A DNA stretch of 64,000 bases from contig NZ_CP109190.1 of the NCBI RefSeq assembly GCF_041438805.1, positions 7,378,001 to 7,442,000 of the forward strand, given 5' to 3'. Shown piece after piece: positions 1 to 64,000 of the stretch (within the stretch, counting starts at the first letter, position 1; every line of letters starts with the position of its first letter). The stretch is from Streptomyces sp. NBC_01707. GTDB lineage: Bacteria > Actinomycetota > Actinomycetes > Streptomycetales > Streptomycetaceae. A model generated the notes under the pieces. The model did not search any database. It had not been told where the DNA came from and saw only the letters and a list, made by a program, of their open reading frames with translations. Both the position numbers and the translations under genes were made by a program.

Positions 1-45
1 TCACCCGTTAGGACGGGTACACACACGTCGTCGAGGGAGCCCCGG

Positions 46-1179
46 ATGACCGACACACTGCCCGTGGCGGATCTGGTCGACCAGCACTGCCACGGGGTGC
101 TCCGGACCGAGCTGGGCCTCGGCACCTTCGAGGCCCGGCTGGCGACGGCCGGCGGGCAGGCCGCCCCCGGCACCACCTTCTTCGACACACAGACCGGTTT
201 CGCCGTGCGGCGCTGGTGCCCTCCGCTGCTGGGCCTCGAACCCCACTGCCCGCCGGCCGGCTACCTGGCCCGCCGCCGGGAACTGGGCGTGCTCGAGACC
301 GGCCGACGGCTCCTGCGGGCCACCGGCGTCACCACCTACCTCGTCGACACCGGCCTCCGCGGCGACCTGACGGGCCCCGCCGAGATCGCCGTCGCGTCCG
401 GGGCCGACGCCCGCGAGCTCGTCCGGCTGGAGTCGCTGGCCGAGCAGATCGCCGACACCTCGGGCACCGTCGAGAGTTTCCTCGCCAATCTGGCCGAGGC
501 CGTGCACGCTTCCGCCGCTTCCGCCGCCGCCTTCACCTCCGTCGCGGCCGCACGCCACGGCCTGGAACCCGACGCCGGGCCGCCCGGGCCGGGCGCGGTG
601 CGCGGAGCGGCCGGACGGTGGCTCGCCGGGCGGGAGGCGGAACGCAGAGCGGCACGCACCGGCGGTGGCGGCCCGAGTGCGCCGTACGCGCCCCTCGACG
701 ACCCGGTGCTGCTGCGGCACCTGCTGTGGACCGCCGTGGCCTGCGGGCGGCCGCTGCAGTTCCATCTGCACGCCAGCGACCCGCAGCGGTTGGCGGGCTT
801 CGCCGCCGCCACGGCCGGGCTCGGCAGCGACCTGGTGCTGCTGCGCAGCTATCCGTACCACCGGCACGCCGCGCAGCTCGCGAGCGTCCACCCGCATGTG
901 TACGCCGACGTGGGCGCCGCCCCCGCCCGGACGGGGGCGCGCGCCGCGGCCGTCCTCGCGGAGACCCTGGAGCTGGCCCCTTTCGGCAAGCTGCTCTTCT
1001 CCAGCGGCGCCCAGGGGCTGCCGGAACTCCATGTGGTGGGCGCGCGGCAGTTCCGCGAGGCGCTCGGCCGGGTGCTGGGCGACTGGGTGGCGGACGGCGC
1101 GTGGTCGCGTACCGATGCCACGCGGGTCGCCGCGATGATCGCCTCCGGCAATGCGCGCAGGGTGTACGGGCCGGCGTGA
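46..1179 (+). CDS. Amidohydrolase-family protein (metal-dependent, TIM-barrel type)
   Basis: This 377-residue protein starts at an ATG preceded by a GAGGGAG ribosome binding site. Near the N-terminus it has a DQHCHG motif (about residues 12-17), the HxH metal-binding signature at the end of strand 1 in amidohydrolases. Further on, QFHLHASDP and LRSYPYHRHAAQLASVHPHVYADVG fit the later metal-ligand and active-site strands, and LLFSSGAQGLPE fits the last one. The family includes decarboxylating and hydrolytic amidohydrolase_2 enzymes; the substrate cannot be read from the sequence. It converges on ctaA. It is probably a cytosolic catabolic enzyme, and the family call is much firmer than any specific function. 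Confidence 0.75.
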   Translation: MTDTLPVADLVDQHCHGVLRTELGLGTFEARLATAGGQAAPGTTFFDTQTGFAVRRWCPPLLGLEPHCPPAGYLARRRELGVLETGRRLLRATGVTTYLVDTGLRGDLTGPAEIAVASGADARELVRLESLAEQIADTSGTVESFLANLAEAVHASAASAAAFTSVAAARHGLEPDAGPPGPGAVRGAAGRWLAGREAERRAARTGGGGPSAPYAPLDDPVLLRHLLWTAVACGRPLQFHLHASDPQRLAGFAAATAGLGSDLVLLRSYPYHRHAAQLASVHPHVYADVGAAPARTGARAAAVLAETLELAPFGKLLFSSGAQGLPELHVVGARQFREALGRVLGDWVADGAWSRTDATRVAAMIASGNARRVYGPA

Positions 1180-1286
1180 AGGGCGGTCGGCGCCCGTCCT
1201 CGTCGAAGGCCTTCTCGCGTTCCCCGAAACCGTGACGGCAAGTCGCCGAGTGGGGCGGGGAGACGAACCGGTCGCCGCCCCTGGGC

Positions 1287-2300
1287 TCAGCCGGCGGCCG
1301 CGGGCTCCGGCTGTTCGGCGGCGGGGCCGGGGACGGAGGCGACGGCCGAGGGGCGCTCACGCAGCGACAGCAGGACCCGCAGGACCGCGATCCACACCAG
1401 GCACGAGCCGAGCATGTGCAGCCCCACCAGGATCTCCGGGGTGTCGGTGAAGTACTGGACGTAACCGATCACGCCCTGCGCCATCAGCACCAGGAAGAGA
1501 TCACGGGTACGGCGCTGCGGCCCGGCCGGCGCGTCGACGGCCTTCAGCACGAACCAGAGCGCCACCGTCAGCGCCACCACGACCCAGGCGAGATCGGCGT
1601 GCAGCTGCGCGATCATCTTCCAGTCGAGCGGGATGCGGTGGACGTCGCTGGAGTCGCCCGCGTGCCGTCCGGCACCCGTGACGACCGTGCCGACCGCGAT
1701 CAGCAGACCGGCCGCGACCGTCAGCAGCCAGGTCAGCTGTGAGACCGCCTTGCCCACCAGCGGACGGGGCTCGGCGTCGCCCTCACGGACCCGCTGCCAG
1801 GTCAGCACGGCGACCGTGAGCAGCGCGGTGGAGAGCAGGAAGTGGGCCGCGACGGTGTACGGGTTGAGGCCGACGAGCACCACGATGCCGCCGAGCACCG
1901 CATTGCCCATGACCACCCAGAACTGTGCCCAGCCCAGCCGGGTGAGGCTGCGCCGCCACGGCTTCGCCGAGCGGGCCGCGATGATCGTCCAGCCGACCGC
2001 CGCGCACAGCACGTACGTGAGCATCCGGTTGCCGAACTCGATGGCGCCGTGGAAGCCCATCGCGCTGGTCGCGGTCAGGGACTCGTCGGTGCACTTGGGC
2101 CACGTCGGGCAGCCGAGGCCGGAGCCGGTGAGCCGGACGGCGCCGCCGGTCACCACGATGAGCACGGCCATCACGACGGCCGACATCGCCGCCCGGCGGA
2201 CCGTCCGGGGGGACGGAGTCCAGCGTTCGGCGATGCAGAGAAGCGGGTTCCGCGTGGCTTGAGCGACTTCGGCTCGGGTCAGCTTGGGCACGCGCACCAT
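1287..2300 (-). CDS. ctaA: Haem A synthase, COX15/CtaA family
   Basis: This 337-residue integral membrane protein shows the family hallmark TGGAVRLTGSGLGCPTWP in the first membrane segment and loop, including the conserved cysteine, then HGAIEFGNRMLTYV, HFLLSTALL and QLHADLAW, whose histidines are the haem-binding positions of CtaA. Eight hydrophobic segments are apparent. The enzyme oxidises haem O to haem A for aa3-type cytochrome oxidase in the cytoplasmic membrane. The ATG at 2300 is preferred over an in-frame TTG at 2321 because the protein MVRVPKLTRAE begins there in the usual style of the family. The C-terminal tail is Pro/Ala-rich. It lies on the same strand as the ABC exporter upstream. 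Confidence 0.93.
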   Translation of the reverse strand: MVRVPKLTRAEVAQATRNPLLCIAERWTPSPRTVRRAAMSAVVMAVLIVVTGGAVRLTGSGLGCPTWPKCTDESLTATSAMGFHGAIEFGNRMLTYVLCAAVGWTIIAARSAKPWRRSLTRLGWAQFWVVMGNAVLGGIVVLVGLNPYTVAAHFLLSTALLTVAVLTWQRVREGDAEPRPLVGKAVSQLTWLLTVAAGLLIAVGTVVTGAGRHAGDSSDVHRIPLDWKMIAQLHADLAWVVVALTVALWFVLKAVDAPAGPQRRTRDLFLVLMAQGVIGYVQYFTDTPEILVGLHMLGSCLVWIAVLRVLLSLRERPSAVASVPGPAAEQPEPAAAG

Positions 2301-2378
2301 CGTAAGCGGCGGCTTGTGCAAGCTTTCACGAGGGGGACGAGTTACCCCGAACCGGTGGGCCGGAGCGGTCCGTCCGTG

Positions 2379-3142
2379 TCATTCCCAGCGGAAGAACTTG
2401 GCTGCGGCGCCCAGCCCGAGCACCGCCCAGACCGCGAGGATCCCGAGATCCCGCCACGGCATCGAGGCACCGTGCTGGAGCACGTCCCGCAGTCCGTCCG
2501 ACAGGGCCGCGATCGGCAGCAGCCCGAGCACCGACTGCACCGCGTCCGGGAACTTGTCCAGCGGCACGATGACCCCGCCGGCGACCAGCAGCAGCAGGAA
2601 GACCAGATTGGCGGCGGCGAGCGTCGCCTCCGCCTTCAGCGTCCCGGCCATCAGCAGCCCGAGCCCGGAGAAGGCCGCGGTGCCGAGCACGAGGAGCAGC
2701 AGGACGGCGAACGGGCTGCCGTGCGGCGACCAGCCGAGCGCGAACGCGATCGCCGTCAGCAGTACGACCTGCAGTACCTCGGTGACCAGCACGGAGAGGG
2801 TCTTGGCGGTCATCAGACCCCAGCGGGGCAGCGGTGAGGCACCGAGCCGCTTGAGCACGCCGTAGCGCCGCTCGAAGCCGGTGCCGATCGCCTGTCCGGT
2901 GAAGGCGGTGGACATGACGGCGAGCGCGAGAATGCCGGGCGCCAGGAAGTCGACGGACCTGCCCGCGCCCGTGTCCACGATGTCGACGGCGCTGAACAGC
3001 ACCAGCAGCAGCGTCGGAATGATCACCGTCAGGAGCAGCTGCTCGCCGTTGCGCAGCAGCATCCGCGTCTCCAGCGCGGCCTGCGCACCGATCATGCGGG
3101 GAAGCGGGGCGGCACCGGGCCGCGGGGTGTACGTACCGGCGC

Positions 3143-3146
<4 letters not shown>
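2379..3146 (-). CDS. ABC exporter permease (ABC-2 type)
   Basis: The start MSAGTYTPRP at 3146 overlaps the stop of the ATPase gene by four bases (ATGA), giving a 255-residue protein. It has six hydrophobic segments, the typical ABC-2 pattern of an N-terminal segment (LLLTVIIPTLLLVLF), an extracellular stretch and a conserved second half (FSGLGLLMAGTLKAEATLAAANLVF). It forms the membrane channel for the ATPase encoded just upstream; such pairs export drugs, lipids or peptides. The substrate is unknown. The position beside ctaA and the suf operon is consistent with a conserved Streptomyces neighbourhood, so a link to haem or cytochrome maturation is conceivable but only inferred. Confidence 0.85.
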
Positions 3147-4069
<923 letters not shown>

Positions 4070-4119
4070 GGCCGGTAAGTCTAGGCAGCGGCCCGGCGGG
4101 CGAGTCCCCCGGGGCCGAA

Positions 4120-4133
4120 TTAGGTAACCCTAA
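4120..4133. promoter_or_regulatory. Inverted repeat TTAGG-N4-CCTAA in the divergent ABC/sufR gap
   Basis: TTAGG TAAC CCTAA forms perfect 5-base arms around a 4-base centre, 51 bases from the ABC gene start and 73 bases from the sufR start. The arms resemble the ends of the 19-bp DmdR/IdeR iron box, but the central part and the spacing do not match it. It could be an operator for an unidentified regulator. Confidence 0.35.
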
Positions 4134-4192
4134 GTGACGAACTCCACCATTGATCGTTTCGGACCGTGGTTGTCAGGGCCGGAGTAATTACG

Positions 4193-4206
4193 CAACAATG
4201 GCGTTG
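4193..4206 (+). promoter_or_regulatory. Probable SufR operator CAAC-N6-GTTG
   Basis: CAAC AATGGC GTTG is a perfect match to the CAAC-N6-GTTG palindrome that I recall being described for SufR in Streptomyces. Its last base is the first base of the GTG start codon of sufR, so a bound repressor would sit on the start of the gene. No ribosome binding site precedes the GTG, so the mRNA is likely leaderless and the operator would cover the transcription start. This implies autorepression of the whole suf operon by holo-SufR. Confidence 0.7.
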
Positions 4207-4946
4207 TGAAATACCAGGGCGAGGCTCCGCAGGAGGAACTCGCGACCGGCGAGCGCTCGACGCGCAACCGGGTCGCGCGCTCCATCCTGGACCACGGCCC
4301 GTCCACCGTCGCCGATCTGGCGAAGCGCCTGGGACTGACCCAGGCCGCCGTCCGCCGCCATCTGGACGCCCTCGTCTCCGACCGTGTCGTCGAGGCCCGC
4401 GAACAGCGGGTCTACGGGGCGCGGACCCGCGGTCGTCCGGCCAAGGTGTTCGCCCTGACCGACTGCGGCCGGGACGCCTTCGACCAGTCCTACGACAAGC
4501 TTGCCGCCGACGCTCTTCGCTGGATCGCCGAGACCGCGGGCGACGAGGCGGTCGTCGCCTTCGTCCGCGCCAGGGCGGCCGCCCAGTCGGCGGCCTACCG
4601 CAAGGCGATCGACGCGGCGGACCCCGAGAAGCGCACGGAGGCGCTGGCCAAGGCCTTGTCCACCGACGGGTACGCTGCTACGGCGCGAAGCGCGCCGGGC
4701 CCCCAGCAGGGCGAGCAGCTGTGCCAGCACCACTGCCCGGTCGCACATGTCGCCGAGCAGTTCCCGCAGCTGTGCGAGGCGGAGACGGAGATCTTCTCCA
4801 GCCTGCTCGGGACCCATGTGCAACGTCTGGCCACCATCGCCCACGGCGACGGGGTGTGCACGACGTTCGTACCGCGCGGCGGACCCGCAACCGCACAGAC
4901 CACCACATCAGCATCTGCAAGCACGGCCGGGAGGAACCCCGCATGA
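4206..4946 (+). CDS. sufR: Iron-sulfur cluster-sensing repressor of the suf operon
   Basis: This 246-residue ArsR/DeoR-like winged-helix regulator has its helix-turn-helix at about residues 31-56 ([23 protein letters not shown]). The C-terminal half carries the cysteines C173, C177, C190 and C218; CQHHC and the downstream QLC are the [4Fe-4S] ligand region typical of SufR. Family knowledge: cluster-bound SufR represses suf, and loss of the cluster derepresses it. It is the first gene of the operon and its TGA overlaps the sufB ATG. The start is GTG without a leader, inside a palindromic operator, which fits autoregulation. Confidence 0.92.
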
Positions 4947-6364
4947 CGCTCCCCACGGAGACTGCCCACCCTGAGCTCGAGGGTCTGGGTACGTACGAAT
5001 TCGGCTGGGCCGACTCCGACGCGGCAGGCGCGGCGGCCAAGCGCGGCCTCTCCGAGGCTGTCGTACGCGACATCTCGGCAAAGAAGAACGAGCCCGAGTG
5101 GATGCTGAAGCTCCGTCTCAAGGGGCTTCGCCTGTTCGACAAGAAGCCCATGCCGAACTGGGGCTCGGACCTGTCGGGCATCGACTTCGACAACATCAAG
5201 TACTTCGTGCGGTCCACCGAGAAGCAGGCGGAGTCCTGGGAGGACCTGCCCGAGGACATCAAGAACACGTACGACAAGCTCGGTATCCCGGAGGCGGAGA
5301 AGCAGCGCCTGGTCGCCGGTGTCGCCGCGCAGTACGAGTCCGAGGTCGTCTACCACCAGATCCGTGAGGACCTGGAGGAGCAGGGCGTCATCTTCCTCGA
5401 CACGGACACCGCGCTGAAGGAGCACCCGGAGCTCTTCAAGGAGTACTTCGGCACGGTCATCCCGGTCGGCGACAACAAGTTCGCCTCGCTGAACTCGGCC
5501 GTGTGGTCCGGCGGCTCGTTCATCTACGTGCCGAAGGGTGTCCACGTCGACATCCCGCTGCAGGCCTACTTCCGTATCAACACGGAGAACATGGGCCAGT
5601 TCGAGCGGACGCTGATCATCGTCGACGAGGACGCCTACGTCCACTACGTCGAGGGCTGCACCGCGCCGATCTACTCCTCGGACTCGCTGCACTCCGCCGT
5701 TGTCGAGATCATCGTGAAGAAGGGCGGCCGCTGCCGTTACACGACGATCCAGAACTGGTCGAACAACGTCTACAACCTGGTCACCAAGCGCGCCGTGGCG
5801 TACGAGGGCGCGACCATGGAGTGGGTCGACGGCAACATCGGCTCCAAGGTCACCATGAAGTACCCGGCCGTCTACCTGATGGGCGAGCACGCCAAGGGCG
5901 AGACGCTCTCCATCGCCTTCGCGGGCGAGGGCCAGCACCAGGACGCCGGATCCAAGATGGTCCACATGGCGCCGAACACCTCCTCCAACATCGTCTCCAA
6001 GTCGGTGGCGCGAGGCGGCGGCCGTACCTCGTACCGAGGTCTGGTCGAGATCGGCGAGGGCGCCGGGGGCTCCAAGTCCAACGTGCTGTGCGACGCGCTC
6101 CTGGTCGACACGATCTCCCGCTCCGACACGTACCCGTACGTGGACGTCCGCGAGGACGACGTGTCCATGGGTCACGAGGCCACCGTCTCCAAGGTCTCCG
6201 AGGACCAGCTCTTCTACCTGATGAGCCGCGGTCTGACCGAGTTCGAGGCCATGGCCATGATCGTGCGCGGCTTCGTCGAGCCGATCGCGCGCGAGCTGCC
6301 CATGGAGTACGCGCTCGAGCTCAACCGGCTGATCGAGCTGCAGATGGAGGGTTCGGTCGGCTAG
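4943..6364 (+). CDS. sufB: Fe-S cluster scaffold protein SufB
   Basis: This 473-residue protein begins at ATG 4943 ([16 protein letters not shown]), overlapping the sufR stop by four bases, with GAGGAA as ribosome binding site. The central beta-helix region has the conserved stretches [39 protein letters not shown] and [15 protein letters not shown]. The C-terminal region [20 protein letters not shown] holds the conserved cysteine, and [24 protein letters not shown] is the SufB/SufD family signature. SufB assembles nascent clusters in the SufBC2D complex with SufC and SufD and receives sulfur from SufS via SufU. Length and motif set are complete. Confidence 0.97.
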
Positions 6365-6423
6365 CACAGCCTGACGACCGAATCCCCCGACTTTTGACAG
6401 AGAAAGCGAGCACTACGACAGCC

Positions 6424-7605
6424 ATGGCTGAGGCTCAGAACATTCCGGCGGGGTCCACCACCACCGGGTCCATCGCGGTGGCCGCCGAGTCGACCGTCGC
6501 CACGCGCATGAGCGCGCCCCCGTCCTTCGACGTAGCGGACTTCCCGGTCCCGCACGGCCGGGAGGAGGAGTGGCGGTTCACGCCGCTGGAGCGGCTGCGC
6601 GGGCTGCACGACGGCACCGCCGTCGCGACCGGTGGCGCCGTCAAGGTCGCGGTGGAAGTCCCCGAGGGCGTCACGGTCGAGACCGTCGGCCGTGACGACG
6701 CCCGGCTCGGCCGGGCCGGCACCCCGGTGGACCGTGTCGCCGCCCAGGCGTACTCGTCCTTCGAGCAGGCCTCGGTCATCACGGTCGCCAAGGAGGCAGT
6801 GCTTCCCGAGCCGATCCGGATCGCCGTGCACGGCGAGGGCGGTGTGGCCTACGCCCACCAGGTCGTCGAGCTGGGAGCCTTCGCCGAGGCCGTCGTCGTC
6901 ATCGACCACACCGGTGACGCGGTCGTCGCGGGCAACGTCGAGTACGTCCTCGGTGACGGCGCGAAGCTCACCGTCGTCTCCGTCCAGGACTGGGACGACA
7001 CCGCCGTCCACGCCGCCCAGCACAACGCGCTGATCGGCCGCGACGCCACCTTCAAGTCGATCGTCGTCACCTTCGGCGGCGACCTGGTCCGGCTCCACCC
7101 GCGGGTCGCCTACGCGGGCCCCGGCGGCGAGGCCGAGCTCTTCGGTCTGTACTTCACCGACAAGGGCCAGCACCAGGAGCACCGCCTCCTGGTCGACCAC
7201 AACACCCCGCACTGCAAGTCCAACGCCGTCTACAAGGGCGCGCTGCAGGGCCAGGACGCGCACGCCGTCTGGATCGGTGACGTCCTCATCCAGGCCAAGG
7301 CCGAGGGCACCGACACGTACGAGATGAACCGCAACCTCGTTCTCACGGACGGTGCGCGGGTCGACTCGGTGCCGAACCTGGAGATCGAGACCGGCGAGAT
7401 CGTCGGCGCCGGTCACGCCTCCGCGACCGGCCGCTTCGACGACGAGCAGCTCTTCTACCTGATGTCCCGCGGCATCCCGGCCGAGGAGGCCCGCCGACTC
7501 GTCGTGCGCGGTTTCTTCGCCGAGCTCGTCCAGCAGATCGGTCTGCCGGACGTCGAGGCCCGTCTGCTCGACAAGATCGAGGCCGAGCTGAAGGCTTCCG
7601 TCTGA
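6424..7605 (+). CDS. sufD: Fe-S cluster assembly protein SufD
   Basis: This 393-residue protein starts at ATG 6424 (MAEAQNIPAG) with AGAGAAAGCG as a weak ribosome binding region. It is a SufB paralogue: the C-terminal part ([36 protein letters not shown]) is the shared SufB/D signature, while the N-terminal HGREEEWRFTPLERL is the SufD-specific start of the core. It heterodimerises with SufB as part of the SufBC2D scaffold and helps iron entry. The gap to sufB is 59 bases and the gene is tightly linked to the Rieske gene, sharing one base (TGATG). Confidence 0.96.
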   Translation: MAEAQNIPAGSTTTGSIAVAAESTVATRMSAPPSFDVADFPVPHGREEEWRFTPLERLRGLHDGTAVATGGAVKVAVEVPEGVTVETVGRDDARLGRAGTPVDRVAAQAYSSFEQASVITVAKEAVLPEPIRIAVHGEGGVAYAHQVVELGAFAEAVVVIDHTGDAVVAGNVEYVLGDGAKLTVVSVQDWDDTAVHAAQHNALIGRDATFKSIVVTFGGDLVRLHPRVAYAGPGGEAELFGLYFTDKGQHQEHRLLVDHNTPHCKSNAVYKGALQGQDAHAVWIGDVLIQAKAEGTDTYEMNRNLVLTDGARVDSVPNLEIETGEIVGAGHASATGRFDDEQLFYLMSRGIPAEEARRLVVRGFFAELVQQIGLPDVEARLLDKIEAELKASV

Positions 7606-7922
7606 TGGCCTTCGTCAAAGTCTGTGCGCTGAGCGAGCTGGAGGAGGACACCCCGAAGCGGGTGGAGCTCGACGGTACGCCGGTCTCCCTGGTCCGCACC
7701 GAGGGCGAGGTGTTCGCGATCAACGACATCTGCTCGCACGCGAACGTCTCACTGTCCGAGGGAGAGGTCGAGGACTGCATGATCGAGTGCTGGCTGCACG
7801 GCTCCAGCTTCGACCTGCGCACCGGCAAGCCGTCCGGCCTTCCCGCGACGCGCCCCGTCCCCGTATACCCCGTCAAGATCGAAGGGGACGATGTGCTCGT
7901 CTCCGTCACCCAGGAGTCCTGA
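7605..7922 (+). CDS. Rieske-type [2Fe-2S] ferredoxin of the suf operon
   Basis: This 105-residue protein has the Rieske ligand boxes ICSHANVSLSEG and CMIECWLHGSSFDL (C-x-H and C-x2-H arrangement). It resembles the small bifunctional 3-phenylpropionate/nitrite-reductase-type ferredoxins and lacks a membrane anchor. The gene sits between sufD and sufC with a TGATG overlap on its 5' side. That placement is usual for actinobacterial suf operons. It may supply electrons for cluster assembly or be a client of the system; the role is not proven. Confidence 0.9.
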   Translation: MAFVKVCALSELEEDTPKRVELDGTPVSLVRTEGEVFAINDICSHANVSLSEGEVEDCMIECWLHGSSFDLRTGKPSGLPATRPVPVYPVKIEGDDVLVSVTQES

Positions 7923-7929
7923 GTCACCC

Positions 7930-8694
7930 ATGGCAACGCTTGAAATCCGCGACCTGCACGTCTCCGTCGAGGCCGACAACGCCACGAAGGAGATCCTCAA
8001 GGGCGTCGACCTGATCGTGAAGCAGGGCGAGACCCACGCCATCATGGGCCCCAACGGGTCCGGCAAGTCGACCCTCGCGTACTCCCTCGCGGGTCACCCC
8101 AAGTACACGATCACCAGCGGCACGGTGACCCTGGACGGCGAGGACGTCCTGGCGATGACCGTCGACGAGCGCGCCCGCGCCGGCCTCTTCCTGGCCATGC
8201 AGTACCCGGTCGAGATCCCCGGTGTCTCGGTCTCCAACTTCCTGCGTACCTCCGCCACCGCCGTCCGCGGCGAGGCGCCCAAGCTGCGTACCTGGGTGAA
8301 GGAGGTCAAGGAGACGATGGCCGATCTCCAGATGGACCCGGCGTTCGCCGAGCGCAACGTCAACGAGGGCTTCTCCGGTGGTGAGAAGAAGCGCCACGAG
8401 ATCCTTCAGCTGGAGCTCCTCAAGCCGAAGGTCGCGATCCTCGACGAGACCGACTCCGGTCTGGACGTCGACGCCCTGCGCGTCGTCTCCGAGGGCGTGA
8501 ACCGGGTCCGCGAGACCGGCGAGGTCGGCACGCTGCTGATCACGCACTACACGCGGATCCTCCGTTACATCAAGCCCGACTTCGTGCACGTCTTCGCCAA
8601 CGGCCGTATTGCCGAGTCCGGCGGCGCCGAGCTCGCCGACAAGCTGGAGAACGAGGGCTACGAGGCATATGTGAAGGGTGGCGCTTCCGCGTGA
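7930..8694 (+). CDS. sufC: Fe-S cluster assembly ATPase SufC
   Basis: This 254-residue ABC-type ATPase has Walker A GPNGSGKST at 40-48, the signature SGGEKKRHE starting at 149, Walker B VAILDE at 168-173 followed by TDSGLD, and the H-loop LITHYTRIL. The SGGEKKR variant and ETDSGLD are diagnostic for SufC. It drives conformational change of the SufBC2D scaffold. The start MATLEIRDLH at 7930 follows the Rieske stop by seven bases; an upstream in-frame ATG (7891) lies inside the Rieske gene and is disfavoured. It overlaps sufS by four bases (GTGA). Confidence 0.97.
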   Translation: MATLEIRDLHVSVEADNATKEILKGVDLIVKQGETHAIMGPNGSGKSTLAYSLAGHPKYTITSGTVTLDGEDVLAMTVDERARAGLFLAMQYPVEIPGVSVSNFLRTSATAVRGEAPKLRTWVKEVKETMADLQMDPAFAERNVNEGFSGGEKKRHEILQLELLKPKVAILDETDSGLDVDALRVVSEGVNRVRETGEVGTLLITHYTRILRYIKPDFVHVFANGRIAESGGAELADKLENEGYEAYVKGGASA

Positions 8695-9947
8695 CACAGC
8701 TGCCGGGCCTCCTCGACACCGAGGCGATCCGCAAGGACTTCCCCCTGCTGGATCGTACGGTCCACGACGGGAAGAAGATCGTTTACCTGGACAGCGCGGC
8801 GACTTCGCAGAAGCCGCGCCAGGTGCTCGACGCTCTCAGTGAGTACTACGAGCGGCACAACGCCAACGTCCACCGAGGTGTGTACACGATCGCGGAGGAG
8901 GCCACGGCGCTGTACGAAGGCGCCCGTGACAAGGTCGCCGCGTTCATCAACGCGCCGAGCCGCAACGAGGTGATCTTCACCAAGAACGCCTCGGAGTCGC
9001 TCAACCTGGTGGCGAACATGCTCGGCTGGGCCGACGAGCCCTACCGGGTGGACCACGAGACCGAGATCGTCACCACGGAGATGGAGCACCACTCCAACAT
9101 CGTGCCGTGGCAGCTGCTCTCGCAGCGCACCGGCGCGAAGCTGAAGTGGTTCGGCATCACCGACGACGGCCGCCTGGACCTGTCCAACATCGACGAGATC
9201 ATCACGGAGAAGACGAAGATCGTCTCCTTCACGCTGGTCTCCAACATCATGGGCACGATCAACCCGGTCGAGAAGATCATCCGTCGTGCCCAGCAGGTCG
9301 GCGCGCTGGTCTGCATCGATGCCTCGCAGGCCGCCCCGCACATGGTGCTCGACGTGCAGGCGCTGCAGGCCGACTTCGTGGCCTTCACCGGTCACAAGAT
9401 GGTCGGCCCGACCGGCATCGGTGTGCTCTGGGGCCGCCACGAGCTGCTGGAGGACCTGCCGCCGTTCCTCGGTGGCGGCGAGATGATCGAGACCGTGTCG
9501 ATGCACTCGTCGACATACGCCCCGGCACCGCACAAGTTCGAGGCGGGTACGCCCCCGATCGCGCAGGCCGTCGGCCTCGGCGCGGCCGTGGACTACCTCT
9601 CGGCGATCGGCATGGACAAGATCTTCCAGCACGAGCACGCGATCACCGAGTACGCGGTGAAGCGCCTCCTGGAGGTCCCGGACCTCAAGATCATCGGTCC
9701 GGCCACCGCGGAGGACCGCGGCGCCACGATCTCGTTCACGCTCGGCGACATCCACCCGCACGACGTGGGCCAGGTCCTCGACGAGCAGGGCATCGCGGTC
9801 CGGGTCGGACACCACTGCGCACGGCCGGTCTGCCTGCGGTACGGAATTCCTGCGACGACGCGAGCGTCGTTCTATCTGTACTCCACGCCTGCCGAGGTCG
9901 ACGCCCTGGTGGACGGTCTGGAGCATGTACGGAACTTCTTCGGCTGA
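8691..9947 (+). CDS. sufS: Cysteine desulfurase SufS
   Basis: This 418-residue class-V aminotransferase-fold enzyme has its PLP-binding lysine at K236 in AFTGHKMVGPTGIGVLWG and its catalytic cysteine at C376 in RVGHHCARPVCLRYG. TEMEHHSNIVPW is the conserved group around the PLP-stacking histidine. It removes sulfur from L-cysteine as persulfide and passes it to SufU. The GTG start overlaps the sufC stop. This is a group II desulfurase, consistent with the presence of SufU as sulfur acceptor. Confidence 0.97.
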   Translation: MTQLPGLLDTEAIRKDFPLLDRTVHDGKKIVYLDSAATSQKPRQVLDALSEYYERHNANVHRGVYTIAEEATALYEGARDKVAAFINAPSRNEVIFTKNASESLNLVANMLGWADEPYRVDHETEIVTTEMEHHSNIVPWQLLSQRTGAKLKWFGITDDGRLDLSNIDEIITEKTKIVSFTLVSNIMGTINPVEKIIRRAQQVGALVCIDASQAAPHMVLDVQALQADFVAFTGHKMVGPTGIGVLWGRHELLEDLPPFLGGGEMIETVSMHSSTYAPAPHKFEAGTPPIAQAVGLGAAVDYLSAIGMDKIFQHEHAITEYAVKRLLEVPDLKIIGPATAEDRGATISFTLGDIHPHDVGQVLDEQGIAVRVGHHCARPVCLRYGIPATTRASFYLYSTPAEVDALVDGLEHVRNFFG

Positions 9948-9957
9948 GGGTTGACTG

Positions 9958-10413
9958 GTGAAGCTTGATTCGATGTACCAGGAAGTGATCCTGGACCACT
10001 ACAAGCACCCCCACGGGCGCGGCCTGCGGGACGGCGACGCCGAGGTGCACCACGTCAACCCGACGTGCGGCGACGAGATCACGCTCCGGGTGAGGTACGA
10101 CGGCGAGACCATCGCCGACGTGTCGTACGAGGGTCAGGGCTGCTCCATCAGCCAGGCCTCCGCCTCCGTGCTGAACGAGCTGCTGGTCGGCAAGGAGCTG
10201 GGCGAGGCGCAGAAGATCCAGGAGACCTTCCTGGAGCTGATGCAGTCGAAGGGTCAGCTGGAGCCGGACGATGCGATGGAGGAGGTGCTGGAGGACGCGG
10301 TCGCGTTCGCCGGTGTCTCGAAGTACCCGGCCCGGGTCAAGTGCGCGCTGCTGAGCTGGATGGCGTGGAAGGACGCGACGGCGCAGGCGCTGTCCGAAGG
10401 GAAGACGGCATGA
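9958..10413 (+). CDS. sufU: Sulfur-transfer protein SufU
   Basis: This 151-residue IscU-fold protein has the three Zn-binding cysteines C37 (NPTCGDE), C62 (GQGCSIS) and C129 (ARVKCALL), plus D39. The 18-19 residue insertion between the second and third regions (GELGEAQKIQETFLELMQ) distinguishes SufU from IscU. It accepts persulfide from SufS and delivers it to SufB. It begins with GTG ten bases after sufS and its TGA overlaps the ATG of the next gene. Confidence 0.96.
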   Translation: MKLDSMYQEVILDHYKHPHGRGLRDGDAEVHHVNPTCGDEITLRVRYDGETIADVSYEGQGCSISQASASVLNELLVGKELGEAQKIQETFLELMQSKGQLEPDDAMEEVLEDAVAFAGVSKYPARVKCALLSWMAWKDATAQALSEGKTA

Positions 10414-10748
10414 GCGACAACGAGACTCTGACCACCAAGCCGGCCTCCGAGGAGGAGGTCCGCGAGGCCCTGTACGACGTCGTCGACCCCGAACTGGGCA
10501 TCGACGTCGTCAACCTGGGCCTGATCTACGGCATTCACATCGACGACGCCAACATCGCCACCCTCGACATGACGCTGACGTCCGCGGCCTGCCCGCTGAC
10601 CGATGTCATCGAGGACCAGGCGAAGTCCGCGACCGACGGCCTCGTCAGTGAGCTGCGGATCAACTGGGTCTGGATGCCGCCGTGGGGCCCGGACAAGATC
10701 ACGGACGACGGGCGCGAGCAGCTGCGTGCGCTCGGCTTCAACGTCTGA
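10410..10748 (+). CDS. sufT: SufT-like metal-sulfur cluster maturation factor (DUF59/MIP18)
   Basis: This 112-residue DUF59 protein begins MSDNETLTTK, overlapping sufU by four bases. It has the family signature VVDPELGIDVVNLGLIYGI, then TLTSAACPLTDVI with the conserved reactive cysteine, and WVWMPPWGPDKITDDGREQLRALGF at the end. It closes the suf operon. Family knowledge: DUF59 proteins help insert Fe-S clusters into target proteins under high demand. A strong terminator starts 15 bases after its stop codon. Confidence 0.93.
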   Translation: MSDNETLTTKPASEEEVREALYDVVDPELGIDVVNLGLIYGIHIDDANIATLDMTLTSAACPLTDVIEDQAKSATDGLVSELRINWVWMPPWGPDKITDDGREQLRALGFNV

Positions 10749-10763
10749 GCCATATGCCTGACC

Positions 10764-10797
10764 CGAACGGCCCCCGGCTTCCACCGGGGGCCGTTCG
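10764..10797 (+). terminator. Intrinsic-type terminator of the suf operon
   Basis: A perfect 14-bp stem, CGAACGGCCCCCGG paired with CCGGGGGCCGTTCG around a CTTCCA loop, lies 15 bases after the last suf gene. There is no U-run, as is usual in Streptomyces. Confidence 0.9.
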
Positions 10798-10888
10798 GCG
10801 TCGTCCGTCTGCCCTACGGATGGTGTGCCCGCCGTTGGTACGGGAACCGGAGCGTACTCCTCGACATCACGCCGACGAGAGGCACGCC

Positions 10889-11173
10889 GTGCTGCATCAG
10901 TTTTCGCTGCGGAACCGTCGGGGCCACCGCCGCGGCCGGCGTTCCTGTGCTGGCGGCCCTGGGAGTCGACACCCCTGCGCACGCCGCCACTTACGGGACT
11001 TCGGCGAGGAGGCCGTCGTCGACGTGCCGGACCTGGCGGTGCCGGGTGCGCGGGCGCAGCTGATCACCGACGCCGGTTCCGCCGATATGTACGGGGACGT
11101 TACCGAGGCGAGGGACCTCGACCACGCCGAGTGGAAGAAGCCGCGTTCCGTCCGGTTCACCGTCAGCAGCTGA
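10889..11173 (+). pseudogene. Probable frameshifted gene for a small secreted protein
   Basis: A GTG at 10889 with an AGAGG ribosome binding site opens a frame beginning MLHQFSLR. Shortly after, the +1 frame encodes an ideal signal peptide (TVGATAAAGVPVLAALGV then PAHA-ATYG), and after about position 11000 the first frame resumes with DFGEEAVVDVPDLAVPGA and DHAEWKKPRSVRFTVSS to a TGA at 11173. Joining the three parts would give a coherent protein of about 94 residues: start, export signal and acidic mature part. Two compensating single-base shifts (near 10910 and 11000) are needed. It may be a decayed gene or a pair of sequencing errors. The mature part is not recognised. Confidence 0.4.
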
Positions 11174-11238
11174 CGACCGGGCACGGCTTCGCGTTCTGTC
11201 ATGGCGAACGGCCATGTCCACCGTGCAGACTGGCGGTC

Positions 11239-11604
11239 ATGGCCGTTTCCTTCTACTCCATCGTCGTCGACGCCCACGATCTGCCGTCGCAGGCCCGGTT
11301 CTGGTGCCGGGTGCTCGACTGGGAGGTGCTCTTCGAAGCCGACGACGAAGTCGTCATCGGCGCCGACAAGGACGCCGTGCCCGGCATCACCTTCGTCCCC
11401 GTACCGGAGGGGAAGACGGTCAAGAACCGGCTGCACATCGATCTCGCACCCGACGACCAGGCCGTGGAGGTCGCACGGATCATCGGCCTCGGTGCCACCC
11501 GGTCGGACGTCGGCCAGCGCGCCGATGCGGGCTGGGTGGTGCTGGCAGACCCCGAGGGGAACGAGTTCTGCGTGCTGACTCCGAAGAACTCGCTCATCGA
11601 CTGA
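11239..11604 (+). CDS. VOC (glyoxalase/bleomycin resistance) superfamily protein
   Basis: This 121-residue protein starts MAVSFYSIVVDAHDLPSQARFW, the classical first beta strand and helix of VOC proteins, and ends AGWVVLADPEGNEFCVLTP, the classical last strands with the metal-ligand glutamate region. It is a single betaalphabetabetabeta repeat pair, typical of small actinobacterial glyoxalase-like enzymes or binding proteins of unknown substrate. An upstream extension in frame is not protein-like. It stands alone and converges on the membrane protein gene with a shared terminator. Confidence 0.85.
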   Translation: MAVSFYSIVVDAHDLPSQARFWCRVLDWEVLFEADDEVVIGADKDAVPGITFVPVPEGKTVKNRLHIDLAPDDQAVEVARIIGLGATRSDVGQRADAGWVVLADPEGNEFCVLTPKNSLID

Positions 11605-11624
11605 GAGCCGACTGCACCGGTACC

Positions 11625-11656
11625 CGGGTCGGACCCGTGTGCGCGGGCCCGACCCG
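11625..11656. terminator. Bidirectional hairpin between convergent genes
   Basis: CGGGTCGGACCCG pairs with CGGGCCCGACCCG over 13 positions with one mismatch and a 6-base loop. It lies between the VOC gene and the convergent membrane-protein gene, so it can serve both. Confidence 0.7.
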
Positions 11657-11659
11657 CGC

Positions 11660-12784
11660 TCACGGGCCGAACTGCGGGGGCACGGCAGCGGCTTCGGCGA
11701 GCACCGGGCCCAGGTTCTCGTTGCGCATCCGGCGATCGACGTACAGCAGACCGGTCACCAGCTGAGGGAACGTGGCCGAGACGAGCTGGCTGACCAGCTG
11801 CCCCAGCAGCGTGGCCACCAGGTAGCCGCTCATGGCGACGACGACCGCCGTCGCATTCGGATCGGAGCCCAGGCTCTCCATGCCGATCATGCCGGGGAAC
11901 ATGCCGAGGATCGAGAACGGCAGCTGGATGATGTAGCTCGCCACGGCCGCCATGAGTATGGCGAGCAGAGAGATGCCGAAGATCCGCCACCAGTCACCGC
12001 GCACCAGCTGAGACGAGCGGCGCAGCGCGGCGACCGGGCGCTGCCCCTCGAAGACCGCGGCCGCGGGGGCCAGCGAGAACTTCACCCAGAGCCAAATCGC
12101 CAACGGGGCGGTGGCCAGAGCGCCCAGGACGCCCACCGCGATCGCCACCCCGCTGCCGGATCCGTCCAGGGTGATGAACGCGATCGTCATGGCGATGAAG
12201 GCGACCATCATGAGCACTATCGGGATGACCGCGACCAGGGAGGTCAGGAGCACCGTGCCGATCACGGCCGGGACCCGCGCCCAGGCCCGGCGCCAGATGA
12301 TGCCGAAGGTGGTCGGCCGGCCCAGAACCGCGTCCTGCAGAACCGCCGGAACCGTCGCGTACATCATCGCCGTGGCGGTCATCAGCACCAGGACGGCCAC
12401 CAGCCAGACGGCGCCGAGGGCGATCGCCAGCGGCACGATGTCCTCGGATCGAGGGCTCTCCTCCGAGGAGAGCTCCATGACCCGGTGCAGAGGGTCACTG
12501 ACCGCGGAGTACGCGATCGCGACCGCCGCCCCGACCACGACCAGTGCCCCGCCGTACACGGCCGCGCCCACGCCGAACAGCTGCTTCCAGTAGCGGCCCA
12601 TCGTGGAGAAGGCTCCACCGAGTATGTCCCCGAGACCGAGGGGCCGGAGTGGTATCACCCCGGGTTTCGGGGGCATCCAGCCGCCGCCCCATCCCGGCGG
12701 CCCGGGAGGCCCTCCGTACGGCGCTCCTCCGTACGGTGTGCCGCCCCCGGGCACACCGCCGCCCCACCCTGCGTCCTGCGCCAC
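11660..12784 (-). CDS. Polytopic membrane protein, glycerophosphodiester phosphodiesterase-membrane-domain-like
   Basis: The best start is GTG 12784 (MAQDAGWGGG), preceded by ACGGAG, giving 374 residues; a longer ATG-initiated reading from 12943 would run through the SMR promoter. Residues 1-40 are Gly/Pro/Tyr-rich and cytoplasmic (repeated PYGG/PPG). PLRPLGLGDILGGAFSTMGRYWKQLFG is the common entry of this actinobacterial family, followed by about six long hydrophobic segments. Related domains are found in front of glycerophosphodiester phosphodiesterases, but no catalytic domain is present here. The function is unknown; it may be an envelope or secretion-linked protein. Confidence 0.75.
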   Translation of the reverse strand: MAQDAGWGGGVPGGGTPYGGAPYGGPPGPPGWGGGWMPPKPGVIPLRPLGLGDILGGAFSTMGRYWKQLFGVGAAVYGGALVVVGAAVAIAYSAVSDPLHRVMELSSEESPRSEDIVPLAIALGAVWLVAVLVLMTATAMMYATVPAVLQDAVLGRPTTFGIIWRRAWARVPAVIGTVLLTSLVAVIPIVLMMVAFIAMTIAFITLDGSGSGVAIAVGVLGALATAPLAIWLWVKFSLAPAAAVFEGQRPVAALRRSSQLVRGDWWRIFGISLLAILMAAVASYIIQLPFSILGMFPGMIGMESLGSDPNATAVVVAMSGYLVATLLGQLVSQLVSATFPQLVTGLLYVDRRMRNENLGPVLAEAAAVPPQFGP

Positions 12785-12914
12785 TGCTGCTCCGTTGTCT
12801 GTTGTCGTTGCTGTGTGCCGGTCGGGACACCGTAGCGGTCCGGACCCGGCAGCGGATCCCGGCCGGCACCACCGACCGCTGCGGGCCGGGGATGCCGGAT
12901 CCGGCCCGGCGTTG

Positions 12915-12950
12915 TGTACAGGTGTACGCAACGATGCGTACACTCGTACA
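12915..12950. promoter_or_regulatory. Long palindromic operator before the SMR/TetR pair
   Basis: Two 16-base arms (12915-12930 and 12935-12950) match at 14 of 16 positions around a 4-base centre; the inner nine, GTGTACGCA and TGCGTACAC, match perfectly. It ends one base before the ATG of the SMR gene. This is the expected operator of the TetR regulator encoded two genes down, and it implies a leaderless or very short 5' end. Confidence 0.75.
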
Positions 12951-12951
12951 C

Positions 12952-13272
12952 ATGGGATATGGGCTGCTGGCCGCGGCCATCGCGGCGGAGGTGGCCGGGA
13001 CGACGGCCATGAAGTACAGCGAGGGCTTCACCCGGCTGTGGCCCTCGCTCATCACCGTCGTCGGCTATCTGCTGGCCTTCTCGTTGCTCGCGCAGACCCT
13101 CAAGACACTGTCCATGGGAACCGCGTACGCCATCTGGGCCGGGGTCGGCACGGCCGCGGTCGCCACCATAGGCGTCCTGTTCATGGGTGAGTCCGGCAAC
13201 CCGGTCAAGGTGGCGGGCATCGCCCTGGTCATCGCCGGCGTGGTGGTGCTCAACCTGGGCGGAGCCCACTGA
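12952..13272 (+). CDS. Small multidrug resistance (SMR) family efflux protein
   Basis: This 106-residue protein has four membrane segments. It begins MGYGLLAAAIAAEVAGTTAMKYSEGFTRLWP, with the essential membrane glutamate of SMR pumps in the AAEVAGTTAMK motif, and continues AYAIWAGVGTAAVATIGVLFMGE and AGIALVIAGVVVLNL. It exports cationic lipophilic compounds or guanidinium-like solutes by proton antiport as a dimer. ATG 12952 is preferred over ATG 12934 because the latter lies inside the operator. It shares one base with the TetR gene (TGATG), so the two are co-transcribed. Confidence 0.92.
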   Translation: MGYGLLAAAIAAEVAGTTAMKYSEGFTRLWPSLITVVGYLLAFSLLAQTLKTLSMGTAYAIWAGVGTAAVATIGVLFMGESGNPVKVAGIALVIAGVVVLNLGGAH

Positions 13273-13808
13273 TGGTCCGCCGTTACGACCCCGAGCGCCG
13301 CGGCCGCATCATCGACGCGGCGATCCGGGTGGTGGGCGCAAGGGGCATCGCGGGGCTCAGCCACCGCTCCGTCGCCGCCGAGGCCGATGTGCCGCTCGGT
13401 TCGACGACGTATCACTTCGCCTCGCTCGACGATCTGCTGATCGCCGCGCTGCGCCGGTCGAACGAGCACTTCGCCCGCGCCATGCGGGAGAGCGAGGCGC
13501 TCCTCGCGCCGGACGCGGACCTCGCCGAGGAGCTGGCCCGGCTGCTGGGGGAGTGGTTCTCCGGCGGGCGCGGGCGACCGGAGCTGGAGTACGAGCTGTA
13601 TCTTGCGGCGCTGCGCCGGCCGGCACTGCGGCCCGTCGCCGCCGAGTGGACGGACGGTACCGCCGAGCTGCTCGCCGGGCGCACCGACCCGGCCACCGCG
13701 CGGGCGCTGACAGCGCTGATGGACGGGATCTGTCTGCAGGTGCTGCTGACGGGCGGGACGTACGACGCGGCGTACACGCGGGAGATGCTGGCCCGGATCA
13801 TCGGCTGA
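13272..13808 (+). CDS. TetR-family regulator of the SMR pump
   Basis: This 178-residue protein has an N-terminal helix-turn-helix (AGLSHRSVAAEADVPLGSTTYHFASLDDLL, about residues 25-56), with the TetR hallmark of a tyrosine and phenylalanine after the recognition helix. The C-terminal ligand domain is alpha-helical and Leu/Arg-rich. It overlaps the SMR gene by one base and probably represses the pair through the palindrome at 12915-12950, releasing it when a pump substrate binds. Confidence 0.9.
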   Translation: MVRRYDPERRGRIIDAAIRVVGARGIAGLSHRSVAAEADVPLGSTTYHFASLDDLLIAALRRSNEHFARAMRESEALLAPDADLAEELARLLGEWFSGGRGRPELEYELYLAALRRPALRPVAAEWTDGTAELLAGRTDPATARALTALMDGICLQVLLTGGTYDAAYTREMLARIIG

Positions 13809-13931
13809 CCAGGGCCGGTCAGGGCTGACAGGGCCGGCCACGGTCGGCCGGGGCAGGGCGGCGCAGAGCGGTCCCGGACCGGGTGGGCGTCGGCGCATCG
13901 CCCATCGGCAGGCCGGGGGCGTCCGGCCGGT

Positions 13932-14801
13932 TCAGCCGCCGACCGCCGTCAGCGCCGCCCGCACGCTCGCCTCGATGTCCGTGATCGGATACAGCGCCTC
14001 GCGAACCGTCCGGTCCCGGTCCACCACCAGCGTCAGCCGCTTCAGCCGGCTGACCCCCGAGGCGCGGAACGTCGGCAGCCGCAGCGCTGCCGCCAGCTCC
14101 AGCTCCGCGTCGGAAAGCAGTGGGAAGCGCAGCCCCTCCGCGTCCGCGAACGCCCGCTGCTCGTCCGGGCGTTGGGTGGAGACTCCGTGCACACTCGCCC
14201 CCGCCGCGGTGAACTCGGCCAACTGATCGCGGTACGTACAGGATTCGAGGGTGCAGCCGCGCGCGCCCGGGATCTCCGCCCAACCGGGCGGATAGGCGTC
14301 CCGGCGGGCGTAGGCGCCCGGAAAGCAGTACAGGACGGTGTACGGGGTGTCGGCGACCGGGTCGCTCAACACGCCGTAGCTGTCCTGTAGTTGCAGCTCG
14401 GGCAGGCGGGTGCCCACCAGTGCGTGCACCCGCGCCGCCTCCCGGGACGCCTCCTCGGTCGTCGCCATCGTCTCTCCGCCTCCCGTCACCCAGGTGTCGC
14501 CCCAGTCCTGGAGCGCGATCAACACAGGCAGCAGTGCCCGGCCGCGCGGGGTGAGCCGGTACTCGTACCGGGCCGGGCGGTCCTGGTACGGCTCCCGGGT
14601 CAGTACCCCCGCGTCGACCAGCAGGCGCAGCCGCTCGGTGAGTACCTTGCGGGACATACCCAGCTCCTGCTGGAGCGCGTCGAAGCGGTGCACCCCGCGC
14701 GCGGTGTCCCGCACGATCAGCAGGGTCCACCAGTCGCCGACGACATCGAGGGCCTGGGCGATCGCGCAGTCGGCGTCGGCCAGGCTGGTGCGCTGCGGCA
14801 T
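13932..14801 (-). CDS. HxlR-type regulator fused to a PrxQ/BCP-like peroxiredoxin
   Basis: The protein has 289 residues from ATG 14801 (MPQRTSLADADC); a start at 14831 is also possible. Residues 8-105 form an HxlR winged helix (CAIAQALDVVGDWWTLLIVRDTARG, then LGMSRKVLTERLRLLVDAGVLTRE) with the conserved N-terminal cysteine C12. Residues 130-289 are a thioredoxin-fold redoxin with CTLESC (C183 and C188), the peroxidatic/resolving spacing of PrxQ/BCP, followed by TYRDQLAEF. HxlR proteins sense quinones, aldehydes or redox state. Joined to a peroxidase domain, the protein could act as a self-contained peroxide sensor-repressor. It is divergent from an MFS gene it may control. Confidence 0.85.
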   Translation of the reverse strand: MPQRTSLADADCAIAQALDVVGDWWTLLIVRDTARGVHRFDALQQELGMSRKVLTERLRLLVDAGVLTREPYQDRPARYEYRLTPRGRALLPVLIALQDWGDTWVTGGGETMATTEEASREAARVHALVGTRLPELQLQDSYGVLSDPVADTPYTVLYCFPGAYARRDAYPPGWAEIPGARGCTLESCTYRDQLAEFTAAGASVHGVSTQRPDEQRAFADAEGLRFPLLSDAELELAAALRLPTFRASGVSRLKRLTLVVDRDRTVREALYPITDIEASVRAALTAVGG

Positions 14802-14901
14802 TGCTTCGTCTTCTTCCGTTCTCTTCCTCATGGATTGACCCGCGGAAAGCATGCTGCCATAGTCCGTTCCCAAGGGGAACTCACTGGGGAGGGTGACGGG
14901 G

Positions 14902-16149
14902 ATGGGGATGCTGCGGAACGTGCCGCGGACGGTGCGGCTGCTGGCCTTCGGGGCCTTCCTCAACGGAGTCGTCAGCTTCACCTTCGTCTATCTCTTCGTC
15001 TATCTGACCGGACCGCGCGAACTGACCGTTCCGCAGGCCGGAGTGATCGCCGGCATCGGCGGGGTCGGCCTGGTCGCCGGGAACTTCACCGGCGGCTGGT
15101 TCGGCGACCACTACGGCCACCGCCGGATGCTCCTCGCGGGCGCGCTGGTGAGCGGCGCGGTGCTCGTCACCCTGCCGGTCCTGCCGATCGCGGCGATGTA
15201 CGCGGTGCTGCCGCTCGCGCAGTACGCGGCCGGCGTCGTACGCGCCGCCAACTCCGCACTCGTCGCCGTCTCCGTGCCCGAGGGCGGCCGACGCCAGAGC
15301 TTCGCCGTGATGCGCGCCGGCGGCAACGCGGGCTTCACCGTCGGCCCACCGCTCGGCGCGCTGATCGCCGCCCACTTCTCGTACGGCCTGCTGTTCGTCG
15401 TCGACGGCCTAGGGACGCTGCTCTTCGCCGTGTACGCATCGAAGGTGCTCCCGGCGCGCGGCACCGTACACACCCGGCAGGCCCGCAACCCCGACGCGCC
15501 CGGACTCCTGCGGGAGATGCGGGCGAGGCCGGCGGTGCCCGTGCTGCTCGCCGCGATCCTCTGCGTGGACCTCGTCTACCGGCAGCAGTACTCGACCCTG
15601 CCGGTCTTCCTCGCCGATCACGGCCGCAGCACCCAGTTCTACGGCTGGCTGCTCGCCATCAACGGCGGCGTCATCCTCTGCCTCGAACTCCCCGTGACGC
15701 ACGCGCTGCGCCGACGGGCGCCGCTGAGCATCGTCGGCGCCGGTCTCTTGCTGGTGGGACTGGGGTTCGCGGTACTGATCCCGGGGGCGGGGGCGTTGTT
15801 CGCCGTCACCATGATGGCGTCGGTGACCGCGGGCGAGATCCTCTACAAGACCACCGCCACGGCATACGTCGCCGACCAGGCACACGCCCATGCGCAGGGC
15901 CGCTTCCAGAGTCTGTACGCGGGCGCCTCCATCAGCGGGCAGGTGCTGGCGCCACCGCTCGGCGGCGCGCTCTACGCCGCCGCGCCGGAGCTGCTCTGGC
16001 CGGCCTGCGCGCTGCTGGCGGGCGGCGCGGGCCTCGCGGTGCTGGCGGCGCGGCGGCTGAGCGGGCCCGGGGCGAAGACCGTGCGGGGGCCGGTGCGCGA
16101 CGCGTCTGCGGCGCAGGCGCCACCCGTACGGCAGGCACGGTCCGGGTGA
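14902..16149 (+). CDS. MFS efflux transporter
   Basis: The protein has 415 residues from ATG 14902, placed 10 bases after GGAGG; GTG 14893 is too close to that site. It has twelve hydrophobic segments and MFS motif A ([15 protein letters not shown]) in the loop after segment 2. The central loop is short and the C-terminus is Ala/Arg-rich. Proteins of this type export small molecules. It is transcribed divergently from the HxlR-peroxiredoxin gene, about 100 bases apart, which suggests control by that protein. A hairpin terminator encloses its stop codon. Confidence 0.85.
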
Positions 16150-16160
16150 CCGGACCGTGC
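16135..16160 (+). terminator. Hairpin with the MFS stop codon in its loop
   Basis: GCACGGTCCGG pairs perfectly with CCGGACCGTGC around a GTGA tetraloop of the GNRA type. The TGA stop codon of the MFS gene is formed by the loop bases, so the terminator overlaps the coding end. Confidence 0.75.
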
Positions 16161-16240
16161 GAGGCCGGCGGGGGCCGCGCGGTGACCGTCCGGCGAGACC
16201 GGTTGGCTCCGGCGGGTCCTCGCCGGTTAGGTTTCGTGTC

Positions 16241-17227
16241 ATGACCGACACGACTTCTCGCACCACCGGCGCCGTCGCCGCCGGCCTCGCCACCATCGCC
16301 GGCGACGGTTCCGTTCTCGACACCTGGTACCCCGCCCCCGCGCTCACCGCCGAGCCCGGTCCGGCCGGAACCGAGCGGCTCACCCCCGACCTCGCCGTGA
16401 ACCTGCTCGGTGAGGGTGCGGCCAAGGCCATCGGCGTGGACGCCCGCCGCGGTGTCGAGATCGTCGCCGTCCGTACGGTCATCGCCTCGCTCGACGACAA
16501 GCCGCTCGATGCGCACGACGCGTACCTGCGCCTGCACCTCCTCTCGCACCGCCTCGTCCAGCCGCACGGCCAGAACCTGGACGGCATCTTCGGCTTCCTC
16601 GCCAACGTCGCCTGGACGTCGCTGGGTCCGGTCGCCGTCGACGACCTGGAGCACGTGCGGCTGAACGCCCGCGCCGACGGCCTGCACCTCCAGGTCACCT
16701 CGGTCGACAAGTTCCCCCGGATGACGGACTACGTCGCTCCGAAGGGCGTCCGGATCGCCGACGCCGACCGGGTCAGGCTCGGCGCGCACCTCGCCGCCGG
16801 TACGACCGTCATGCACGAGGGCTTCGTCAACTTCAACGCCGGCACGCTCGGCACGTCGATGGTCGAGGGCCGCATCTCCGCGGGCGTCGTCGTCGGCAAC
16901 GGCTCCGACATCGGCGGTGGCGCCTCCACGATGGGCACCCTCTCCGGCGGTGGCAAGGAGCGCATCGTCATCGGCGAGCGCTGCCTGATCGGCGCCGAGG
17001 CCGGCGTCGGGATCGCGCTCGGCGACGAGTGCGTCGTCGAGGCCGGTCTGTACGTCACCGCCGGTACGCGCATCACGCTGCCGGACGGCCAGATCGTCAA
17101 GGCGCGCGAGCTCTCCGGGGCCTCGAACATCCTGTTCCGCCGCAACTCGATCACCGGCGCCGTCGAGGCCCGCCCGAACAACGCGGTGTGGGACGGCCTG
17201 AACGAGATCCTGCACAGCCACAACTAG
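16241..17227 (+). CDS. dapD: Tetrahydrodipicolinate N-succinyltransferase
   Basis: This 328-residue protein starts at ATG 16241 ([16 protein letters not shown]). It is the actinobacterial DapD type: an N-terminal domain, then a left-handed beta helix built from hexapeptide repeats ([49 protein letters not shown]). It transfers succinyl from succinyl-CoA to tetrahydrodipicolinate in the lysine/meso-diaminopimelate pathway, cytosolic. It converges on a dapA gene of the same pathway, the two stop codons overlapping by four bases. Confidence 0.96.
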
Positions 17228-18108
17228 CGTGTAGCCGCGAGGAGTTCCTCGTACGCCCTCCGCAGCCCGTCGGTCGCCTCGCGCCCGGCGGGCTGCAGCG
17301 GTTCCCGGACCGGGCCCATGTCGAGCAGCGCCTTGACCGTCACGGTGCCGGGCAGACCCGACGCCATCATCAGCTCGGCCAGCGGCGCGGTCAGCAGATT
17401 GAGCCGGGCGGCCTCCGCGGTGTCCCCGGCGTCGAACGCGTCGATGACCTCACGCAGTTGCCGGGGCGCCACATTGGCGACCGTGCTGACATAGCCCGCC
17501 GCGCCCACCGCGTACAACGGCAGGTTGAGTTCCTCGCAACCCGAGTAGTACGCGAGCGAGGTCGCGCCGATCACCTTCGTCGAGCCGAGCAGGTCGTACG
17601 CGCAGTCCTTCACCGCCGCGATGCGCGGGTGCTCGGCCAGCCGCAGCAGGGTCGCCGGCTCGATACGGGTGCCGGTGCGGCCGGGGATGTCGTACAGCAT
17701 CAGCGGAATGCCGGTCGCGTCGGCGACGCGCCCGAAGTGCGCCTCGACGGCGGCCTGCGGGGGTCTGCTGTAATACGGCGTCACGACCAACAGCCCGTCC
17801 GCTCCGGCCTGTTCGGCCTGTTGCGCCAGCTGCACGGTGTGCCGGGTGTCCGCACTGCCGACCCCCGCGACGAGCGGTACGCCGTCGCCGACGGCCTCCC
17901 GGACCGCGCGCAGCAGTGCGGTCTTCTCGGCGTCGGTGGTGGTCGGGGACTCGCCGGTGGTCCCGCTGAGCACCAGGCCGTCGCAGCCGTCGGCGACGAG
18001 GCCGGCGGCATGCTTCCCGGCGGTGTCCAGGTCCAGGTCGCCCTCGGCGGTGAACGGAGTGATCATGGCGCAGAGGGCGCGACCGAAGGGGGCTACGGAT
18101 GCTGTCAT
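17224..18108 (-). CDS. dapA: 4-hydroxy-tetrahydrodipicolinate synthase
   Basis: This 294-residue TIM-barrel class I aldolase has the DapA pocket GTTGES, the catalytic tyrosines in VTPYYSRP and [11 protein letters not shown], and the Schiff-base lysine in [10 protein letters not shown]. The arginine that binds the substrate carboxylate is in IPGRTG. It condenses pyruvate with aspartate semialdehyde at the start of the diaminopimelate branch. Streptomyces often have more than one dapA-like gene; this one has the full biosynthetic residue set, unlike the two DHDPS-family paralogues at 28.8 and 33.1 kb. It ends four bases into dapD. Confidence 0.9.
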
Positions 18109-18258
18109 GTCCGAAGTGTCCGACGGCCGGACCGTAAAGGTCTACTTAGTTCTTCTTGGGGTGAAGAGGAAGGAACGCTGAACAATGGTCCTAGGAGTCC
18201 GGTCCGCGCTCTGGCATGATCGAACGCCTATGCGGCAGGCCGATACGGGGGCGGGTGC

Positions 18259-18951
18259 ATGAGCATGCAGGAAACGGCGAGTACGGGGAGCGGTACGCGA
18301 AGAGCGGTGGCGGCCGCGTGCACGGCCGGGGTGTTGGCCCTGTCGCTGTCGGGATGCGCCGGACTGTTCGTGCCGGCCGGCGAGGGGGAGCCGGCGCCGA
18401 CGCCGAGCGTTTCGCGGACGCCCGGCCGGGTGCACGCGGAGAAGCTGCAGCCCGGTGATCTGTCCACCGCCCCGCCGGCCACCGGCGACGTGACCAGCCC
18501 GGCCCCGCCGCCGAGTGCCGCCGCCCGGGCCGACTGCCCGTCCTCCGGCGTCGTCGTGGACATGGGCGAGGTGCAGGCCGCACTGGGTCACCGGGCCGTG
18601 GGGCTCACGCTCACCAACTGCGGGAGCAAGCCGTACCGGGTCGACGGCTACCCGTCCGTCCGGGTCCTGGACGACGAAGGCGAACCGCTGCCGGTCAAGG
18701 TGAACCCGGGCTCCTCGTACATGGGAACCGACCCGGGGCCGAAAGAGATCATGCTGAAGCCGGGGAAGTCTCTGCACTCGCTGCTCGCCTGGGTCTCCAC
18801 CGCGACCGGCGGCGACCTCATCGAGGGCGACGCGCTGGAGATCGCACCGGCACCGGGGCTGGAGGCGCGTACCTTCCCGCTGAAGGGGAGCGACGTACGG
18901 CTGCTCGACGAGCTGAACATGACCGCCTGGCGCACCGTGTCGCCCCAGTAG
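18259..18951 (+). CDS. DUF4232 lipoprotein
   Basis: This 230-residue protein has a lipoprotein signal (RRAVAAACTAGVLALSLSGC) with the lipobox cysteine at residue 33 of the longest reading. A Pro/Thr/Ala-rich linker follows, then a DUF4232 domain (ADCPSSGVVVDMGEVQAALGHRAVGLTLTNCGSKPYRVDGYP) with two cysteines. These are surface-attached beta-sandwich proteins of unknown function in actinobacteria. The ATG at 18265 is an alternative start. It ends 15 bases before a convergent GNAT gene. Confidence 0.88.
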   Translation: MSMQETASTGSGTRRAVAAACTAGVLALSLSGCAGLFVPAGEGEPAPTPSVSRTPGRVHAEKLQPGDLSTAPPATGDVTSPAPPPSAAARADCPSSGVVVDMGEVQAALGHRAVGLTLTNCGSKPYRVDGYPSVRVLDDEGEPLPVKVNPGSSYMGTDPGPKEIMLKPGKSLHSLLAWVSTATGGDLIEGDALEIAPAPGLEARTFPLKGSDVRLLDELNMTAWRTVSPQ

Positions 18952-18966
18952 CGCCTCCGGGGCGGC

Positions 18967-19410
18967 TCAGAGGGCCAGCTTGAAACCTTCGTGGCTTCGG
19001 TCGAAGCCCAGCGACTCGTAGAACCGGTGCGCGTCGGCACGCCGCTTGCTGCTGGTCAGCTGCACCAGCGCGCACCCCCGCAGCCGGGCCCGGTCGACGG
19101 CCTGCCTCATCAGCTCCCGCCCCAGCCCACCGCCCCGCCGGTCGGCCCTGATCCGCACCGCCTCGATCAGCGCCCGCTCCGCGCCGCGCTTCCCGAGCCC
19201 CGGTATGTACGTGGCCTGCAGACAGCCCAGCACGGTGTCGCCGTCCACCAGCACAAGCATTTCGTTGCGCGGATCGCTCTCGATGTCGGCGAAGGCTTTT
19301 TCGTACCCCCGGTCGACCACGACCGAGGCCGGGTCCACGACGCGGTTCTCGTCCGCGAGGAGCGCGAGGACGGCGGGCAGGTCGGCGCGGGTGGCGGTGC
19401 GAAGGATCAT
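18967..19410 (-). CDS. GNAT-family N-acetyltransferase
   Basis: This 147-residue protein begins MILRTATRADLPAVLALLADEN. The acetyl-CoA-binding motif RRGGGLGRELMRQAVDRAR fits motif A, and LTSSKRRADAHRFYESLGFDRSHEGFKLAL gives the C-terminal motif B. The substrate is unknown. It is a single-gene unit, convergent with the lipoprotein. Confidence 0.9.
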   Translation of the reverse strand: MILRTATRADLPAVLALLADENRVVDPASVVVDRGYEKAFADIESDPRNEMLVLVDGDTVLGCLQATYIPGLGKRGAERALIEAVRIRADRRGGGLGRELMRQAVDRARLRGCALVQLTSSKRRADAHRFYESLGFDRSHEGFKLAL

Positions 19411-19575
19411 GTCCCGGAGTCTGGCACGGGTACCTGAGCGCTGAGCAGCCGGATACGGTGCGGCCGCGCGGTCGGCCGCCGCCCGTGAAACCGGTGGTTG
19501 ACCTCGAGCGTGCTTGACGTATCAGGGTGGTCGTCAGCGGCGCACCGCAGGGGTGCCCCGGCGAGGAGGACCGTC

Positions 19576-20283
19576 ATGAGCGTGCAGTTCGAGTCCCGTC
19601 CCGATGTCGTCCGGCGCGATGCGGGCCTCGTCAAGGCCAGTACCTGGGACGTCGGCACCCCTGTGCGGCAGCGGCAGGCGGTCGAGGCCATCCGCGAGGT
19701 GTGGGGCGGCCGGGACTGGCCGCACCCGGGGCTGCTCTCGTACACCGTGCACGCCGGGGACGACGGGAAGACGCTGTTCCACTACTCGCAGTGGAGTGGT
19801 GAAGGCGCATATCAGGAGTTCCTCGCGAGCGGACGGGACGCGCGCAACGCCGACATCGATGCCTCCGTGCCAGGGATCCGCCGGCTCGGCCTGCACACGT
19901 ACGAGCTCTACCGCTCCACGGCGCCGAGCGACGCCGACGCCCCTGAGCCGGGATGCGTCGTGATCGTCGACGTCGAGTTCGACGGGCCGGACAAGGCGCG
20001 TCAACGGGACTGGGTGGACACCGTGTTCGAGGCGATCGGGACGGATCCGGCGCCCGCCCCCGGCGGCATCTCCGGGCACTTCCACGTGAGCGTCGACGGG
20101 ACCCGCGTACTCAACTACGCGGAATGGGCGAGCGCGCAGGCGCACATCGACGCGCTCGCCGCTCCCGGCGACGGCGTCGGGTCCAGGACACCGCAGTGGC
20201 AGCGGGTGCAGTCCTACCCGGGGGTGAGCGGCGGCGGTGTGCACCGCTACTCGCGCGCGCTCAGTCTGAGGGCGGCCGGGTAG
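19576..20283 (+). CDS. Tandem antibiotic-biosynthesis-monooxygenase (ABM) domain protein
   Basis: This 235-residue protein starts at ATG 19576 (MSVQFESRPDVV) after an excellent GAGGAGGA ribosome binding site. Two ferredoxin-like ABM domains are visible: the first ends with LFHYSQWSGEGAYQEFLAS, the second with VLNYAEWASAQAHIDALAA. The paired domains make an internal pseudo-dimer, as seen in heme-degrading or quinone-forming monooxygenases. No cofactor ligand can be assigned, and the function is unknown. Confidence 0.8.
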   Translation: MSVQFESRPDVVRRDAGLVKASTWDVGTPVRQRQAVEAIREVWGGRDWPHPGLLSYTVHAGDDGKTLFHYSQWSGEGAYQEFLASGRDARNADIDASVPGIRRLGLHTYELYRSTAPSDADAPEPGCVVIVDVEFDGPDKARQRDWVDTVFEAIGTDPAPAPGGISGHFHVSVDGTRVLNYAEWASAQAHIDALAAPGDGVGSRTPQWQRVQSYPGVSGGGVHRYSRALSLRAAG

Positions 20284-20307
20284 CCGGCGAGGACCGGGGG
20301 CCACGGG

Positions 20308-20326
20308 CGCAGGCGCGACGCCTGCG
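20308..20326 (+). terminator. Hairpin after the ABM gene, in a 303-base gap
   Basis: CGCAGGCG pairs with CGCCTGCG around a CGA loop 25 bases after the ABM stop. Apart from this hairpin I see no gene or clear element in 20284-20586. Confidence 0.55.
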
Positions 20327-20586
20327 GACCGCCGGTGGTTCGGGTGGACGATGCGGATGCAGCACGCGCTCCGGCGAGTGTGAGAGGCGTACGAGGGGGT
20401 GCCCGAGCCCATCGATTCCTGTGCTGTGCAGGGCAGTTGCCGAGGTCGGCCGGGTGATCGGCTGCCGTCCGTCCTAGGGGCCGAGTGGCATGGGCGAAAT
20501 GCGTCTACGCTTGGTCGGCCTGGGACCACCGCCCCCTGCGGGTCGGTCCGAGCCCGTACCCCCGTACGTCCGAGGAGAACCACCTG

Positions 20587-22044
20587 ATGTCCGCAGAGCG
20601 CCCCACCCTGCCACCGGTACGGCTGCACTCCCAGGCGGAGCTGGCACGGGACGCGCTCGCCGCGCCGCTGCTCGCCCGAGCCGTCCGGCTCGCCCGCTGG
20701 GCGGGACCCGGGACCCGCGTCGGCGCCGGCGGCGAGCTCGTCGAGGCGCAGCTGCCCGCCGCGGCCGAGCACCTCGGGCTGGCGGCGGACGAGGACGGTG
20801 CCGCGGAGGCAAGTGAGGCGTGGCGGCTCGCGGTCGACACCGGGCTCCTCGACGTCCACGACCCGGAGGGGGACGACGCCGGAGACGACGCCGAGGGGAC
20901 CGTCAGCGCGGGCGAGAACCTGGGACTGCTGACCGGCGGCTCCCCGCAGGACGTCCTGACGATCTGGCTCGACGGCCTGGAGGCCGTGCACGCCGACGCC
21001 ACCGCACCCGTCTTCGACGACTTCGCCGATCTCGTCGGCGAGGACGGGTCGATCGACTTCGACTCCCTGGACTGGGACCCGGAGGCGGAAGCGGAATTCC
21101 TCGACGGAGTGCTCGGCAACCTGTATCTGCTCACGGTCGGCGACGGGAGCGAGGGCGAGGCGCCCGTACCGTTGCCCGCGCTCGCCGCGTCGATGATCGT
21201 GCCCGACGAGATGGGCGAGCCCACCGACGACATCCTGGAACAGGTGTCGGAGGCGATGATGCGCCTCGACGACCAGTTCCGGCTTCTCGAACCGATCGGC
21301 ATCGTCGCCTACCGGCCGGTGGACGAGACGCTGCTCGCCGAGGAGGGCGAGGAGGCCCAGCCGCCCGCCGACGACGAGGACGTCAGCCGGTACGGCATGG
21401 TGCGGCTGACCCCCCTCGGCCTGTACGGCATCCGGGCCCGGATGCTGGAGGCCGGCATCGATGCCCCGGCGATCGGTGATCTCGTGGACAAGGGCGCGGA
21501 CACGCTCCTCGGCGGCATCGCCTACTACCCGGAGGCTGCGGCGCGCACCGAGGTCGAGCAGTGGCTCGCCCGTCGCGGCGCGGACGGGGCCGCGGGCGAA
21601 CTGCTGGACGCGGCGCGCGGTACGGACCAGCAGGCCCCGCTGCGCAGGCTGCACTGTCAGCAGGCGCTCGCCCTGGTCGGCGCGGAGGCCGAGCCCGCGG
21701 TCCGTGCGGTGCTCGACGACGCGGAGCTGGGCGGCCTCGCCCGGGTCTGGCTCGCCGAGCGCGGGGCGGCCGACGTACCCCCGCCGCCGGAGGCGATGAT
21801 CTTCTGGCTCGCCGTCGACACGATCGCCGCCCAGCTGGAGGCGGACGGCGACCTGGACGAACTCCAGGGGCTCGTCGAAGGGCTCTCCGGCCAGCACAGC
21901 GGGTTCTTCGACGAGGCGTGGCGGGTGGCGCACCCGGCGACGGCGGACGTCCTGGAGGCGATGGGGCGGCTGCACAGCGACAAGACGAAGGCGAAGGAAG
22001 CAAGGAAGGCGGCGTTCAAGGCGCGGTCCCGTTCGGGCGGCTGA
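20587..22044 (+). CDS. Conserved acidic actinobacterial protein of unknown function
   Basis: This 485-residue protein starts at ATG 20587 (MSAERPTLPPVRLHSQAEL) after GAGGAGAACC. It is rich in Ala, Leu, Glu and Asp, without signal or membrane segment. The N-terminal part (ARAVRLARWAGPGTRVGAGGELVEAQLPAAAEHLGL) suggests a helical or winged-helix-like domain; the C-terminal half (QLEADGDLDELQGLVEGLSGQHSGFFDEAWRVAHPATADVLEAMGRLHSDK) looks like HEAT-like helices. I do not recognise a named family. It stands alone. Confidence 0.65.
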   Translation: MSAERPTLPPVRLHSQAELARDALAAPLLARAVRLARWAGPGTRVGAGGELVEAQLPAAAEHLGLAADEDGAAEASEAWRLAVDTGLLDVHDPEGDDAGDDAEGTVSAGENLGLLTGGSPQDVLTIWLDGLEAVHADATAPVFDDFADLVGEDGSIDFDSLDWDPEAEAEFLDGVLGNLYLLTVGDGSEGEAPVPLPALAASMIVPDEMGEPTDDILEQVSEAMMRLDDQFRLLEPIGIVAYRPVDETLLAEEGEEAQPPADDEDVSRYGMVRLTPLGLYGIRARMLEAGIDAPAIGDLVDKGADTLLGGIAYYPEAAARTEVEQWLARRGADGAAGELLDAARGTDQQAPLRRLHCQQALALVGAEAEPAVRAVLDDAELGGLARVWLAERGAADVPPPPEAMIFWLAVDTIAAQLEADGDLDELQGLVEGLSGQHSGFFDEAWRVAHPATADVLEAMGRLHSDKTKAKEARKAAFKARSRSGG

Positions 22045-22118
22045 GCGGGGCGGCCGCCGTGTCCGCCGCGGCACCGGGCCGTCGAGTCGGGCAGCCGGGC
22101 GGAGGGCGGGGCAAGGGC

Positions 22119-22136
22119 TCTGTGAAGGTTCACAGA
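22119..22136. promoter_or_regulatory. 18-bp perfect palindrome upstream of the PhoX-like gene
   Basis: TCTGTGAA GG TTCACAGA is perfect outside its two central bases and lies about 100 bases before the ATG at 22238. It contains one GTTCACAG unit reminiscent of a PhoP repeat, but no second direct repeat follows at 11-base spacing. Confidence 0.5.
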
Positions 22137-22237
22137 AAGGATGTCGCTCGAAGACGCCCGCAGTTCAACTGGTGTTGGTGCAGGGGCGGGAGCGTGAGCC
22201 CGCAAACACCCGTCCGAGCAGCTCCAGGAGTCTCGAG

Positions 22238-23707
22238 ATGCCCTTCACGCGCAGGGAATTCACCAAGCAGTCCGCCGTCACCGGTGCCGGCATCGCCCTG
22301 ACCGGTACCGTCGCCGCCCTGGCTACCGCGCCTGGTGCCCTCGCCGCGCAGGAGTCCGGCCACGGCCACGACGACCACCATGGTCATGACCACGGACACG
22401 GTCACAGCCACGAGCCCGGCTACGGGCCGCTGGTCCCCGACCCGAAGGGCATACTCGCGCTGCCCGCCGGCTTCTCGTACCGCATCATCACCCACAGCGG
22501 TGTCACCAAGCTGGAATCCGGCGAGTACACCCCCTCCAACCACGACGGCACGGCCGCCTTCGAGGGCCCGCGCGGCGTCACCCTGCTCGTCAACAACCAC
22601 GAGCTGAGCGGCACCCGGGCAGGCTGGGAGCACCCCGTCCCGCTCACCGAGGGCCTCGTCTACGACCCGATCGCCGCCGGTGGCTGCACCGTCGTCGAGA
22701 CCCGCCGCGACGGCCGCACCGCCGAGTGGGTCGGCATCGCCGGCACGTCCACCAACTGTGCCGGTGGTGCCACCCCGTGGGGTACCTGGCTCACCTGCGA
22801 GGAGACCGAGGACAAGGCCGGTAAGAACGGTCTGCTCAAGGACCACGGCTACGTCTTCGAGGTAGACCCGTACGACGAGCGCGCCAACCGCGACCCGCGC
22901 CCGATCAAGGCGTTCGGCCGGTACGCCCACGAGGCTGTCGTCATCGACCCCAAGCTCGGCCACGCCTACCTGACCGAGGACGCGGCCGGCCCCAACGGGC
23001 TGCTCTACCGCTGGGTTCCGCCGCACGGCTTCAAGCACGGCCGCGGCAAGCTGCGCACGCTCGCCGACGACGCCGGTGTCCTCCAGGCCACCAAGTGCTT
23101 CGACAAGAGCGGCAAGTTCGTCGACGACCTGTCCCGCGCCACCAAGATCGGCACGGTGTACGGCGTGGACTGGGTCGACGTCGTCGACCGCGACGCCAAG
23201 ACCGTCTCCGTGCGCAAGCAGTTCGGCGACCAGGACGTGACCCGCGCCCGCAAGCTCGAAGGCATGTGGTGGGGTGACGGCGGCGTCTACATCGTCTCCT
23301 CGTTCGCCCGCGAGGAGAGCCCCGTCCAGCACGACGGCCAGGTCTGGTTCTACGACCCGAAGCGCCGCACGCTGACGTTGAAGGTCCTCCTCGGCGTGAA
23401 CGCCGACCCGTCGAAGGACGGCGCCTTCGACGGCCCGGACAACATCACCGTCTCGCCGTACGGCGGTCTGGTCATCGCCGAGGACGGCGAGGGCGTCCAG
23501 CACCTCTTCGGGGCGACGGAGAGCGGCCGCACCTACCCGATCGCGCGCAACGACCTGAACGTGGGCACGGCCGAGGAGCCGGAGTACAGCGAGTTCACCG
23601 GTGTCACCTTCTCGCCCGACGGGAAGACGCTGTTCGCCAACATCCAGACGCCCGGCATCATGCTCGCCATCACCGGCCCGTGGAAGCGCCAGCCGAACCG
23701 GCACTGA
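22238..23707 (+). CDS. Tat-exported PhoX/DUF839 family protein
   Basis: This 489-residue protein has a twin-arginine signal (TRREFTKQSAVTGAGIAL) and a signal-cleavage site around ALAAQ. Next comes a striking His/Asp/Gly metal-binding-type tract (GHGHDDHHGHDHGHGHSHE). The body is a DUF839/PhoX beta-propeller (WVGIAGTSTNCAGGATPWGTWLTCEETEDK, GRYAHEAVVIDPKLGHAYLTEDA, LVIAEDGEGVQHLFG). Family knowledge: PhoX proteins are Ca/Fe-dependent alkaline phosphatases. ATG 22238 follows CAGGAG. It may be phosphate regulated; only a palindrome is seen upstream. Confidence 0.88.
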   Translation: MPFTRREFTKQSAVTGAGIALTGTVAALATAPGALAAQESGHGHDDHHGHDHGHGHSHEPGYGPLVPDPKGILALPAGFSYRIITHSGVTKLESGEYTPSNHDGTAAFEGPRGVTLLVNNHELSGTRAGWEHPVPLTEGLVYDPIAAGGCTVVETRRDGRTAEWVGIAGTSTNCAGGATPWGTWLTCEETEDKAGKNGLLKDHGYVFEVDPYDERANRDPRPIKAFGRYAHEAVVIDPKLGHAYLTEDAAGPNGLLYRWVPPHGFKHGRGKLRTLADDAGVLQATKCFDKSGKFVDDLSRATKIGTVYGVDWVDVVDRDAKTVSVRKQFGDQDVTRARKLEGMWWGDGGVYIVSSFAREESPVQHDGQVWFYDPKRRTLTLKVLLGVNADPSKDGAFDGPDNITVSPYGGLVIAEDGEGVQHLFGATESGRTYPIARNDLNVGTAEEPEYSEFTGVTFSPDGKTLFANIQTPGIMLAITGPWKRQPNRH

Positions 23708-23714
23708 CGCACCG

Positions 23715-23749
23715 TCCGGACGCGCGGAATAACCCGTCGCGCGTCCGGA
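23715..23749 (+). terminator. Terminator of the PhoX-like gene
   Basis: TCCGGACGCGCG pairs perfectly (12 bp) with CGCGCGTCCGGA around an 11-base loop, starting eight bases after the stop codon. It also ends just before the promoter of the RNA cluster. Confidence 0.85.
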
Positions 23750-23760
23750 GGCCGGTCTTC

Positions 23761-23766
23761 TAAGGT
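23761..23766 (+). promoter_or_regulatory. Possible -10 element (TAAGGT) of the first structured RNA
   Basis: TAAGGT matches the TANNNT pattern and lies seven bases before the start of the first RNA's terminal stem at 23774, the spacing expected for a transcription start there. No clear -35 box is seen; the upstream bases belong to the PhoX terminator. Confidence 0.4.
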
Positions 23767-23773
23767 CCTGTCT

Positions 23774-23914
23774 GTGCCCAGGTGCGCAGGCAGGACCTAC
23801 TTCCACTCTTAATGGGGATGTCGCGGGTTCGAGTCCCGCCATCGGCTTTCGAGCCGGTGTAGCTCAGTGGGTAGAGCACCTTCGTCGGTTCCGCCGACTG
23901 TGATCTCTGGGCAC
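23774..23914 (+). ncRNA. YrlA-like Y RNA with a circularly permuted tRNA-like module and a Lys-type anticodon arm
   Basis: Ends pair perfectly: GTGCCCAG (23774-23781) with CTGGGCAC (23907-23914). The 5' strand carries GGTGCGC (23781-23787), the 3' strand TGATCTC (23901-23907), both shared with the two RNAs downstream. Inside are, in order: a 7-base anticodon-like loop CTCTTAA on a 5-bp stem (23801-23817, two G.U pairs), a 5-base variable region, a T arm GCGGG/TTCGAGT/CCCGC (23823-23839), an acceptor-like stem CATCGGC/GCCGGTG closed by a UUCG tetraloop (23840-23859), TA, and a D arm GCTC/GAGC with an AGTGGGTA loop (23862-23877). This is a tRNA cut at position 26/27 and re-joined through its acceptor end, the topology of bacterial YrlA RNAs. 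It lies upstream of the Ro60 gene. Confidence 0.82.
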
Positions 23915-23939
23915 GTACAGCTCAAAGAAATTGCACGCA

Positions 23940-24009
23940 CCTCCCGGTGCGCGGGCCACGGCTACTTCTTCGAACAAGTTCCGCCGTCGCCGACCTTGAT
24001 CTCGGGAGG
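23940..24009 (+). ncRNA. Short Y RNA-like transcript without a tRNA-like module
   Basis: CCTCCCG (23940-23946) pairs with CGGGAGG (24003-24009). GGTGCGC (23946-23952) and TGATCTC (23997-24003) occupy the same places as in the neighbouring RNAs. An internal helix ACGGC/GCCGT and a short hairpin (ACTT...AAGT, loop around TTCGAA) replace the tRNA-like module. The shared TACTTC hexamer starts at 23963. At about 70 bases it would be a stem-only Y RNA. Its ends are less certain than those of the other two. Confidence 0.7.
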
Positions 24010-24018
24010 CACAGCATC

Positions 24019-24145
24019 GGGTGCCCGGTGCGCAGGTGACGGATACTTCCGACGGTTGCGGGTTCGAGTCCCGCCCGGCCACGGCCGGTAGCTCAAGGGC
24101 AGAGCATCAGGCAAGCCCGTCGCCGACTCCTGATCTCGGGCACCC
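24019..24145 (+). ncRNA. YrlA-like Y RNA with a permuted tRNA-like module
   Basis: A 9-bp terminal stem GGGTGCCCG/CGGGCACCC closes the RNA. GGTGCGC starts at 24027, TGATCTC at 24131, TACTTC at 24044. A second helix GACGG/CCGTC leads to the module: T arm GCGGG/TTCGAGT/CCCGC (24058-24074), an acceptor-like stem CCGGC/GCCGG with a CACG loop (24075-24088), TA, and a D arm GCTC/GAGC with loop AAGGGCA (24091-24105). There is no anticodon hairpin here, unlike the first RNA. It ends 41 bases before the rsr start codon. Confidence 0.84.
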
Positions 24146-24158
24146 CTGCGCTGTGTCT

Positions 24159-24180
24159 TTCCCCAACGAATTCGGGGGAA
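24159..24180 (+). promoter_or_regulatory. Hairpin that would mask the rsr ribosome binding site
   Basis: TTCCCC (24159-24164) pairs with GGGGAA (24175-24180) around a 10-base loop. The 3' arm is the Shine-Dalgarno sequence GGGGG of rsr, seven bases before its ATG. It may limit translation, or act as a weak terminator of the last Y RNA. Confidence 0.45.
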
Positions 24181-24186
24181 TTCACC

Positions 24187-25767
24187 ATGGCACGCTTCAA
24201 TGCCCGCATCGTCGAGGTGAAGGCGACGTCGCCCGTGAAGTCGACCGGGCGCACCGCACCCACCTGTCAGGGAGGCCGCGGACATCTCCGCGACAACCGT
24301 TCGGAACTTTTCCTGCTTGCCGTCGCCCATTTCGTCTCGCAGCAGACGTTCTACGAGAATTCCGAGCAGCGTGACAGCCGATTCGCCACGCTGGTACGCA
24401 TCCTTGCGGTGGGTGACCCCGACTGGACCGCCGGACTGCTGGGATGGCTGCGCCGCGACGGCGGGATGCGCACCGCGGCGATCGTCGGCGCCGCCGAGTA
24501 CGTGAAGGCCCGCCTCGACGCGGGGGCCGAGGACGGGCCGTCCAACCGGCAGGTCGTCGACTCCGTCCTGCTGCGCGCCGACGAGCCGGGTGAGCTGCTG
24601 GGGTACTGGACGTCGCGGTACGGCCGTACCGTGCCCAAGCCCGTCAAGCGCGGGATCGCCGACGCCGTACGCCGCCTCTACGACGGCAAGTCGCTGCTGA
24701 AGTACGACACCGCGTCCAAGGGCTACCGCTTCGGCGACATCCTGAACCTGGTGCATGCGGCGCCCGCCCCGGAGAAGGCCTGGCAGGGCGAGCTGTTCCG
24801 CTATGCGCTCGACCGCCGGCATCACCCGGACGCGGCTGTTCCGCCTGCCTCGAACCGCACCCTCATCGCCCACCGGGCGCTGATGGAGCTGCCGGTCGAC
24901 GAGCGGCGGGCCGTGATCACCGCGCCCGACGGGTCGGACCGACTGGCGGCGGCAGGCATGACCTGGGAGGCCCTCGCGGGCTGGCTGCAGGGTCCGATGG
25001 ACGCAGCGGCATGGGAGGCCGTCATTCCGTCGATGGGGGCGATGGCACTCGTCCGCAATCTGCGGAACTTCGACGAGGCGGGCGTCTCGGACGAGGTCGC
25101 AGCGCAGGTGGCGGCGAAGATCTCCGACCCGGCCGTGGTCGCCGCATCGCGGCAGTTTCCGTTCCGCTACCTCGCGGCGTACCGGCACGCCCCGTCGCTG
25201 CGCTGGGCGTACCCGCTGGAGCAGGCGCTCGGCCACTCCCTCGCGAACGTCCCGGCGTTGCGGGGGCGGACGCTGATCCTGGTCGACCGCTCGGGCTCGA
25301 TGTGGTCGCCGCTCTCGGACCGGTCGCGGCTGAACCGGGCCGACGCCGCCGCGATCTTCGGCGCGGCGCTCGCGCTTCGGGCCGCCGATGCCGATCTGGT
25401 GGAATTCGGTACGAACAGCGCACCGGTGACCTTTCGCGGGGGCGAGTCCGTGCTGAAGATCCTGGACCGGTTCGGTGATCTCGGTGGCACCAACACCGCG
25501 GAGGCGGTCCGCCGGCACTACCGCGGCCACGACCGGGTGCTGATCGTCACGGACGAGCAGGCGTCGTTCACGTACTACGGCGATGCCACCGAGGCCGTCC
25601 CGGCGAGTGTGCCCGTGTACACCTGGAATCTGGCCGGATACCGGGTCGGGCACGCCCCGTCCGGAAGCGAGAACCGCCACACCTTCGGGGGTCTTTCGGA
25701 CGCCGCATTCCGCATGGTGCCCCTGCTGGAGGCGGGGCGGGACGCCGACTGGCCCTGGAAACGCTGA
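24187..25767 (+). CDS. rsr: Ro60-like RNA-binding ring protein (TROVE plus vWA)
   Basis: This 526-residue TROVE-domain protein consists of an alpha-helical repeat domain (about 30-340; LFLLAVAHFVSQQTFYENSEQRDSRFATLVR, then GWLRRDGGMRTAAIVGAAEYVKARL) followed by a vWA domain (about 355-525) with the MIDAS motif DRSGSMWS at 367-374 and TDEQ as the last metal-site strand. Bacterial Ro60 (Rsr) binds Y RNAs on its outer surface and threads other RNAs through its ring; with PNPase it forms an RNA-degrading machine. Three Y RNA-like genes lie directly upstream, so protein and RNA partners are encoded together. Expression may be limited by the hairpin on its ribosome binding site. Confidence 0.93.
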   Translation: MARFNARIVEVKATSPVKSTGRTAPTCQGGRGHLRDNRSELFLLAVAHFVSQQTFYENSEQRDSRFATLVRILAVGDPDWTAGLLGWLRRDGGMRTAAIVGAAEYVKARLDAGAEDGPSNRQVVDSVLLRADEPGELLGYWTSRYGRTVPKPVKRGIADAVRRLYDGKSLLKYDTASKGYRFGDILNLVHAAPAPEKAWQGELFRYALDRRHHPDAAVPPASNRTLIAHRALMELPVDERRAVITAPDGSDRLAAAGMTWEALAGWLQGPMDAAAWEAVIPSMGAMALVRNLRNFDEAGVSDEVAAQVAAKISDPAVVAASRQFPFRYLAAYRHAPSLRWAYPLEQALGHSLANVPALRGRTLILVDRSGSMWSPLSDRSRLNRADAAAIFGAALALRAADADLVEFGTNSAPVTFRGGESVLKILDRFGDLGGTNTAEAVRRHYRGHDRVLIVTDEQASFTYYGDATEAVPASVPVYTWNLAGYRVGHAPSGSENRHTFGGLSDAAFRMVPLLEAGRDADWPWKR

Positions 25768-25845
25768 TTACGAATACGGCATCAGTGGGCCCTCGGGAGC
25801 GGTCGGGCATGGCGTCACGCGTCCCGGAGGCGCATACTCAACGTA

Positions 25846-26076
25846 ATGAAACAGTCAGCCGGATCCCGGCGTCACCTGCCTTCCAGTCCCTTCAACCGCC
25901 CGGCCCAGGCGGCCCCACCGGTCGAATGCTTCGATGTGGGCGACAGGGTGTCGCATGACCAGTTCGGACTCGGTCGAGTCCTCGCTGTCGAGGGCGACAA
26001 CGACGCAGTGCTCATCGACTTCTCGGGGCGACAGGGGAGGATCCTGAGCCCGTACTCCAAGCTGACCAAGCTCTGA
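25846..26076 (+). CDS. Small Tudor/SH3-like domain protein
   Basis: This 76-residue protein begins MKQSAGSRRHLPSSPFNRP with a basic, disordered tail, then VGDRVSHDQFGLGRVLAVEGDNDAVLIDFSGRQGRILSPYSKLTKL. That core resembles the small beta-barrel found at the C-terminus of UvrD/PcrA-type helicases and in CarD-like RNA polymerase contacts. A stand-alone small domain of this kind is probably a nucleic-acid or polymerase interactor. It is conserved-looking and has its own short unit before a terminator. Confidence 0.75.
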   Translation: MKQSAGSRRHLPSSPFNRPAQAAPPVECFDVGDRVSHDQFGLGRVLAVEGDNDAVLIDFSGRQGRILSPYSKLTKL

Positions 26077-26116
26077 GAGGGACGACGAGCGTACGAAGCG
26101 TCCGTCCCGCACTCCC

Positions 26117-26155
26117 CTTCCGGGGCACCCGCAGATCCAGCAGGTGCCCCGGAAG
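26117..26155. terminator. Bidirectional terminator between convergent genes
   Basis: CTTCCGGGGCACC pairs perfectly (13 bp) with GGTGCCCCGGAAG around a 13-base loop, between the small Tudor-like gene and the TerD-domain gene. Confidence 0.85.
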
Positions 26156-26197
26156 CCATTTCAGGAGGCGGGCTCCAGGAGTGTGCGCAGCGCCCTT

Positions 26198-27403
26198 CTA
26201 CAGCGCCTGTGCGGCGGGCTTGACCATGCCGCGGACCGTGCGCGACTTGACGAAGTCACCCATCGCCGTCATTTCCCACTCGCCCGAGAACTGCTTGATC
26301 AGCTTCGCCATCATCACGCCGGTCTGCGGTTCGGCGCCGGTCAGGTCGAAGCGGACCAGTTCCTCGCCGGAGGTCGCGTCGATCAGCCGGCAGTAGGCCT
26401 TGGCGACCTCGGTGAACTTCTGGCCGGTGAACGAGTTGACCGTGAAGACCAGCCCCGTCGCCTCCGGGGGGATCCGGCCCAGGTCCACGACGATCACCTC
26501 GTCGTCCCCCGCGCCCTCGCCCGTGAGGTTGTCGCCGGAGTGCTTGATCGCGCCGTTCAGGATGGAGAGCTTGCCGAAGTAGCAGCTGTCCAGATGGTTC
26601 CGGTTGGGGCCGTAGGCGATCACCGAGGCGTCGAGGTCGATGTCCTTGCCACGGAACGCGGGTTCCCAGCCGAGCCCCATCTTGACCTGCGAGAGCAGCG
26701 GGCGGCCGCCCTTGACCAGGGACACCGTCTGGTTCTTCTGGAGGTTGACCCGGCCCTTGTCGAGGTTGATCTTGCCGGAGCCGGCGGGCGCCGGGGCGGC
26801 GACGGGCGGAGCCGCGGGAGGGGCCGCGGGAGCGGCGGTCCGCGGGTCCACGGGGGCGGCGGCAGGCATCGGGGGTGCGACCGGCGCGGGCGGTGCGGCG
26901 GGCTCCTCGACCGAGACGCCGAAGTCCGTGGCGATACCCGCCAGCCCGTCGGCGTAGCCCTGGCCGACCGCTCGGGCCTTCCAGGCGCCGTTGCGCAGAT
27001 AGACCTCGATGACCACGAGCGCCGTCTCGGCACCGAGACGGGGCGGGGTGAAGGTGGCGAGCACGCTGCCGTCGTCCGCGTTGCGCACGGTGGCGGTGGG
27101 CTCGATGCCCTGGAATGTCTGCCCCGCCGCGTCCGGGCTCGCCGTGACGACGATCTTCTCGATGCCGGGCGGTACCGCGGCGGTGTCCACCACGATCGCG
27201 TCCGGCGCCGTGCCGCCGCCGGAGCGGTAGGTCACACCGGGGCCGGTGGGCTGGTTGTAGAAGATGAAGTCGTCGTCGGAACGCACCTTGCCGTCGGCGG
27301 TGAGCAGCAGGCCCGAGACGTCGAGCCGCACCGGGGCGGCGACGTCCACCGCCACGCGGGCGGTGGAGAGAGGGATGTTCGAGCCGGGGGTCATAGCGGT
27401 CAT
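26198..27403 (-). CDS. Double TerD-domain protein
   Basis: This 401-residue protein has two TerD domains. Residues 1-180 begin MTAMTPGSNIPLSTARVAVDV and contain SDDDFIFYNQPTGPGVTY, the Ca-binding type motif of TerD; residues about 225-401 (INLDKGRVNLQKNQTVSLVKGG) form a second, more divergent copy ending KFSGEWEMTAMGDFVKSRTVRGM. A Pro/Ala-rich linker of about 45 residues joins them. TerD proteins are linked to tellurite and stress resistance and to cell-surface or signalling complexes. ATG 27394 is an alternative start; no strong ribosome binding site is seen. Confidence 0.9.
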   Translation of the reverse strand: MTAMTPGSNIPLSTARVAVDVAAPVRLDVSGLLLTADGKVRSDDDFIFYNQPTGPGVTYRSGGGTAPDAIVVDTAAVPPGIEKIVVTASPDAAGQTFQGIEPTATVRNADDGSVLATFTPPRLGAETALVVIEVYLRNGAWKARAVGQGYADGLAGIATDFGVSVEEPAAPPAPVAPPMPAAAPVDPRTAAPAAPPAAPPVAAPAPAGSGKINLDKGRVNLQKNQTVSLVKGGRPLLSQVKMGLGWEPAFRGKDIDLDASVIAYGPNRNHLDSCYFGKLSILNGAIKHSGDNLTGEGAGDDEVIVVDLGRIPPEATGLVFTVNSFTGQKFTEVAKAYCRLIDATSGEELVRFDLTGAEPQTGVMMAKLIKQFSGEWEMTAMGDFVKSRTVRGMVKPAAQAL

Positions 27404-27467
27404 GCTGGGGGTAACGAACGACCCGGCTTTGCCGTTCCCTTACCTTCGCCGGCTTGCTCCGTACGGA

Positions 27468-27701
27468 TCAGCGCCCGCCGCGCGCCCGGTTGCGGGGGTG
27501 GTCGCGGGCGGTGCGCTCGTTGCCGTGCTTGTACGCGCCCGTCCAGCGCGCCATGACGAGTTGGGCGTCGCCGGACACCACTTCGGCCAGGAACTTCTCC
27601 GCCCGGCCGCCGCGCAGGGTGCCCGCCGGGCGGCCGTGACGGGTGATCGTGACGCTCGCGTCGCCATGTCGCTCGTACTGGAATCCGGAAGGCTTCGGCA
27701 T
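27468..27701 (-). CDS. Small conserved actinobacterial protein
   Basis: This 77-residue protein reads MPKPSGFQYERHGDASVTITRHGRPAGTLRGGRAEKFLAEVVSGDAQLVMARWTGAYKHGN with a basic tail ERTARDHPRNRARGGR. The Phe/Tyr/His pattern, even codon use and a complete fold-like composition support a real gene. I recognise it only as a conserved small protein of streptomycetes with no assigned function. It stands between the TerD gene and the uronate dehydrogenase-like gene on the same strand. Confidence 0.75.
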   Translation of the reverse strand: MPKPSGFQYERHGDASVTITRHGRPAGTLRGGRAEKFLAEVVSGDAQLVMARWTGAYKHGNERTARDHPRNRARGGR

Positions 27702-27767
27702 GGCCGTATGGTGCCCGTCCGCTCCGGATGCCGTCGCCCGATTTTCCGACCGGTACGGCCGGATCGG

Positions 27768-28577
27768 CTAGTACGGCCAGATCGGCGGATGGGTGACGAA
27801 GTGGCCGCCGAGGTGGGCGTGGTCCGGGTTGGCCGGGTCGAGTTCGCCCTGTTCCGCGACGAGCTTCTCCGCGTACTGCTCGGAGTCGTCCTGCGGCTCG
27901 TACCCGAGCGACCGGGCCGTGGTCAGGTCCCACCACAGGCGGGTGTTGTCGGAGGAGCCGTAGATCACCGTGTGCCCGACCTCGTCGGCGGTGAGCGCGG
28001 CGTGGAAGAGCCGGGCGCCGTCACCGGGGCTCATCCACACCGAGAGCATCCGTACGGATGTCGGTTCCATGAAGCAGGAGCCGATGCGCACGGAGACGGT
28101 CTCCATGGCGTGCTTGTCCCAGTACAGCTGTGCGAGGTCTTCGCCGAACGACTTGGAGAGGCCGTAGAAGGTGTCGGGGCGGCGCGGGGTGTCGATCGGG
28201 ATCAGTGGATCGCCGGGCAGCGGGCGGGGGGTGTAGCCGATGGCGTGGTTGGAGGAGGCGAACACGATACGCCGGACGCCCTCCTCGCGCGCGGCCTCGT
28301 ACAGGTTGTACGTCCCCTCGATGTTGGCTCGCAGGATCTTGTCGAAAGAGGCTTCCAGTGAGATGCCCGCGAGGTGGATGATCGCGTCGACGCCGCGCAC
28401 GGCCTCACGCAGCGCCTCCTTGTCGCCGAGGTCGGCCGTGATCGCGTCCGGCTCGCCCTCGATGGGGGTGGCGTCGAAGAGGCGGAGTTCGTAGCCGTAC
28501 GCGGGCAGCAGGCCGCGCATCAGGGTGCCGAGGCCGCCGGCGGCGCCGGTGAGCAGGACGGTGCGGGGAGCGGGCAT
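27768..28577 (-). CDS. udh: NAD-dependent uronate dehydrogenase-like SDR/epimerase
   Basis: This 269-residue protein starts at ATG 28577 (MPAPRTVLLTGAAGGLG) after GAGGAG. It has the Rossmann motif TGAAGGLG at 10-17, the active-site serine in FASSNHAIGYTPR (S108/S109), and Y138-x3-K142 (YGLSK). The NHAIG stretch after the serine and the short length match uronate dehydrogenases, which oxidise galacturonate or glucuronate to the aldaric lactone. It is divergent from the kdgD-like gene across a 262-base region with three repeated motifs, and both would serve the same oxidative uronate pathway. A general NAD-epimerase is the alternative. Confidence 0.78.
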   Translation of the reverse strand: MPAPRTVLLTGAAGGLGTLMRGLLPAYGYELRLFDATPIEGEPDAITADLGDKEALREAVRGVDAIIHLAGISLEASFDKILRANIEGTYNLYEAAREEGVRRIVFASSNHAIGYTPRPLPGDPLIPIDTPRRPDTFYGLSKSFGEDLAQLYWDKHAMETVSVRIGSCFMEPTSVRMLSVWMSPGDGARLFHAALTADEVGHTVIYGSSDNTRLWWDLTTARSLGYEPQDDSEQYAEKLVAEQGELDPANPDHAHLGGHFVTHPPIWPY

Positions 28578-28610
28578 TCGCTGATCTCCTCGGTACATAC
28601 GCGCGACACA

Positions 28611-28643
28611 TCAAATCCATGGACGACATTCACATGCATGGAC
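28611..28643 (-). promoter_or_regulatory. Two copies of TCA-N5-ATGGAC near the udh promoter
   Basis: TCAAATCCATGGAC (28611-28624) and TCACATGCATGGAC (28630-28643) are direct repeats at 19-base spacing. A third copy lies at 28782-28795 near the kdgD start. They are good candidates for binding sites of one regulator shared by the divergent genes. Confidence 0.5.
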
Positions 28644-28779
28644 AAACTAAGAAGTGAGAGCGCGGTGCGTCAAGTGGTGCGCGCCTCCTGTGCGGGGGTG
28701 TCGGCTCCGTCTCGACTCCGCCTCCGTGTCGCGGCTCCCCGTCTTGACCTGCCCTGCGTGGCTGCCTTAACTTGGTGGC

Positions 28780-28795
28780 GTTCATGAATATGGAC
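28780..28795 (+). promoter_or_regulatory. Third TCA-N5-ATGGAC site before kdgD, part of an imperfect palindrome
   Basis: GTTCATGAATATGGAC contains TCATGAATATGGAC and is an imperfect inverted repeat (GTTCAT/ATGGAC). It lies 45 bases before the GTG of kdgD. Confidence 0.45.
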
Positions 28796-28839
28796 GCCGA
28801 TCAGAATTGTGCACGCCTGAATCCGCTCAGGGAGCGCCC

Positions 28840-29817
28840 GTGACCTCAGCCCCCCTTGCCGCCCGACTCACCCATGTCGCCGGGCCGCTCTTCTTCCCCG
28901 TCACCGCCTACGGGCCGGACGGCGCTGTCGATCTCGACGCCTTCCGCGCGCATGTGCGCACCGGCATCGATGCCGGTGCGGCCGCCGTCTTCGCCTGCTG
29001 CGGCACGGGCGAGTTCCACGCGCTGACGCCGGAGGAGTTCCGTCTCGTCGTCGCCGCGGCGGTCGAGGAGACCGCCGGGGAGGTGCCCGTCGTCGCGGGC
29101 GCCGGGTACGGCACGGCCCTCGCGATCCGGTACGCGAAGCTCGCCGAGGAAGCGGGCGCGGACGGGCTCCTCGCCATGCCGCCGTACCTGGTCTTCGCCG
29201 ACCAGGAAGGGCTGCTCGCCCACTACACGGCGCTGGCCGCGGCCACCTCTCTGGAGACGATCGTCTACCAGCGCGACAACGCCGTCTTCACCCCGGAGAC
29301 CGTCGTCGCCCTGGCCCGGACGCCCGGGGTCATCGGCCTCAAGGACGGCTACGGCGACCTCGACCTGATGCAGCGCATCGTCAGCGCCGTCCGTACCGAA
29401 CTGCCCGGCCAGGACTTCCTGTACTTCAACGGGCTGCCCACCGCCGAACTCACCGGGCTCGCCTACCGCGGCATCGGCGTCACGCTCTACTCCTCCGCCG
29501 TGTTCGCCTTCGCACCGGACATCGCCCTCGCCTTCCACCGGGCCCTGGACTCCGGTGACGACGAGTTCGCCAACGCACTGCTCGACCACTTCTACCGGCC
29601 GCTCGTCGAGCTGCGTGCCAAGGGCCGCGGCTATGCCGTCTCGCTGGTCAAGGCCGCCGTCCGGCTGGAGGGTCACGCGGTCGGCGAGGTCCGCACCCCG
29701 CTGACCGAGCCGCCTGCCGCGCACATCGAGGAGCTGGCCGGGATCATCGAGCGCGGCCGCGCCGTGCTGGAGAAGTACGGACAGGCCAGGACCGCGCCCG
29801 AGGAGCCCGCAGTATGA
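28840..29817 (+). CDS. kdgD: 5-dehydro-4-deoxyglucarate dehydratase
   Basis: The protein has 325 residues from GTG 28840, preceded by AGGGAG. It is a DHDPS-family TIM barrel with GTGEF at the carboxylate pocket, catalytic Y143 in ETIVYQRDN and Schiff-base lysine K168 in GLKDGYGD. The sequence FACCGTGEFHALTPEEF, LLAMPPYLVFADQEGL and VYQRDNAVFTPETV are characteristic of KdgD rather than DapA. It converts 5-dehydro-4-deoxy-D-glucarate to 2-oxoglutarate semialdehyde with loss of CO2 and water. It overlaps the next gene by four bases (ATGA). The following oxidation could be done by the dehydrogenase at 52.1 kb. Confidence 0.9.
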   Translation: MTSAPLAARLTHVAGPLFFPVTAYGPDGAVDLDAFRAHVRTGIDAGAAAVFACCGTGEFHALTPEEFRLVVAAAVEETAGEVPVVAGAGYGTALAIRYAKLAEEAGADGLLAMPPYLVFADQEGLLAHYTALAAATSLETIVYQRDNAVFTPETVVALARTPGVIGLKDGYGDLDLMQRIVSAVRTELPGQDFLYFNGLPTAELTGLAYRGIGVTLYSSAVFAFAPDIALAFHRALDSGDDEFANALLDHFYRPLVELRAKGRGYAVSLVKAAVRLEGHAVGEVRTPLTEPPAAHIEELAGIIERGRAVLEKYGQARTAPEEPAV

Positions 29818-30995
29818 AGGCCTCCGCCTTCCTGTACCCGTGGGACATCGTCGGGGACCCGGACGCCGCCGCCCGTGTCGCGGACCTCGGCGTCGGGCAG
29901 GTGACGCTCGCCGCCGCCTACCACTCGACCCGTGCGCTGACCCCGCGTCACCCCGCCCGCCGGATCGTCACCGCCGAACACGCCGCGGTGTTGTACCCGG
30001 CGGACGCCGGGCGGTGGGCAGGGCGTGAACTGCGCCCGTACGCACAGTCCTGGGTGGCCTCGGACGATCCGTACGCCGAGGCCGCGCAGGCGCTGACGGA
30101 TGCCGGTCTGGAGGTGCACAGCTGGGTGGTGCTCGCGCACAACTCCCGGCTGGGCGCCGACCATCCGGACACCTCGGTGGTCAACGCGTACGGCGACCGC
30201 TACCCGTGGGCGCCCTGCATCGCGCGGCCCGCGGTCCGCGCGTACCTGGTGGAGCTGGCGGGCGAGGCGGCGGTGCGCGATGGTACGCGCGGCACCGAGC
30301 TGGAGTCCTGCGGCTGGTACGGCTTCGCGCATCTGCACGCCCACGACAAGATCGCGGGCGTCGGCCTCGGGGACGCGGCGCAGTACCTGATGTCGCTCTG
30401 CTTCTGCCCCGACTGCCGGACCGGATACGGCGAACACGGCCTGGACGCGGATGAGTTGAGCCGGGCCGTGCGCGCGGCCCTGGAACCGGTCTGGGCAGGG
30501 TCCGGTTCCTCGGAGGCCGGCTGGTCCGGCGTCGAGAAACTCCTCGGCGCCGATCTCGCCGCCGCCACCATGGAGTTCCGCGGCCAGGTCGCCCGCACGC
30601 TCCAGGAGTCCGCGGTCGCCGCTGTGCGGGCGGCGGCCGCGGAGAACTTCCAGGTGCTGCTGCACGCCGACCCCGCCCCGTACCGCTCCGGTGCGAACGT
30701 GGGCGTCGACCCGCAGCACATCCTCTCCGTGGCCGACGGGGTGGTGCTGCCCTGCACCGGCGGTGACGCGGCGCGCGAGACGGTCCTCGGACCCTTCGCC
30801 GGCCGGTCCGACCGGGTCGTCGCCGCCAACTTCACCGTGGTCGGTGGCATGGGCGGCAGCCCCGCCACGCTGGAGCGCGACGCCGCGCATGCGGCCTCGC
30901 TCGGCGCCGACCAACTGCGGCTGTACCACGCCGGGCTGGCTTCCGACCCGGACCTGAGGACCGTCGCCGAAGCGCTGTCACGCATCGGTCGATGA
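29814..30995 (+). CDS. Uncharacterised TIM-barrel-like protein coupled to kdgD
   Basis: This 393-residue protein starts at ATG 29814, translationally coupled to kdgD. It begins MKASAFLYPWDIVGDPDAAARVADLGVGQVTLAAAYHSTRA and holds strand-like blocks LEVHSWVVLAHN, ELESCGWYGFAHLHAHDKI and FQVLLHADPAPYRSG. A small cysteine cluster FCPDCRTGYG stands near the middle. The strand/helix rhythm suggests a TIM barrel of a sugar-active enzyme such as an isomerase or a glycoside-hydrolase-like fold. I cannot name the family. Its coupling to kdgD implies a role in uronate or aldarate breakdown. It overlaps a convergent MFS gene by 18 bases. Confidence 0.7.
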   Translation: MKASAFLYPWDIVGDPDAAARVADLGVGQVTLAAAYHSTRALTPRHPARRIVTAEHAAVLYPADAGRWAGRELRPYAQSWVASDDPYAEAAQALTDAGLEVHSWVVLAHNSRLGADHPDTSVVNAYGDRYPWAPCIARPAVRAYLVELAGEAAVRDGTRGTELESCGWYGFAHLHAHDKIAGVGLGDAAQYLMSLCFCPDCRTGYGEHGLDADELSRAVRAALEPVWAGSGSSEAGWSGVEKLLGADLAAATMEFRGQVARTLQESAVAAVRAAAAENFQVLLHADPAPYRSGANVGVDPQHILSVADGVVLPCTGGDAARETVLGPFAGRSDRVVAANFTVVGGMGGSPATLERDAAHAASLGADQLRLYHAGLASDPDLRTVAEALSRIGR

Positions 30996-32210
30996 CGGAA
31001 CCGGATCGGTGGGGCCGGCCGTCGGCCGCTCCCACCGATCCGTGATCAGCAGGGCCGCGGTCAGCAGCCCCGCCGCACCGGTCAACGGCAGCAGCACCCG
31101 GATGTCCAGCACCGCGATCAGCCCCGCGCCGAGCGCCAGCGCCACCGCGTTCGGCACCATCATCAGTGAGTTGGCGGTCGCCGCCGTACGGCCCAGCACG
31201 GTGTCCGGCGTCTCCCGCTGCACCGCCGTCATCGCGGCGATCAGCACACACGGCAGCCCCGCCCCGATCGCGGCGCTCGTGACCAGCGCCACCGCGTCGT
31301 ACGGCAGTGCCCGCACCCCCACCGCCGTCGCGAACAGCGCGATCCCGGCCGCGCCGAACACCCGCTCCGGCAGTCGCCGCAGCAACGGACCGGCCAGCAG
31401 TCCGATCGCGACGGACCCGGCGCCCTGCGCCGCGTACAGCACCCCCGCGTACGTGGGGGAGTGCCCGAGCCCGTCGTCCACGAGGGCGTAGACCGCCGCC
31501 CCGTTGAGCCCGGCACAGAGCATCGTCGCCGAACCCGCCAGCACCAGCGGCCGCAGCACCGGCGAGCGCCACACCTGCCGGATCCCCGCGGCCGATTCGC
31601 CACGCCGGTCCGTGCGGCCCGGCCGGGCCGGTTCGCTCACCCGCAGCAGTGCGCACACCCCCGCGGCCAGCGCGAACGACGCCGCGTCGAGCAGCGCCAC
31701 CGCGCCGCCCCCGAAGCGGGCGTACAAGCCGGCGCCGGCAAGCGGCGCGAGGAGCTTCATGCCCTCGGCGGCGATCATCCGGAGTCCGTTGAAGTCGCCG
31801 AGCAGCCGGAGGTCGACGGTGTGCGCGACGAGCGCCGTCTCGGCCGCGTCCATCACGACACCGCTCACCCCGTAGAGCACGAGGACCGCGAAGAGGATCC
31901 AGATCCGCTCGGCCGAATCGACCGCGAGCAGCACGGTGAGCAGCCCCGCCATGGTGAGGTTCGCCCGGATCAGCAGCGGCTTGCGGCGCACCCGGTCGGC
32001 GAGGTTGCCGAGCACGGGCCCGATCAGCGAGGGAAGCCACATGGCGAACACGGCGAGCGCCGCCAGGCTGTCCGACCCGGTCAGGGACTTGACCCAGATC
32101 CCCGCCGTGAGCCACATCGCGGACGTCCCGAACCCCGTGATGACGACCGCCGCCAGATACAGCCCGGCGTTGCGGTCCCGCAGAACCCTGCCCGCCGCCG
32201 ACCTTGCCAT
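30978..32210 (-). CDS. MFS transporter (enterobactin-exporter-like/DHA3 type)
   Basis: This 410-residue protein has twelve membrane segments, with LADRVRRKPLLIRANLTMAG as motif A after segment 2 and a long cytoplasmic loop SEPARPGRTDRRGES between the halves. The half-to-half pattern and FAMWLPSLIGPVLGNLADRVRRK fit the DHA3/EntS-type exporters. It may export sugars or other small molecules or act unrelated to the pathway. It is divergent from the GntR gene and convergent with the gene before it, whose end it overlaps by 18 bases. Confidence 0.85.
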   Translation of the reverse strand: MARSAAGRVLRDRNAGLYLAAVVITGFGTSAMWLTAGIWVKSLTGSDSLAALAVFAMWLPSLIGPVLGNLADRVRRKPLLIRANLTMAGLLTVLLAVDSAERIWILFAVLVLYGVSGVVMDAAETALVAHTVDLRLLGDFNGLRMIAAEGMKLLAPLAGAGLYARFGGGAVALLDAASFALAAGVCALLRVSEPARPGRTDRRGESAAGIRQVWRSPVLRPLVLAGSATMLCAGLNGAAVYALVDDGLGHSPTYAGVLYAAQGAGSVAIGLLAGPLLRRLPERVFGAAGIALFATAVGVRALPYDAVALVTSAAIGAGLPCVLIAAMTAVQRETPDTVLGRTAATANSLMMVPNAVALALGAGLIAVLDIRVLLPLTGAAGLLTAALLITDRWERPTAGPTDPVPSSTDA

Positions 32211-32384
32211 GGTGCCCCCGAACCCTGCCGACCCGCACGTGTGTTGTGGGACTCATGCTGGCCACTGAGGACGTATCCGGACATCGGGCAGATGCCTTAC
32301 ATCGAGTTGCCGGAAGTTCTTTCGTCAGAAGCGTTGACGAAACATTTGCACCGGCTCTAGCTTCAACGCGTCGTACTTCGTACG

Positions 32385-32394
32385 TCATATATGA
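32385..32394. promoter_or_regulatory. 10-bp palindrome TCATATATGA before the GntR gene
   Basis: TCATATATGA lies 35 bases upstream of the GntR start. It is AT-rich in otherwise GC-rich DNA and palindromic, fitting either a core promoter or an FCD-type GntR operator. Confidence 0.45.
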
Positions 32395-32428
32395 GACGCG
32401 ATACGCGAGATGCGAGAGCCCTTCACTC

Positions 32429-33088
32429 ATGACCTTTGCGCCCACCCCGATTCCGTCCCGCACCCAGTACGTGCTGGAGGCGATCAAGCACGCGATCCTC
32501 ACGGCGCAGCTGAGACCGGGGCAGGCCCTCGTCGAGACCGAACTCGCCGCACAGTTCGGGGTCTCCAAGACCCCGGTGCGCGAGGCGCTGAAGACCCTTG
32601 CCGGTACCGGACTCGTCGTGATGAGCCAGTACAAGGGCGTCACCGTGCGGCTGGTCGACGCGGAGATGGCCCGTGAGGTGTACGACGTACGGCTGCTCCT
32701 CGAGCCGGAGGCGCTGCGCCGCTCCATCACCCGCAAGGCCTCGCTCGACGCGGCCCAGGAAGCGCTGGAGCGGGCCGACTCGGCCGGTGACAAGGCCGAC
32801 CGGTCGCTCGCCAACCGGGACTTCCACCGGGCGCTGTACCTGCCCTGCGGCAACCCGCTGCTGGCCCGGATGCTCGACGAGGTCCGCGACCAGGCCGCAC
32901 TCGTGTCGACGGTCGCCTGGGCGACCATCCCGTCCTGGGAGCGGGAGGCGGCCGAGCACCGGGAGATCCTGCGGCTGGCGCTCGCCGACGACGCGGACGC
33001 CGCGGCCGGCGCCCTGCACGACCACATCGCGTCGTTCGTCCGCCGCGCCTTCCCCGAGGGAGCACACACCGAGGAGGGCGGGGCGTGA
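32429..33088 (+). CDS. GntR-family (FadR/FCD) transcriptional regulator
   Basis: This 219-residue protein starts at ATG 32429 (MTFAPTPIPSRTQYVLEAIKHAIL). A winged helix (QALVETELAAQFGVSKTPVREALKTLAGTGLVV, 32-64) is followed by an all-helical FCD domain with metal-ligand residues in DVRLLLEPEALRR, NRDFHRALY and AEHREILRLAL. FCD regulators usually respond to organic or sugar acids. It precedes a DHDPS-family gene with which it is coupled, and may control the whole cluster from 33 to 42.8 kb. An in-frame upstream extension from 32204 is not protein-like. Confidence 0.9.
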   Translation: MTFAPTPIPSRTQYVLEAIKHAILTAQLRPGQALVETELAAQFGVSKTPVREALKTLAGTGLVVMSQYKGVTVRLVDAEMAREVYDVRLLLEPEALRRSITRKASLDAAQEALERADSAGDKADRSLANRDFHRALYLPCGNPLLARMLDEVRDQAALVSTVAWATIPSWEREAAEHREILRLALADDADAAAGALHDHIASFVRRAFPEGAHTEEGGA

Positions 33089-33120
33089 ACCACCAGCACA
33101 CCGACGAAAGGCCTGTCCGC

Positions 33121-34023
33121 ATGGACCTCACACCGCTGAAGGCGGCCCTCGCAGATGTCGTGGCGATCCCGGTGACCCCGTTCGCCACGGACGGGACCAT
33201 CGACACGGCGGCTCACCGCGGACTGCTGAGACGGCTCATCGACGGCGGCGTACGCATCCTGACCCCGAACGGCAACACCGGGGAGTTCTACGCGCTCACC
33301 CCCGAGGAGCGGCGCACCGTCACCGAACTGACCATCGACGAGGTGGGTGGACGCGCCACGGTCCTGGTCGGGGTCGGGCACGACGTGCCGACCGCCGTGG
33401 CCGCGGCCGAGCACGCACGTGACGCCGGCGCCGAGATGGTGATGGTCCATCAGCCCGTGCACCCGTACGTCTCGCAGGACGGCTGGGTCGACTACCACCG
33501 GACGATCGCGGAAGCCGTCCCCGGGCTCGGTGTCGTGCCGTACATCCGCAACCCGCAGCTCGACGGGGAGCGTCTCGCCGCGCTCGCCGACAGCTGCCCC
33601 AACGTCATCGGTGTGAAGTACGCCGTCCCGGACGCCGCGCGATTCGCGGCCTTCGCCCGGGACGCGGGCCTGGACCGGTTCGTCTGGATCGCCGGTCTCG
33701 CCGAGCTGTACGCCCCCGCCTACTTCTCCGCCGGGGCCACCGGCTTCACCTCCGGACTCGTCAACGTCGCCCCCGGGGTCTCGCTCGCCATGCTGGAGGC
33801 ACTGCGGGCCGGCGACCACCCGTCGGCGATGAAGGTCTGGGAGCAGATCCGTCGCTTCGAGGAGCTGCGGGCCGACGGCCAGTCCGCCAACAACGTGACG
33901 GTCGTCAAGGAGGCCCTCGCCTCGCTCGGCCTCTGCCGCCGCGACGTCCGCCCGCCCAGCCGGGTGCTGCCCGAGGAGCGGCGTGCCGAGGTCGCCGACG
34001 AGGTCGCCGGGTGGTCGATATGA
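33121..34023 (+). CDS. DHDPS/NAL-family sugar-acid aldolase or dehydratase
   Basis: This 300-residue TIM barrel has NGNTGEFYAL at the carboxylate pocket, catalytic Y141 in VVPYIRNPQ and Schiff-base K166 in IGVKYAVPD. The start at ATG 33121 has a GAAAGG site; GTG 33085, overlapping the GntR stop, is an alternative. The changed GNTGEF pocket and absence of the DapA arginine motif point to a 2-keto-3-deoxy sugar acid aldolase or dehydratase, not lysine biosynthesis. It overlaps the IlvD/Edd gene by four bases, so the two probably act consecutively: dehydration of a sugar acid, then cleavage or second dehydration. Confidence 0.8.
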   Translation: MDLTPLKAALADVVAIPVTPFATDGTIDTAAHRGLLRRLIDGGVRILTPNGNTGEFYALTPEERRTVTELTIDEVGGRATVLVGVGHDVPTAVAAAEHARDAGAEMVMVHQPVHPYVSQDGWVDYHRTIAEAVPGLGVVPYIRNPQLDGERLAALADSCPNVIGVKYAVPDAARFAAFARDAGLDRFVWIAGLAELYAPAYFSAGATGFTSGLVNVAPGVSLAMLEALRAGDHPSAMKVWEQIRRFEELRADGQSANNVTVVKEALASLGLCRRDVRPPSRVLPEERRAEVADEVAGWSI

Positions 34024-35756
34024 CACGCGAGGACGGAAGGATCGGCTCCGAGGAGCTGCGCAGTCACCAGTGGTACGGGACGGACGGGCTGCGGTCGTTC
34101 AGCCACCGGGCGCGTACCCGCCAGCTCGGCTACCTCCCCGAGGAACACCTCGGCAAGCCGGTCATCGCGGTCCTCAACACCTGGTCCGACATCAACCCCT
34201 GCCACGTCCATCTGCGTGACCGTGCGCAGGCGGTCAAGCGGGGCGTCTGGCAGGCGGGCGGCTTCCCGCTCGAATTCCCGGTCTCCACCCTCTCGGAGAC
34301 GTTCCAGAAGCCGACCCCGATGCTCTACCGCAACATGCTGGCGATGGAGACGGAGGAGCTGCTGCGCTCCTACCCGGTCGACGGCGCGGTGCTGCTGGGC
34401 GGTTGCGACAAGTCGACGCCCGCGCTGCTGATGGGGGCCGCGTCGGTCGACCTGCCGACAGTCTTCGTGCCGGCCGGGCCGATGCTGCCGGGGCACTGGC
34501 GCAACGAAGTCCTCGGCTCCGGCACCGACATGTGGAAGTACTGGGACGACAAGCGGGCCGGGCTCATCGGCGACTGCGAGATGGGTGAGCTGGAGAACGG
34601 GCTCGCGCGCTCGCCCGGCCACTGCATGACGATGGGAACGGCGTCCACCCTGACGGCCGCGGCCGAGGCGCTCGGTGTCACGGTGCCGGGAGCCTCGTCG
34701 ATCCCGGCCGTGGACTCCGGGCACGACCGGATGGCGGCGCAGTCCGGGCTCCGGATCGTCGAGCTGGTGTGGCAGCAGCGGAAGCTGTCGTCGATCCTCA
34801 CGGCGGAGGCGTACGAGGACGCGGTCGCCACCGTTCTGGCGCTCGGCGGCTCCACCAACGCCGTCATCCACCTGATCGCGATGGCGGGCCGCTCGGGAGT
34901 GAAGCTCACCCTCGACGACTTCGACCGGATCGCCCGCACCGTCCCCGTGCTCGCCAATCTCCGGCCCGGCGGGAAGTACCTGATGGAGGACTTCCACTTC
35001 GCCGGAGGGCTGCCCGGGTTCCTGGCCGGGCTGACCGACGTACTGCATCTCGACCGGCCCACCGTCTCGTACGACACGCTCCGCGAGCAGCTCGACGGGG
35101 CGCTCGTGCACAACTCCGATGTCATCCGCGACCGCGACAACCCCCTTGCGGAGGAGGGCGGCGTGGCGGTCCTGCGCGGCAACCTCTGCCCGGACGGCGC
35201 GGTGATCAAGCACATCGCCGCCGAACCGGAACTGCTGCGGCACACCGGGCCCGCGGTCGTCTTCGAGAACTACCGGGAGATGCAGCACAGCATCAACGAT
35301 CCGGCCCTGGCCCTCACGCCGGACCATGTGCTGGTGCTCCGCAACTCCGGACCCAAGGGCGGTCCCGGGATGCCCGAGTACGGCATGCTGCCGATCCCCG
35401 ACTATCTGCTCAAGCAGGGTGTCCGGGACATGGTGCGGCTCTCCGACGCCCGGATGAGCGGCACCAGTTACGGGGCGTGCGTGCTGCACATCGCGCCCGA
35501 GTCGTACGTCGGCGGTCCGCTCGCCCTCGTCCGCACCGGTGACCTGATCACCCTGGACGTCGAGGCGCGACTGCTTCATCTCGACGTGCCGGAAGAGGAG
35601 TTGGCGAGGCGCCGGGCCGCGTGGACGCCGCCGCCCACCCGGTACGAGCGCGGTTACGGCGCGCTCTACCACGACCAGATCACCCAGGCCGACCAGGGCT
35701 GCGACTTCGCCTTCCTGGCCCGGCAGGGCGAGGTGCCCGACCCGTACGCGGGCTGA
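34020..35756 (+). CDS. IlvD/Edd-family sugar-acid dehydratase
   Basis: This 578-residue enzyme has the Fe-S/Mg site residues NTWSDINPCH, GGCDKSTPALLM and GDCEMGELENG, and the C-terminal domain PGMPEYGMLPIPDYLL and DARMSGTSYGACVLHIAPE. Length and order match L-arabonate/D-xylonate-type dehydratases of the IlvD/Edd family, which dehydrate aldonic acids to 2-keto-3-deoxy acids using a [2Fe-2S] or [4Fe-4S] cluster. The suf operon in this window would supply the cluster. It is coupled to the preceding aldolase-like gene (ATGA). The exact sugar acid cannot be read from the sequence. Confidence 0.85.
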   Translation: MTREDGRIGSEELRSHQWYGTDGLRSFSHRARTRQLGYLPEEHLGKPVIAVLNTWSDINPCHVHLRDRAQAVKRGVWQAGGFPLEFPVSTLSETFQKPTPMLYRNMLAMETEELLRSYPVDGAVLLGGCDKSTPALLMGAASVDLPTVFVPAGPMLPGHWRNEVLGSGTDMWKYWDDKRAGLIGDCEMGELENGLARSPGHCMTMGTASTLTAAAEALGVTVPGASSIPAVDSGHDRMAAQSGLRIVELVWQQRKLSSILTAEAYEDAVATVLALGGSTNAVIHLIAMAGRSGVKLTLDDFDRIARTVPVLANLRPGGKYLMEDFHFAGGLPGFLAGLTDVLHLDRPTVSYDTLREQLDGALVHNSDVIRDRDNPLAEEGGVAVLRGNLCPDGAVIKHIAAEPELLRHTGPAVVFENYREMQHSINDPALALTPDHVLVLRNSGPKGGPGMPEYGMLPIPDYLLKQGVRDMVRLSDARMSGTSYGACVLHIAPESYVGGPLALVRTGDLITLDVEARLLHLDVPEEELARRRAAWTPPPTRYERGYGALYHDQITQADQGCDFAFLARQGEVPDPYAG

Positions 35757-35809
35757 TCGCCCACCGAGAATTCCGGCGCACCGCGCGTTCGGCAGACCGA
35801 ACGGCATGC

Positions 35810-35823
35810 GGTAAGCGCTTGCA
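35810..35823 (+). promoter_or_regulatory. LacI-family operator-like site before the ABC importer
   Basis: GGTAAGCGCTTGCA contains the perfect core AAGCGCTT, the central pattern of LacI-family operators, 71 bases before the first importer gene. No LacI gene adjoins; the nearest in this window is at 62.7 kb. Confidence 0.55.
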
Positions 35824-35894
35824 TCGTACACGCGTCACCGATATCCGCACGCGCACCACCGAAACCCGCACTTGTCCAGGAACGGAGACGTGTC

Positions 35895-36824
35895 ATGGCC
35901 CAAGCCGCCGCTGTGGCCACACCGCCCAAGGTGTCCCGGCGCCGCTCCGCGAACCCCCGCCGACTGCCCTATCTGCTGATCGCCCCCGCGGGGCTGCTGA
36001 TGCTGGGCTTCATCGCCTACCCGATGGTCAGCGTCTTCTACTACAGCCTGCAGAACTACAACGTCACCAAGCCGTGGCGGAACGGCTTCGCCGGCTTCGA
36101 CAACTTCACCCGGATCTTCACCGAGGACGACCAGTTCTGGGCGACGCTCGGCTTCAGCGCCCAGTGGGTCGTCACCCAGGTCGCGCTCCAGCTCACGTTC
36201 GGCCTCGCGCTCGCCCTGATCGTCAACCAGACCTTCATCGGCCGGGGCATCTCCCGGGCCATGGTCTTCTCGCCCTGGGCCGTCTCCGGCGTACTGACCA
36301 GCACCATCTGGATCCTGCTCTACAACTCGTCGACCGGATTCAGCCGCTACCTCGCGGACGCCGGGATCGGCGACTACGGAACCTCCGTGCTCTCCGACAC
36401 CGGCACCGTCTTCTGGGCCGCGACCGTCGCCGAACTCTGGCGCGGGGTCCCCTTCTTCGCCATTCTCATCCTCGCCGACCTGCAGTCCGTCTCCAAGGAG
36501 CTGTACGAGGCGGCAGCGGTCGACGGCGCCGGACGGCTGCGGCAGTTCTTCCACATCACCCTGCCGCACCTGCGGGACGCGATCGTCCTCTCCACGTTGC
36601 TGCGCGGCGTCTGGGAGTTCAACAACGTCGACCTGCTCTACACCCTCACCGGCGGCGGACCGGCCGGCGAGACCACCACCCTGCCGCTCTATGTCGCCAA
36701 TACCGGCATCGAGGGCCACGACTTCGGCTACGCCTCCGCACTCACCACCGTCGCCTTCGTGATCCTCCTCTTCTGCTCGATCGTCTATCTGCGCCTGAGC
36801 AAGTTCGGAGGCGACCACAAGTGA
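35895..36824 (+). CDS. Sugar ABC importer permease (MalF/UgpA type)
   Basis: This 309-residue protein has a basic N-terminus, six membrane segments, and the EAA loop YEAAAVDGAGRLRQFFHITLPHLRDAI that docks to the ATPase. It starts at ATG 35895 after GGAACGGAGACG. It is the first subunit of a carbohydrate ABC transporter with the next gene and the lipoprotein at 41.4 kb. No ATPase is encoded in the cluster, which is normal for Streptomyces carbohydrate importers served by a shared MsiK-type ATPase. It overlaps the next gene by four bases. Confidence 0.92.
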   Translation: MAQAAAVATPPKVSRRRSANPRRLPYLLIAPAGLLMLGFIAYPMVSVFYYSLQNYNVTKPWRNGFAGFDNFTRIFTEDDQFWATLGFSAQWVVTQVALQLTFGLALALIVNQTFIGRGISRAMVFSPWAVSGVLTSTIWILLYNSSTGFSRYLADAGIGDYGTSVLSDTGTVFWAATVAELWRGVPFFAILILADLQSVSKELYEAAAVDGAGRLRQFFHITLPHLRDAIVLSTLLRGVWEFNNVDLLYTLTGGGPAGETTTLPLYVANTGIEGHDFGYASALTTVAFVILLFCSIVYLRLSKFGGDHK

Positions 36825-37732
36825 CTGCCGCACTGGCCGAGAAGCACACGGACACCGTCCAGGGGACCGTACGCAGCACCCCGCCCCCCACCGAACATCG
36901 CCGCCGCGGGCGTGAGCGCGCCTTCGACGAGGTACCGCGCTGGCAGATCTACGTACCGCTCGGCATCTATCTGCTCTTCACCCTCATTCCGTTCTACTGG
37001 ATGGTCCTCTTCGCCGTACGGCCCGCCGGATCAACCTCGCTGGTGCCGTGGCCGATGACGGGGGAGCACTTCTCCAAGGTCTGGAACGAGCGGAGCTTCG
37101 CCGTCTTCTTCCAGAACAGCATGATCGTCGGCGTCTGCACCCTGGTCGCCACGACAGTCGTCGCTCTGTCCGGCGGCTACGCCCTCGCCCGGTTCGACTT
37201 CCGGATCAAGAACGGCTTCATGCTGGCGCTGCTCTGCTCGCAGTTCATCCCCGGCGCGCTGATGCTCGTCCCGCTCTTCGAGATCTTCAAGAACCTGCAG
37301 ATGATCAACTCCCTCGGGAGCGTCGTCATCGCCGAGACGGTCTTCCAGCTGCCGCTTTCCATCATCCTGATCAGCGGCTTCATCAAGAACGTACCGGCCA
37401 GTCTCGAAGAGGCCGCCTGGGTGGACGGCTGTTCGCGCTTCCGGGCCTTCTGCGCGGTGGTGCTGCCGCTGCTGCGTCCCGGACTGATCGCCGTCGGCTC
37501 CTTCGCCTTCGTGCACAGCTGGAACCACTTCCTGTTCGCCCTGATGTTCCTCAGCGAGCAGGACAAGCAGACGATCCCGGTCGGCCTGAACACCCTCATC
37601 GGCGCGGACAGCGTCGACCTGGGCGCGCTCGCCGCGGGCGGTGTGATCGCCGCGGTCCCTGTGGTGATCGTCTTCGCCTTCATCCAGAAGTGGCTGATCA
37701 CCGGCTTCAGCGCCGGTGCCGTGAAGGGCTGA
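36821..37732 (+). CDS. Sugar ABC importer permease (MalG/UgpE type)
   Basis: The protein has 303 residues from GTG 36821, overlapping the first permease stop (GTGA). About 50 cytoplasmic residues precede the first membrane segment. The EAA loop LEEAAWVDGCSRFRAFCAVVLPLLRPGLIA and the C-terminal FIQKWLITGFSAGAVKG are typical of the MalG family. It forms the channel together with the previous gene. Confidence 0.92.
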   Translation: MTAALAEKHTDTVQGTVRSTPPPTEHRRRGRERAFDEVPRWQIYVPLGIYLLFTLIPFYWMVLFAVRPAGSTSLVPWPMTGEHFSKVWNERSFAVFFQNSMIVGVCTLVATTVVALSGGYALARFDFRIKNGFMLALLCSQFIPGALMLVPLFEIFKNLQMINSLGSVVIAETVFQLPLSIILISGFIKNVPASLEEAAWVDGCSRFRAFCAVVLPLLRPGLIAVGSFAFVHSWNHFLFALMFLSEQDKQTIPVGLNTLIGADSVDLGALAAGGVIAAVPVVIVFAFIQKWLITGFSAGAVKG

Positions 37733-37796
37733 CAGCCGCCCCGTGACGCGCTCTCCCCACTCACCCGCACGCCGCCCGGTCGAGGAGGACTCCACG

Positions 37797-37847
37797 ATGA
37801 CCGCAACACCACCCACACCCGCCGGACGCGTACGGAGGGTCGGATGA
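37797..37847 (+). CDS. 16-codon leader reading frame with a strong ribosome binding site
   Basis: ATG 37797 is eight bases after GAGGAGG and encodes MTATPPTPAGRVRRVG before TGA 37845-37847. The TGA overlaps the ATG of the oxidoreductase gene. The near-perfect ribosome binding site, spacing and coupling suggest that it is translated. It may be a coupling leader, a true micro-peptide, or the stub of a deleted gene. No database family is implied. Confidence 0.45.
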   Translation: MTATPPTPAGRVRRVG

Positions 37848-39019
37848 GCACGGTCCAGACGCCCGTCCCGGTCGTCCTCGCCGGCGCACGCGGCCACGGA
37901 CGCTGGCATCTCGCCAACATCCGCCGCCTCCAGGACCAGGGCCTCGTCCGTCTTGCCGGTATCTGCGAGCTGACCCCGCTGACCGAGACCGAGCTCGCCC
38001 GCTTCGCCGGTGAACTCCCGGCCCAGTCAGCCGATTTCGGGGAACTCCTCGACTCCACCGGAGCTCGCGTCGCCGTCATCTGCACCCCGATCCAGACCCA
38101 CACCGAACTGGCGCTGACCGCCGCCGCGCGCTCCGTCCACCTCCTGCTCGAGAAGCCGCCGGCGGCGACATTCGCCGACTTCGAGCGGATGGTCGCCGGT
38201 GTGCGGGCGGCCGGCATCGCCTGCCAGGTCGGCTTCCAGTCCTTCGGCTCGCACGCCGTGCCGGCCATCCGGGAGCTCATGGAGTCCGGTGCCATCGGCG
38301 CCGTGCAGGGCATCGGCGCAGCAGGTGCGTGGGTCCGCGACGACGCCTACTACCTCCGGGCGCCCTGGGCCGGGCGGCGCAGGATCGGCTCGGTCGACGT
38401 CGTCGACGGTGCCCTCACCAACCCCCTCGCCCACGCCGTCGCCACCGCGCTCGAGCTCGCCGGCAGCGGCACCGCCGACGACGTGGCCGCCATCGAGACC
38501 GAGCTGTTCCGCGCCCATGACATCGAGGCCGACGACACCTCCTGCGTACGCATCACCACCACGCGCGGGCTGCCCGTCACCACCGCCGTCACCCTCTGCG
38601 CCGAACAGGCCGGCGAGCCCTACGTCGTCGTCCACGGCGACCGTGGCCGGATCACCTTCTGGTACAAGCAGGACCGGGTCCTGATCCAGCGCGCCGGACA
38701 CGGCCCCGAGGAGGCCGTGCACGGACGGACCGACCTCCTGGAGAACCTCGTCGACCACCTGGCGGGCCGCGCCGCACTCCTCGTACCGCCGCAGCGCACC
38801 GGCGCGTTCATGCGGGTCGTCGAAGCCGTACGGACCGCACCGGAGCCCGTCGCCCTGCCCTCCGACGCCTGGCACACCGAACGCGCGACAGGCTCCGCCG
38901 GGGCGCGCCGGGTGGTCCGCGGCATCGACGCACTGGTCGCGGCGGGCGCCGACAGCCTCACGCTCTTCTCCGAACTCGGCGTCCCCTGGGCGCTCCCCAC
39001 CGAGGTGAGTTCATCGTGA
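37844..39019 (+). CDS. Gfo/Idh/MocA-family oxidoreductase
   Basis: The protein has 391 residues. The nucleotide-binding start is modified to VVLAGARGHGRWHLANIRRL, followed by the conserved EKPPA (LLEKPPAATFADFERM) that contains the catalytic lysine of the family. The second half is the substrate domain (GAAGAWVRDDAYYLRAPWAG). Such enzymes oxidise or epimerise sugars, inositols or sugar acids with NAD(P). It is translationally coupled to the leader frame and to the next gene, so it acts in the same sugar pathway. Confidence 0.87.
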   Translation: MSTVQTPVPVVLAGARGHGRWHLANIRRLQDQGLVRLAGICELTPLTETELARFAGELPAQSADFGELLDSTGARVAVICTPIQTHTELALTAAARSVHLLLEKPPAATFADFERMVAGVRAAGIACQVGFQSFGSHAVPAIRELMESGAIGAVQGIGAAGAWVRDDAYYLRAPWAGRRRIGSVDVVDGALTNPLAHAVATALELAGSGTADDVAAIETELFRAHDIEADDTSCVRITTTRGLPVTTAVTLCAEQAGEPYVVVHGDRGRITFWYKQDRVLIQRAGHGPEEAVHGRTDLLENLVDHLAGRAALLVPPQRTGAFMRVVEAVRTAPEPVALPSDAWHTERATGSAGARRVVRGIDALVAAGADSLTLFSELGVPWALPTEVSSS

Positions 39020-39846
39020 CCGCATCATCCGCACTCCTGAGCTGCGCCGGACGCCCCGTCGGCCGCTACACCTACCTGCCCGCCACCGGGGGCCGTCCCT
39101 ACTTCCACCCCGTCACCACCCTCGCGGGCGTCCCGGTCACCGAGGAGAGTCCGGCCGACCACCTCCACCACCTGGGCACCTCGATCGCCGTCCCGGACGT
39201 CGCCGGGCACAACTTCTGGGGCGGACGCACCTTCGTACGCGGGCAGGGTCCCACCGCACTCGACAACCACGGGATCCAGCGCCACCTCGGCTGGAAACTC
39301 TGCGACTCCGACGGCTTCGTCGAGGAGCTCAGCTGGGTGGCGGACGACACCGAGCTGCTGCGCGAGCACCGCACCGTCGCCGTCGCCGAACTCTCCGGCA
39401 CCGCCTGGGCGCTGGACTTCTCCTTCTCGCTCACCAACCGCGGCACCGACGATCTCTCCATCGGCAGCCCCGCCACCAACGGCCGCCCCGGCGCCGGATA
39501 CGGCGGCTTCTTCTGGCGCGCCCCGAAGGAAGCGGCCGCGCCCGCCGTGTTCAGCGGACACGGCGACGGCGAGGCGGCCGTCCACGGGCGGGTCGCCGAC
39601 TGGGTCGCGATGACCGGCGACGGCTGGACCCTTGTCTTCGCCGGGGCGACGGACGCGACCCGGCGCGACCCCTGGTTCGTCCGGAGCGCCGAATATCCGG
39701 GCGTCGGCTCCTCGCTCGCCGCCGCCGAGCGGTTGCCGGTCCCGGTCGGCGCGACCGTCGTGCGCCGCGTGGTCACGGTCATCGCCGACGGCCGCCTCGA
39801 CCGGGCCACGGCGGCTGCGTACGTCCGCCGGGCGGTGACCGCATGA
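39016..39846 (+). CDS. DUF6807 (PmoA-like) protein
   Basis: The protein has 276 residues from GTG 39016, overlapping the preceding stop. TEESPADHLHHLGTSIAVPDVAGHNFWGGRTFVRGQGP is the family hallmark of the DUF6807/PmoA group, which often accompanies Gfo/Idh/MocA oxidoreductases and glycoside hydrolases. It lacks a signal peptide. It is presumably a sugar-pathway protein with a beta-sandwich fold; the function is unknown. Confidence 0.85.
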   Translation: MTASSALLSCAGRPVGRYTYLPATGGRPYFHPVTTLAGVPVTEESPADHLHHLGTSIAVPDVAGHNFWGGRTFVRGQGPTALDNHGIQRHLGWKLCDSDGFVEELSWVADDTELLREHRTVAVAELSGTAWALDFSFSLTNRGTDDLSIGSPATNGRPGAGYGGFFWRAPKEAAAPAVFSGHGDGEAAVHGRVADWVAMTGDGWTLVFAGATDATRRDPWFVRSAEYPGVGSSLAAAERLPVPVGATVVRRVVTVIADGRLDRATAAAYVRRAVTA

Positions 39847-41423
39847 GCCGGCCCTGGACGGCCGACCTCGGTGACGGCACCTACCGCAACCCGGTCCTGA
39901 ACGCCGACTGGTCCGACCCCGACGTCGTCCGGGTCGGCGACGACTACTACCTCACCGCGTCCAGCTTCGGCCGGGTCCCGGGACTGCCGCTGCTGCACTC
40001 CCGCGACCTGGTCAACTGGACGCTCGTCGGGCACGCCCTCGACCGCCTCGAGCCTGCCGCCGACTTCGCCGTGCCCCGCCACGACTGCGGGGTGTGGGCG
40101 CCGTCCTTCCGGTACCACGCCGGCCGGTTCTGGATCTTCTGGGGAGACCCCGACCACGGCATCCAGCAGATCAACGCCGAGTCGGTTCGTGGCCCGTGGA
40201 GCACCCCGCATCTGGTCAAGGCGGGAAAGGGACTGATCGACCCCTGCCCGCTGTGGGACGAGGAGACCGGCGAGGCCTACCTCGTGCACGCCTGGGCGAA
40301 GTCGCGCTCCGGCGTCAAGAACCGGATCACCGGACACCGGATGAGCCCGGACGGACGCGAACTCCTCGACGAGGGCAAGACCCTGATCGACGCCGATCTG
40401 ATCCCCGGCTGGTTCACCCTCGAAGGACCCAAGCTCTACCGGCACGACGGCGAGTTCTGGATCTTCGCCCCGGCCGGCGGGGTGACCACCGGCTGGCAGG
40501 GTGCGTTCCGGTCGCGCGAGTTCTTCGGACCGTACGAGGAACGCGTCGTCCTCGCCCAGGGTCGCACCGACGTCAACGGGCCGCACCAGGGCGGCTGGGT
40601 CCGAACGGCAGCAGGCCAGGACTGGTTCCTGCACTTCCAGGACCGCGGGGCGTACGGGCGGGTGGTCCATCTCCAGCCGATGCGCTGGGGCGCGGACGGC
40701 TGGCCGGTCCTCGGCGACCGCGGCGAACCCGTCGGCGTGCACCCCAAGCCGGTCGCCCCCGAGCAGCCCGTCGAAGCCCCGGCGGCCGGCGACGACTTCC
40801 CGGGCGGGCGGTACGGCAGGCAGTGGCAGTGGATGGCGAACCAGCGTCCCGGCTGGACCGTCGAGCACGCCGGGGACGGGCTGCGGCTCAGCTGCGTACG
40901 GACCGCGTACGCCCACGACCTGCGGGCCCTGCCCAACGTCCTGGTCCAGCGGCTGCCGGCCGAGACGTTCACCGTCGAGGTCGAGGTCGCCCTCGGCAGC
41001 GACGAGACCGGGGCCAAGGCGGGGCTGGCCGTGCTCGGCGACGCCTTCGGCTGGATCGGCCTCGAACGCGCCGAGGACGGCGACATCCGCCTCGTGCACC
41101 GGTACGCCGAGACGGTCGCCGAGCACGAACGGGATGCCGAGCACAGCCGCCCGGCTCCCGAAGGGCGGGCGCGGCTCCGTATCGAGGTTGCCGTGGGCGC
41201 CCGCTGCCGCTTCTTCGCCGACACCGGCGACGGGACCGGATTCCGGGCCTCGGGGCTGCCGTTCGCCGCGACTCCATGGCGTTGGGTCGGCGCACTGCTC
41301 GGCCTCTTCGCCACCGCACCGGCCGGGAAGGGGCCGGCCGGGACGGCCGGCTTCACCGGTTTCCGCATCACCGAACGAACCGCACCAGAACCGACAGAAC
41401 CCAGAGAGAAGAGCCGACCATGA
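39843..41423 (+). CDS. Intracellular GH43-family glycoside hydrolase
   Basis: The protein has 526 residues. The five-bladed propeller residues are visible: general base D25 in ADWSDPDVV, the pKa-modulating aspartate D133 in LIDPCPLW, and general acid E194 in TLEGPKLY. A C-terminal beta-sandwich (residues about 305-526) resembles the XynB2-type accessory domain. The lack of a signal peptide places it in the cytosol, where it would cut imported arabino- or xylo-oligosaccharides or pectin side-chain fragments. It overlaps its neighbours by four bases on both sides. Confidence 0.9.
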   Translation: MSRPWTADLGDGTYRNPVLNADWSDPDVVRVGDDYYLTASSFGRVPGLPLLHSRDLVNWTLVGHALDRLEPAADFAVPRHDCGVWAPSFRYHAGRFWIFWGDPDHGIQQINAESVRGPWSTPHLVKAGKGLIDPCPLWDEETGEAYLVHAWAKSRSGVKNRITGHRMSPDGRELLDEGKTLIDADLIPGWFTLEGPKLYRHDGEFWIFAPAGGVTTGWQGAFRSREFFGPYEERVVLAQGRTDVNGPHQGGWVRTAAGQDWFLHFQDRGAYGRVVHLQPMRWGADGWPVLGDRGEPVGVHPKPVAPEQPVEAPAAGDDFPGGRYGRQWQWMANQRPGWTVEHAGDGLRLSCVRTAYAHDLRALPNVLVQRLPAETFTVEVEVALGSDETGAKAGLAVLGDAFGWIGLERAEDGDIRLVHRYAETVAEHERDAEHSRPAPEGRARLRIEVAVGARCRFFADTGDGTGFRASGLPFAATPWRWVGALLGLFATAPAGKGPAGTAGFTGFRITERTAPEPTEPREKSRP

Positions 41424-42754
41424 ACATCTCGAAGACACAGCGGGGTCGTGCCGCGGCAGCGGTGTCCCTCGCGGCGGTGCTGGCCCTGACCGCCACCGCC
41501 TGCGGTGACGACGGCAGTGACAGCGGCAACGAAGGCAGCGGGAAGGGTGAGATCACCTTCTGGGACAACAACGGCGGTCCGCGTACGGCCGTCTGGACCG
41601 AGATCATCAAGGACTTCGAGAAGAAGTACCCGGACATCAAGGTCAAGTACGTCCCGATCCCGATCGCCGACGTCCAGTCCAAGTACGACACGGCGATCGC
41701 GGGCGGCGGCCTGCCGGACGTCGGCGGGGTCGGCACCGCGTACCTCGCCAACATGGTGTCGCAGGAGGCGTTGGAGCCGCTCAACGACCGGATCAAGGAC
41801 TCCTCGCTGAACGGCAAGCTCGTCGAGGGCATGGTCGAGAGCGTCAAGGATGCGGGTGGCCGCGGCGACGACATGTACTCCGTGCCCACCTCCGCGAACA
41901 ACGGCGCACTCTGGTACCGCACCGACCTGTTCAAGGCCGCCGGCCTGGAGGCGCCCACCACCTGGGCGAACTTCTACGCGGCTGCCGACAAGCTCACGGA
42001 CACCAAGAAGAACAAGTTCGGCTACACCATCCGCGGTGGCGCGGGCTCCATCGCGCAGGCCATGGACGCGGCGTACGGGCAGTCCGGCATCACGGACTTC
42101 TGGAACGGCGACAAGACGACGCTCAACGACCCGAAGAACGTTGCCGCGCTGGAGAGGTACGTCGCCCTCTACAAGAAGACGACGCCCGCCGCCGACGTCA
42201 ACAACGACTTCACCAAGATGGTCGCGCAGTGGGACACCGGCACCATCGGAATGCTCAGCCACAACCTCGGCTCCTACCAGGACCACCTGAAGGCGCTGGG
42301 CAAGGACAAGTTCGCCGGTATCCCCAATCCGATCGGGGACGGCGGCACCCGCGTCCAGGTGTCCAACCCGGTCGACGGACTCGGCCTGTTCCGGTCCAGC
42401 AAGAACAAGACGGCGGCCTGGAAGTTCATCGAGTTCGCCGCTTCCCACGCCTCGAACAGCAAGTGGAACGAATCGGCCGGCGCCATCCCCGCCAACACCG
42501 AGGCCGCCAAGGACCCGTGGATCAGCGCCTCCGCGCCGACCGAGCTCGCCGCGAAGGCCCTCACGGACGGCTCCACCAAGATCGTGCAACTGCCGTACTA
42601 CCTGCCCGACTGGAACAACATCAGCAAGGCCGACAACGAGCCGGAGTTCCAGAAGCTGCTGCTCGGCAAGACCACGGCCAAGGCCTTCCTCGACAAGATC
42701 GCCGATGAGCTGAACAAGGCGCAGAAGGAGTGGAAGGAGCTCGGCAACGGCTGA
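41420..42754 (+). CDS. Sugar ABC importer solute-binding lipoprotein
   Basis: The protein has 444 residues. A lipoprotein signal ends LALTATAC (C28), followed by a Gly/Ser/Asp linker. The body is a family 1 extracellular binding protein (EITFWDNNGGPRTAVWTEIIKDFEKKYPDIKVKYVPIP). It captures the oligosaccharide for the two permeases at 35.9-37.7 kb. It is coupled to GH43 (ATGA) and ends the operon before a hairpin at 42786. Its position far behind the permeases, after the enzymes, is unusual but within one run of overlapping genes. Confidence 0.93.
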   Translation: MNISKTQRGRAAAAVSLAAVLALTATACGDDGSDSGNEGSGKGEITFWDNNGGPRTAVWTEIIKDFEKKYPDIKVKYVPIPIADVQSKYDTAIAGGGLPDVGGVGTAYLANMVSQEALEPLNDRIKDSSLNGKLVEGMVESVKDAGGRGDDMYSVPTSANNGALWYRTDLFKAAGLEAPTTWANFYAAADKLTDTKKNKFGYTIRGGAGSIAQAMDAAYGQSGITDFWNGDKTTLNDPKNVAALERYVALYKKTTPAADVNNDFTKMVAQWDTGTIGMLSHNLGSYQDHLKALGKDKFAGIPNPIGDGGTRVQVSNPVDGLGLFRSSKNKTAAWKFIEFAASHASNSKWNESAGAIPANTEAAKDPWISASAPTELAAKALTDGSTKIVQLPYYLPDWNNISKADNEPEFQKLLLGKTTAKAFLDKIADELNKAQKEWKELGNG

Positions 42755-42785
42755 TCGTCACGGCCGACGCCCCGATGACCGGGGG

Positions 42786-42818
42786 CCGGCGGCGGTCCGG
42801 GTCGCGCCCCGCCGCCGG
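42786..42818 (+). terminator. Hairpin after the solute-binding protein gene
   Basis: CCGGCGGCG pairs perfectly with CGCCGCCGG around a 15-base loop, 32 bases after the stop. It separates the importer operon from the pectate lyase gene. Confidence 0.65.
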
Positions 42819-42948
42819 TCCCTCTCTCCTCCCGATTCCTCCCCGCACGTCACTCGCACGTTTCCTCGCGTGTCGCATCGCACCTCCGCCACGCGCTGTC
42901 CTCCGCACGCGCCACCTTCGCCACACATCAACGACCGAAGGAACCGCC

Positions 42949-44271
42949 ATGCCCGCACGCACGTGTCATGCTCGCGCCATTGCTCTGGTCATGGGCTGCG
43001 CCTCGCTCGCCCTCGCCGTCTCCGTCCCCGCCCAGGCCGCCCCCCGTCACCGGGGCATCGAGCGCGCCGCACTCCCCGCGGGCGACGGCTGGGCCGCAGC
43101 CGACGGGTCCACCACCGGCGGTTCCGCGGCGACCCCCGACCACGTCTACACCGTGACCAACCGTGCCGAACTCATCGCGGCCTTCGAGGACGCGGGTGAC
43201 GCCCCGAAGATCGTCAGGATCGACGGAACCATCCACGGCAACGCGGACGCAGCCGGCAACCCGATCGACTGCGCGGACTACCGGACCGACGGCTACACCC
43301 TGGACAAGTACCTCGCCGCGTACGACCCGCAGACCTGGGGCAAGACGCTGCCGTCCGGACCGCTGGAGGACGCCCGCGCCGCGTCCGCCGCTCTGCAGAA
43401 GGAATCGGTCGAGGTGGAGGTTCCCTCCAACACGACGCTCGTCGGTGTCGGCGACGACGCCACCGTCATCGGCGCCAGCCTCCAGGTGATGGACGTCTCG
43501 AACGTCATCGTCCGCAACATCACCTTCGAGGACACCTACGACTGTTTCCCGCAGTGGGACCCCACCGACGGGGAGACCGGTGCCTGGAACTCCGAGTACG
43601 ACAACCTCGTCGTCACCGGATCCAGCCATGTCTGGGTCGACCACAACACCTTCAGCGACGGTGACCGGCCCGACGCCGACCAGCCGCGCTACTACGGCGA
43701 GTTGTTCCAGCAGCACGACGGACTCTTCGACATCGTCCGCGGCTCCGACCTGGTCACCGTCTCCTGGAACGTCCTGAAGAACCACGACAAGACGATGCTC
43801 ATCGGCAACAGCGACAGCGCCGCCACCGCGGCGATCGACCGTGGAAAGCTCCGTGTCACCCTGCACCACAACCTCTTCCAGGACCTCAAGGAACGCGCAC
43901 CCCGCGTCCGTTTCGGCGCCGTCGACTCGTACAACAACCACTTCGTCGCCACGGCGGGCGCCGCATACGGCTACAGCTACGGCGTGGGCATGGAGTCCCG
44001 GATCGTCGCCGAGCACAACGCCTTCACCCTCGCGTCGCAGGTCGACCCGGCGACCATCCTGAAGAAGTGGAAGGAGTCCCCGATCACCGCCGGGGACAAC
44101 TACGTCAACGGCCGCAGGACGGACCTGATCGCCGTCCACAACGCGGGCGTTCCCGCGGAGCAACTCACCCCGGGTGCCGGCTGGACCCCGGTCCTGCGCA
44201 CCAGGATCGACAACCCGCGCGCCGTCCCGGCCGTCGTCGACCACGGCGCCGGAGCCGGAAAGGGCTGCTGA
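42949..44271 (+). CDS. Secreted pectate lyase, PL1 family
   Basis: The protein has 440 residues from ATG 42949 with GAAGGAA before it. A Sec signal peptide (AIALVMGCASLALAVSVPAQA) ends near residue 30. The parallel beta-helix core includes VIVRNITFED, the calcium-site stretch HVWVDHNTFSDGD, and KERAPRVRFG containing the catalytic and substrate arginines (RxPxxR). It cleaves polygalacturonate by beta-elimination outside the cell. This ties the cluster to pectin. The gene has its own upstream region. Confidence 0.93.
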   Translation: MPARTCHARAIALVMGCASLALAVSVPAQAAPRHRGIERAALPAGDGWAAADGSTTGGSAATPDHVYTVTNRAELIAAFEDAGDAPKIVRIDGTIHGNADAAGNPIDCADYRTDGYTLDKYLAAYDPQTWGKTLPSGPLEDARAASAALQKESVEVEVPSNTTLVGVGDDATVIGASLQVMDVSNVIVRNITFEDTYDCFPQWDPTDGETGAWNSEYDNLVVTGSSHVWVDHNTFSDGDRPDADQPRYYGELFQQHDGLFDIVRGSDLVTVSWNVLKNHDKTMLIGNSDSAATAAIDRGKLRVTLHHNLFQDLKERAPRVRFGAVDSYNNHFVATAGAAYGYSYGVGMESRIVAEHNAFTLASQVDPATILKKWKESPITAGDNYVNGRRTDLIAVHNAGVPAEQLTPGAGWTPVLRTRIDNPRAVPAVVDHGAGAGKGC

Positions 44272-44418
44272 CCGGCAGAGGCCTGCGTGAGCTTACGATC
44301 GGTCAACTCGACGAGTCGGTACGCGGATCCCCTCGACAGGGCCGGTCGCACGAGACGGAAAGCGGTTACCATGCCGCCGTCGTGTCCATCGACCACACCT
44401 GTACGAGGGGACTCCGCG

Positions 44419-45759
44419 TTGCGCCACAAACTGCTTCCCGCCCTGTTCTGTACCGGTCTCGTAGCCGCCACCAGCCTGCTCACCGGCACGGCGGCCACCG
44501 CTGCCGGCACCACATCTTCGGCCGCCGGGGCGTCGGCCGAAGTCACGGACGTACGTCAGCGGCTGGACCGCATACCGGGTCTCACCGTCGTCTCGCAGAC
44601 CACCAAGGAGGGCTTCCCCTACTACACGCTGACCCTGACCCAGCCGATCGACCACCGGCACCCGGCGCGCGGCACCTTCGAGCAGCGACTCACTCTCTGG
44701 CACAAGTCCGAGACCGCACCGATGGTCCTCTACACGGGCGGCTACTCGCTCGCCACCTCCACCCGTGAGATCACCACGCTCCTCGGCGCCAACCAGGTCA
44801 GCATCGAGCACCGCTACTTCAGCCAGTCCCGCCCCGCGACGGTCGACTGGAGCGACCTGAACGTCTGGCAGGAGGCGAGCGACGAACACGCCGTCGTCCA
44901 GGCCCTGAAGACGGTCTACGGCGCCAAATGGGTCGGCACGGGCGCGTCGAAGGGCGGGATGACGCAGGTGTACCACGAGCGCTTCTACCCGGACGACCTG
45001 GACGCCGTCGTCGCGTACGTCGCACCGAACGACGCGAACAACAACGACGACAGCGGCTACGAGAAGTTCTTCAAGACCGTCGGCACGCCCGAGTGCCGGG
45101 CCGCCCTGAACGCCGTGCAGCGCGAGATGCTGGTCCGCCGGGAGCAGATGCTGCCGCGCTTCGAGGCCACCGCCGAGGAGCAGGGCCTCACCTTCCAGTA
45201 CCTCGGATCGGCCGACCGGGCCTATGAGTTCTCCGTGCTGGACCAGGTGTGGAACTTCTGGCAGAGCGGTACGTACACAGACTGCCCGACGATCCCCGAC
45301 GCGAAGACCGCCACGGACGACGAGCTGTACACCTGGTCGCTGGGGCACGGACTGAGCCCTTACGCCGACCAGGGCAACGGCGCCGAGGGGAGCGGTCCCT
45401 ACTACCGGCAGGCCGCCGCCCAACTCGGCTGGGCCGACCTGAAGTTCAAGCACCTTGCGGACGTCCGTCACTACCCGGACATCTACCAGCCCAACTCGGT
45501 GCTGCCCGCCGACATGCGGGTCGGCTACGACGGCCGCACCATCAAGGACGTCGACCGCTGGGTCGCCACCCGTGGCGAGCGGATGATGTTCGTCTACGGC
45601 CAGAACGACCCGTGGAGCGCCGAGCGTTTCAAGCCGAGCAAGCACGACTCGATGCTCTTCGAGGCGCCCGGCAGCAATCACGGCGCCCTGATCTCCAAGC
45701 TGCAGCCTGCCGACCGGGCGAAGGCGGAGGCGGCCGTGAAGCGGTGGGCGGGCCAGTGA
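44419..45759 (+). CDS. Secreted S37-family (PS-10 type) prolyl aminopeptidase
   Basis: The protein has 446 residues from TTG 44419, eight bases after GAGGGG; it reads LRHKLLPALFCTGLVAATSLLTGTAATAAG, a clean Sec signal peptide. The alpha/beta-hydrolase nucleophile is S177 in GTGASKGGMT; GQNDPWSAERF and GSNHGA carry the acid and histidine. The Tyr/His-rich VSIEHRYFSQSRP block is typical of the S37 tripeptidyl/prolyl aminopeptidases of Streptomyces. It degrades peptides outside the cell. The gene stands alone behind the pectate lyase. Confidence 0.88.
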   Translation: MRHKLLPALFCTGLVAATSLLTGTAATAAGTTSSAAGASAEVTDVRQRLDRIPGLTVVSQTTKEGFPYYTLTLTQPIDHRHPARGTFEQRLTLWHKSETAPMVLYTGGYSLATSTREITTLLGANQVSIEHRYFSQSRPATVDWSDLNVWQEASDEHAVVQALKTVYGAKWVGTGASKGGMTQVYHERFYPDDLDAVVAYVAPNDANNNDDSGYEKFFKTVGTPECRAALNAVQREMLVRREQMLPRFEATAEEQGLTFQYLGSADRAYEFSVLDQVWNFWQSGTYTDCPTIPDAKTATDDELYTWSLGHGLSPYADQGNGAEGSGPYYRQAAAQLGWADLKFKHLADVRHYPDIYQPNSVLPADMRVGYDGRTIKDVDRWVATRGERMMFVYGQNDPWSAERFKPSKHDSMLFEAPGSNHGALISKLQPADRAKAEAAVKRWAGQ

Positions 45760-46042
45760 CGGACCGACCGTCGCGACCGGCCGGGCAGCCGGGCCGGTAG
45801 TAGCCGAGGCGGAGCAGCGGCAGTGCGTGCCGTCCGGGCCGCTGCCCCACCCGGTCGGCTCGTCACCGTGTTGTCGCGCGCGCAGCGGACGCACGGCTCG
45901 ACCTTCCCGCTGCTGTCGCCGTGGATCCGGATCGAGACCAGCGGCGTCGTGTCCCGGATGTCCCGTTCCTCGGGGGGAGCATCGCGCTCTCCGGTCGCCG
46001 CCGCCGGAGGAAGGGGTGCCGGGTTCCGGGGTTCTTTTCGGG

Positions 46043-46753
46043 TCAGTGGTCGGACGTGAAGTCGTCGCCCACGGACACCCGCTGACCGGTGGCGCGGGCG
46101 GCACTCGCGGTGAAGTAGTCGCCGTCCGCGCCCCGGTCGCCCTCCGCGTGGTTGTACTGGCCCGCGAACATGTGCGTACCGACCGGCACCGTGCGCCCCG
46201 GCTTCAGCGTCCACCGGTAGACGAGGAAGCCGCCCTTCTCCTGCGCGGAGGCGGTGAAGTCCTGCTCCGGCAGGGAGCGCCAGGAGCCGGTGGTGTGGAC
46301 GCCGCCGGTCAGAGCGATGCGCAGTTCGACCGTGAGTGAGGAGAGCGGCTGTGTCGTCCTGAGCGTCACATTGCTCTGCGCCCAGTAGGCGTTGCTGTGC
46401 GGGTCGACGGCGCCGTCCGCCCACAGCGGCCCGTCCTCGGTACGCAGCTCGGGCACGCGACCCGGCGCCGTCGTGGCCGAGGCGGACGGGGCCGGGGAAG
46501 CGGCCACCTGCCCGCCCCGTGCCTGCCCGCCGCCCGCCGAAGTGACGGCGTACGCCCCGACGGTCAGCACGCCGCAGACCGCCGCCGTCGCCCCGGCCAC
46601 CCGCAACCACGGCAGCGGACCCCGCGGTGCGCGCGGCGTACGGGCGGACGGCGCCTCTGCCATTCCTCGTTCGAGCCGGGCCAGCATCCGCTCCCGGTCG
46701 GGGCGGTGCGCCTCGGCAGCCGTGCGCAGCCGCTCACGCAGCTTGTCGTCCAT
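46043..46753 (-). CDS. Membrane-anchored protein coupled to a SigE-family sigma factor
   Basis: The protein has 236 residues from ATG 46753, sharing the base junction TGATG with the sigma-factor stop. It has a short cytosolic N-terminus (MDDKLRERLRTAAEAHRPDRERMLARLERGMAEA), one membrane segment (VAGATAAVCGVLTVGAYAVTSAGG), and an extracellular beta-rich domain (LTVELRIALTGGVHTTGSWR, then FLVYRWTLKPGRTVPVG). The layout is that of an anti-sigma factor or membrane sensor, with the N-terminal helix as the sigma contact. The classical ZAS zinc motif is absent. Confidence 0.8.
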   Translation of the reverse strand: MDDKLRERLRTAAEAHRPDRERMLARLERGMAEAPSARTPRAPRGPLPWLRVAGATAAVCGVLTVGAYAVTSAGGGQARGGQVAASPAPSASATTAPGRVPELRTEDGPLWADGAVDPHSNAYWAQSNVTLRTTQPLSSLTVELRIALTGGVHTTGSWRSLPEQDFTASAQEKGGFLVYRWTLKPGRTVPVGTHMFAGQYNHAEGDRGADGDYFTASAARATGQRVSVGDDFTSDH

Positions 46754-47325
46754 CAGTGCCTTCCTCCGCCGCGCTGCGCCGCGACAGCCACCTGTACCCG
46801 CGCGGCGGGCGTATCGGGACCGAGCAGGCGCTGCAGTTCCGCCACGGCGCGCGAGGTCTGGCTCTTCACCGTGCCCACCGATATGCCCAGCACCAGCGCG
46901 GTGTCCCGCTCCGACAGGTCGAAGGCGTGCCGCAGCACCACACACGCCCGCTTGCGGAACGGCAGTCTGCGCAGCGCCCCCTGGACGTCGACGACCGTCG
47001 ACACATCCGGGTCGTCGAACGCGTACCCGTCCCCGCCCCCGCGCGGGGCCCAGAACAGGGCGATCCTGCGGCGTTCGCGCACGGCGCTGCGGATCCGGGT
47101 CCGGGCGAGGTTCGCGACGACGCCGCGCGCGTACGCGACGGGATGGTCGGCGTTCCTGACCCGGTCCCAGCGGTGCCAGAGCGCCAGCAGCGCGTCGGCC
47201 GCCACATCGTCCGCGGCGTCTGCCTCACCGGTCAGCAGAAGGGCGAGCCGGGCGAGTTCGGCGTAATGGGCCTCGAAGAACTCATGGAACTCGGCGGCAG
47301 CGGCATCGTCGACGGCTGTGCCCAC
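46753..47325 (-). CDS. SigE-family ECF sigma factor
   Basis: The protein has 190 residues from GTG 47325 (MGTAVDDAAAAEFHEFFEAHY) after GGAGAGG; GTG 47343 is less well placed. Region 2 is FEAHYAELARLALLLTGEADAADDVAADALLALWHRWDRV, region 4 LPFRKRACVVLRHAFDLSERDTALVLGISVGTVKSQTSRAVAELQ. It initiates transcription of a stress or morphogenesis regulon. Its stop overlaps the membrane partner start, so the pair works as sigma and anti-sigma or sensor. Confidence 0.93.
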   Translation of the reverse strand: MGTAVDDAAAAEFHEFFEAHYAELARLALLLTGEADAADDVAADALLALWHRWDRVRNADHPVAYARGVVANLARTRIRSAVRERRRIALFWAPRGGGDGYAFDDPDVSTVVDVQGALRRLPFRKRACVVLRHAFDLSERDTALVLGISVGTVKSQTSRAVAELQRLLGPDTPAARVQVAVAAQRGGGRH

Positions 47326-47558
47326 AGGTACCTCTCCGTGCACTCGATTCCCTGTACGCGCGTTGTCCCGCTGTGTACGTTCCCCGGTACCGCCCGCCGG
47401 GTGCGGGCGGGGCGCGAGCGTACCAGCGCACCCCGGAAGCGCTTCGACTCGGGTGCGTGACCCCAGTAAGGCGTAACACAGCGAAAACCTGAAGACCCAG
47501 TGTCCGAAGGAACAATCCAGCTACCCACCGAGGGACCTTCACGTACCCGGGAGCGCCC

Positions 47559-48983
47559 ATGCCGGAAAACACTGTTCAACGCAACGCCGTCGACCGCTAC
47601 TTCGCCATCAGCGATCGCGGCTCGACCTTCGGACGCGAGATACGCGGCGGCTTCGCCACCTTCTTCACCATGGCCTACATCCTGGTCCTCAACCCGATCA
47701 TCCTCGGCTCGGCCGAGGACAAGTTCGGCGCCCATCTCTCCGGGCCCCAACTCGTCACCGCCACCGCCCTGGTGGCCGCCGTGATGACCGCGATCATGGG
47801 GCTCGGCGGCAATCTGCCGCTCGCCATCGCCGCCGGACTCGGACTCAACGCCGTCGTCGCCTTCCAGATCGCACCACTGATGAGCTGGCCCGACGCGATG
47901 GGACTGATCGTCCTCGAAGGGGTGCTGATCTGCGTTCTGGTCGTCACGGGGCTGCGCGAGGCCGTCATGCGGGCCATCCCGCCCGCACTCAAGCAGGCGA
48001 TCAGCGTCGGCATCGGGCTGTTCATCGCGTTCATCGGCTTCATCGACGCCGGCTTCACCACCCGCATCCCCGGCGACACGGGTTCCGTCCCCGTACAGCT
48101 CGGCGCCACCGGGCAGCTCTCCGGCTGGCCGGTCCTGGTGTTCTGCCTCGGCGTGCTGCTGACCGTCGCGCTGCTGGCCCGCAAGGTGAAGGGCGCCATC
48201 CTCATCAGCATCGTCGTGATGACCGCCGTCGCGATCGTCATCAACGAGAGCGCCGACATCGCCCCGGCCGCCTGGGGCCTGACGGTTCCGTCCCTCCCCG
48301 GCGACGTCGTGGCCGCCCCGGACTTCGGCCTCCTCGGCTCCTTCAGCCTCTTCGGGGCGTTCCAGCAGACCGGCGTCGTCACCGTCGTCCTGCTGGTCTT
48401 CACCCTGATCCTCAGCGACTTCTTCGACACGATGGGCACGGTCGTCGGCGTCTCCAACGAGGCCGGGCTCCTCGACGAGCAGGGCAAGGTCCCGAACCTC
48501 GGCCGGGTCCTGCTCATCGACGGCGTCGCGGCCGTGGCGGGCGGCGCGGCCTCCGCCTCCTCCAACACGTCCTACATCGAGTCCGCGGCCGGCGTCGGCG
48601 AGGGCGCCCGCACCGGCTTCGCCTCCCTGGTCACCGGCGCGCTGTTCGCCGTCGCCCTGTTCCTCACCCCGCTCGCCACGGTCGTCCCGGCCCAGGCCGC
48701 CGCACCTGCCCTGATCGCCGTCGGCTTCCTGCTGATGGCGCAGGTCCGACACATCGACTGGGAACGCTACGAGATCGCGATCCCGGCCTTTCTCACGATC
48801 GCCGTGATGCCCTTCACGTACTCGATCACCAACGGCATCGGCGCGGGATTCCTCGCGTACGTCGTCATCAAGACCGTCCTCGGCAAGGCGCGCGAGGTGC
48901 ACTGGCTTCTCTGGGGCGCCTCGGCGCTGTTCGCGGTGTACTTCGCGATCGACCCGATCGAGCAGCTGCTCGGCGTGAAGTAG
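47559..48983 (+). CDS. NCS2-family purine permease (hypoxanthine/guanine/adenine type)
   Basis: The protein has 474 residues and about fourteen membrane segments. TMAYILVLNPIILG, GLGGNLPLAIAAGLGLNAVVAFQ, PPALKQAISVGIGLFIAFIG and LSDFFDTMGTVVGVSNEAG are signatures of the AzgA/GhxP-like branch of NCS2. These are proton-coupled purine-base importers in the cytoplasmic membrane. It stands alone, divergent from the sigma-factor pair; no purine riboswitch is evident in the upstream bases. Confidence 0.9.
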   Translation: MPENTVQRNAVDRYFAISDRGSTFGREIRGGFATFFTMAYILVLNPIILGSAEDKFGAHLSGPQLVTATALVAAVMTAIMGLGGNLPLAIAAGLGLNAVVAFQIAPLMSWPDAMGLIVLEGVLICVLVVTGLREAVMRAIPPALKQAISVGIGLFIAFIGFIDAGFTTRIPGDTGSVPVQLGATGQLSGWPVLVFCLGVLLTVALLARKVKGAILISIVVMTAVAIVINESADIAPAAWGLTVPSLPGDVVAAPDFGLLGSFSLFGAFQQTGVVTVVLLVFTLILSDFFDTMGTVVGVSNEAGLLDEQGKVPNLGRVLLIDGVAAVAGGAASASSNTSYIESAAGVGEGARTGFASLVTGALFAVALFLTPLATVVPAQAAAPALIAVGFLLMAQVRHIDWERYEIAIPAFLTIAVMPFTYSITNGIGAGFLAYVVIKTVLGKAREVHWLLWGASALFAVYFAIDPIEQLLGVK

Positions 48984-49059
48984 CGGCTGTGGCGGGGCGG
49001 CCTCCGGCCGGTCGGTACCGAAGCCGCGCAACGAGGCCCGCCCGCCCCGCACAGCCCGT

Positions 49060-49102
49060 CGTCCGTCCGGCACGGATCCCCGGTCCCCGAGCCGGACGGA
49101 CG
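49060..49102. terminator. Bidirectional terminator between convergent genes
   Basis: CGTCCGTCCGGC pairs perfectly (12 bp) with GCCGGACGGACG around a 19-base loop, between the NCS2 permease and the penicillin-binding protein. Confidence 0.75.
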
Positions 49103-49107
49103 CCTCC

Positions 49108-50559
49108 TCACCTCGTGAGCGCCGCCTTCATCATCTTCTGCGCGATCGGCGCCGCCAGTCCGTTGCCGCTGACCTCGGAGCGCGCCGAGCCCGAGTCCTC
49201 GACGACCACGGCCACCGCGACCTCCTTGCCGGTGGACTCGTCCTTCGCGTACGAGGTGAACCAGGCGTACGGGGTGTTGCTGTTGCCCACTCCGTTCTGC
49301 GCGGTGCCCGTCTTGCCGCCGACCTCCGCCCCGTCGATCCGGGCGTTGGTGCCGGTGCCCTGCTCGACGACGGTGACCATCGCGCTGCGCAACTGCTCGG
49401 CGGTCGAGGCGGAGACGACCCGTTTCGTGTCACCGTCCGCGAACTTCTGCAGGGCGTTGCCCTCCGAGTCCGTCACCTCGGACACCATGTGCGGCGCCGC
49501 CAGCTCACCGCCGTTGGCGAGGGCCGCGGAGACCATCGCCATCTGCATCGGGGTCGCGGTGACCTCGAACTGGCCGATGCCGGTCAGCGCCGTAGACGAC
49601 TTGTCCATACCGGACGGATAGACGCTCTTCGAGGCGCGCACCGGGACATCCGTCTTCTCCGTGTTGAAGCCGAACTTCTCCGCCATCGCCCTCACCTCGT
49701 CCTCGCCGAGATCGGCGGCGACCTTCGCGAAGACGTTGTTGCAGGAGTACTGGAGCGCCGTGCGCAGGGTGGCGTTCTCGCAGGGGGCGGAGGCGCTCTC
49801 GTTCTTCAGGACGGTGGAGGTGCCGGGCAGCGTGTACGGGTCGGGGCTGTCCGTGTGCTCGTCGACCGAGCTGTAGAGGCCGTTCTCCAGCGCCGCCGAC
49901 GCCACCACCAGCTTGAACGTCGAACCGGGTGCCAGCGGTTGCCGCAGCGCCCGGTTGACCAGCGGCTTGTCCGGGTCGGAGAGCAGCTTCTGCCAGGTGT
50001 CGCCGTCCGTTGTCCCGCTGATCTTCGACGGGTCGTACGAGGGGGTGGAGACCATACCCAGGATCCGTCCGGTCCCGGGGTCGATCGCGACGGCCGCGCC
50101 CTTGTCGTCGCCGAGCGCCTCGTATGCCGCCTTCTGCACATCCGGGTCGATCGTCGTCAGCACGCCGCCGGGCGCCGCCTGTTTGCCGGTCGCCACGTCG
50201 AGGGGGTTCTTCAGCCGGTCGTCGGTGCCGTCGAGCACATGGCTGTAGATCCCTTCGAGCTGGGTGGCGCCGTACGCCTGCGAGCTGTACCCGGTGACGG
50301 CGGCATAGAGCTCGCCCTGTGTGTATGTGCGCTTGTACGCGAGATCGCCGGCCCCTGTCCCCTTCGATCCGGTGACCGGTGATCCGGCCACGATGATGTC
50401 GCCGAGCGGCTGCGCGTACCGCGCGATGGTCTTCCGCCGGTTGTGGTCGTCGTCTGCGAGGGCTCGGGCCTGGTACGCCTGCACCCAGGTCGCCCGCCCC
50501 AGCAGGGCGAGGACCAGCAGCAGACAGAAGACCGAAGCACGCCTGATTGTTCTGTTCAT
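49108..50559 (-). CDS. Class B penicillin-binding protein (PbpA-like transpeptidase)
   Basis: The protein has 483 residues from ATG 50559 (MNRTIRRASVFCLLLVLALL). It has an N-terminal membrane anchor (8-26), a dimerisation domain (IVAGSPVTGS to about 110), and a transpeptidase domain with S213-x2-K216 (PGSTFKL), S272-x-N274 (YSCNN) and KTG in VGGKTGTAQNG. It cross-links peptidoglycan outside the membrane. Streptomyces carry many such PBP2-like paralogues; this one stands alone, with no RodA/FtsW partner adjoining, so a secondary or development-specific role is more likely than the core one. Confidence 0.92.
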   Translation of the reverse strand: MNRTIRRASVFCLLLVLALLGRATWVQAYQARALADDDHNRRKTIARYAQPLGDIIVAGSPVTGSKGTGAGDLAYKRTYTQGELYAAVTGYSSQAYGATQLEGIYSHVLDGTDDRLKNPLDVATGKQAAPGGVLTTIDPDVQKAAYEALGDDKGAAVAIDPGTGRILGMVSTPSYDPSKISGTTDGDTWQKLLSDPDKPLVNRALRQPLAPGSTFKLVVASAALENGLYSSVDEHTDSPDPYTLPGTSTVLKNESASAPCENATLRTALQYSCNNVFAKVAADLGEDEVRAMAEKFGFNTEKTDVPVRASKSVYPSGMDKSSTALTGIGQFEVTATPMQMAMVSAALANGGELAAPHMVSEVTDSEGNALQKFADGDTKRVVSASTAEQLRSAMVTVVEQGTGTNARIDGAEVGGKTGTAQNGVGNSNTPYAWFTSYAKDESTGKEVAVAVVVEDSGSARSEVSGNGLAAPIAQKMMKAALTR

Positions 50560-50664
50560 CCCGCTGGAGGGACGACCGGGGCCGTCCGGCGCGTTCCCGT
50601 CCGTGCCGCTTCTCACCGATTTTTCAGACTGACCGACCGGCCGCGGCCGTACGGCGCGGACCGG

Positions 50665-51189
50665 TCACCGGGTCGTGGAGCGGCCTTCGTCCGGCGTCCG
50701 GCCGGCCGGGGGTGCCAGCGTGAAGAGCAGCTCGTCGGTCAGCTCGCCGCGGGCGTGCGCGAAGCCACGGTCCTCGCCCGTGACGGTGAAGCCGCACTTC
50801 TCCAGCACCCGGCGCGAACCGGTGTTGTCGGCCGCCGCCCGGGCGTGCAGCGGGCGTTCCGGTACGACGTCCAGCAGCGCCCGCAGCGCGGCGGTCGCGA
50901 GCCCGCGGCCCCAGTGCGCCCGGTCGATCCAGTAGGTGACCTGGCGGTCGCCCTCAGGTCCGTACACCCCGGCGTTGCCGACCACCGCGCCGTCGGCGAG
51001 CACCGTCCGCATCACGATCGTCCGGTCGGCCAGGAGTCGCCTCCAGTGGGCGTCGAACGCGGCCCGGTCCGTGGGGTCCTCGCTGGTGAACGCGGCCGTG
51101 CGGACGGACTCCGGATCGCACATGTACGCGTAGAACAACGGCAGATCGCTGCCGCGCACCTCGCGCAGGGTCACCTCGGCCACGCCCAT
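50665..51189 (-). CDS. GNAT-family N-acetyltransferase (RimJ/RimL-like)
   Basis: The protein has 174 residues. VTLREVRGSDLPLFYAYMCDPES begins the fold, VTYWIDRAHWGRGLATAALRALL is acetyl-CoA motif A, and AADNTGSRRVLEKCGFTVTGEDRGFA is motif B of the RimJ/RimL group. The substrate is unknown. It lies three bases behind the IclR gene on the same strand and may share its transcript. Confidence 0.9.
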   Translation of the reverse strand: MGVAEVTLREVRGSDLPLFYAYMCDPESVRTAAFTSEDPTDRAAFDAHWRRLLADRTIVMRTVLADGAVVGNAGVYGPEGDRQVTYWIDRAHWGRGLATAALRALLDVVPERPLHARAAADNTGSRRVLEKCGFTVTGEDRGFAHARGELTDELLFTLAPPAGRTPDEGRSTTR

Positions 51190-51192
51190 CGG

Positions 51193-51963
51193 TCAGAGCC
51201 TCCGGGTGGCCAGCGTCAGCCGGTCCCGCGCGTCGAAGAGCGCGTCCTTGACCATCTGCTCGTGTGCGGGGGTGAGCCGGGCGACCGGCACCGAGCAGCT
51301 GATCGCGTCGCGCGCCGGAGTCCGGTACGGGATCGCGATGCCGAAGCACCGCAGCCCGAGGGTGTTCTCCTCGCGGTCCACCGCATACCCCTGCTCGCGG
51401 ATGACGTGCAGCTCCTCGATGAGCTTCTCGCGGTCGGTGAGGGTGTGCTCGGTCAGCGCGGGCAATGTCTCCGGCAGCATCTTGCGGACCTGCTCGTCGC
51501 TGTGGGTGGCCAGCAGCGCCTTGCCGAGCGAGGTGGAGTGGGCGGGGAGCCGGCGGCCGACGCGGGTGAAGGGACGCAGATAGTGCTGGGACTGCCGGGT
51601 GGCGAGATAGACCACGTTCGTACCGTCGAGGCGGGCCAGGTGAATGGTCTCCGTGGTGTCGTCGGAGAGCCGGTCCAGCGTGGGCCTGGCGGCCGCGACG
51701 ACCTCGTCGCCGTCGATGTACGACGTGCCGACCAGCAGGGCCCGCACGCCGATGCCGTACCGCGTGCCCGTCGCGTCGGTCTCCACCCAGCCCAGCTCGA
51801 CCAGGGTGCGCAGCAGCATGTAGAGGCTCGACTTCGGATAGCCGACGGCTTCCTGCACGGCCGCCAGCGAATGCATGCCGGGCCGCCCGGCGAAGTACTC
51901 GAGCAGCTCCACCGTCCGTACCGCGGACTTGACCTGTGCCCCACCTGACTCGGCAACCGACAT
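51193..51963 (-). CDS. IclR-family transcriptional regulator
   Basis: The protein has 256 residues from ATG 51963 (MSVAESGGAQVKSAVRTVELLEYF). The winged helix SLAAVQEAVGYPKSSLYMLLRTLVELGWVE (about 32-61) is followed by a GAF-like effector domain (HLARLDGTNVVYLATRQ, HSTSLGKALLATHSDEQV, ISCSVPV). It is divergent from the semialdehyde dehydrogenase gene. An 18-bp palindrome in the shared gap is its likely operator, and IclR regulators of sugar-acid genes commonly act in this arrangement. Confidence 0.92.
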   Translation of the reverse strand: MSVAESGGAQVKSAVRTVELLEYFAGRPGMHSLAAVQEAVGYPKSSLYMLLRTLVELGWVETDATGTRYGIGVRALLVGTSYIDGDEVVAAARPTLDRLSDDTTETIHLARLDGTNVVYLATRQSQHYLRPFTRVGRRLPAHSTSLGKALLATHSDEQVRKMLPETLPALTEHTLTDREKLIEELHVIREQGYAVDREENTLGLRCFGIAIPYRTPARDAISCSVPVARLTPAHEQMVKDALFDARDRLTLATRRL

Positions 51964-52063
51964 CGCCCTACGCCCCTTCCAGCACACTTGCGAAACCCTG
52001 CGACTTCTTGCCAACACGGAACGCCCGGAAATAGAGTCCCTACATATTCACGATCAGGAACTC

Positions 52064-52081
52064 TGTTCAGAATACCGAACA
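52064..52081. promoter_or_regulatory. Probable IclR-type operator
   Basis: TGTTCAGAATACCGAACA is palindromic at 14 of 18 positions, with perfect 5-base ends TGTTC/GAACA, 37 bases before the dehydrogenase GTG. A GAAC-N3-GTTC element abuts it on the 5' side (52058-52068). AT-rich bases around it suggest the promoter. Confidence 0.65.
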
Positions 52082-52118
52082 ACTTCTGATGTGTGGCAGT
52101 GGAGCGGAAGGAAACACG

Positions 52119-53639
52119 GTGGCAGCAGCACCAGTCTGGAGCGTCGACCCCCGCACCGGGAACCCGCGTGAGCAGGTTGCGGTGGAGGCTACAGCGGAGG
52201 AGGTCGACCGTGCGGTCAGGGCGGCACATGCCGTGCGGGACTCGCTGGCCGACCGCACCGTACGCGCCGCCTTCCTGCGTACCGCGGCCGATCTGCTCGC
52301 CGAGGCCGGCGAGCACGTGATCGAGGCCGCCGACGCGGAGACCGCACTCGGCCCGGCCCGGCTCACCGGTGAGCTCGCCCGCACGGCAGCCCAGTTGCGG
52401 GCCTTCGCCGAGGTCGTCGACGAGGGCGCCTTCCTCGACATCCACATCGACCACGCGGACGCCACCCGGACCCCGCCGTGGCCCGACCTGCGCCGCTACA
52501 AGATCCCGCTCGGCGTCGTCGCCGTCTACGCGGCCAGCAACTTCCCGCTCGCCTTCTCCGTACCCGGCGGCGACACCGCCAGCGCCCTGGCGGCCGGCTG
52601 CCCGGTCGTCGTCAAGGCGCACCCCGACCACCCCGCCACCTCCGAGCTGTGCGCGTCCGTGCTGCGCCGGGCCGCCGCCAAGGTCGGCCTGCCCGAGGAC
52701 GTACTGATCCTGGTGCACGGCTTCGAGGCGGGCGTCGAGCTGGTCAAGCACCCGCTCGTGGCCGCCGCCGGCTTCACCGGCTCGATCCGCGGCGGGCGGG
52801 CGCTGTTCGACGCGGCGGCCGCCCGGCCCACCCCGATCCCGTTCCACGGCGAGCTCGGCTCGCTCAACCCCGTCGTCGTCACCGAGGCGGCCGCCGCCGA
52901 GCGCGGCGAGCAGATCGGTGCCGGGCTCGCGGGCTCGATGACCATGGGCGCGGGCCAGTTCTGCACCAAGCCCGGCTTCGTCCTGGCGCCCACGGGCGAG
53001 ACCGGCGACCGGCTGCTGAAGTCGCTGACCGACGCGGTCAGCGACAGCGAGGCCGCGGTGATGCTCGACCACCGGATGCGGGACGCCTTCGTCGCAGGTG
53101 TACGGGCCCGGGCCGAACTCCCGGACGTGGATGCCCCCGTCACCCCTGGTGCGAGCAGCGACCACACCGTCTCCGCCGGCTTCCTGACGGTACCGGCGCA
53201 CCTGCTGGCGACCGAGGGCCCGCACGACGCGCTCCTGGAGGAGTGCTTCGGCCCGGTCACCGTCGTGGCCCGGTACGCCTCCGAGGGCGAGGTCACCGCC
53301 GTCCTGTCCCGGCTCCCCGGCAACCTCACCGCCACTCTCCAGATCGCCGAGGAGGGCGCCGACGCCGACGCCCCCGGACTTCTCGCCGCCCTCACCCCGC
53401 TGGCCGGCCGGGTCCTCGTCAACGGCTGGCCGACGGGTGTCGCGGTCGCCCCCGCCCAGCACCACGGTGGCCCCTACCCGGCCACCACCTCCACCTCCAC
53501 CTCGGTCGGCGCCACCGCGATCGAACGCTGGCTGCGTCCGGTCAGCTACCAGACGACACCGGATGCCCTGCTGCCGCCGGAACTGCGCGAGGACAACCCG
53601 CTGGGTCTGCCGCGCCGGGTGGACGGACGCCGCGCATGA
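52119..53639 (+). CDS. 2-oxoglutarate-semialdehyde dehydrogenase (NADP-type ALDH)
   Basis: The protein has 506 residues from GTG 52119 (MAAAPVWSVDPRTG). The catalytic cysteine is C282 in GAGQFCTKPG, the general-base glutamate E245 in FHGELGSLNP, and the oxyanion asparagine lies in ASNFPLAFS. The VYAASNFPLAFSVPGGDTASALAAGCPVVVKAHP stretch and C-terminal PTGVAVAPAQHHGGPYPATT are typical of KGSADH-type ALDHs of oxidative sugar-acid pathways. It would oxidise the semialdehyde made by KdgD to 2-oxoglutarate. It is divergent from its IclR gene and coupled to a DUF1349 gene. Confidence 0.88.
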   Translation: MAAAPVWSVDPRTGNPREQVAVEATAEEVDRAVRAAHAVRDSLADRTVRAAFLRTAADLLAEAGEHVIEAADAETALGPARLTGELARTAAQLRAFAEVVDEGAFLDIHIDHADATRTPPWPDLRRYKIPLGVVAVYAASNFPLAFSVPGGDTASALAAGCPVVVKAHPDHPATSELCASVLRRAAAKVGLPEDVLILVHGFEAGVELVKHPLVAAAGFTGSIRGGRALFDAAAARPTPIPFHGELGSLNPVVVTEAAAAERGEQIGAGLAGSMTMGAGQFCTKPGFVLAPTGETGDRLLKSLTDAVSDSEAAVMLDHRMRDAFVAGVRARAELPDVDAPVTPGASSDHTVSAGFLTVPAHLLATEGPHDALLEECFGPVTVVARYASEGEVTAVLSRLPGNLTATLQIAEEGADADAPGLLAALTPLAGRVLVNGWPTGVAVAPAQHHGGPYPATTSTSTSVGATAIERWLRPVSYQTTPDALLPPELREDNPLGLPRRVDGRRA

Positions 53640-54247
53640 CACCGAGTCTTCCCGAACTCCCCTTTGAGCTGCGGTCGTTCGGCCCGGATGGGCAGTGGTC
53701 GTACGAGGACGGTGTGCTGACGGGTCGGGCAGGCGCCCGACAGGACCGGTTCGTACCGCCCGGCGGCGACGCCCTCGACCCGGCGAGCGACGCACCGCGC
53801 CTGCTCGGCGTGGCACCGGACGGCGACTTCCAGCTGATCGCCCGGGTGAACGTCGGCTTCGCGGCCGCCTTCGACGCCGGGGTGCTCTACCTGCATGTCG
53901 GGGAACGGGAATGGGCGAAGCTCTGCCTGGAACTCTCCCCGGCCGACCCCACCGTCTGCACGGTCGTCACCCGCGGTCGCTCCGACGACGCCAACGCCTT
54001 TGTCGTGGACGGCGAAAGCTGCTGGCTGCGGCTGAGCCGCAACGGCGGCGCGTTCGCCTTCCATGCCTCGGCCGACGGCGAGAAGTGGACCTTCGTCCGT
54101 GTCTTCGCCCTCGGCGACGCGGAGGGGGCGGCAGCCGCGTCGATCGGCTTCCTCGTCCAGTCGCCGACCGGCGAGGGCTGCGAGGCGTCGTTCGACCGGA
54201 TCGCCTTCCGCCCGACCGGACTCGACGATCTGCGCGACGGCAGCTGA
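53636..54247 (+). CDS. DUF1349 beta-jelly-roll protein
   Basis: The protein has 203 residues from ATG 53636, overlapping the dehydrogenase stop. It shows the concanavalin-like DUF1349 pattern (FQLIARVNVGFAAAFDAGVLYLHVGEREWAKLCLELS, then CWLRLSRNGGAFAFHASADGEKW). These are cytosolic sugar-binding-type domains, often near sugar catabolic genes; no catalytic residues are evident. It is co-transcribed with the dehydrogenase. Confidence 0.87.
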   Translation: MTPSLPELPFELRSFGPDGQWSYEDGVLTGRAGARQDRFVPPGGDALDPASDAPRLLGVAPDGDFQLIARVNVGFAAAFDAGVLYLHVGEREWAKLCLELSPADPTVCTVVTRGRSDDANAFVVDGESCWLRLSRNGGAFAFHASADGEKWTFVRVFALGDAEGAAAASIGFLVQSPTGEGCEASFDRIAFRPTGLDDLRDGS

Positions 54248-54253
54248 GCCGCC

Positions 54254-54296
54254 TCGCGTCCGTGCCCGTCCGTCGAGCGGACGGGCACGGACGCGA
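54254..54296 (+). terminator. Very long perfect terminator
   Basis: The stem has 19 uninterrupted pairs (TCGCGTCCGTGCCCGTCCG with its exact complement) around a 5-base loop, six bases after the DUF1349 stop. It ends the sugar-acid unit. The remaining 170 bases to the next gene hold no visible gene. Confidence 0.9.
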
Positions 54297-54466
54297 CACC
54301 GGACCGGGGCACAGCGCGTGGCAGCGACCGTGACCGGTGCCGCCGCGGCCACCCGGCCGCCGAAGCGACTCCCGCTCGTCGCGTACGACCGAGGCCGTTT
54401 TCCCGGACGGTCGGCCGGGCGGACCGGCGTCGCAACCGCGGGCCGACCCGTCGCGTCCCTCCCCTC

Positions 54467-54937
54467 ATGATCAGAATTGCCACGCCCGCCGATCTCGACG
54501 CCATCGTCCAGCTGCACACCGAGGCCCGCGCCACCTACTACCGGGGCCACCTCCCGGAAGAGGAGTACGCGGGCGCCGCCGAGGTCGGCCGCAGCCGAGG
54601 TGGCTGGTCCCGGGCCATAGACCGCCCGGACGCCACCGTGCTCTGTGCCGAACGGGACGGGACCCTCGTCGGCGTCGCGGCCTTCGCCGTACGCGACGGC
54701 GTCATGCACCTCACCCAGCTCCATGTCTCACCGTCCCACTGGCGTACGGGCATCGGCACCGAACTCCACACCGCCTGTGTCGACGCCTGGCGGCAGGCCG
54801 GAGTGGACAGCACCCAGCTGGAAGTCTTCGTGCACAACACCCGTGCCCAGTCCTTCTACGCCGACCGGGGCTGGACCCCCGACCCCGACCACCCGCGCGC
54901 CGGCACCCATCTGATCCTGCGCCTCACGGTGAGCTGA
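54467..54937 (+). CDS. GNAT-family N-acetyltransferase
   Basis: The protein has 156 residues. IRIATPADLDAIVQLHTEARATYYRGHLPEEE begins the fold, LHVSPSHWRTGIGTELHTACVDAWR is motif A, and LEVFVHNTRAQSFYADRGW motif B. The substrate is unknown. It lacks a clear ribosome binding site, so it may be leaderless. It stands alone before a hairpin. Confidence 0.87.
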   Translation: MIRIATPADLDAIVQLHTEARATYYRGHLPEEEYAGAAEVGRSRGGWSRAIDRPDATVLCAERDGTLVGVAAFAVRDGVMHLTQLHVSPSHWRTGIGTELHTACVDAWRQAGVDSTQLEVFVHNTRAQSFYADRGWTPDPDHPRAGTHLILRLTVS

Positions 54938-54985
54938 CGACCACCGTCCTCGCCGGAGCCTCACCACGCGCCCTTGGGACCGGAG

Positions 54986-55003
54986 TTGGGCCCTGGGGCC
55001 CAA
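54986..55003 (+). terminator. Hairpin before the toxin gene
   Basis: TTGGGCCC and GGGCCCAA are perfect complements (the central CTGG serving as loop), 48 bases after the GNAT stop, followed by the toxin gene. Confidence 0.55.
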
Positions 55004-55080
55004 GACTCCGACCCGCGGTGCCCCTAGCCTGAACGGGCATCACTCTGCTTGTCGGCAGGTCTGGTTGGGGGAGACAAGGC

Positions 55081-57636
55081 ATGTCCGCGATCGGTGGCAT
55101 ACCCGCGTACGGAGGTGACGCTCCGGCGCCGGGTGAGGGGCGACGGGAGCTGCCACGGGCACTCGGAGCGGCCCGCATCCTGCTGCATGTCCTGTTCGGA
55201 GCCACCGTGCTGGGCGGCCTCGGGCTGTTCGGCTCCGCGCTCGCCGCGGACGCGATGGGCGGCGTGGTCATCGGCCTCGCGCTGTACGGGGCCGCGCCCG
55301 GAGTCCTGGGCTGGATGCTCTCGCGACGCGCCTGGACCGGCGGCAGGGGCGTATGGGGCGGCCTGATCGCCGTACAGGTGTGGCTGATCCTCGGCGGCCT
55401 CGCCAACATTGCGAACGGGTCGGTGCACGGCTTCACCCAGGTGTTCCTGCCCGTACTGATCCTGGTGTTCCTCACCCGGACGCAGAGCCGCGAGTGGTTC
55501 CGGCTGCCGCCGCGGGCCCGGGAGGACAAACCCGAGTTCTCGTTCTCCCACATGATCACCTGGCGGCGGGACCGGGGGCAGACGGCTCTGGAGTACCTGG
55601 GCCTGGTCCTGATCGTCGTGGCGCTCATCGGCGCGCTGGTGCTGAGCGGAGTCGGCGGCCAGATCACGGACCGCCTCCAGGCGGCGATCTGTTCGCTCAC
55701 GGGCACGTCGTGCGAGGTGACGGGCACCGGCAGCGACACGGTCGGGGCCGGTAGGACCGCGGGCGGTACGGACGGGGGTGGTTCGGACGCGGGCGGCAGC
55801 GCCGTCGCCGGGGGTTCGGACTCGGGCGGCGCCGACAACGGCGGCACGGTCGCCGGCGGCACGGGTGCGAACGGCACCGGCGGCGCGGGTGGTGCGAACG
55901 GGACCGGCGGCGCAGGTGGTGCGAACGGCACCGGCGGCGCAGGTGGTGCGAACGGCACCGGCGCGGGTGGTGCGAACGGTAGTGGTGGCTCCGGCGGCGG
56001 TGGTGCGAACGGCGCCGGTGGCTCCACCGCCGGGACAGCGAACGGCGGCTCCACCGCCGGGACGGCGAACGGGGGCGCCGACGGAGGCTCCACCACCGGA
56101 TCCGGCGGCGGCACCGGCGGACCCGACGGTCCGGGCACCGACACCTACCCCGAGACCAGCACCGAGCCCGAGGCCACGTACGACACCCCCGTCTCGGACG
56201 CCGACTCCGACGACTCCGACGACTCCGGGAGCGACGGGGACAAGAAGGAGGACTGCGGCGGCTGGGGCTTCTTCGGCTGTGCATGGGACCGCACCACCCA
56301 GGTCGTCAAGGGCCTCGCCGTCGACGGTGTCTGGGGTGATGTCACCGGCATCATCGACCTGTTCAAGCCCGAGACCTGGTCCGGCCTGGCCGACTACGGC
56401 AAGCAGCTGGGCAGCACGTGGACGCAGGACTCCAAGGACGCCGGGAGCAAATGGGACAAGGGCGACTACTTCGGTGCGCTCGGCGACTGGGGCAAGGCCT
56501 CGCTCAACACCGTCGTGAAGGTCGGCGACGACATGTTCGTCGGCGACGAGGTACGGGACCGCTGGAACAACGGAGAGAAGACGCGGGCCGTCACCGACGT
56601 CGTCTGGAACATCGGATCGCTCTTCATCCCCGGCTACGACGTGGCGAAGGTCGTCGGTAAGGCCAGCAAGCTCGGCAAGCTCGGCAAGGTCGCCGCGAAG
56701 GTGGCCGAAGCAGCCGAGAACGCCGGGAACGCCGCGCGTCGCGCCCGTAAGGCCGCTGAAGTCGGAGACATCGACGGTGTCCGCAAGGCGGCCAAGGAGG
56801 CCGACGAGGCGGCGGACGAAGCAGAGGATGCGGCGCGCAAGACAGGCTGCAGCATCGCCCTCGGCCCCCGGGTGCGATACGGCGGCCACGGTGGGATCTC
56901 CGGGTCCGGAACCGGGGTGCTCGCCGCTGGGCCCCCGAACCATGTGATCCTCGCCGACGACGGCTGCGACAAGGCGGCCGAGGCCAAGGCGAAGGAGGCC
57001 CGGGAGCAGGAGCGGGCGGCCTGGACGGACAAGAAGCGCGCCGAGGAGAAGGATCGCGCGGCCAAGGCGCTGGCGGACAAGAAGCCGTATCCCGATCCCA
57101 AGCGCAACGACACTTCCGACCCGCGCAACTACAACCCGCCGGACTGGGCCGACGATCTCAAGGACCCGGAACTGGGATCCGCGGACCTCGGCGACGGCTA
57201 CTGGGCGAGTCGCGATCGCAACCCTCCGCCCAACTGGGAGAACGAGTCCTGGCTTCGTTACCAGGAACAGATCACCGGCACCAAGCGCGGCAAGGAGTAC
57301 GTCGTCGCGCACCCCGACGAGGGCGTGCCGCAGGTGGAGTACGACGGCTGGGACTCCGGTCGGCAGACGTTCCTGGAGGCCAAGAACGGTTACGAGAGCT
57401 ACCTCTCCAAGAGCGACAAGAGCACGCTCACCGATTCCGGCAAGCAGAAATTCGTCGACGAGGCTCAGCGCCAGATCGACGCGTCCGGCGGCCGTGCTGT
57501 CGAATGGCACTTCTCCAACCCGGATGTGGCCAAGGCCGCCCGCAAGGCGTTCCGGGAGAAGGGTCTGCGGGTCAAGGTCGTCTACACCGTGCAGAAGACG
57601 GGGGACAGCACCAGGAAACCGGGGGCTTTCGACTAG
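55081..57636 (+). CDS. Polymorphic toxin: pilin-like N-terminus, Gly repeat, Tox-REase-5-like C-terminus
   Basis: The protein has 851 residues. Residues 30-135 hold three or four membrane segments. Residues 163-205 (RDRGQTALEYLGLVLIVV and onward) look like a Flp/TadE-type pilin prepilin region with Glu after the Thr-Ala-Leu. Residues about 212-360 are a Gly/Ala/Asn/Thr low-complexity tract with 9-residue repeats. An Asp/Ser-rich stretch and an Ala/Lys helical region (about 535-590) follow. The C-terminus (about 720-851) has WLRYQEQITGTKRGKEY, VEYDGWDSGRQTFLEAKNGY: the D and E-x-K of a restriction-endonuclease-fold nuclease (Tox-REase-5). It would be exported and act as a contact-dependent nuclease; two genes after it are immunity candidates. 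Confidence 0.82.
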   Translation: MSAIGGIPAYGGDAPAPGEGRRELPRALGAARILLHVLFGATVLGGLGLFGSALAADAMGGVVIGLALYGAAPGVLGWMLSRRAWTGGRGVWGGLIAVQVWLILGGLANIANGSVHGFTQVFLPVLILVFLTRTQSREWFRLPPRAREDKPEFSFSHMITWRRDRGQTALEYLGLVLIVVALIGALVLSGVGGQITDRLQAAICSLTGTSCEVTGTGSDTVGAGRTAGGTDGGGSDAGGSAVAGGSDSGGADNGGTVAGGTGANGTGGAGGANGTGGAGGANGTGGAGGANGTGAGGANGSGGSGGGGANGAGGSTAGTANGGSTAGTANGGADGGSTTGSGGGTGGPDGPGTDTYPETSTEPEATYDTPVSDADSDDSDDSGSDGDKKEDCGGWGFFGCAWDRTTQVVKGLAVDGVWGDVTGIIDLFKPETWSGLADYGKQLGSTWTQDSKDAGSKWDKGDYFGALGDWGKASLNTVVKVGDDMFVGDEVRDRWNNGEKTRAVTDVVWNIGSLFIPGYDVAKVVGKASKLGKLGKVAAKVAEAAENAGNAARRARKAAEVGDIDGVRKAAKEADEAADEAEDAARKTGCSIALGPRVRYGGHGGISGSGTGVLAAGPPNHVILADDGCDKAAEAKAKEAREQERAAWTDKKRAEEKDRAAKALADKKPYPDPKRNDTSDPRNYNPPDWADDLKDPELGSADLGDGYWASRDRNPPPNWENESWLRYQEQITGTKRGKEYVVAHPDEGVPQVEYDGWDSGRQTFLEAKNGYESYLSKSDKSTLTDSGKQKFVDEAQRQIDASGGRAVEWHFSNPDVAKAARKAFREKGLRVKVVYTVQKTGDSTRKPGAFD
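55864..55968 (+). repeat. Tandem 27-bp coding repeats (GANGTGGAG)
   Basis: Three complete 27-base units (55864-55890, 55891-55917, 55918-55944), differing at only a few bases, are followed by a 24-base unit that has lost one codon and a degenerate fifth start. They encode the Gly-rich spacer of the toxin. Such tracts easily gain or lose units by slippage, so the spacer length may differ between strains. Confidence 0.9.
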
Positions 57637-57692
57637 CGTGGACGGGGTGCTTGCTCGGGCCGGACCAGGGGACGGCAGATTTTGGAGGCAAC

Positions 57693-58415
57693 ATGCGACG
57701 TGTGGTGCGGGGCTTCTGGGGGCCCCGGGTGGAGCCGGCCGAGGCGCTGGCCCGACGGTGGAAGCTGACCCTGGACCAGCTCACCGGGCTTCTTCCGGCC
57801 GGCGGCTCCGGTGCGGTTGCCGCTGACGTGCGGACGTGGCGGCAGATCCGCTCGTCCGGGCCCGCCACCGATCTCCTGCAGGACGAGGAGTCCCTTCTCA
57901 CCGCCCTGCACGCGGCTCAGGAAGCCGACGGCTGGTCGGCCCGTATCGGCTACGGACTGCAACTCGTCCTCGCGGCCGAGCCGGACTGGAAGGTCGAGGT
58001 CAGTGGGACCGGCGGCGGTACTTCGGAGTTCCTCCTCCAGTCGGTGGTGATCGGCATCAAATCGCCGGACAGCGCCGAGATCCCTGACGCCGAACTCCTC
58101 ACCGCTGTCGCCGAGGTGTGGGAGCCGGACTTCGGTGATGTCACCGATGACGACGTGCTCGACGCCCTGGAGGACGACGGTGGCTTCGCTGTCGGTGAGC
58201 CCTCCATCGGTTGGATCGGCTATCTCTCCCCAGGGCGGGCGGCTCTGCTGCCGGACGGCGTGGCGGCCGCCCGCAAGGAGCTGCGCGGTGGAGGCGTACT
58301 CCTCGACATCGCTCCACGTGGCGACGCGAAGGACGTGCTCCGGGCCTACCTGCAGCTGCGGGACGCGGGTGTGCTGCAGCCGCTGCCCAGCCCGATGGAG
58401 CGGGCCGCGCTGTGA
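57693..58415 (+). CDS. Imm52-like immunity protein
   Basis: The protein has 240 residues from ATG 57693 with TTGGAGG. It begins MRRVVRGFWGPRVEPAEALARRWKLTLDQL and has VEVSGTGGGTSEFLLQSVVIGI and PSIGWIGYLSPGRAALLPDGV blocks resembling Imm52, an immunity family paired with Tox-REase-5 toxins. It lies 57 bases after the toxin and is coupled to the next gene. Position and pairing make it the probable antidote. The family match is from memory of patterns, not a search. Confidence 0.72.
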   Translation: MRRVVRGFWGPRVEPAEALARRWKLTLDQLTGLLPAGGSGAVAADVRTWRQIRSSGPATDLLQDEESLLTALHAAQEADGWSARIGYGLQLVLAAEPDWKVEVSGTGGGTSEFLLQSVVIGIKSPDSAEIPDAELLTAVAEVWEPDFGDVTDDDVLDALEDDGGFAVGEPSIGWIGYLSPGRAALLPDGVAAARKELRGGGVLLDIAPRGDAKDVLRAYLQLRDAGVLQPLPSPMERAAL

Positions 58416-58939
58416 CGGCCCGGATGGGCGAGGCGTTCGATATCGATCGCGCGCTGTCCGACATCGAGGCGCTTCTCGCCGGGCCCGTACCCGTGGCCGG
58501 CCCGACGGACAGCGAGGGCGACCCGGCCACGGGGGAGTGGACCACGACCTCGGGCGAGGGCTTCCGGATCCTTCCGCTCTGGGAGAGTGACAGCCTCGTC
58601 GGCGTGTACGCGCCCGAGTGGAATGACGTGGAGGAAGCCGCCCGCGGGCATCTGGACGACCTCGTGGCGGAATTGGACCGTCGGTGGGGTGCGCACCGGA
58701 AGGTGGGCATGCGGGTGCCGATCTTCCGGAAGATCGCGGACGAGCCCATGCCGCCGCTCTTCCAGGCGCTCTGCGACCAGGACTGCCGCGGTGACCTGTC
58801 GGTGTGGGGGCCGGTGGCCGCCGGCCCCGGCGCCGCGGTCGTGTGGGTCGCGGCCTCCGTCAACCAGTGCGACGGCGACGCCCCGATGATCATCGTGGCC
58901 CTCGTCAGTGACCGCCCGATCGTCGAGCTGGAGGAGTAG
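58412..58939 (+). CDS. Second candidate immunity protein (unknown family)
   Basis: The protein has 175 residues from GTG 58412 (overlapping the preceding stop); ATG 58424 is an alternative. It begins TARMGEAFDIDRALSDIEALLAGP, with ESDSLVGVYAPEWNDVEEAARGHLDDLVAELDRRWGAHRKVGMRVPIF as its core. It is small, acidic and signal-less, and stands in operon with the toxin and first immunity gene. Many toxin loci carry several immunity genes against related toxins. I do not recognise its family. Confidence 0.65.
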   Translation: MTARMGEAFDIDRALSDIEALLAGPVPVAGPTDSEGDPATGEWTTTSGEGFRILPLWESDSLVGVYAPEWNDVEEAARGHLDDLVAELDRRWGAHRKVGMRVPIFRKIADEPMPPLFQALCDQDCRGDLSVWGPVAAGPGAAVVWVAASVNQCDGDAPMIIVALVSDRPIVELEE

Positions 58940-59082
58940 GGCCTCTCGGTCCGGTCGGGAATGACAGGGTCCGGGCGCGTGTTCACGCAGGAGCGGAGGG
59001 TGCCTCCGTGCTGCCCTCGCAGACCTGCGCCCAGGGCGGCCGCACGATCCATCTGTACAACAGCCTGGAGAGAAGAAGAGTC

Positions 59083-59802
59083 ATGCGCGTCGAGATCTGG
59101 AGCGACATCGCCTGCCCCTGGTGCTACATCGGCAAGGCCCGCTTCGAGAAGGGCCTGGCGGGGTTCGCCCATCGCGACGAGGTCGAGGTCGTGCACCGGT
59201 CCTTCGAGCTCGACCCGGGCCGCGCCAAGGGCGACACCGCCCAGGTGATCGACATGCTGGCGCAGAAGTACGGGCGTACCCGTGAGGAAGCCCGGTCCAT
59301 GGAGGCGAACGTCGCGGCCAACGCGCAGGCCGAAGGGCTCGGCTACCGGACCGAGGGACGCGACCACGGAAACACGTTCGACATCCACCGGCTGCTCCAC
59401 CTCGCCAGGGCCCGCGGACGCCAGGACGAGCTGCTGACGCTCGCCTACCGGGCGAACTTCGCCGAGGAGCGCTCCGTCTTCGACGCCGAGGTGCTGGTCG
59501 AGCTGGCCATCGAGGCCGGGCTCGACGGCGACGAGGCGCGGGCCGTGCTCGCCGACCCGGAGGCGTACGCGGCCGAGGTGCGGGCCGACGAGCAGGAGGC
59601 GGCCGAGCTGGGCGCCAACGCCGTACCGTTCTTCGTCCTCGACCGGCGGTACGGGATCTCCGGCGGCCAGCCCGCCGAGGTCTTCGCGCAGGCGCTGGAG
59701 CAGGCGTGGAAGGACCGTCCGCTGACCACGATCGGCTCGGACGGAGCGGCCTGCGACGCCGACGGGGCCTGCGAGGTTCCGCAGGCCGGCGGCCAGGGCT
59801 GA
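59083..59802 (+). CDS. DsbA-family oxidoreductase (FrnE-like)
   Basis: The protein has 239 residues from ATG 59083 (MRVEIWSDIACPWCYIG). The redox motif is C11-P-W-C14. The helical insertion (HGNTFDIHRLLHLARARGRQDELL) and the C-terminal GANAVPFFVLDRRYGISGGQP with the cis-proline (VPFF) are typical of the cytosolic FrnE/DsbA group. It reduces or isomerises disulfides, with roles in stress response or polyketide chemistry reported for relatives. There is no signal peptide. Confidence 0.92.
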   Translation: MRVEIWSDIACPWCYIGKARFEKGLAGFAHRDEVEVVHRSFELDPGRAKGDTAQVIDMLAQKYGRTREEARSMEANVAANAQAEGLGYRTEGRDHGNTFDIHRLLHLARARGRQDELLTLAYRANFAEERSVFDAEVLVELAIEAGLDGDEARAVLADPEAYAAEVRADEQEAAELGANAVPFFVLDRRYGISGGQPAEVFAQALEQAWKDRPLTTIGSDGAACDADGACEVPQAGGQG

Positions 59803-59840
59803 CCCTGAGCCGGCCTGGCCGGCCGCTGAACCGCATCGAT

Positions 59841-59895
59841 AAGCATTGCTTGGGGTTACCCCTCAACTCTTCGTGATTGACGATGAGTTGAGGGG
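59841..59895 (+). promoter_or_regulatory. Three adjoining palindromes before the aminotransferase gene
   Basis: AAGCATTGCTT (59841-59851), GGGGTTACCCC (59852-59862) and a large inverted repeat CCCCTCAACTC/GAGTTGAGGGG (59859-59869 and 59885-59895) adjoin. The large repeat has 11 perfect pairs around a 15-base centre and ends 16 bases before the ATG. It may be operator DNA or a 5' leader hairpin. Confidence 0.6.
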
Positions 59896-59911
59896 CGTTC
59901 AGGCTGGACGC

Positions 59912-60973
59912 ATGGAGATCTCCTCGCTCACCCAGGCCGTAGCCGCCGAGTTTGCGCCCAAGTCCACGTATCTCAACACCTCCAGCTGCGGGCTGCTGCC
60001 CCGCCGAACCGTCGAGGCGGTGAAGACGCTCGCCGACGAGAACGCCGCGGGCACCGGTGCGGGCGCAGGCAGCTTCGACGCCGTGGACGCCGCACGGACC
60101 CGGTTCGCCGGGCTCGTCGGTGTCGATCCCGACCGGGTCGCCACCGGCAGCTCGGTCGCCGTCCATGTCGGACTGATCGCGGCGTCGCTGAAGCCCGGTG
60201 ACGAAGTGCTGGTGCCCGAGGGGGAGTTCAGCTCGGTCGTCGGACCCCTCTCGGTCCGTGGGGATCTGCGGATGCGGTACGCCCCGCTGGACGGCATGGC
60301 CGAGGCGGTGCGGCCCACGACCGCACTGGTCGCCCTCTCCTCCGTACAGTCCGCCGACGGCCGGATCGCCGACCTCGACGCGGTTCGCGCGGCGGCCGCC
60401 GCGCACGGCGCCCGGGTCCTCCTCGACGCCACCCAGTCCGCAGGCTGGCTGCCGCTGGACGCCGGAGCGTACGACTACACGGTCACGGGCGGCTTCAAGT
60501 TCCTGCTCTGCCCGCGCGGTACGTCGTTCCTCACGGTCACCGAGGAGGCGCAGGAGACCCTGTCGCCGCTGTACGCGAGCTGGGTGGCCGGCGAGGACCG
60601 CTGGAACAGCACGTACGGACCCGTCGGCCGGCTCGCCGCCACCGCGCGCCGCTTCGACGAGGCGCCCGCCTTCCTCGCGTATCACGGTGCCGAGCGCTCC
60701 CTCGCGCTGATGGCCGAGATCGGCATCGACACCGTGCACGCCCACAACACCGCGCTCGCCGCCCGGTTCCGTAGCGCGCTGGCCGGTATCGGCCACGAGC
60801 CGGTGCCCGGCCGGTCCGCGGTGGTCGCCGTGCCGGGACTGGGAAGCCACGAGTCGGCGCTGGCCCGTGCCGGTATCGCGGTGTCGGTCCGGGCCGGGAA
60901 TCTGCGGGCGGCCTTCCATCTCTACAACACGCAGGCCGATGTGGACCACGCGCTGGAGGTGCTCGCGGGCTGA
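59912..60973 (+). CDS. Class-V aminotransferase-fold PLP enzyme
   Basis: The protein has 353 residues from ATG 59912 ([14 protein letters not shown]). The PLP lysine is K196 in [13 protein letters not shown], aspartate that contacts the pyridine is in [15 protein letters not shown], and [12 protein letters not shown] is the N-terminal substrate loop. It is related to cysteine desulfurase/isopenicillin-N-epimerase-like enzymes, but lacks the desulfurase active-site cysteine loop. The substrate is unknown. It is convergent with the MarR gene, four bases apart. Confidence 0.85.
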
Positions 60974-60977
60974 CCGG

Positions 60978-61472
60978 TCAGCGGCCTTCCGGGCAGCTAT
61001 CGGCCTCGCGGGAGAGGTTCTCCTCGACCTTGGCCAGCAGCCGGGCCAGCTCGGTGCGCTCCGTCGCGTCCAGACCGGCGAGCGTGCGCTCCTCCAGATT
61101 CGACCAGGCCCGCTCCACATCCGAGTGCAGGGCGCAGCTGTCCGAGCTGGCCTCGACCAGGACGGCCCGCCGGTCGTCCGGGTCGGGGCGGCGGTGGACA
61201 TGACCGGCCTGTTCGAGCCGCTGGAGCATCTTGGTGACGGTCGACGGATCGAGGTCGACCGCCTTGATCAGCTCCGACTGGCGTGCCGCGCCCGCGTCCC
61301 ACAGGTACATCATCAGGAACTCCTGGCCGGGGTAGAGCCCGGCGCACCTGAGCGCCTTGCCGGCGGCGATCCGGTGCAGCCGGGCGACCCGTGAGACGGC
61401 GTGGCTGACCGGGCCGCCGCGGGCGGCACTGGGCAGCTCGGTACAGACGGGGTCGGCGGATTCGGCCTTCAT
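60978..61472 (-). CDS. MarR-family transcriptional regulator
   Basis: The protein has 164 residues. The winged helix ARQSELIKAVDLDPSTVTKMLQRLEQAGHVHRRPDPDDRRAVLVEAS (about 68-112) includes the wing arginines of MarR. Helical dimerisation parts flank it. It has cysteines at the N-terminus (VCTEL) and in SCALH and SCPEGR that might sense electrophiles. It is divergent from an Old Yellow Enzyme gene; two matching operator sites in the gap suggest it represses both genes. Confidence 0.92.
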   Translation of the reverse strand: MKAESADPVCTELPSAARGGPVSHAVSRVARLHRIAAGKALRCAGLYPGQEFLMMYLWDAGAARQSELIKAVDLDPSTVTKMLQRLEQAGHVHRRPDPDDRRAVLVEASSDSCALHSDVERAWSNLEERTLAGLDATERTELARLLAKVEENLSREADSCPEGR

Positions 61473-61567
61473 GCGGGACTCCTCGGGGGCGATGCTCCGG
61501 CTGCGGCCTGTCCGGCGGATCGGGCCCTGGCCCGGGGCTGGTTCCGGCGCTCTTCACGAACTTTACC

Positions 61568-61623
61568 TTGGTCGGCCAATCAATGCGTTACAGTGGCGCA
61601 GGACGAAATACTTGGCCGACCAT
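61568..61623. promoter_or_regulatory. Paired operator sites in the MarR/OYE gap
   Basis: TTGGTCGGCCAA (61568-61579) and TTGGCCGACCAT (61612-61623) are complements at 11 of 12 positions, 32 bases apart. Each is itself palindromic with one imperfection. They are the probable binding sites of the MarR regulator. Confidence 0.7.
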
Positions 61624-61645
61624 GTAATTTTCCTTAGGGGTTTTC

Positions 61646-62713
61646 ATGACCACCGCATTCGACCCGATCGACCTGTCCGGCACCCAGCTCGCCAACCGCA
61701 TCGCCATGGCCCCGATGACCCGCAGCCGTGCCGGTGACGGCGGTACCGCCACCGAACTCACCGCCGAGTACTACGCTCAGCGCGCCTCGGCCGGTCTCAT
61801 CATCACCGAGGGCATCCAGCCGTCCGTCGTCGGCCAGGGTTACCCCTTCACCCCGGGGCTGCACAGCGCGGAGCAGGTCGCGTCCTGGCGCAAGGTCACC
61901 GACGCGGTGCACGCCGCGGGCGGCCGGATCTTCGCCCAGCTCATGCACACGGGCCGCATCGGCCACCCGGTCCTGCTGGCGGACGGACTGACCCCGGTCG
62001 GCGCCTCCCCGGTCAAGGCCGCCGGGCAGGTCTACACCCACGTGGGACCGAAGGACTTCGTCGAGCCGCGTGAGCTGACCGACACCGAGATCCGGCAGAC
62101 CGTGGCCGACTTCGCCTCCGCCGCCCGCAACGCCGTCGACGCGGGCTTCGACGGGGTCGAGCTGCACGGCGCCAACGGCTACCTCATCCACCAGTTCCTC
62201 GCGCCCAACACCAACCGGCGCACCGACGAGTGGGGCGGCTCGGACGAGGCCCGCATCCGGTTCGCCGTCGAGGTGGTCAAGGCCGTCGCCGCCGAGATCG
62301 GCGCGGAGCGCACCGGGCTGCGCATCTCCCCCGGGAACTCGTACAACGACATCGACGAGCCCGCGCCGGACGCCGCCTACACCGCGCTGGTGCAGGAGAT
62401 CGAGCCGCTCGGCCTCGCCTACCTGCACGTCCTGGAGGCGAAGGAGATCCGCGAGCTGACCCTCGCGCTGCGCAAGCAGTTCTCCGGCACTTTCGTCATC
62501 AACGTGCTGACGGACGGACCGACCGGACCGGACGACCACTCGGTGATCGACGACGGGATCGCCGACATCATCTCGTACGGTGCGCTGTTCATCGCCAACC
62601 CGGACCTGCCCGCCCGGCTGAAGGCCGGCGGCCCGTTCAACACCCCGGACCCGTCCACCTTCTTCGGCGGGGACGCGAAGGGGTACGTCGACTACCCCGC
62701 GCTGGGAGCCTGA
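61646..62713 (+). CDS. Old Yellow Enzyme family flavin alkene reductase
   Basis: The protein has 355 residues. The FMN/substrate residues are in IAMAPMTRSRAG, ELHGANGYLIHQFLAPNTNRRTDEWGGS (catalytic histidine and tyrosine region) and DIISYGALFIANPDLPAR (phosphate site). It reduces electrophilic alkenes, quinones or nitro compounds with NAD(P)H. AGGGG precedes the ATG at 61646. It is divergent from a MarR regulator and probably induced by electrophilic stress. Confidence 0.95.
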   Translation: MTTAFDPIDLSGTQLANRIAMAPMTRSRAGDGGTATELTAEYYAQRASAGLIITEGIQPSVVGQGYPFTPGLHSAEQVASWRKVTDAVHAAGGRIFAQLMHTGRIGHPVLLADGLTPVGASPVKAAGQVYTHVGPKDFVEPRELTDTEIRQTVADFASAARNAVDAGFDGVELHGANGYLIHQFLAPNTNRRTDEWGGSDEARIRFAVEVVKAVAAEIGAERTGLRISPGNSYNDIDEPAPDAAYTALVQEIEPLGLAYLHVLEAKEIRELTLALRKQFSGTFVINVLTDGPTGPDDHSVIDDGIADIISYGALFIANPDLPARLKAGGPFNTPDPSTFFGGDAKGYVDYPALGA

Positions 62714-62717
62714 GGAC

Positions 62718-63779
62718 CTACGCCGAGTCCCGGCGCACCAGTTCGGTGGGGAGGATCACCGCGGCCGGCTCCTCCCCGCCGATCCGGGCCAGCAGTACCC
62801 GTACCATCTCGGCGCTGATCCGGTCCCACGGCTGCCGGATCGTGGTCAACTCGGGCCGGGACGCGAGCGCCGCGGGCGAGTCGTCGAAGCCGCCGACCGC
62901 GACGTCCTCCGGCACCCGCCGCCCGGCCTTCTCCAGCGCGGCCAGCACGCCCTGCGCCATCAGGTCGGAGGCGACGAACACCGCGTCGAGGTCGGGGGTC
63001 CGCTCCAGCAGCAGCGTGGCGGCCGCCTCGCCGCTCGCCCGGCTGTAGTCGCCCGGGACGATCAGCGCGTCGTCGGCGGGCAGCCCGCACTCGGCGAGCA
63101 TCTCGCGGTAGCCCGCCAGCCGTTCGACGCCGCCGGGGGTGTCCAGCGGGCCGCTGACCGTACCGATCCGGCGGCGCCCGGACTCGTACAGATACCGCAC
63201 CATGTCCCGGGCGCCGTCCCGGTCGTCGGCCGCCACATAGCTGACCTTCGAGCCCTGCCCGAGCGGCTTGCCGCAGGCGACGAGCGGGACCCCGGCCTCG
63301 TGCAGCCGGGCGGCGACCGGGTCGCCGGAGTGACTGGAGACCAGCAGCACCCCGTCCACGTGGCCGGCGATGTACCGCATGTTCCGGCGGCGTTCGGCCT
63401 CGGTCCCCGCGATCATCAGCAGCAGCGGGATGTCGTGCGCGGCCAGTGCGGCGGTGCAGCCCCGCAGCAGCACATTGAAGTTCGGGTCCTCGAAGAACCG
63501 CTCCTGCGGCTCGGTGAGCAGGAACGCCACCGAGTCGGAGCGGCCGGTGATCAGTGACCTGGCGTGCCGGTTCACCGTGTAGCCGGTCTTGCGGATCGCG
63601 GAGTTGACCGCATCGAGCGCGGCCGGGCTGACGTTGTGCCCGCCGTTGAGCACCCGCGAGACCGTGCCGCGCGAGACACCGGCTTCCCGCGCCACGTCGT
63701 GGATGGTCGGCGGCCTGCGGCGTCCCGTGCCGGACTGTCCGTGCCGTCCGGGCTGTCCGGGCTGTTCTGTGCGGCTCAT
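62718..63779 (-). CDS. LacI-family transcriptional regulator
   Basis: The protein has 353 residues. The headpiece TIHDVAREAGVSRGTVSRVLNGGHNVSPAALDAV (25-59) follows a 24-residue Gln/Gly/Arg tail. The periplasmic-binding-type effector domain has SDLMAQGVLAALEKAGRRVPEDVAVGGFDDSP. It follows a sugar ABC permease on the same strand and so is the last gene of that operon. It may bind LacI-type sites such as the AAGCGCTT element at 35.8 kb, but that is only a possibility. Confidence 0.92.
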   Translation of the reverse strand: MSRTEQPGQPGRHGQSGTGRRRPPTIHDVAREAGVSRGTVSRVLNGGHNVSPAALDAVNSAIRKTGYTVNRHARSLITGRSDSVAFLLTEPQERFFEDPNFNVLLRGCTAALAAHDIPLLLMIAGTEAERRRNMRYIAGHVDGVLLVSSHSGDPVAARLHEAGVPLVACGKPLGQGSKVSYVAADDRDGARDMVRYLYESGRRRIGTVSGPLDTPGGVERLAGYREMLAECGLPADDALIVPGDYSRASGEAAATLLLERTPDLDAVFVASDLMAQGVLAALEKAGRRVPEDVAVGGFDDSPAALASRPELTTIRQPWDRISAEMVRVLLARIGGEEPAAVILPTELVRRDSA

Positions 63780-63821
63780 GGTGCATGATCTTTCATCAAT
63801 GGAAGCCCTGGCGGGGACCGG

Positions 63822-64000
63822 TCAGGACTTTACGGCGCCGGAGAGCAGGTCGAGGCTCCAGAAGCGCTGGATGACGAGGAACAGCGCGATCAGCGGGACG
63901 ATCGCCAGCAGCGCCCCCGTAATCACCAGGGTATAGAGGGCCGGGGTGGTGGAGCCCTGCTGGAGCAGGGTGTAGAGGCCCAGGGTGACCGGGAACTTCT
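63822..64000 (-). CDS. Sugar ABC importer permease (MalG type), 3' end only
   Basis: The last 59 codons of a gene that continues beyond the window. It ends FPVTLGLYTLLQQGS and then ALFLVIQRFWSLDLLSGAVKS, the typical C-terminus of a MalG-family carbohydrate permease. It is 42 bases upstream of the LacI gene and would be controlled by it. Confidence 0.85.
   Translation of the reverse strand, partial: KFPVTLGLYTLLQQGSTTPALYTLVITGALLAIVPLIALFLVIQRFWSLDLLSGAVKS

Follow-up and report, generated by a model that had tools for sequence, protein, structure and literature searches.

Positions 23774-24145 of the window (that is, of the whole 64,000-nt stretch of Streptomyces sp. NBC_01707 DNA that was analysed) encode three Y RNAs ahead of rsr, a reading to which we assign a probability of about 0.9. 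The first, Y1, carries a whole tRNA in circularly permuted order, the second, Y2, is a bare Y stem, and the third, Y3, is of the YrlA type. The anticodon arm of Y1, which was missed in the earlier reading of the window, is provisionally what is new here, permutation and the presence of several Y RNAs per rsr being already known. In the explanation that we consider best overall, Y1, Y2 and Y3 would form particles with Rsr in which Y1 and Y3 would display the shape of a tRNA; this functional part of the explanation, an Rsr-bound tRNA mimic, appears reasonably probable.

The rsr gene (24187-25767, forward strand) encodes a bacterial Ro60 orthologue of 526 aa with a TROVE and a VWA-like domain. 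A domain search matched the protein to Pfam TROVE (E = 4.6e-12), and comparison with the solved TROVE-domain proteins 9l5y and 9kop gave an E-value of 1e-27, in agreement with the original prediction that Y RNA-like genes lie directly upstream of a Ro60 gene; an NCBIfam search with Rsr returned no match. The three predicted tandem units were all found in place on the forward strand: Y1 (23774-23914; identified from the orthologue alignment, pair counts, a re-ordering test and a strict anticodon-arm test), Y2 (23940-24009; alignment, 72 loci) and Y3 (24019-24145; Rfam YrlA and an alignment of 61 loci). They have in common a 5′ box GGTGCGC, the motif TACTTC and a 3′ box TGATCTC, and their terminal stems are, as predicted, of 8 bp (GTGCCCAG/CTGGGCAC), 7 bp (CCTCCCG/CGGGAGG) and 9 bp (GGGTGCCCG/CGGGCACCC), respectively. 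As is broadly characteristic of bacterial Y RNAs, the units lie beside a Ro60/Rsr gene, in the window and in related loci, and have a terminal stem with conserved inner boxes. The permuted succession of T arm, acceptor and D arm that had been read in two of the units was recovered in Y1 and Y3 and is absent from Y2, which consists of the S1 and S2 stems and a small closing loop.

A probable -10 box, TAAGGT (23761-23766, forward strand), would place the transcription start about 7 nt downstream, at the 5′ end of Y1. The assignment follows from conservation, a sigma-70 pattern scan having given no promoter; each of the 20 upstream regions chosen for alignment has a TANNGT box immediately before Y1. 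Spacing is kept across loci (Y1-Y2, 7-29 nt; Y2-Y3, 7-13 nt; Y3-rsr, 38-68 nt), which together with the TANNGT box suggests a single promoter and a single transcript with later processing. It is quite probable that one promoter before Y1 gives rise to a Y1-Y2-Y3-rsr transcript that is cut into the individual Y RNAs, each of them bound by Rsr through its GGTGCG/TGATCT stem. A possible processing helix encloses Y3, in which GGCACAGC (24008-24015, forward strand) pairs with GCTGTGTC (24150-24157). Across loci the spacers flanking Y3 are often complementary, with a mean best helix of 7.4 bp in 56 loci versus 5.0 bp when the downstream side was shuffled, and of only 4-5 bp in 11 of the 56; variants of the helix include GGCACAG/CTGTGCC and GGCGCAGC/GCTGCGCC. 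Such complementary flanks are as expected of a processing helix and may represent one.

A protein search with one genome per species yielded 339 stretches with a confirmed Rsr relative, of which the best 80 were kept; all 80 are titled Streptomyces or [Kitasatospora] and, with the window added, make up 81 loci that represent closest relatives only. Regular expressions located Y1 in 58 of the 81 loci, Y2 in 72, Y3 in 61 and all three in 38, the remainder being partial sets (Y2 and Y3 in 18 loci, Y1 and Y2 in 12, Y1 and Y3 in five, Y2 alone in four, Y1 alone in three) and one locus with none. The Y1-Y2-Y3 array is thus a common arrangement in Streptomyces, and stretches from other families hold up to four Y units (L123, L130). 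Therefore, the number three is not the odd feature of the locus, and the idea that a three-member set of mixed architecture would be unusual had to be given up. Y1 is dispensable, since it is missing from 23 of the 81 loci, a count that includes one locus (L046) represented by just 293 bases upstream of rsr. A covariance model made from the Y1 alignment, hereafter R1, which matches its own members by construction, found Y1 (at 132.9 bits or more) in the same 57 of the 80 loci, Y3 in nine further loci, and a short unit in L050.

The pairing of Y1 was examined in 55 distinct orthologues over 37 base pairs, and 95.9% of the cells were paired. Changes on both sides occurred in 13 of the 37 pairs, compared with a mean of 6.1 in shuffles, none of 500 of which reached 13, and with at most two for slid structures; 21 of the 37 pairs never vary. 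The original prediction had argued for compensation from the different stem sequences of the three paralogues, which is weak evidence by itself, and it is the orthologues that supply the real evidence, the paired stems being present across the aligned orthologous loci.

From its 5′ end, the first half of Y1 comprises stem S1, the GGTGCG box, stem S2, TACTT, the hairpin TTCCA-CTCTTAA-TGGGG, a 5-nt variable loop and the T arm, and the second half comprises a capped 7-bp acceptor stem, U8 and A9, the D arm, A26, C27 and C28, and the 3′ strands of S2 and S1. The effector end is a whole tRNA that runs from the anticodon arm through the variable loop, the T arm and the capped acceptor stem to the D arm. 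All coordinates that follow are on the forward strand. The 5′ strand of S1 (23774-23781) pairs with 23907-23914, and most orthologues lack its outermost two pairs (40 and 39 of 55 unpaired there), so that S1 is usually 6 bp long; the 5′ strand of S2 (23789-23797) pairs with 23887-23895 with one A-C mismatch (99.8% of cells paired). The anticodon arm (23803-23817) is made up of tRNA positions 29-31 (23803-23805), the loop CTCTTAA (positions 32-38; 23806-23812) with the anticodon CTT, which reads as Lys (23808-23810), positions 39-41 (23813-23815) and positions 42-43 (23816-23817), the latter paired with 23879-23880. The variable loop and the T arm (GCGGG TTCGAGT CCCGC) occupy 23818-23839, and the acceptor stem, whose ends are joined by a 6-nt loop (23847-23852), occupies 23840-23859, with 99.5% of cells paired and changes on both sides in three of the seven pairs. 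The remaining tRNA elements span 23862-23880 (D arm, 23862-23877; A26, 23878; C27 and C28, 23879-23880). A canonical tRNA results when the cap is cut and C28 is joined to C29, and the Ro60-type helix most likely interrupts the anticodon stem on its 5′ side, at the junction of positions 28 and 29.

The T arm, acceptor and D arm could be parsed in permuted order in all 58 Y1 sequences, in all of which U8, A14, G15, G18, A38, C48, G53, U54, U55, C56, A58 and C61 are invariant. The anticodon stem occurs as CCA/TGG, CGA/TCG and CCG/CGG, with every lettered cell paired (100%) and two pairs changed on both sides (C-G to G-C in four sequences, A-U to G-C in three). RNAalifold picks another hairpin, closed at the bottom by two U-G pairs, which retains the same anticodon loop. 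The pairs C27-G43 and C28-G42 were preferred because a full Watson-Crick anticodon stem results; both are invariant and hence show no covariation, and the U-G-based hairpin is also compatible with the alignment.

The covariance-model search with YrlA that had been suggested as a check gave a significant resemblance in both cases: against Rfam YrlA (RF02553), Y3 scored 52.9 bits (E = 7e-11), and Y1, in its tRNA-like part, 38.7 bits (E = 9e-7). Both scores are under the gathering score of 69, and a plain Rfam search of the window at gathering score gave no match, so that, despite the resemblance, Y1 and Y3 are not filed as RF02553. Weak matches to this model are not specific, since sub-threshold ones occurred in 7 of 14 control genomes. 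In the RF02553 consensus the Y stem leads to the T arm without an intervening hairpin; Y1 has a covarying one at this place, and Y3 has none.

When Y1 sequences were rejoined in tRNA order and CCA was added, ARAGORN called 57 of the 58 as tRNA, compared with one of 58 in native order. Among 63 R1 matches in 35 chosen stretches (described below), 40 were called when rejoined and 14 in native order, the controls giving none of 1260 mononucleotide shuffles and none of the 63 with the core kept in native order. Nevertheless, ARAGORN calls on rejoined sequences were dropped as sole proof, as force-aligned Y3 was called too (100 of 138 matches). Since the program is permissive, the weight was placed on a strict test, with Y3 and shuffles as negative controls, that requires a T arm, acceptor and D arm, the pairs 29-31/39-41 and 27-28/42-43, a 7-nt loop, U33 and a purine at 37. 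It was passed by 52 of the 58 Y1, by none of the 61 Y3 and by 7 of 2380 shuffled upstream segments; the six Y1 that failed have either C37 (L002, L039, L054, L075) or damaged loops (L003, L006). The anatomy of Y1 as a complete circularly permuted tRNA is therefore well supported.

In Y3, the Y helix continues the anticodon stem and replaces the anticodon loop. Its acceptor was parsed with 7 nt in 47 of 61 loci, that of the window's own Y3 being shorter. A distinct D arm (TGGCGGAA or TGGCGAAA), which we take to be tRNA-Leu-like, was seen in 19 of the 61 aligned Y3, together with a long variable arm in 15 and without one in four (L026, L029, L049, L075). This module requires at least 10 changes on the tree, which suggests repeated swapping or remodelling of the module between tRNA classes. 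As for Y2, three loci of another family (L120-L122) contain a unit that has nearly the Y2 terminal stem together with small T-, acceptor- and D-like arms, as judged by eye, and by comparison with these sequences the Streptomyces Y2 may be a reduced form of an armed unit.

Armed Y RNAs extend beyond the related Streptomyces loci. At an E-value of 1e-9, R1 found matches in 19 of 137 genera of the class and 53 of 394 genomes; in at least five of these genomes (G123, G143, G153, G163 and G199, all from the window's genus) the match covers positions 31-108 only. Matches limited to this part were not accepted as Y RNAs, the examined case, in the window genome, being a tandem tRNA-Asn pair 4 nt apart (52 bits). 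The window genome has 18 R1 matches at E ≤ 1, the two best of which are Y1 and Y3, and L085-L088 hold tRNA genes. From the R1 genome table 35 stretches were chosen by hand, 27 of them from other genera; part of a TROVE gene, mostly its start, was present in 28, and in the other seven it was not within the fetched DNA. Of their 63 R1 matches 24 passed the strict test, 23 of these from other genera and from four other families (f4, f14, f17, f18). The test was also passed by 15 of 43 matches in IMG/VR Rsr contigs and by 5 of 36 R1 matches in 12 annotated phage and plasmid regions, the five coming from Nonomuraea gerenzanensis (GAT, CAG), a Rhodococcus rhodochrous plasmid (GTT, TGG) and Gordonia phage VanLee (TCT). 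Among the failures (39 of 63, 28 of 43 and 31 of 36, respectively) are units that are short or of the Y3 type, partial matches, and tRNA genes, including tandem ones. Anticodons in the 35 stretches include CTC, GTT, GCG, GTC, AGG, TGA, GCA, GGA, CTT, TCC, TCG, CGG, ACG and CGA among others. The Nonomuraea array goes with another TROVE protein, a distant relative (31% identity over 81 residues), and its Y boxes differ (GGGTCGAA, CATATCC or CACATCC).

Relatives of Rsr are encoded in 43 phage records. Among eight phage regions, the Ro-like gene lies among tRNA genes in four (Alone3, BRock, GiJojo and Atuin) and adjoins an RNA ligase gene in Kela. The Ro-like genes of VanLee, Rabbitrun and Kradal do not lie within such an array, though these regions contain tRNA genes. 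An annotated tRNA just upstream of the Ro-like gene overlaps an R1 match in three records, namely tRNA-Arg(tct) of VanLee (106.7 bits), tRNA-Ser(gct) of Alone3 (40.2 bits) and tRNA-Arg(cct) of GiJojo (46.8 bits); across the eight named regions the VanLee RNA alone passes the strict test. Likely Y RNAs upstream of an Rsr-like gene have also been proposed for a Listeria phage, according to the accessible part of PMC12282133.

The anticodon loop of Y1 combines two changing positions with a nearly fixed frame. In the 58 Y1 sequences the loop reads CTCATAA (18), CTGATAA (17), CTCTTAA (10), CTGTTAA (3), CTGCTAA (2) or one of eight singletons, two of them with gaps, the anticodons of the orthologues being CAT, GAT, CTT, GTT, GCT, CCT and rarer ones. 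Position 34 in the 56 gap-free loops is C in 32, G in 23 and U in one. Changes were counted on an Rsr tree of the 81 loci, made with a quick method, the two sequences with gapped loops (L003, L006) being left out of the loop counts. Positions 32 to 38 require, in order, at least 0, 0, 17, 14, 2, 4 and 0 changes, the anticodon as a whole at least 26, and the presence of Y1 at least 15; L006, outside the tree count, has A32. Tree error and transfer would inflate the counts at every loop position to the same degree, which leaves the contrast between them intact. U33 occurs in 57 of the 58 Y1, the remaining one having a gap.

The same frame was found in a wider set of 101 hairpin parses, chosen without conditions on positions 33 and 37 and with a few RNAs counted twice, of which 98 have U33. 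The letters at 36-37 in the 101 parses are UA (60), GG (15), CA (10), AA (4), UC (4), AC (2), AG (2), UG (2), CC (1) and GC (1), most UA coming from the related Streptomyces Y1; the two sets other than Streptomyces Y1, taken alone, have GG (15), UA (9), CA (9), AA (4), AG (2), UG (2), UC (1) and GC (1). The 31 tRNA genes parsed from the window genome, all with U33, have UA (14), CA (11), AA (4) and GG (2). G37 accompanies G36 in 15 of 16 parses, and A37 occurs in 74 of the 85 parses without G36. In their anticodon loops the Y RNAs thus obey, for the most part, the rules of tRNAs, and 12 of the 29 listed Y loops also occur, letter for letter, among the tRNAs that were parsed from this genome. 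After rejoining, the window's Y1 reaches at most 76% identity to the tRNAs of its genome, the best being tRNA-Arg(cct), in a comparison with 33 distinct genes that are part of 68 matches. A pairing partner for positions 34-35 inside the array was considered and rejected, as any dinucleotide within Y1-Y3 complements them in 48% of loci at most, a result that makes a kissing interaction there less likely.

The nearly fixed positions 32-33 and 36-38 suggest that something reads the Y1 loop, and the mobility of positions 34-35 suggests that the loop has no role in translation and perhaps takes part in a conflict. We favour, with some reserve, the view that Y1 and Y3 offer a tRNA-shaped surface to tRNA-handling proteins and that the anticodon loop of Y1 is a selected recognition element. 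Speculatively, Y1 could be a bait or decoy that attracts anticodon-loop enzymes, such as anticodon nucleases or position-37 modifiers; this role would account for the nearly fixed frame with fast-changing 34-35, and we advance it tentatively. Generalised, actinobacterial and some phage or plasmid Ro60 particles might display whole tRNAs with exchangeable, fast-evolving anticodons in a nearly fixed loop frame as baits or decoys for anticodon-loop enzymes, which is likewise a conjecture of rather low probability.

A narrower form of this idea, which is possible though on the improbable side, is that Y1 acts as a decoy specifically for the anticodon nucleases used in phage defence or in competition between bacteria, with the changing anticodon reflecting an arms race. 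Besides the variable 34-35 inside the nearly fixed loop, the position of the Ro-like gene in tRNA arrays in four of the eight phage regions, and beside an RNA ligase gene in one, is consistent with it. Moreover, in the accessible part of PMC7790460 the authors of work on Salmonella suggested competitive inhibition of anticodon nuclease by YrlA, and phage tRNAs have been proposed to evade anticodon nucleases, although in the portion of PMC10264068 at hand the proposal is one of nuclease-insensitive tRNAs, which differ from decoys. Against it, position 34 is C or G in 55 of the 56 gap-free loops, a single Y1 per locus could cover one specificity only, and just one RNA in the eight named phage regions passed the strict test. 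We know of no anticodon nuclease gene at the window locus.

Alternatively, Y1 could be an ordinary YrlA-type RNA whose anticodon arm is a roleless leftover of an ancestral tRNA. The dispensability of Y1 in 23 of 81 loci and the Y3 type, none of which has an anticodon loop (0 of 61), agree with such a neutral relic, and the tandem tRNA-Asn pair of the same genome, with 4 nt between the genes, is already in permuted order, so that the module could descend from a pair of this kind. A relic, however, would be expected to lose both the frame and the 36-37 rule, whereas positions 32, 33 and 36-38 are nearly constant, against minima of 17 and 14 changes at 34 and 35, and the rule largely holds across anticodons. 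We therefore consider it unlikely, and retain the reading of the Y1 loop as a recognition element.

Circularly permuted tRNA genes that yield working tRNAs exist in some algae, where the halves are in the same order as in Y1, and the complete tRNA fold of Y1, with its tertiary nucleotides, might suggest that it too is matured by ligation and trimming. This was rejected as very improbable, because the anticodon of a permuted tRNA gene should be constant and that of Y1 differs between orthologues (at least 26 changes); moreover, unlike in the algal genes, the acceptor end is sealed by a short loop, so that no role in translation is expected, and the Y stem interrupts the anticodon stem. Finally, ARAGORN calls tRNA-Lys(ctt) at 23770-23847, owing to the anticodon arm of Y1, but a plain tRNA-Lys gene, with linear order and open acceptor ends, is hardly credible given the capped acceptor, an Rfam tRNA score of 23.9 bits (gathering score 29), ARAGORN calls in just 4 of the 53 Y1-bearing loci given, and an orthologue alignment that supports the Y RNA fold.

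If Ro60 particles do display whole tRNAs as baits or decoys, Y RNAs would constitute an anti-tRNase or tRNA-surveillance system, beyond being RNA gates; the original proposal of Y1-Y3 as putative alternative gates of the Ro60 ring is itself plausible. In the sources examined, available in part, bacterial Y RNAs are tRNA mimics built from D, T and acceptor arms. A Y RNA with an anticodon loop that keeps U33 and the 36-37 rule would link Ro60 to tRNA modification, anticodon nucleases and tRNA repair, and could be a reason for the occurrence of Ro60 genes within some phage tRNA arrays and RNA-repair operons. A practical consequence is that tRNA finders can mislabel Y RNAs, as with the window Y1 (tRNA-Lys) and the three phage records with a tRNA at a Y RNA match.

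Chen, in 2014, is reported to have noted probable Y RNAs close to Ro60 in over 250 species of bacteria and phages, with at least one per species carrying a tRNA-like domain. The literature searched, which was available in part and omits the primary Y RNA papers, yielded no description of an anticodon arm in any Y RNA. According to partial texts, bacterial Y RNA is circularly permuted relative to tRNA (PMC11472068, PMC13355120), the permuted order having been published for the Salmonella Y RNA 6CU1 (PMC11472068), and YrlA matches in mycobacteria, as well as a TROVE protein in Mycobacterium smegmatis, are mentioned (PMC9569102, PMC8628891). Like Y1 and Y3, YrlA (RF02553; Salmonella 6CU1) is found beside Ro60/Rsr and has a terminal Y stem with T arm, acceptor and D arm in permuted order (PMC11472068, PMC8394870, both seen as excerpts). 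The Rfam consensus of YrlA lacks the anticodon hairpin, whereas in Y1 a whole anticodon arm stands next to the Y helix; Y2 has no tRNA module.

As in the window, Salmonella has more than one Y RNA per rsr, in an operon given as rsr-yrlBA-rtcBA in the accessible part of PMC7790460. Judged by the operon name, its Y RNAs come after rsr, whereas those of the window precede it; furthermore, the Salmonella operon has rtcBA, whereas the three rsr neighbours scanned in the window encode PhoX, a small CarD/tudor-like protein and TerD, not RtcB or RtcA. In Deinococcus and Salmonella, as the available portions of PMC8394870 and PMC4726728 have it, the Y RNA, whose stem binds Rsr, is able to tether PNPase, and tRNA-modifying enzymes act on its tRNA-like domain. 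The Deinococcus RYPER (Rsr-Y RNA-PNPase), with its Y stem plus effector module (same sources), is the model used here for Y1 and Y3.

A possible origin of the circularly permuted, anticodon-armed module of Y1 is the junction of tandem tRNA-Asn(gtt) genes, as found at locus L085 (L085:1473-1624), where two such genes are separated by 4 nt and the sequence across their junction has the same permuted order as Y1. The module of Y3, the YrlA-type RNA, appears to have been swapped between tRNA classes. In 19 of the 61 loci of the Y3 alignment (L016, L017, L019, L025, L026, L029, L032, L035, L043, L049, L058, L061, L062, L067, L073, L074, L075, L078 and L080) the class I module is replaced by a D arm that we take to be tRNA-Leu-like, and 15 of these 19 also carry a long variable arm.

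The genome encodes a second rsr, 71% identical to the first, on a 312-kb contig (G000:C2:58638-60140; locus L082). Reading by eye and folding placed a short Y2-like RNA ahead of this paralogue, and no match to the Y RNA model (built from the Y1 alignment) was found at the locus. Near rsr at L020, L023 and L050, as at L082, the searches gave only a short Y RNA without a tRNA module. In the window, the minimum-energy fold of the rsr leader predicts a TTCCCC...GGGGGAA hairpin (24160-24183) that would cover the ribosome binding site.

An IMG/VR contig carries six consecutive Y RNA model matches upstream of its Rsr gene (L174:1437-2429). A different TROVE protein has a Y RNA array of its own in Nonomuraea (L185:2472-4563) and at L190, L191 and L192, in which anticodon-armed units are again present and the Y boxes differ (GGGTCGAA and CATATCC). 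In phage records, annotated tRNAs upstream of Ro-like genes coincide with matches to the Y RNA model (L180:2704-2775, L178:2774-2847 and L189:2769-2843), and Y1 of the window is likewise called a tRNA-Lys.
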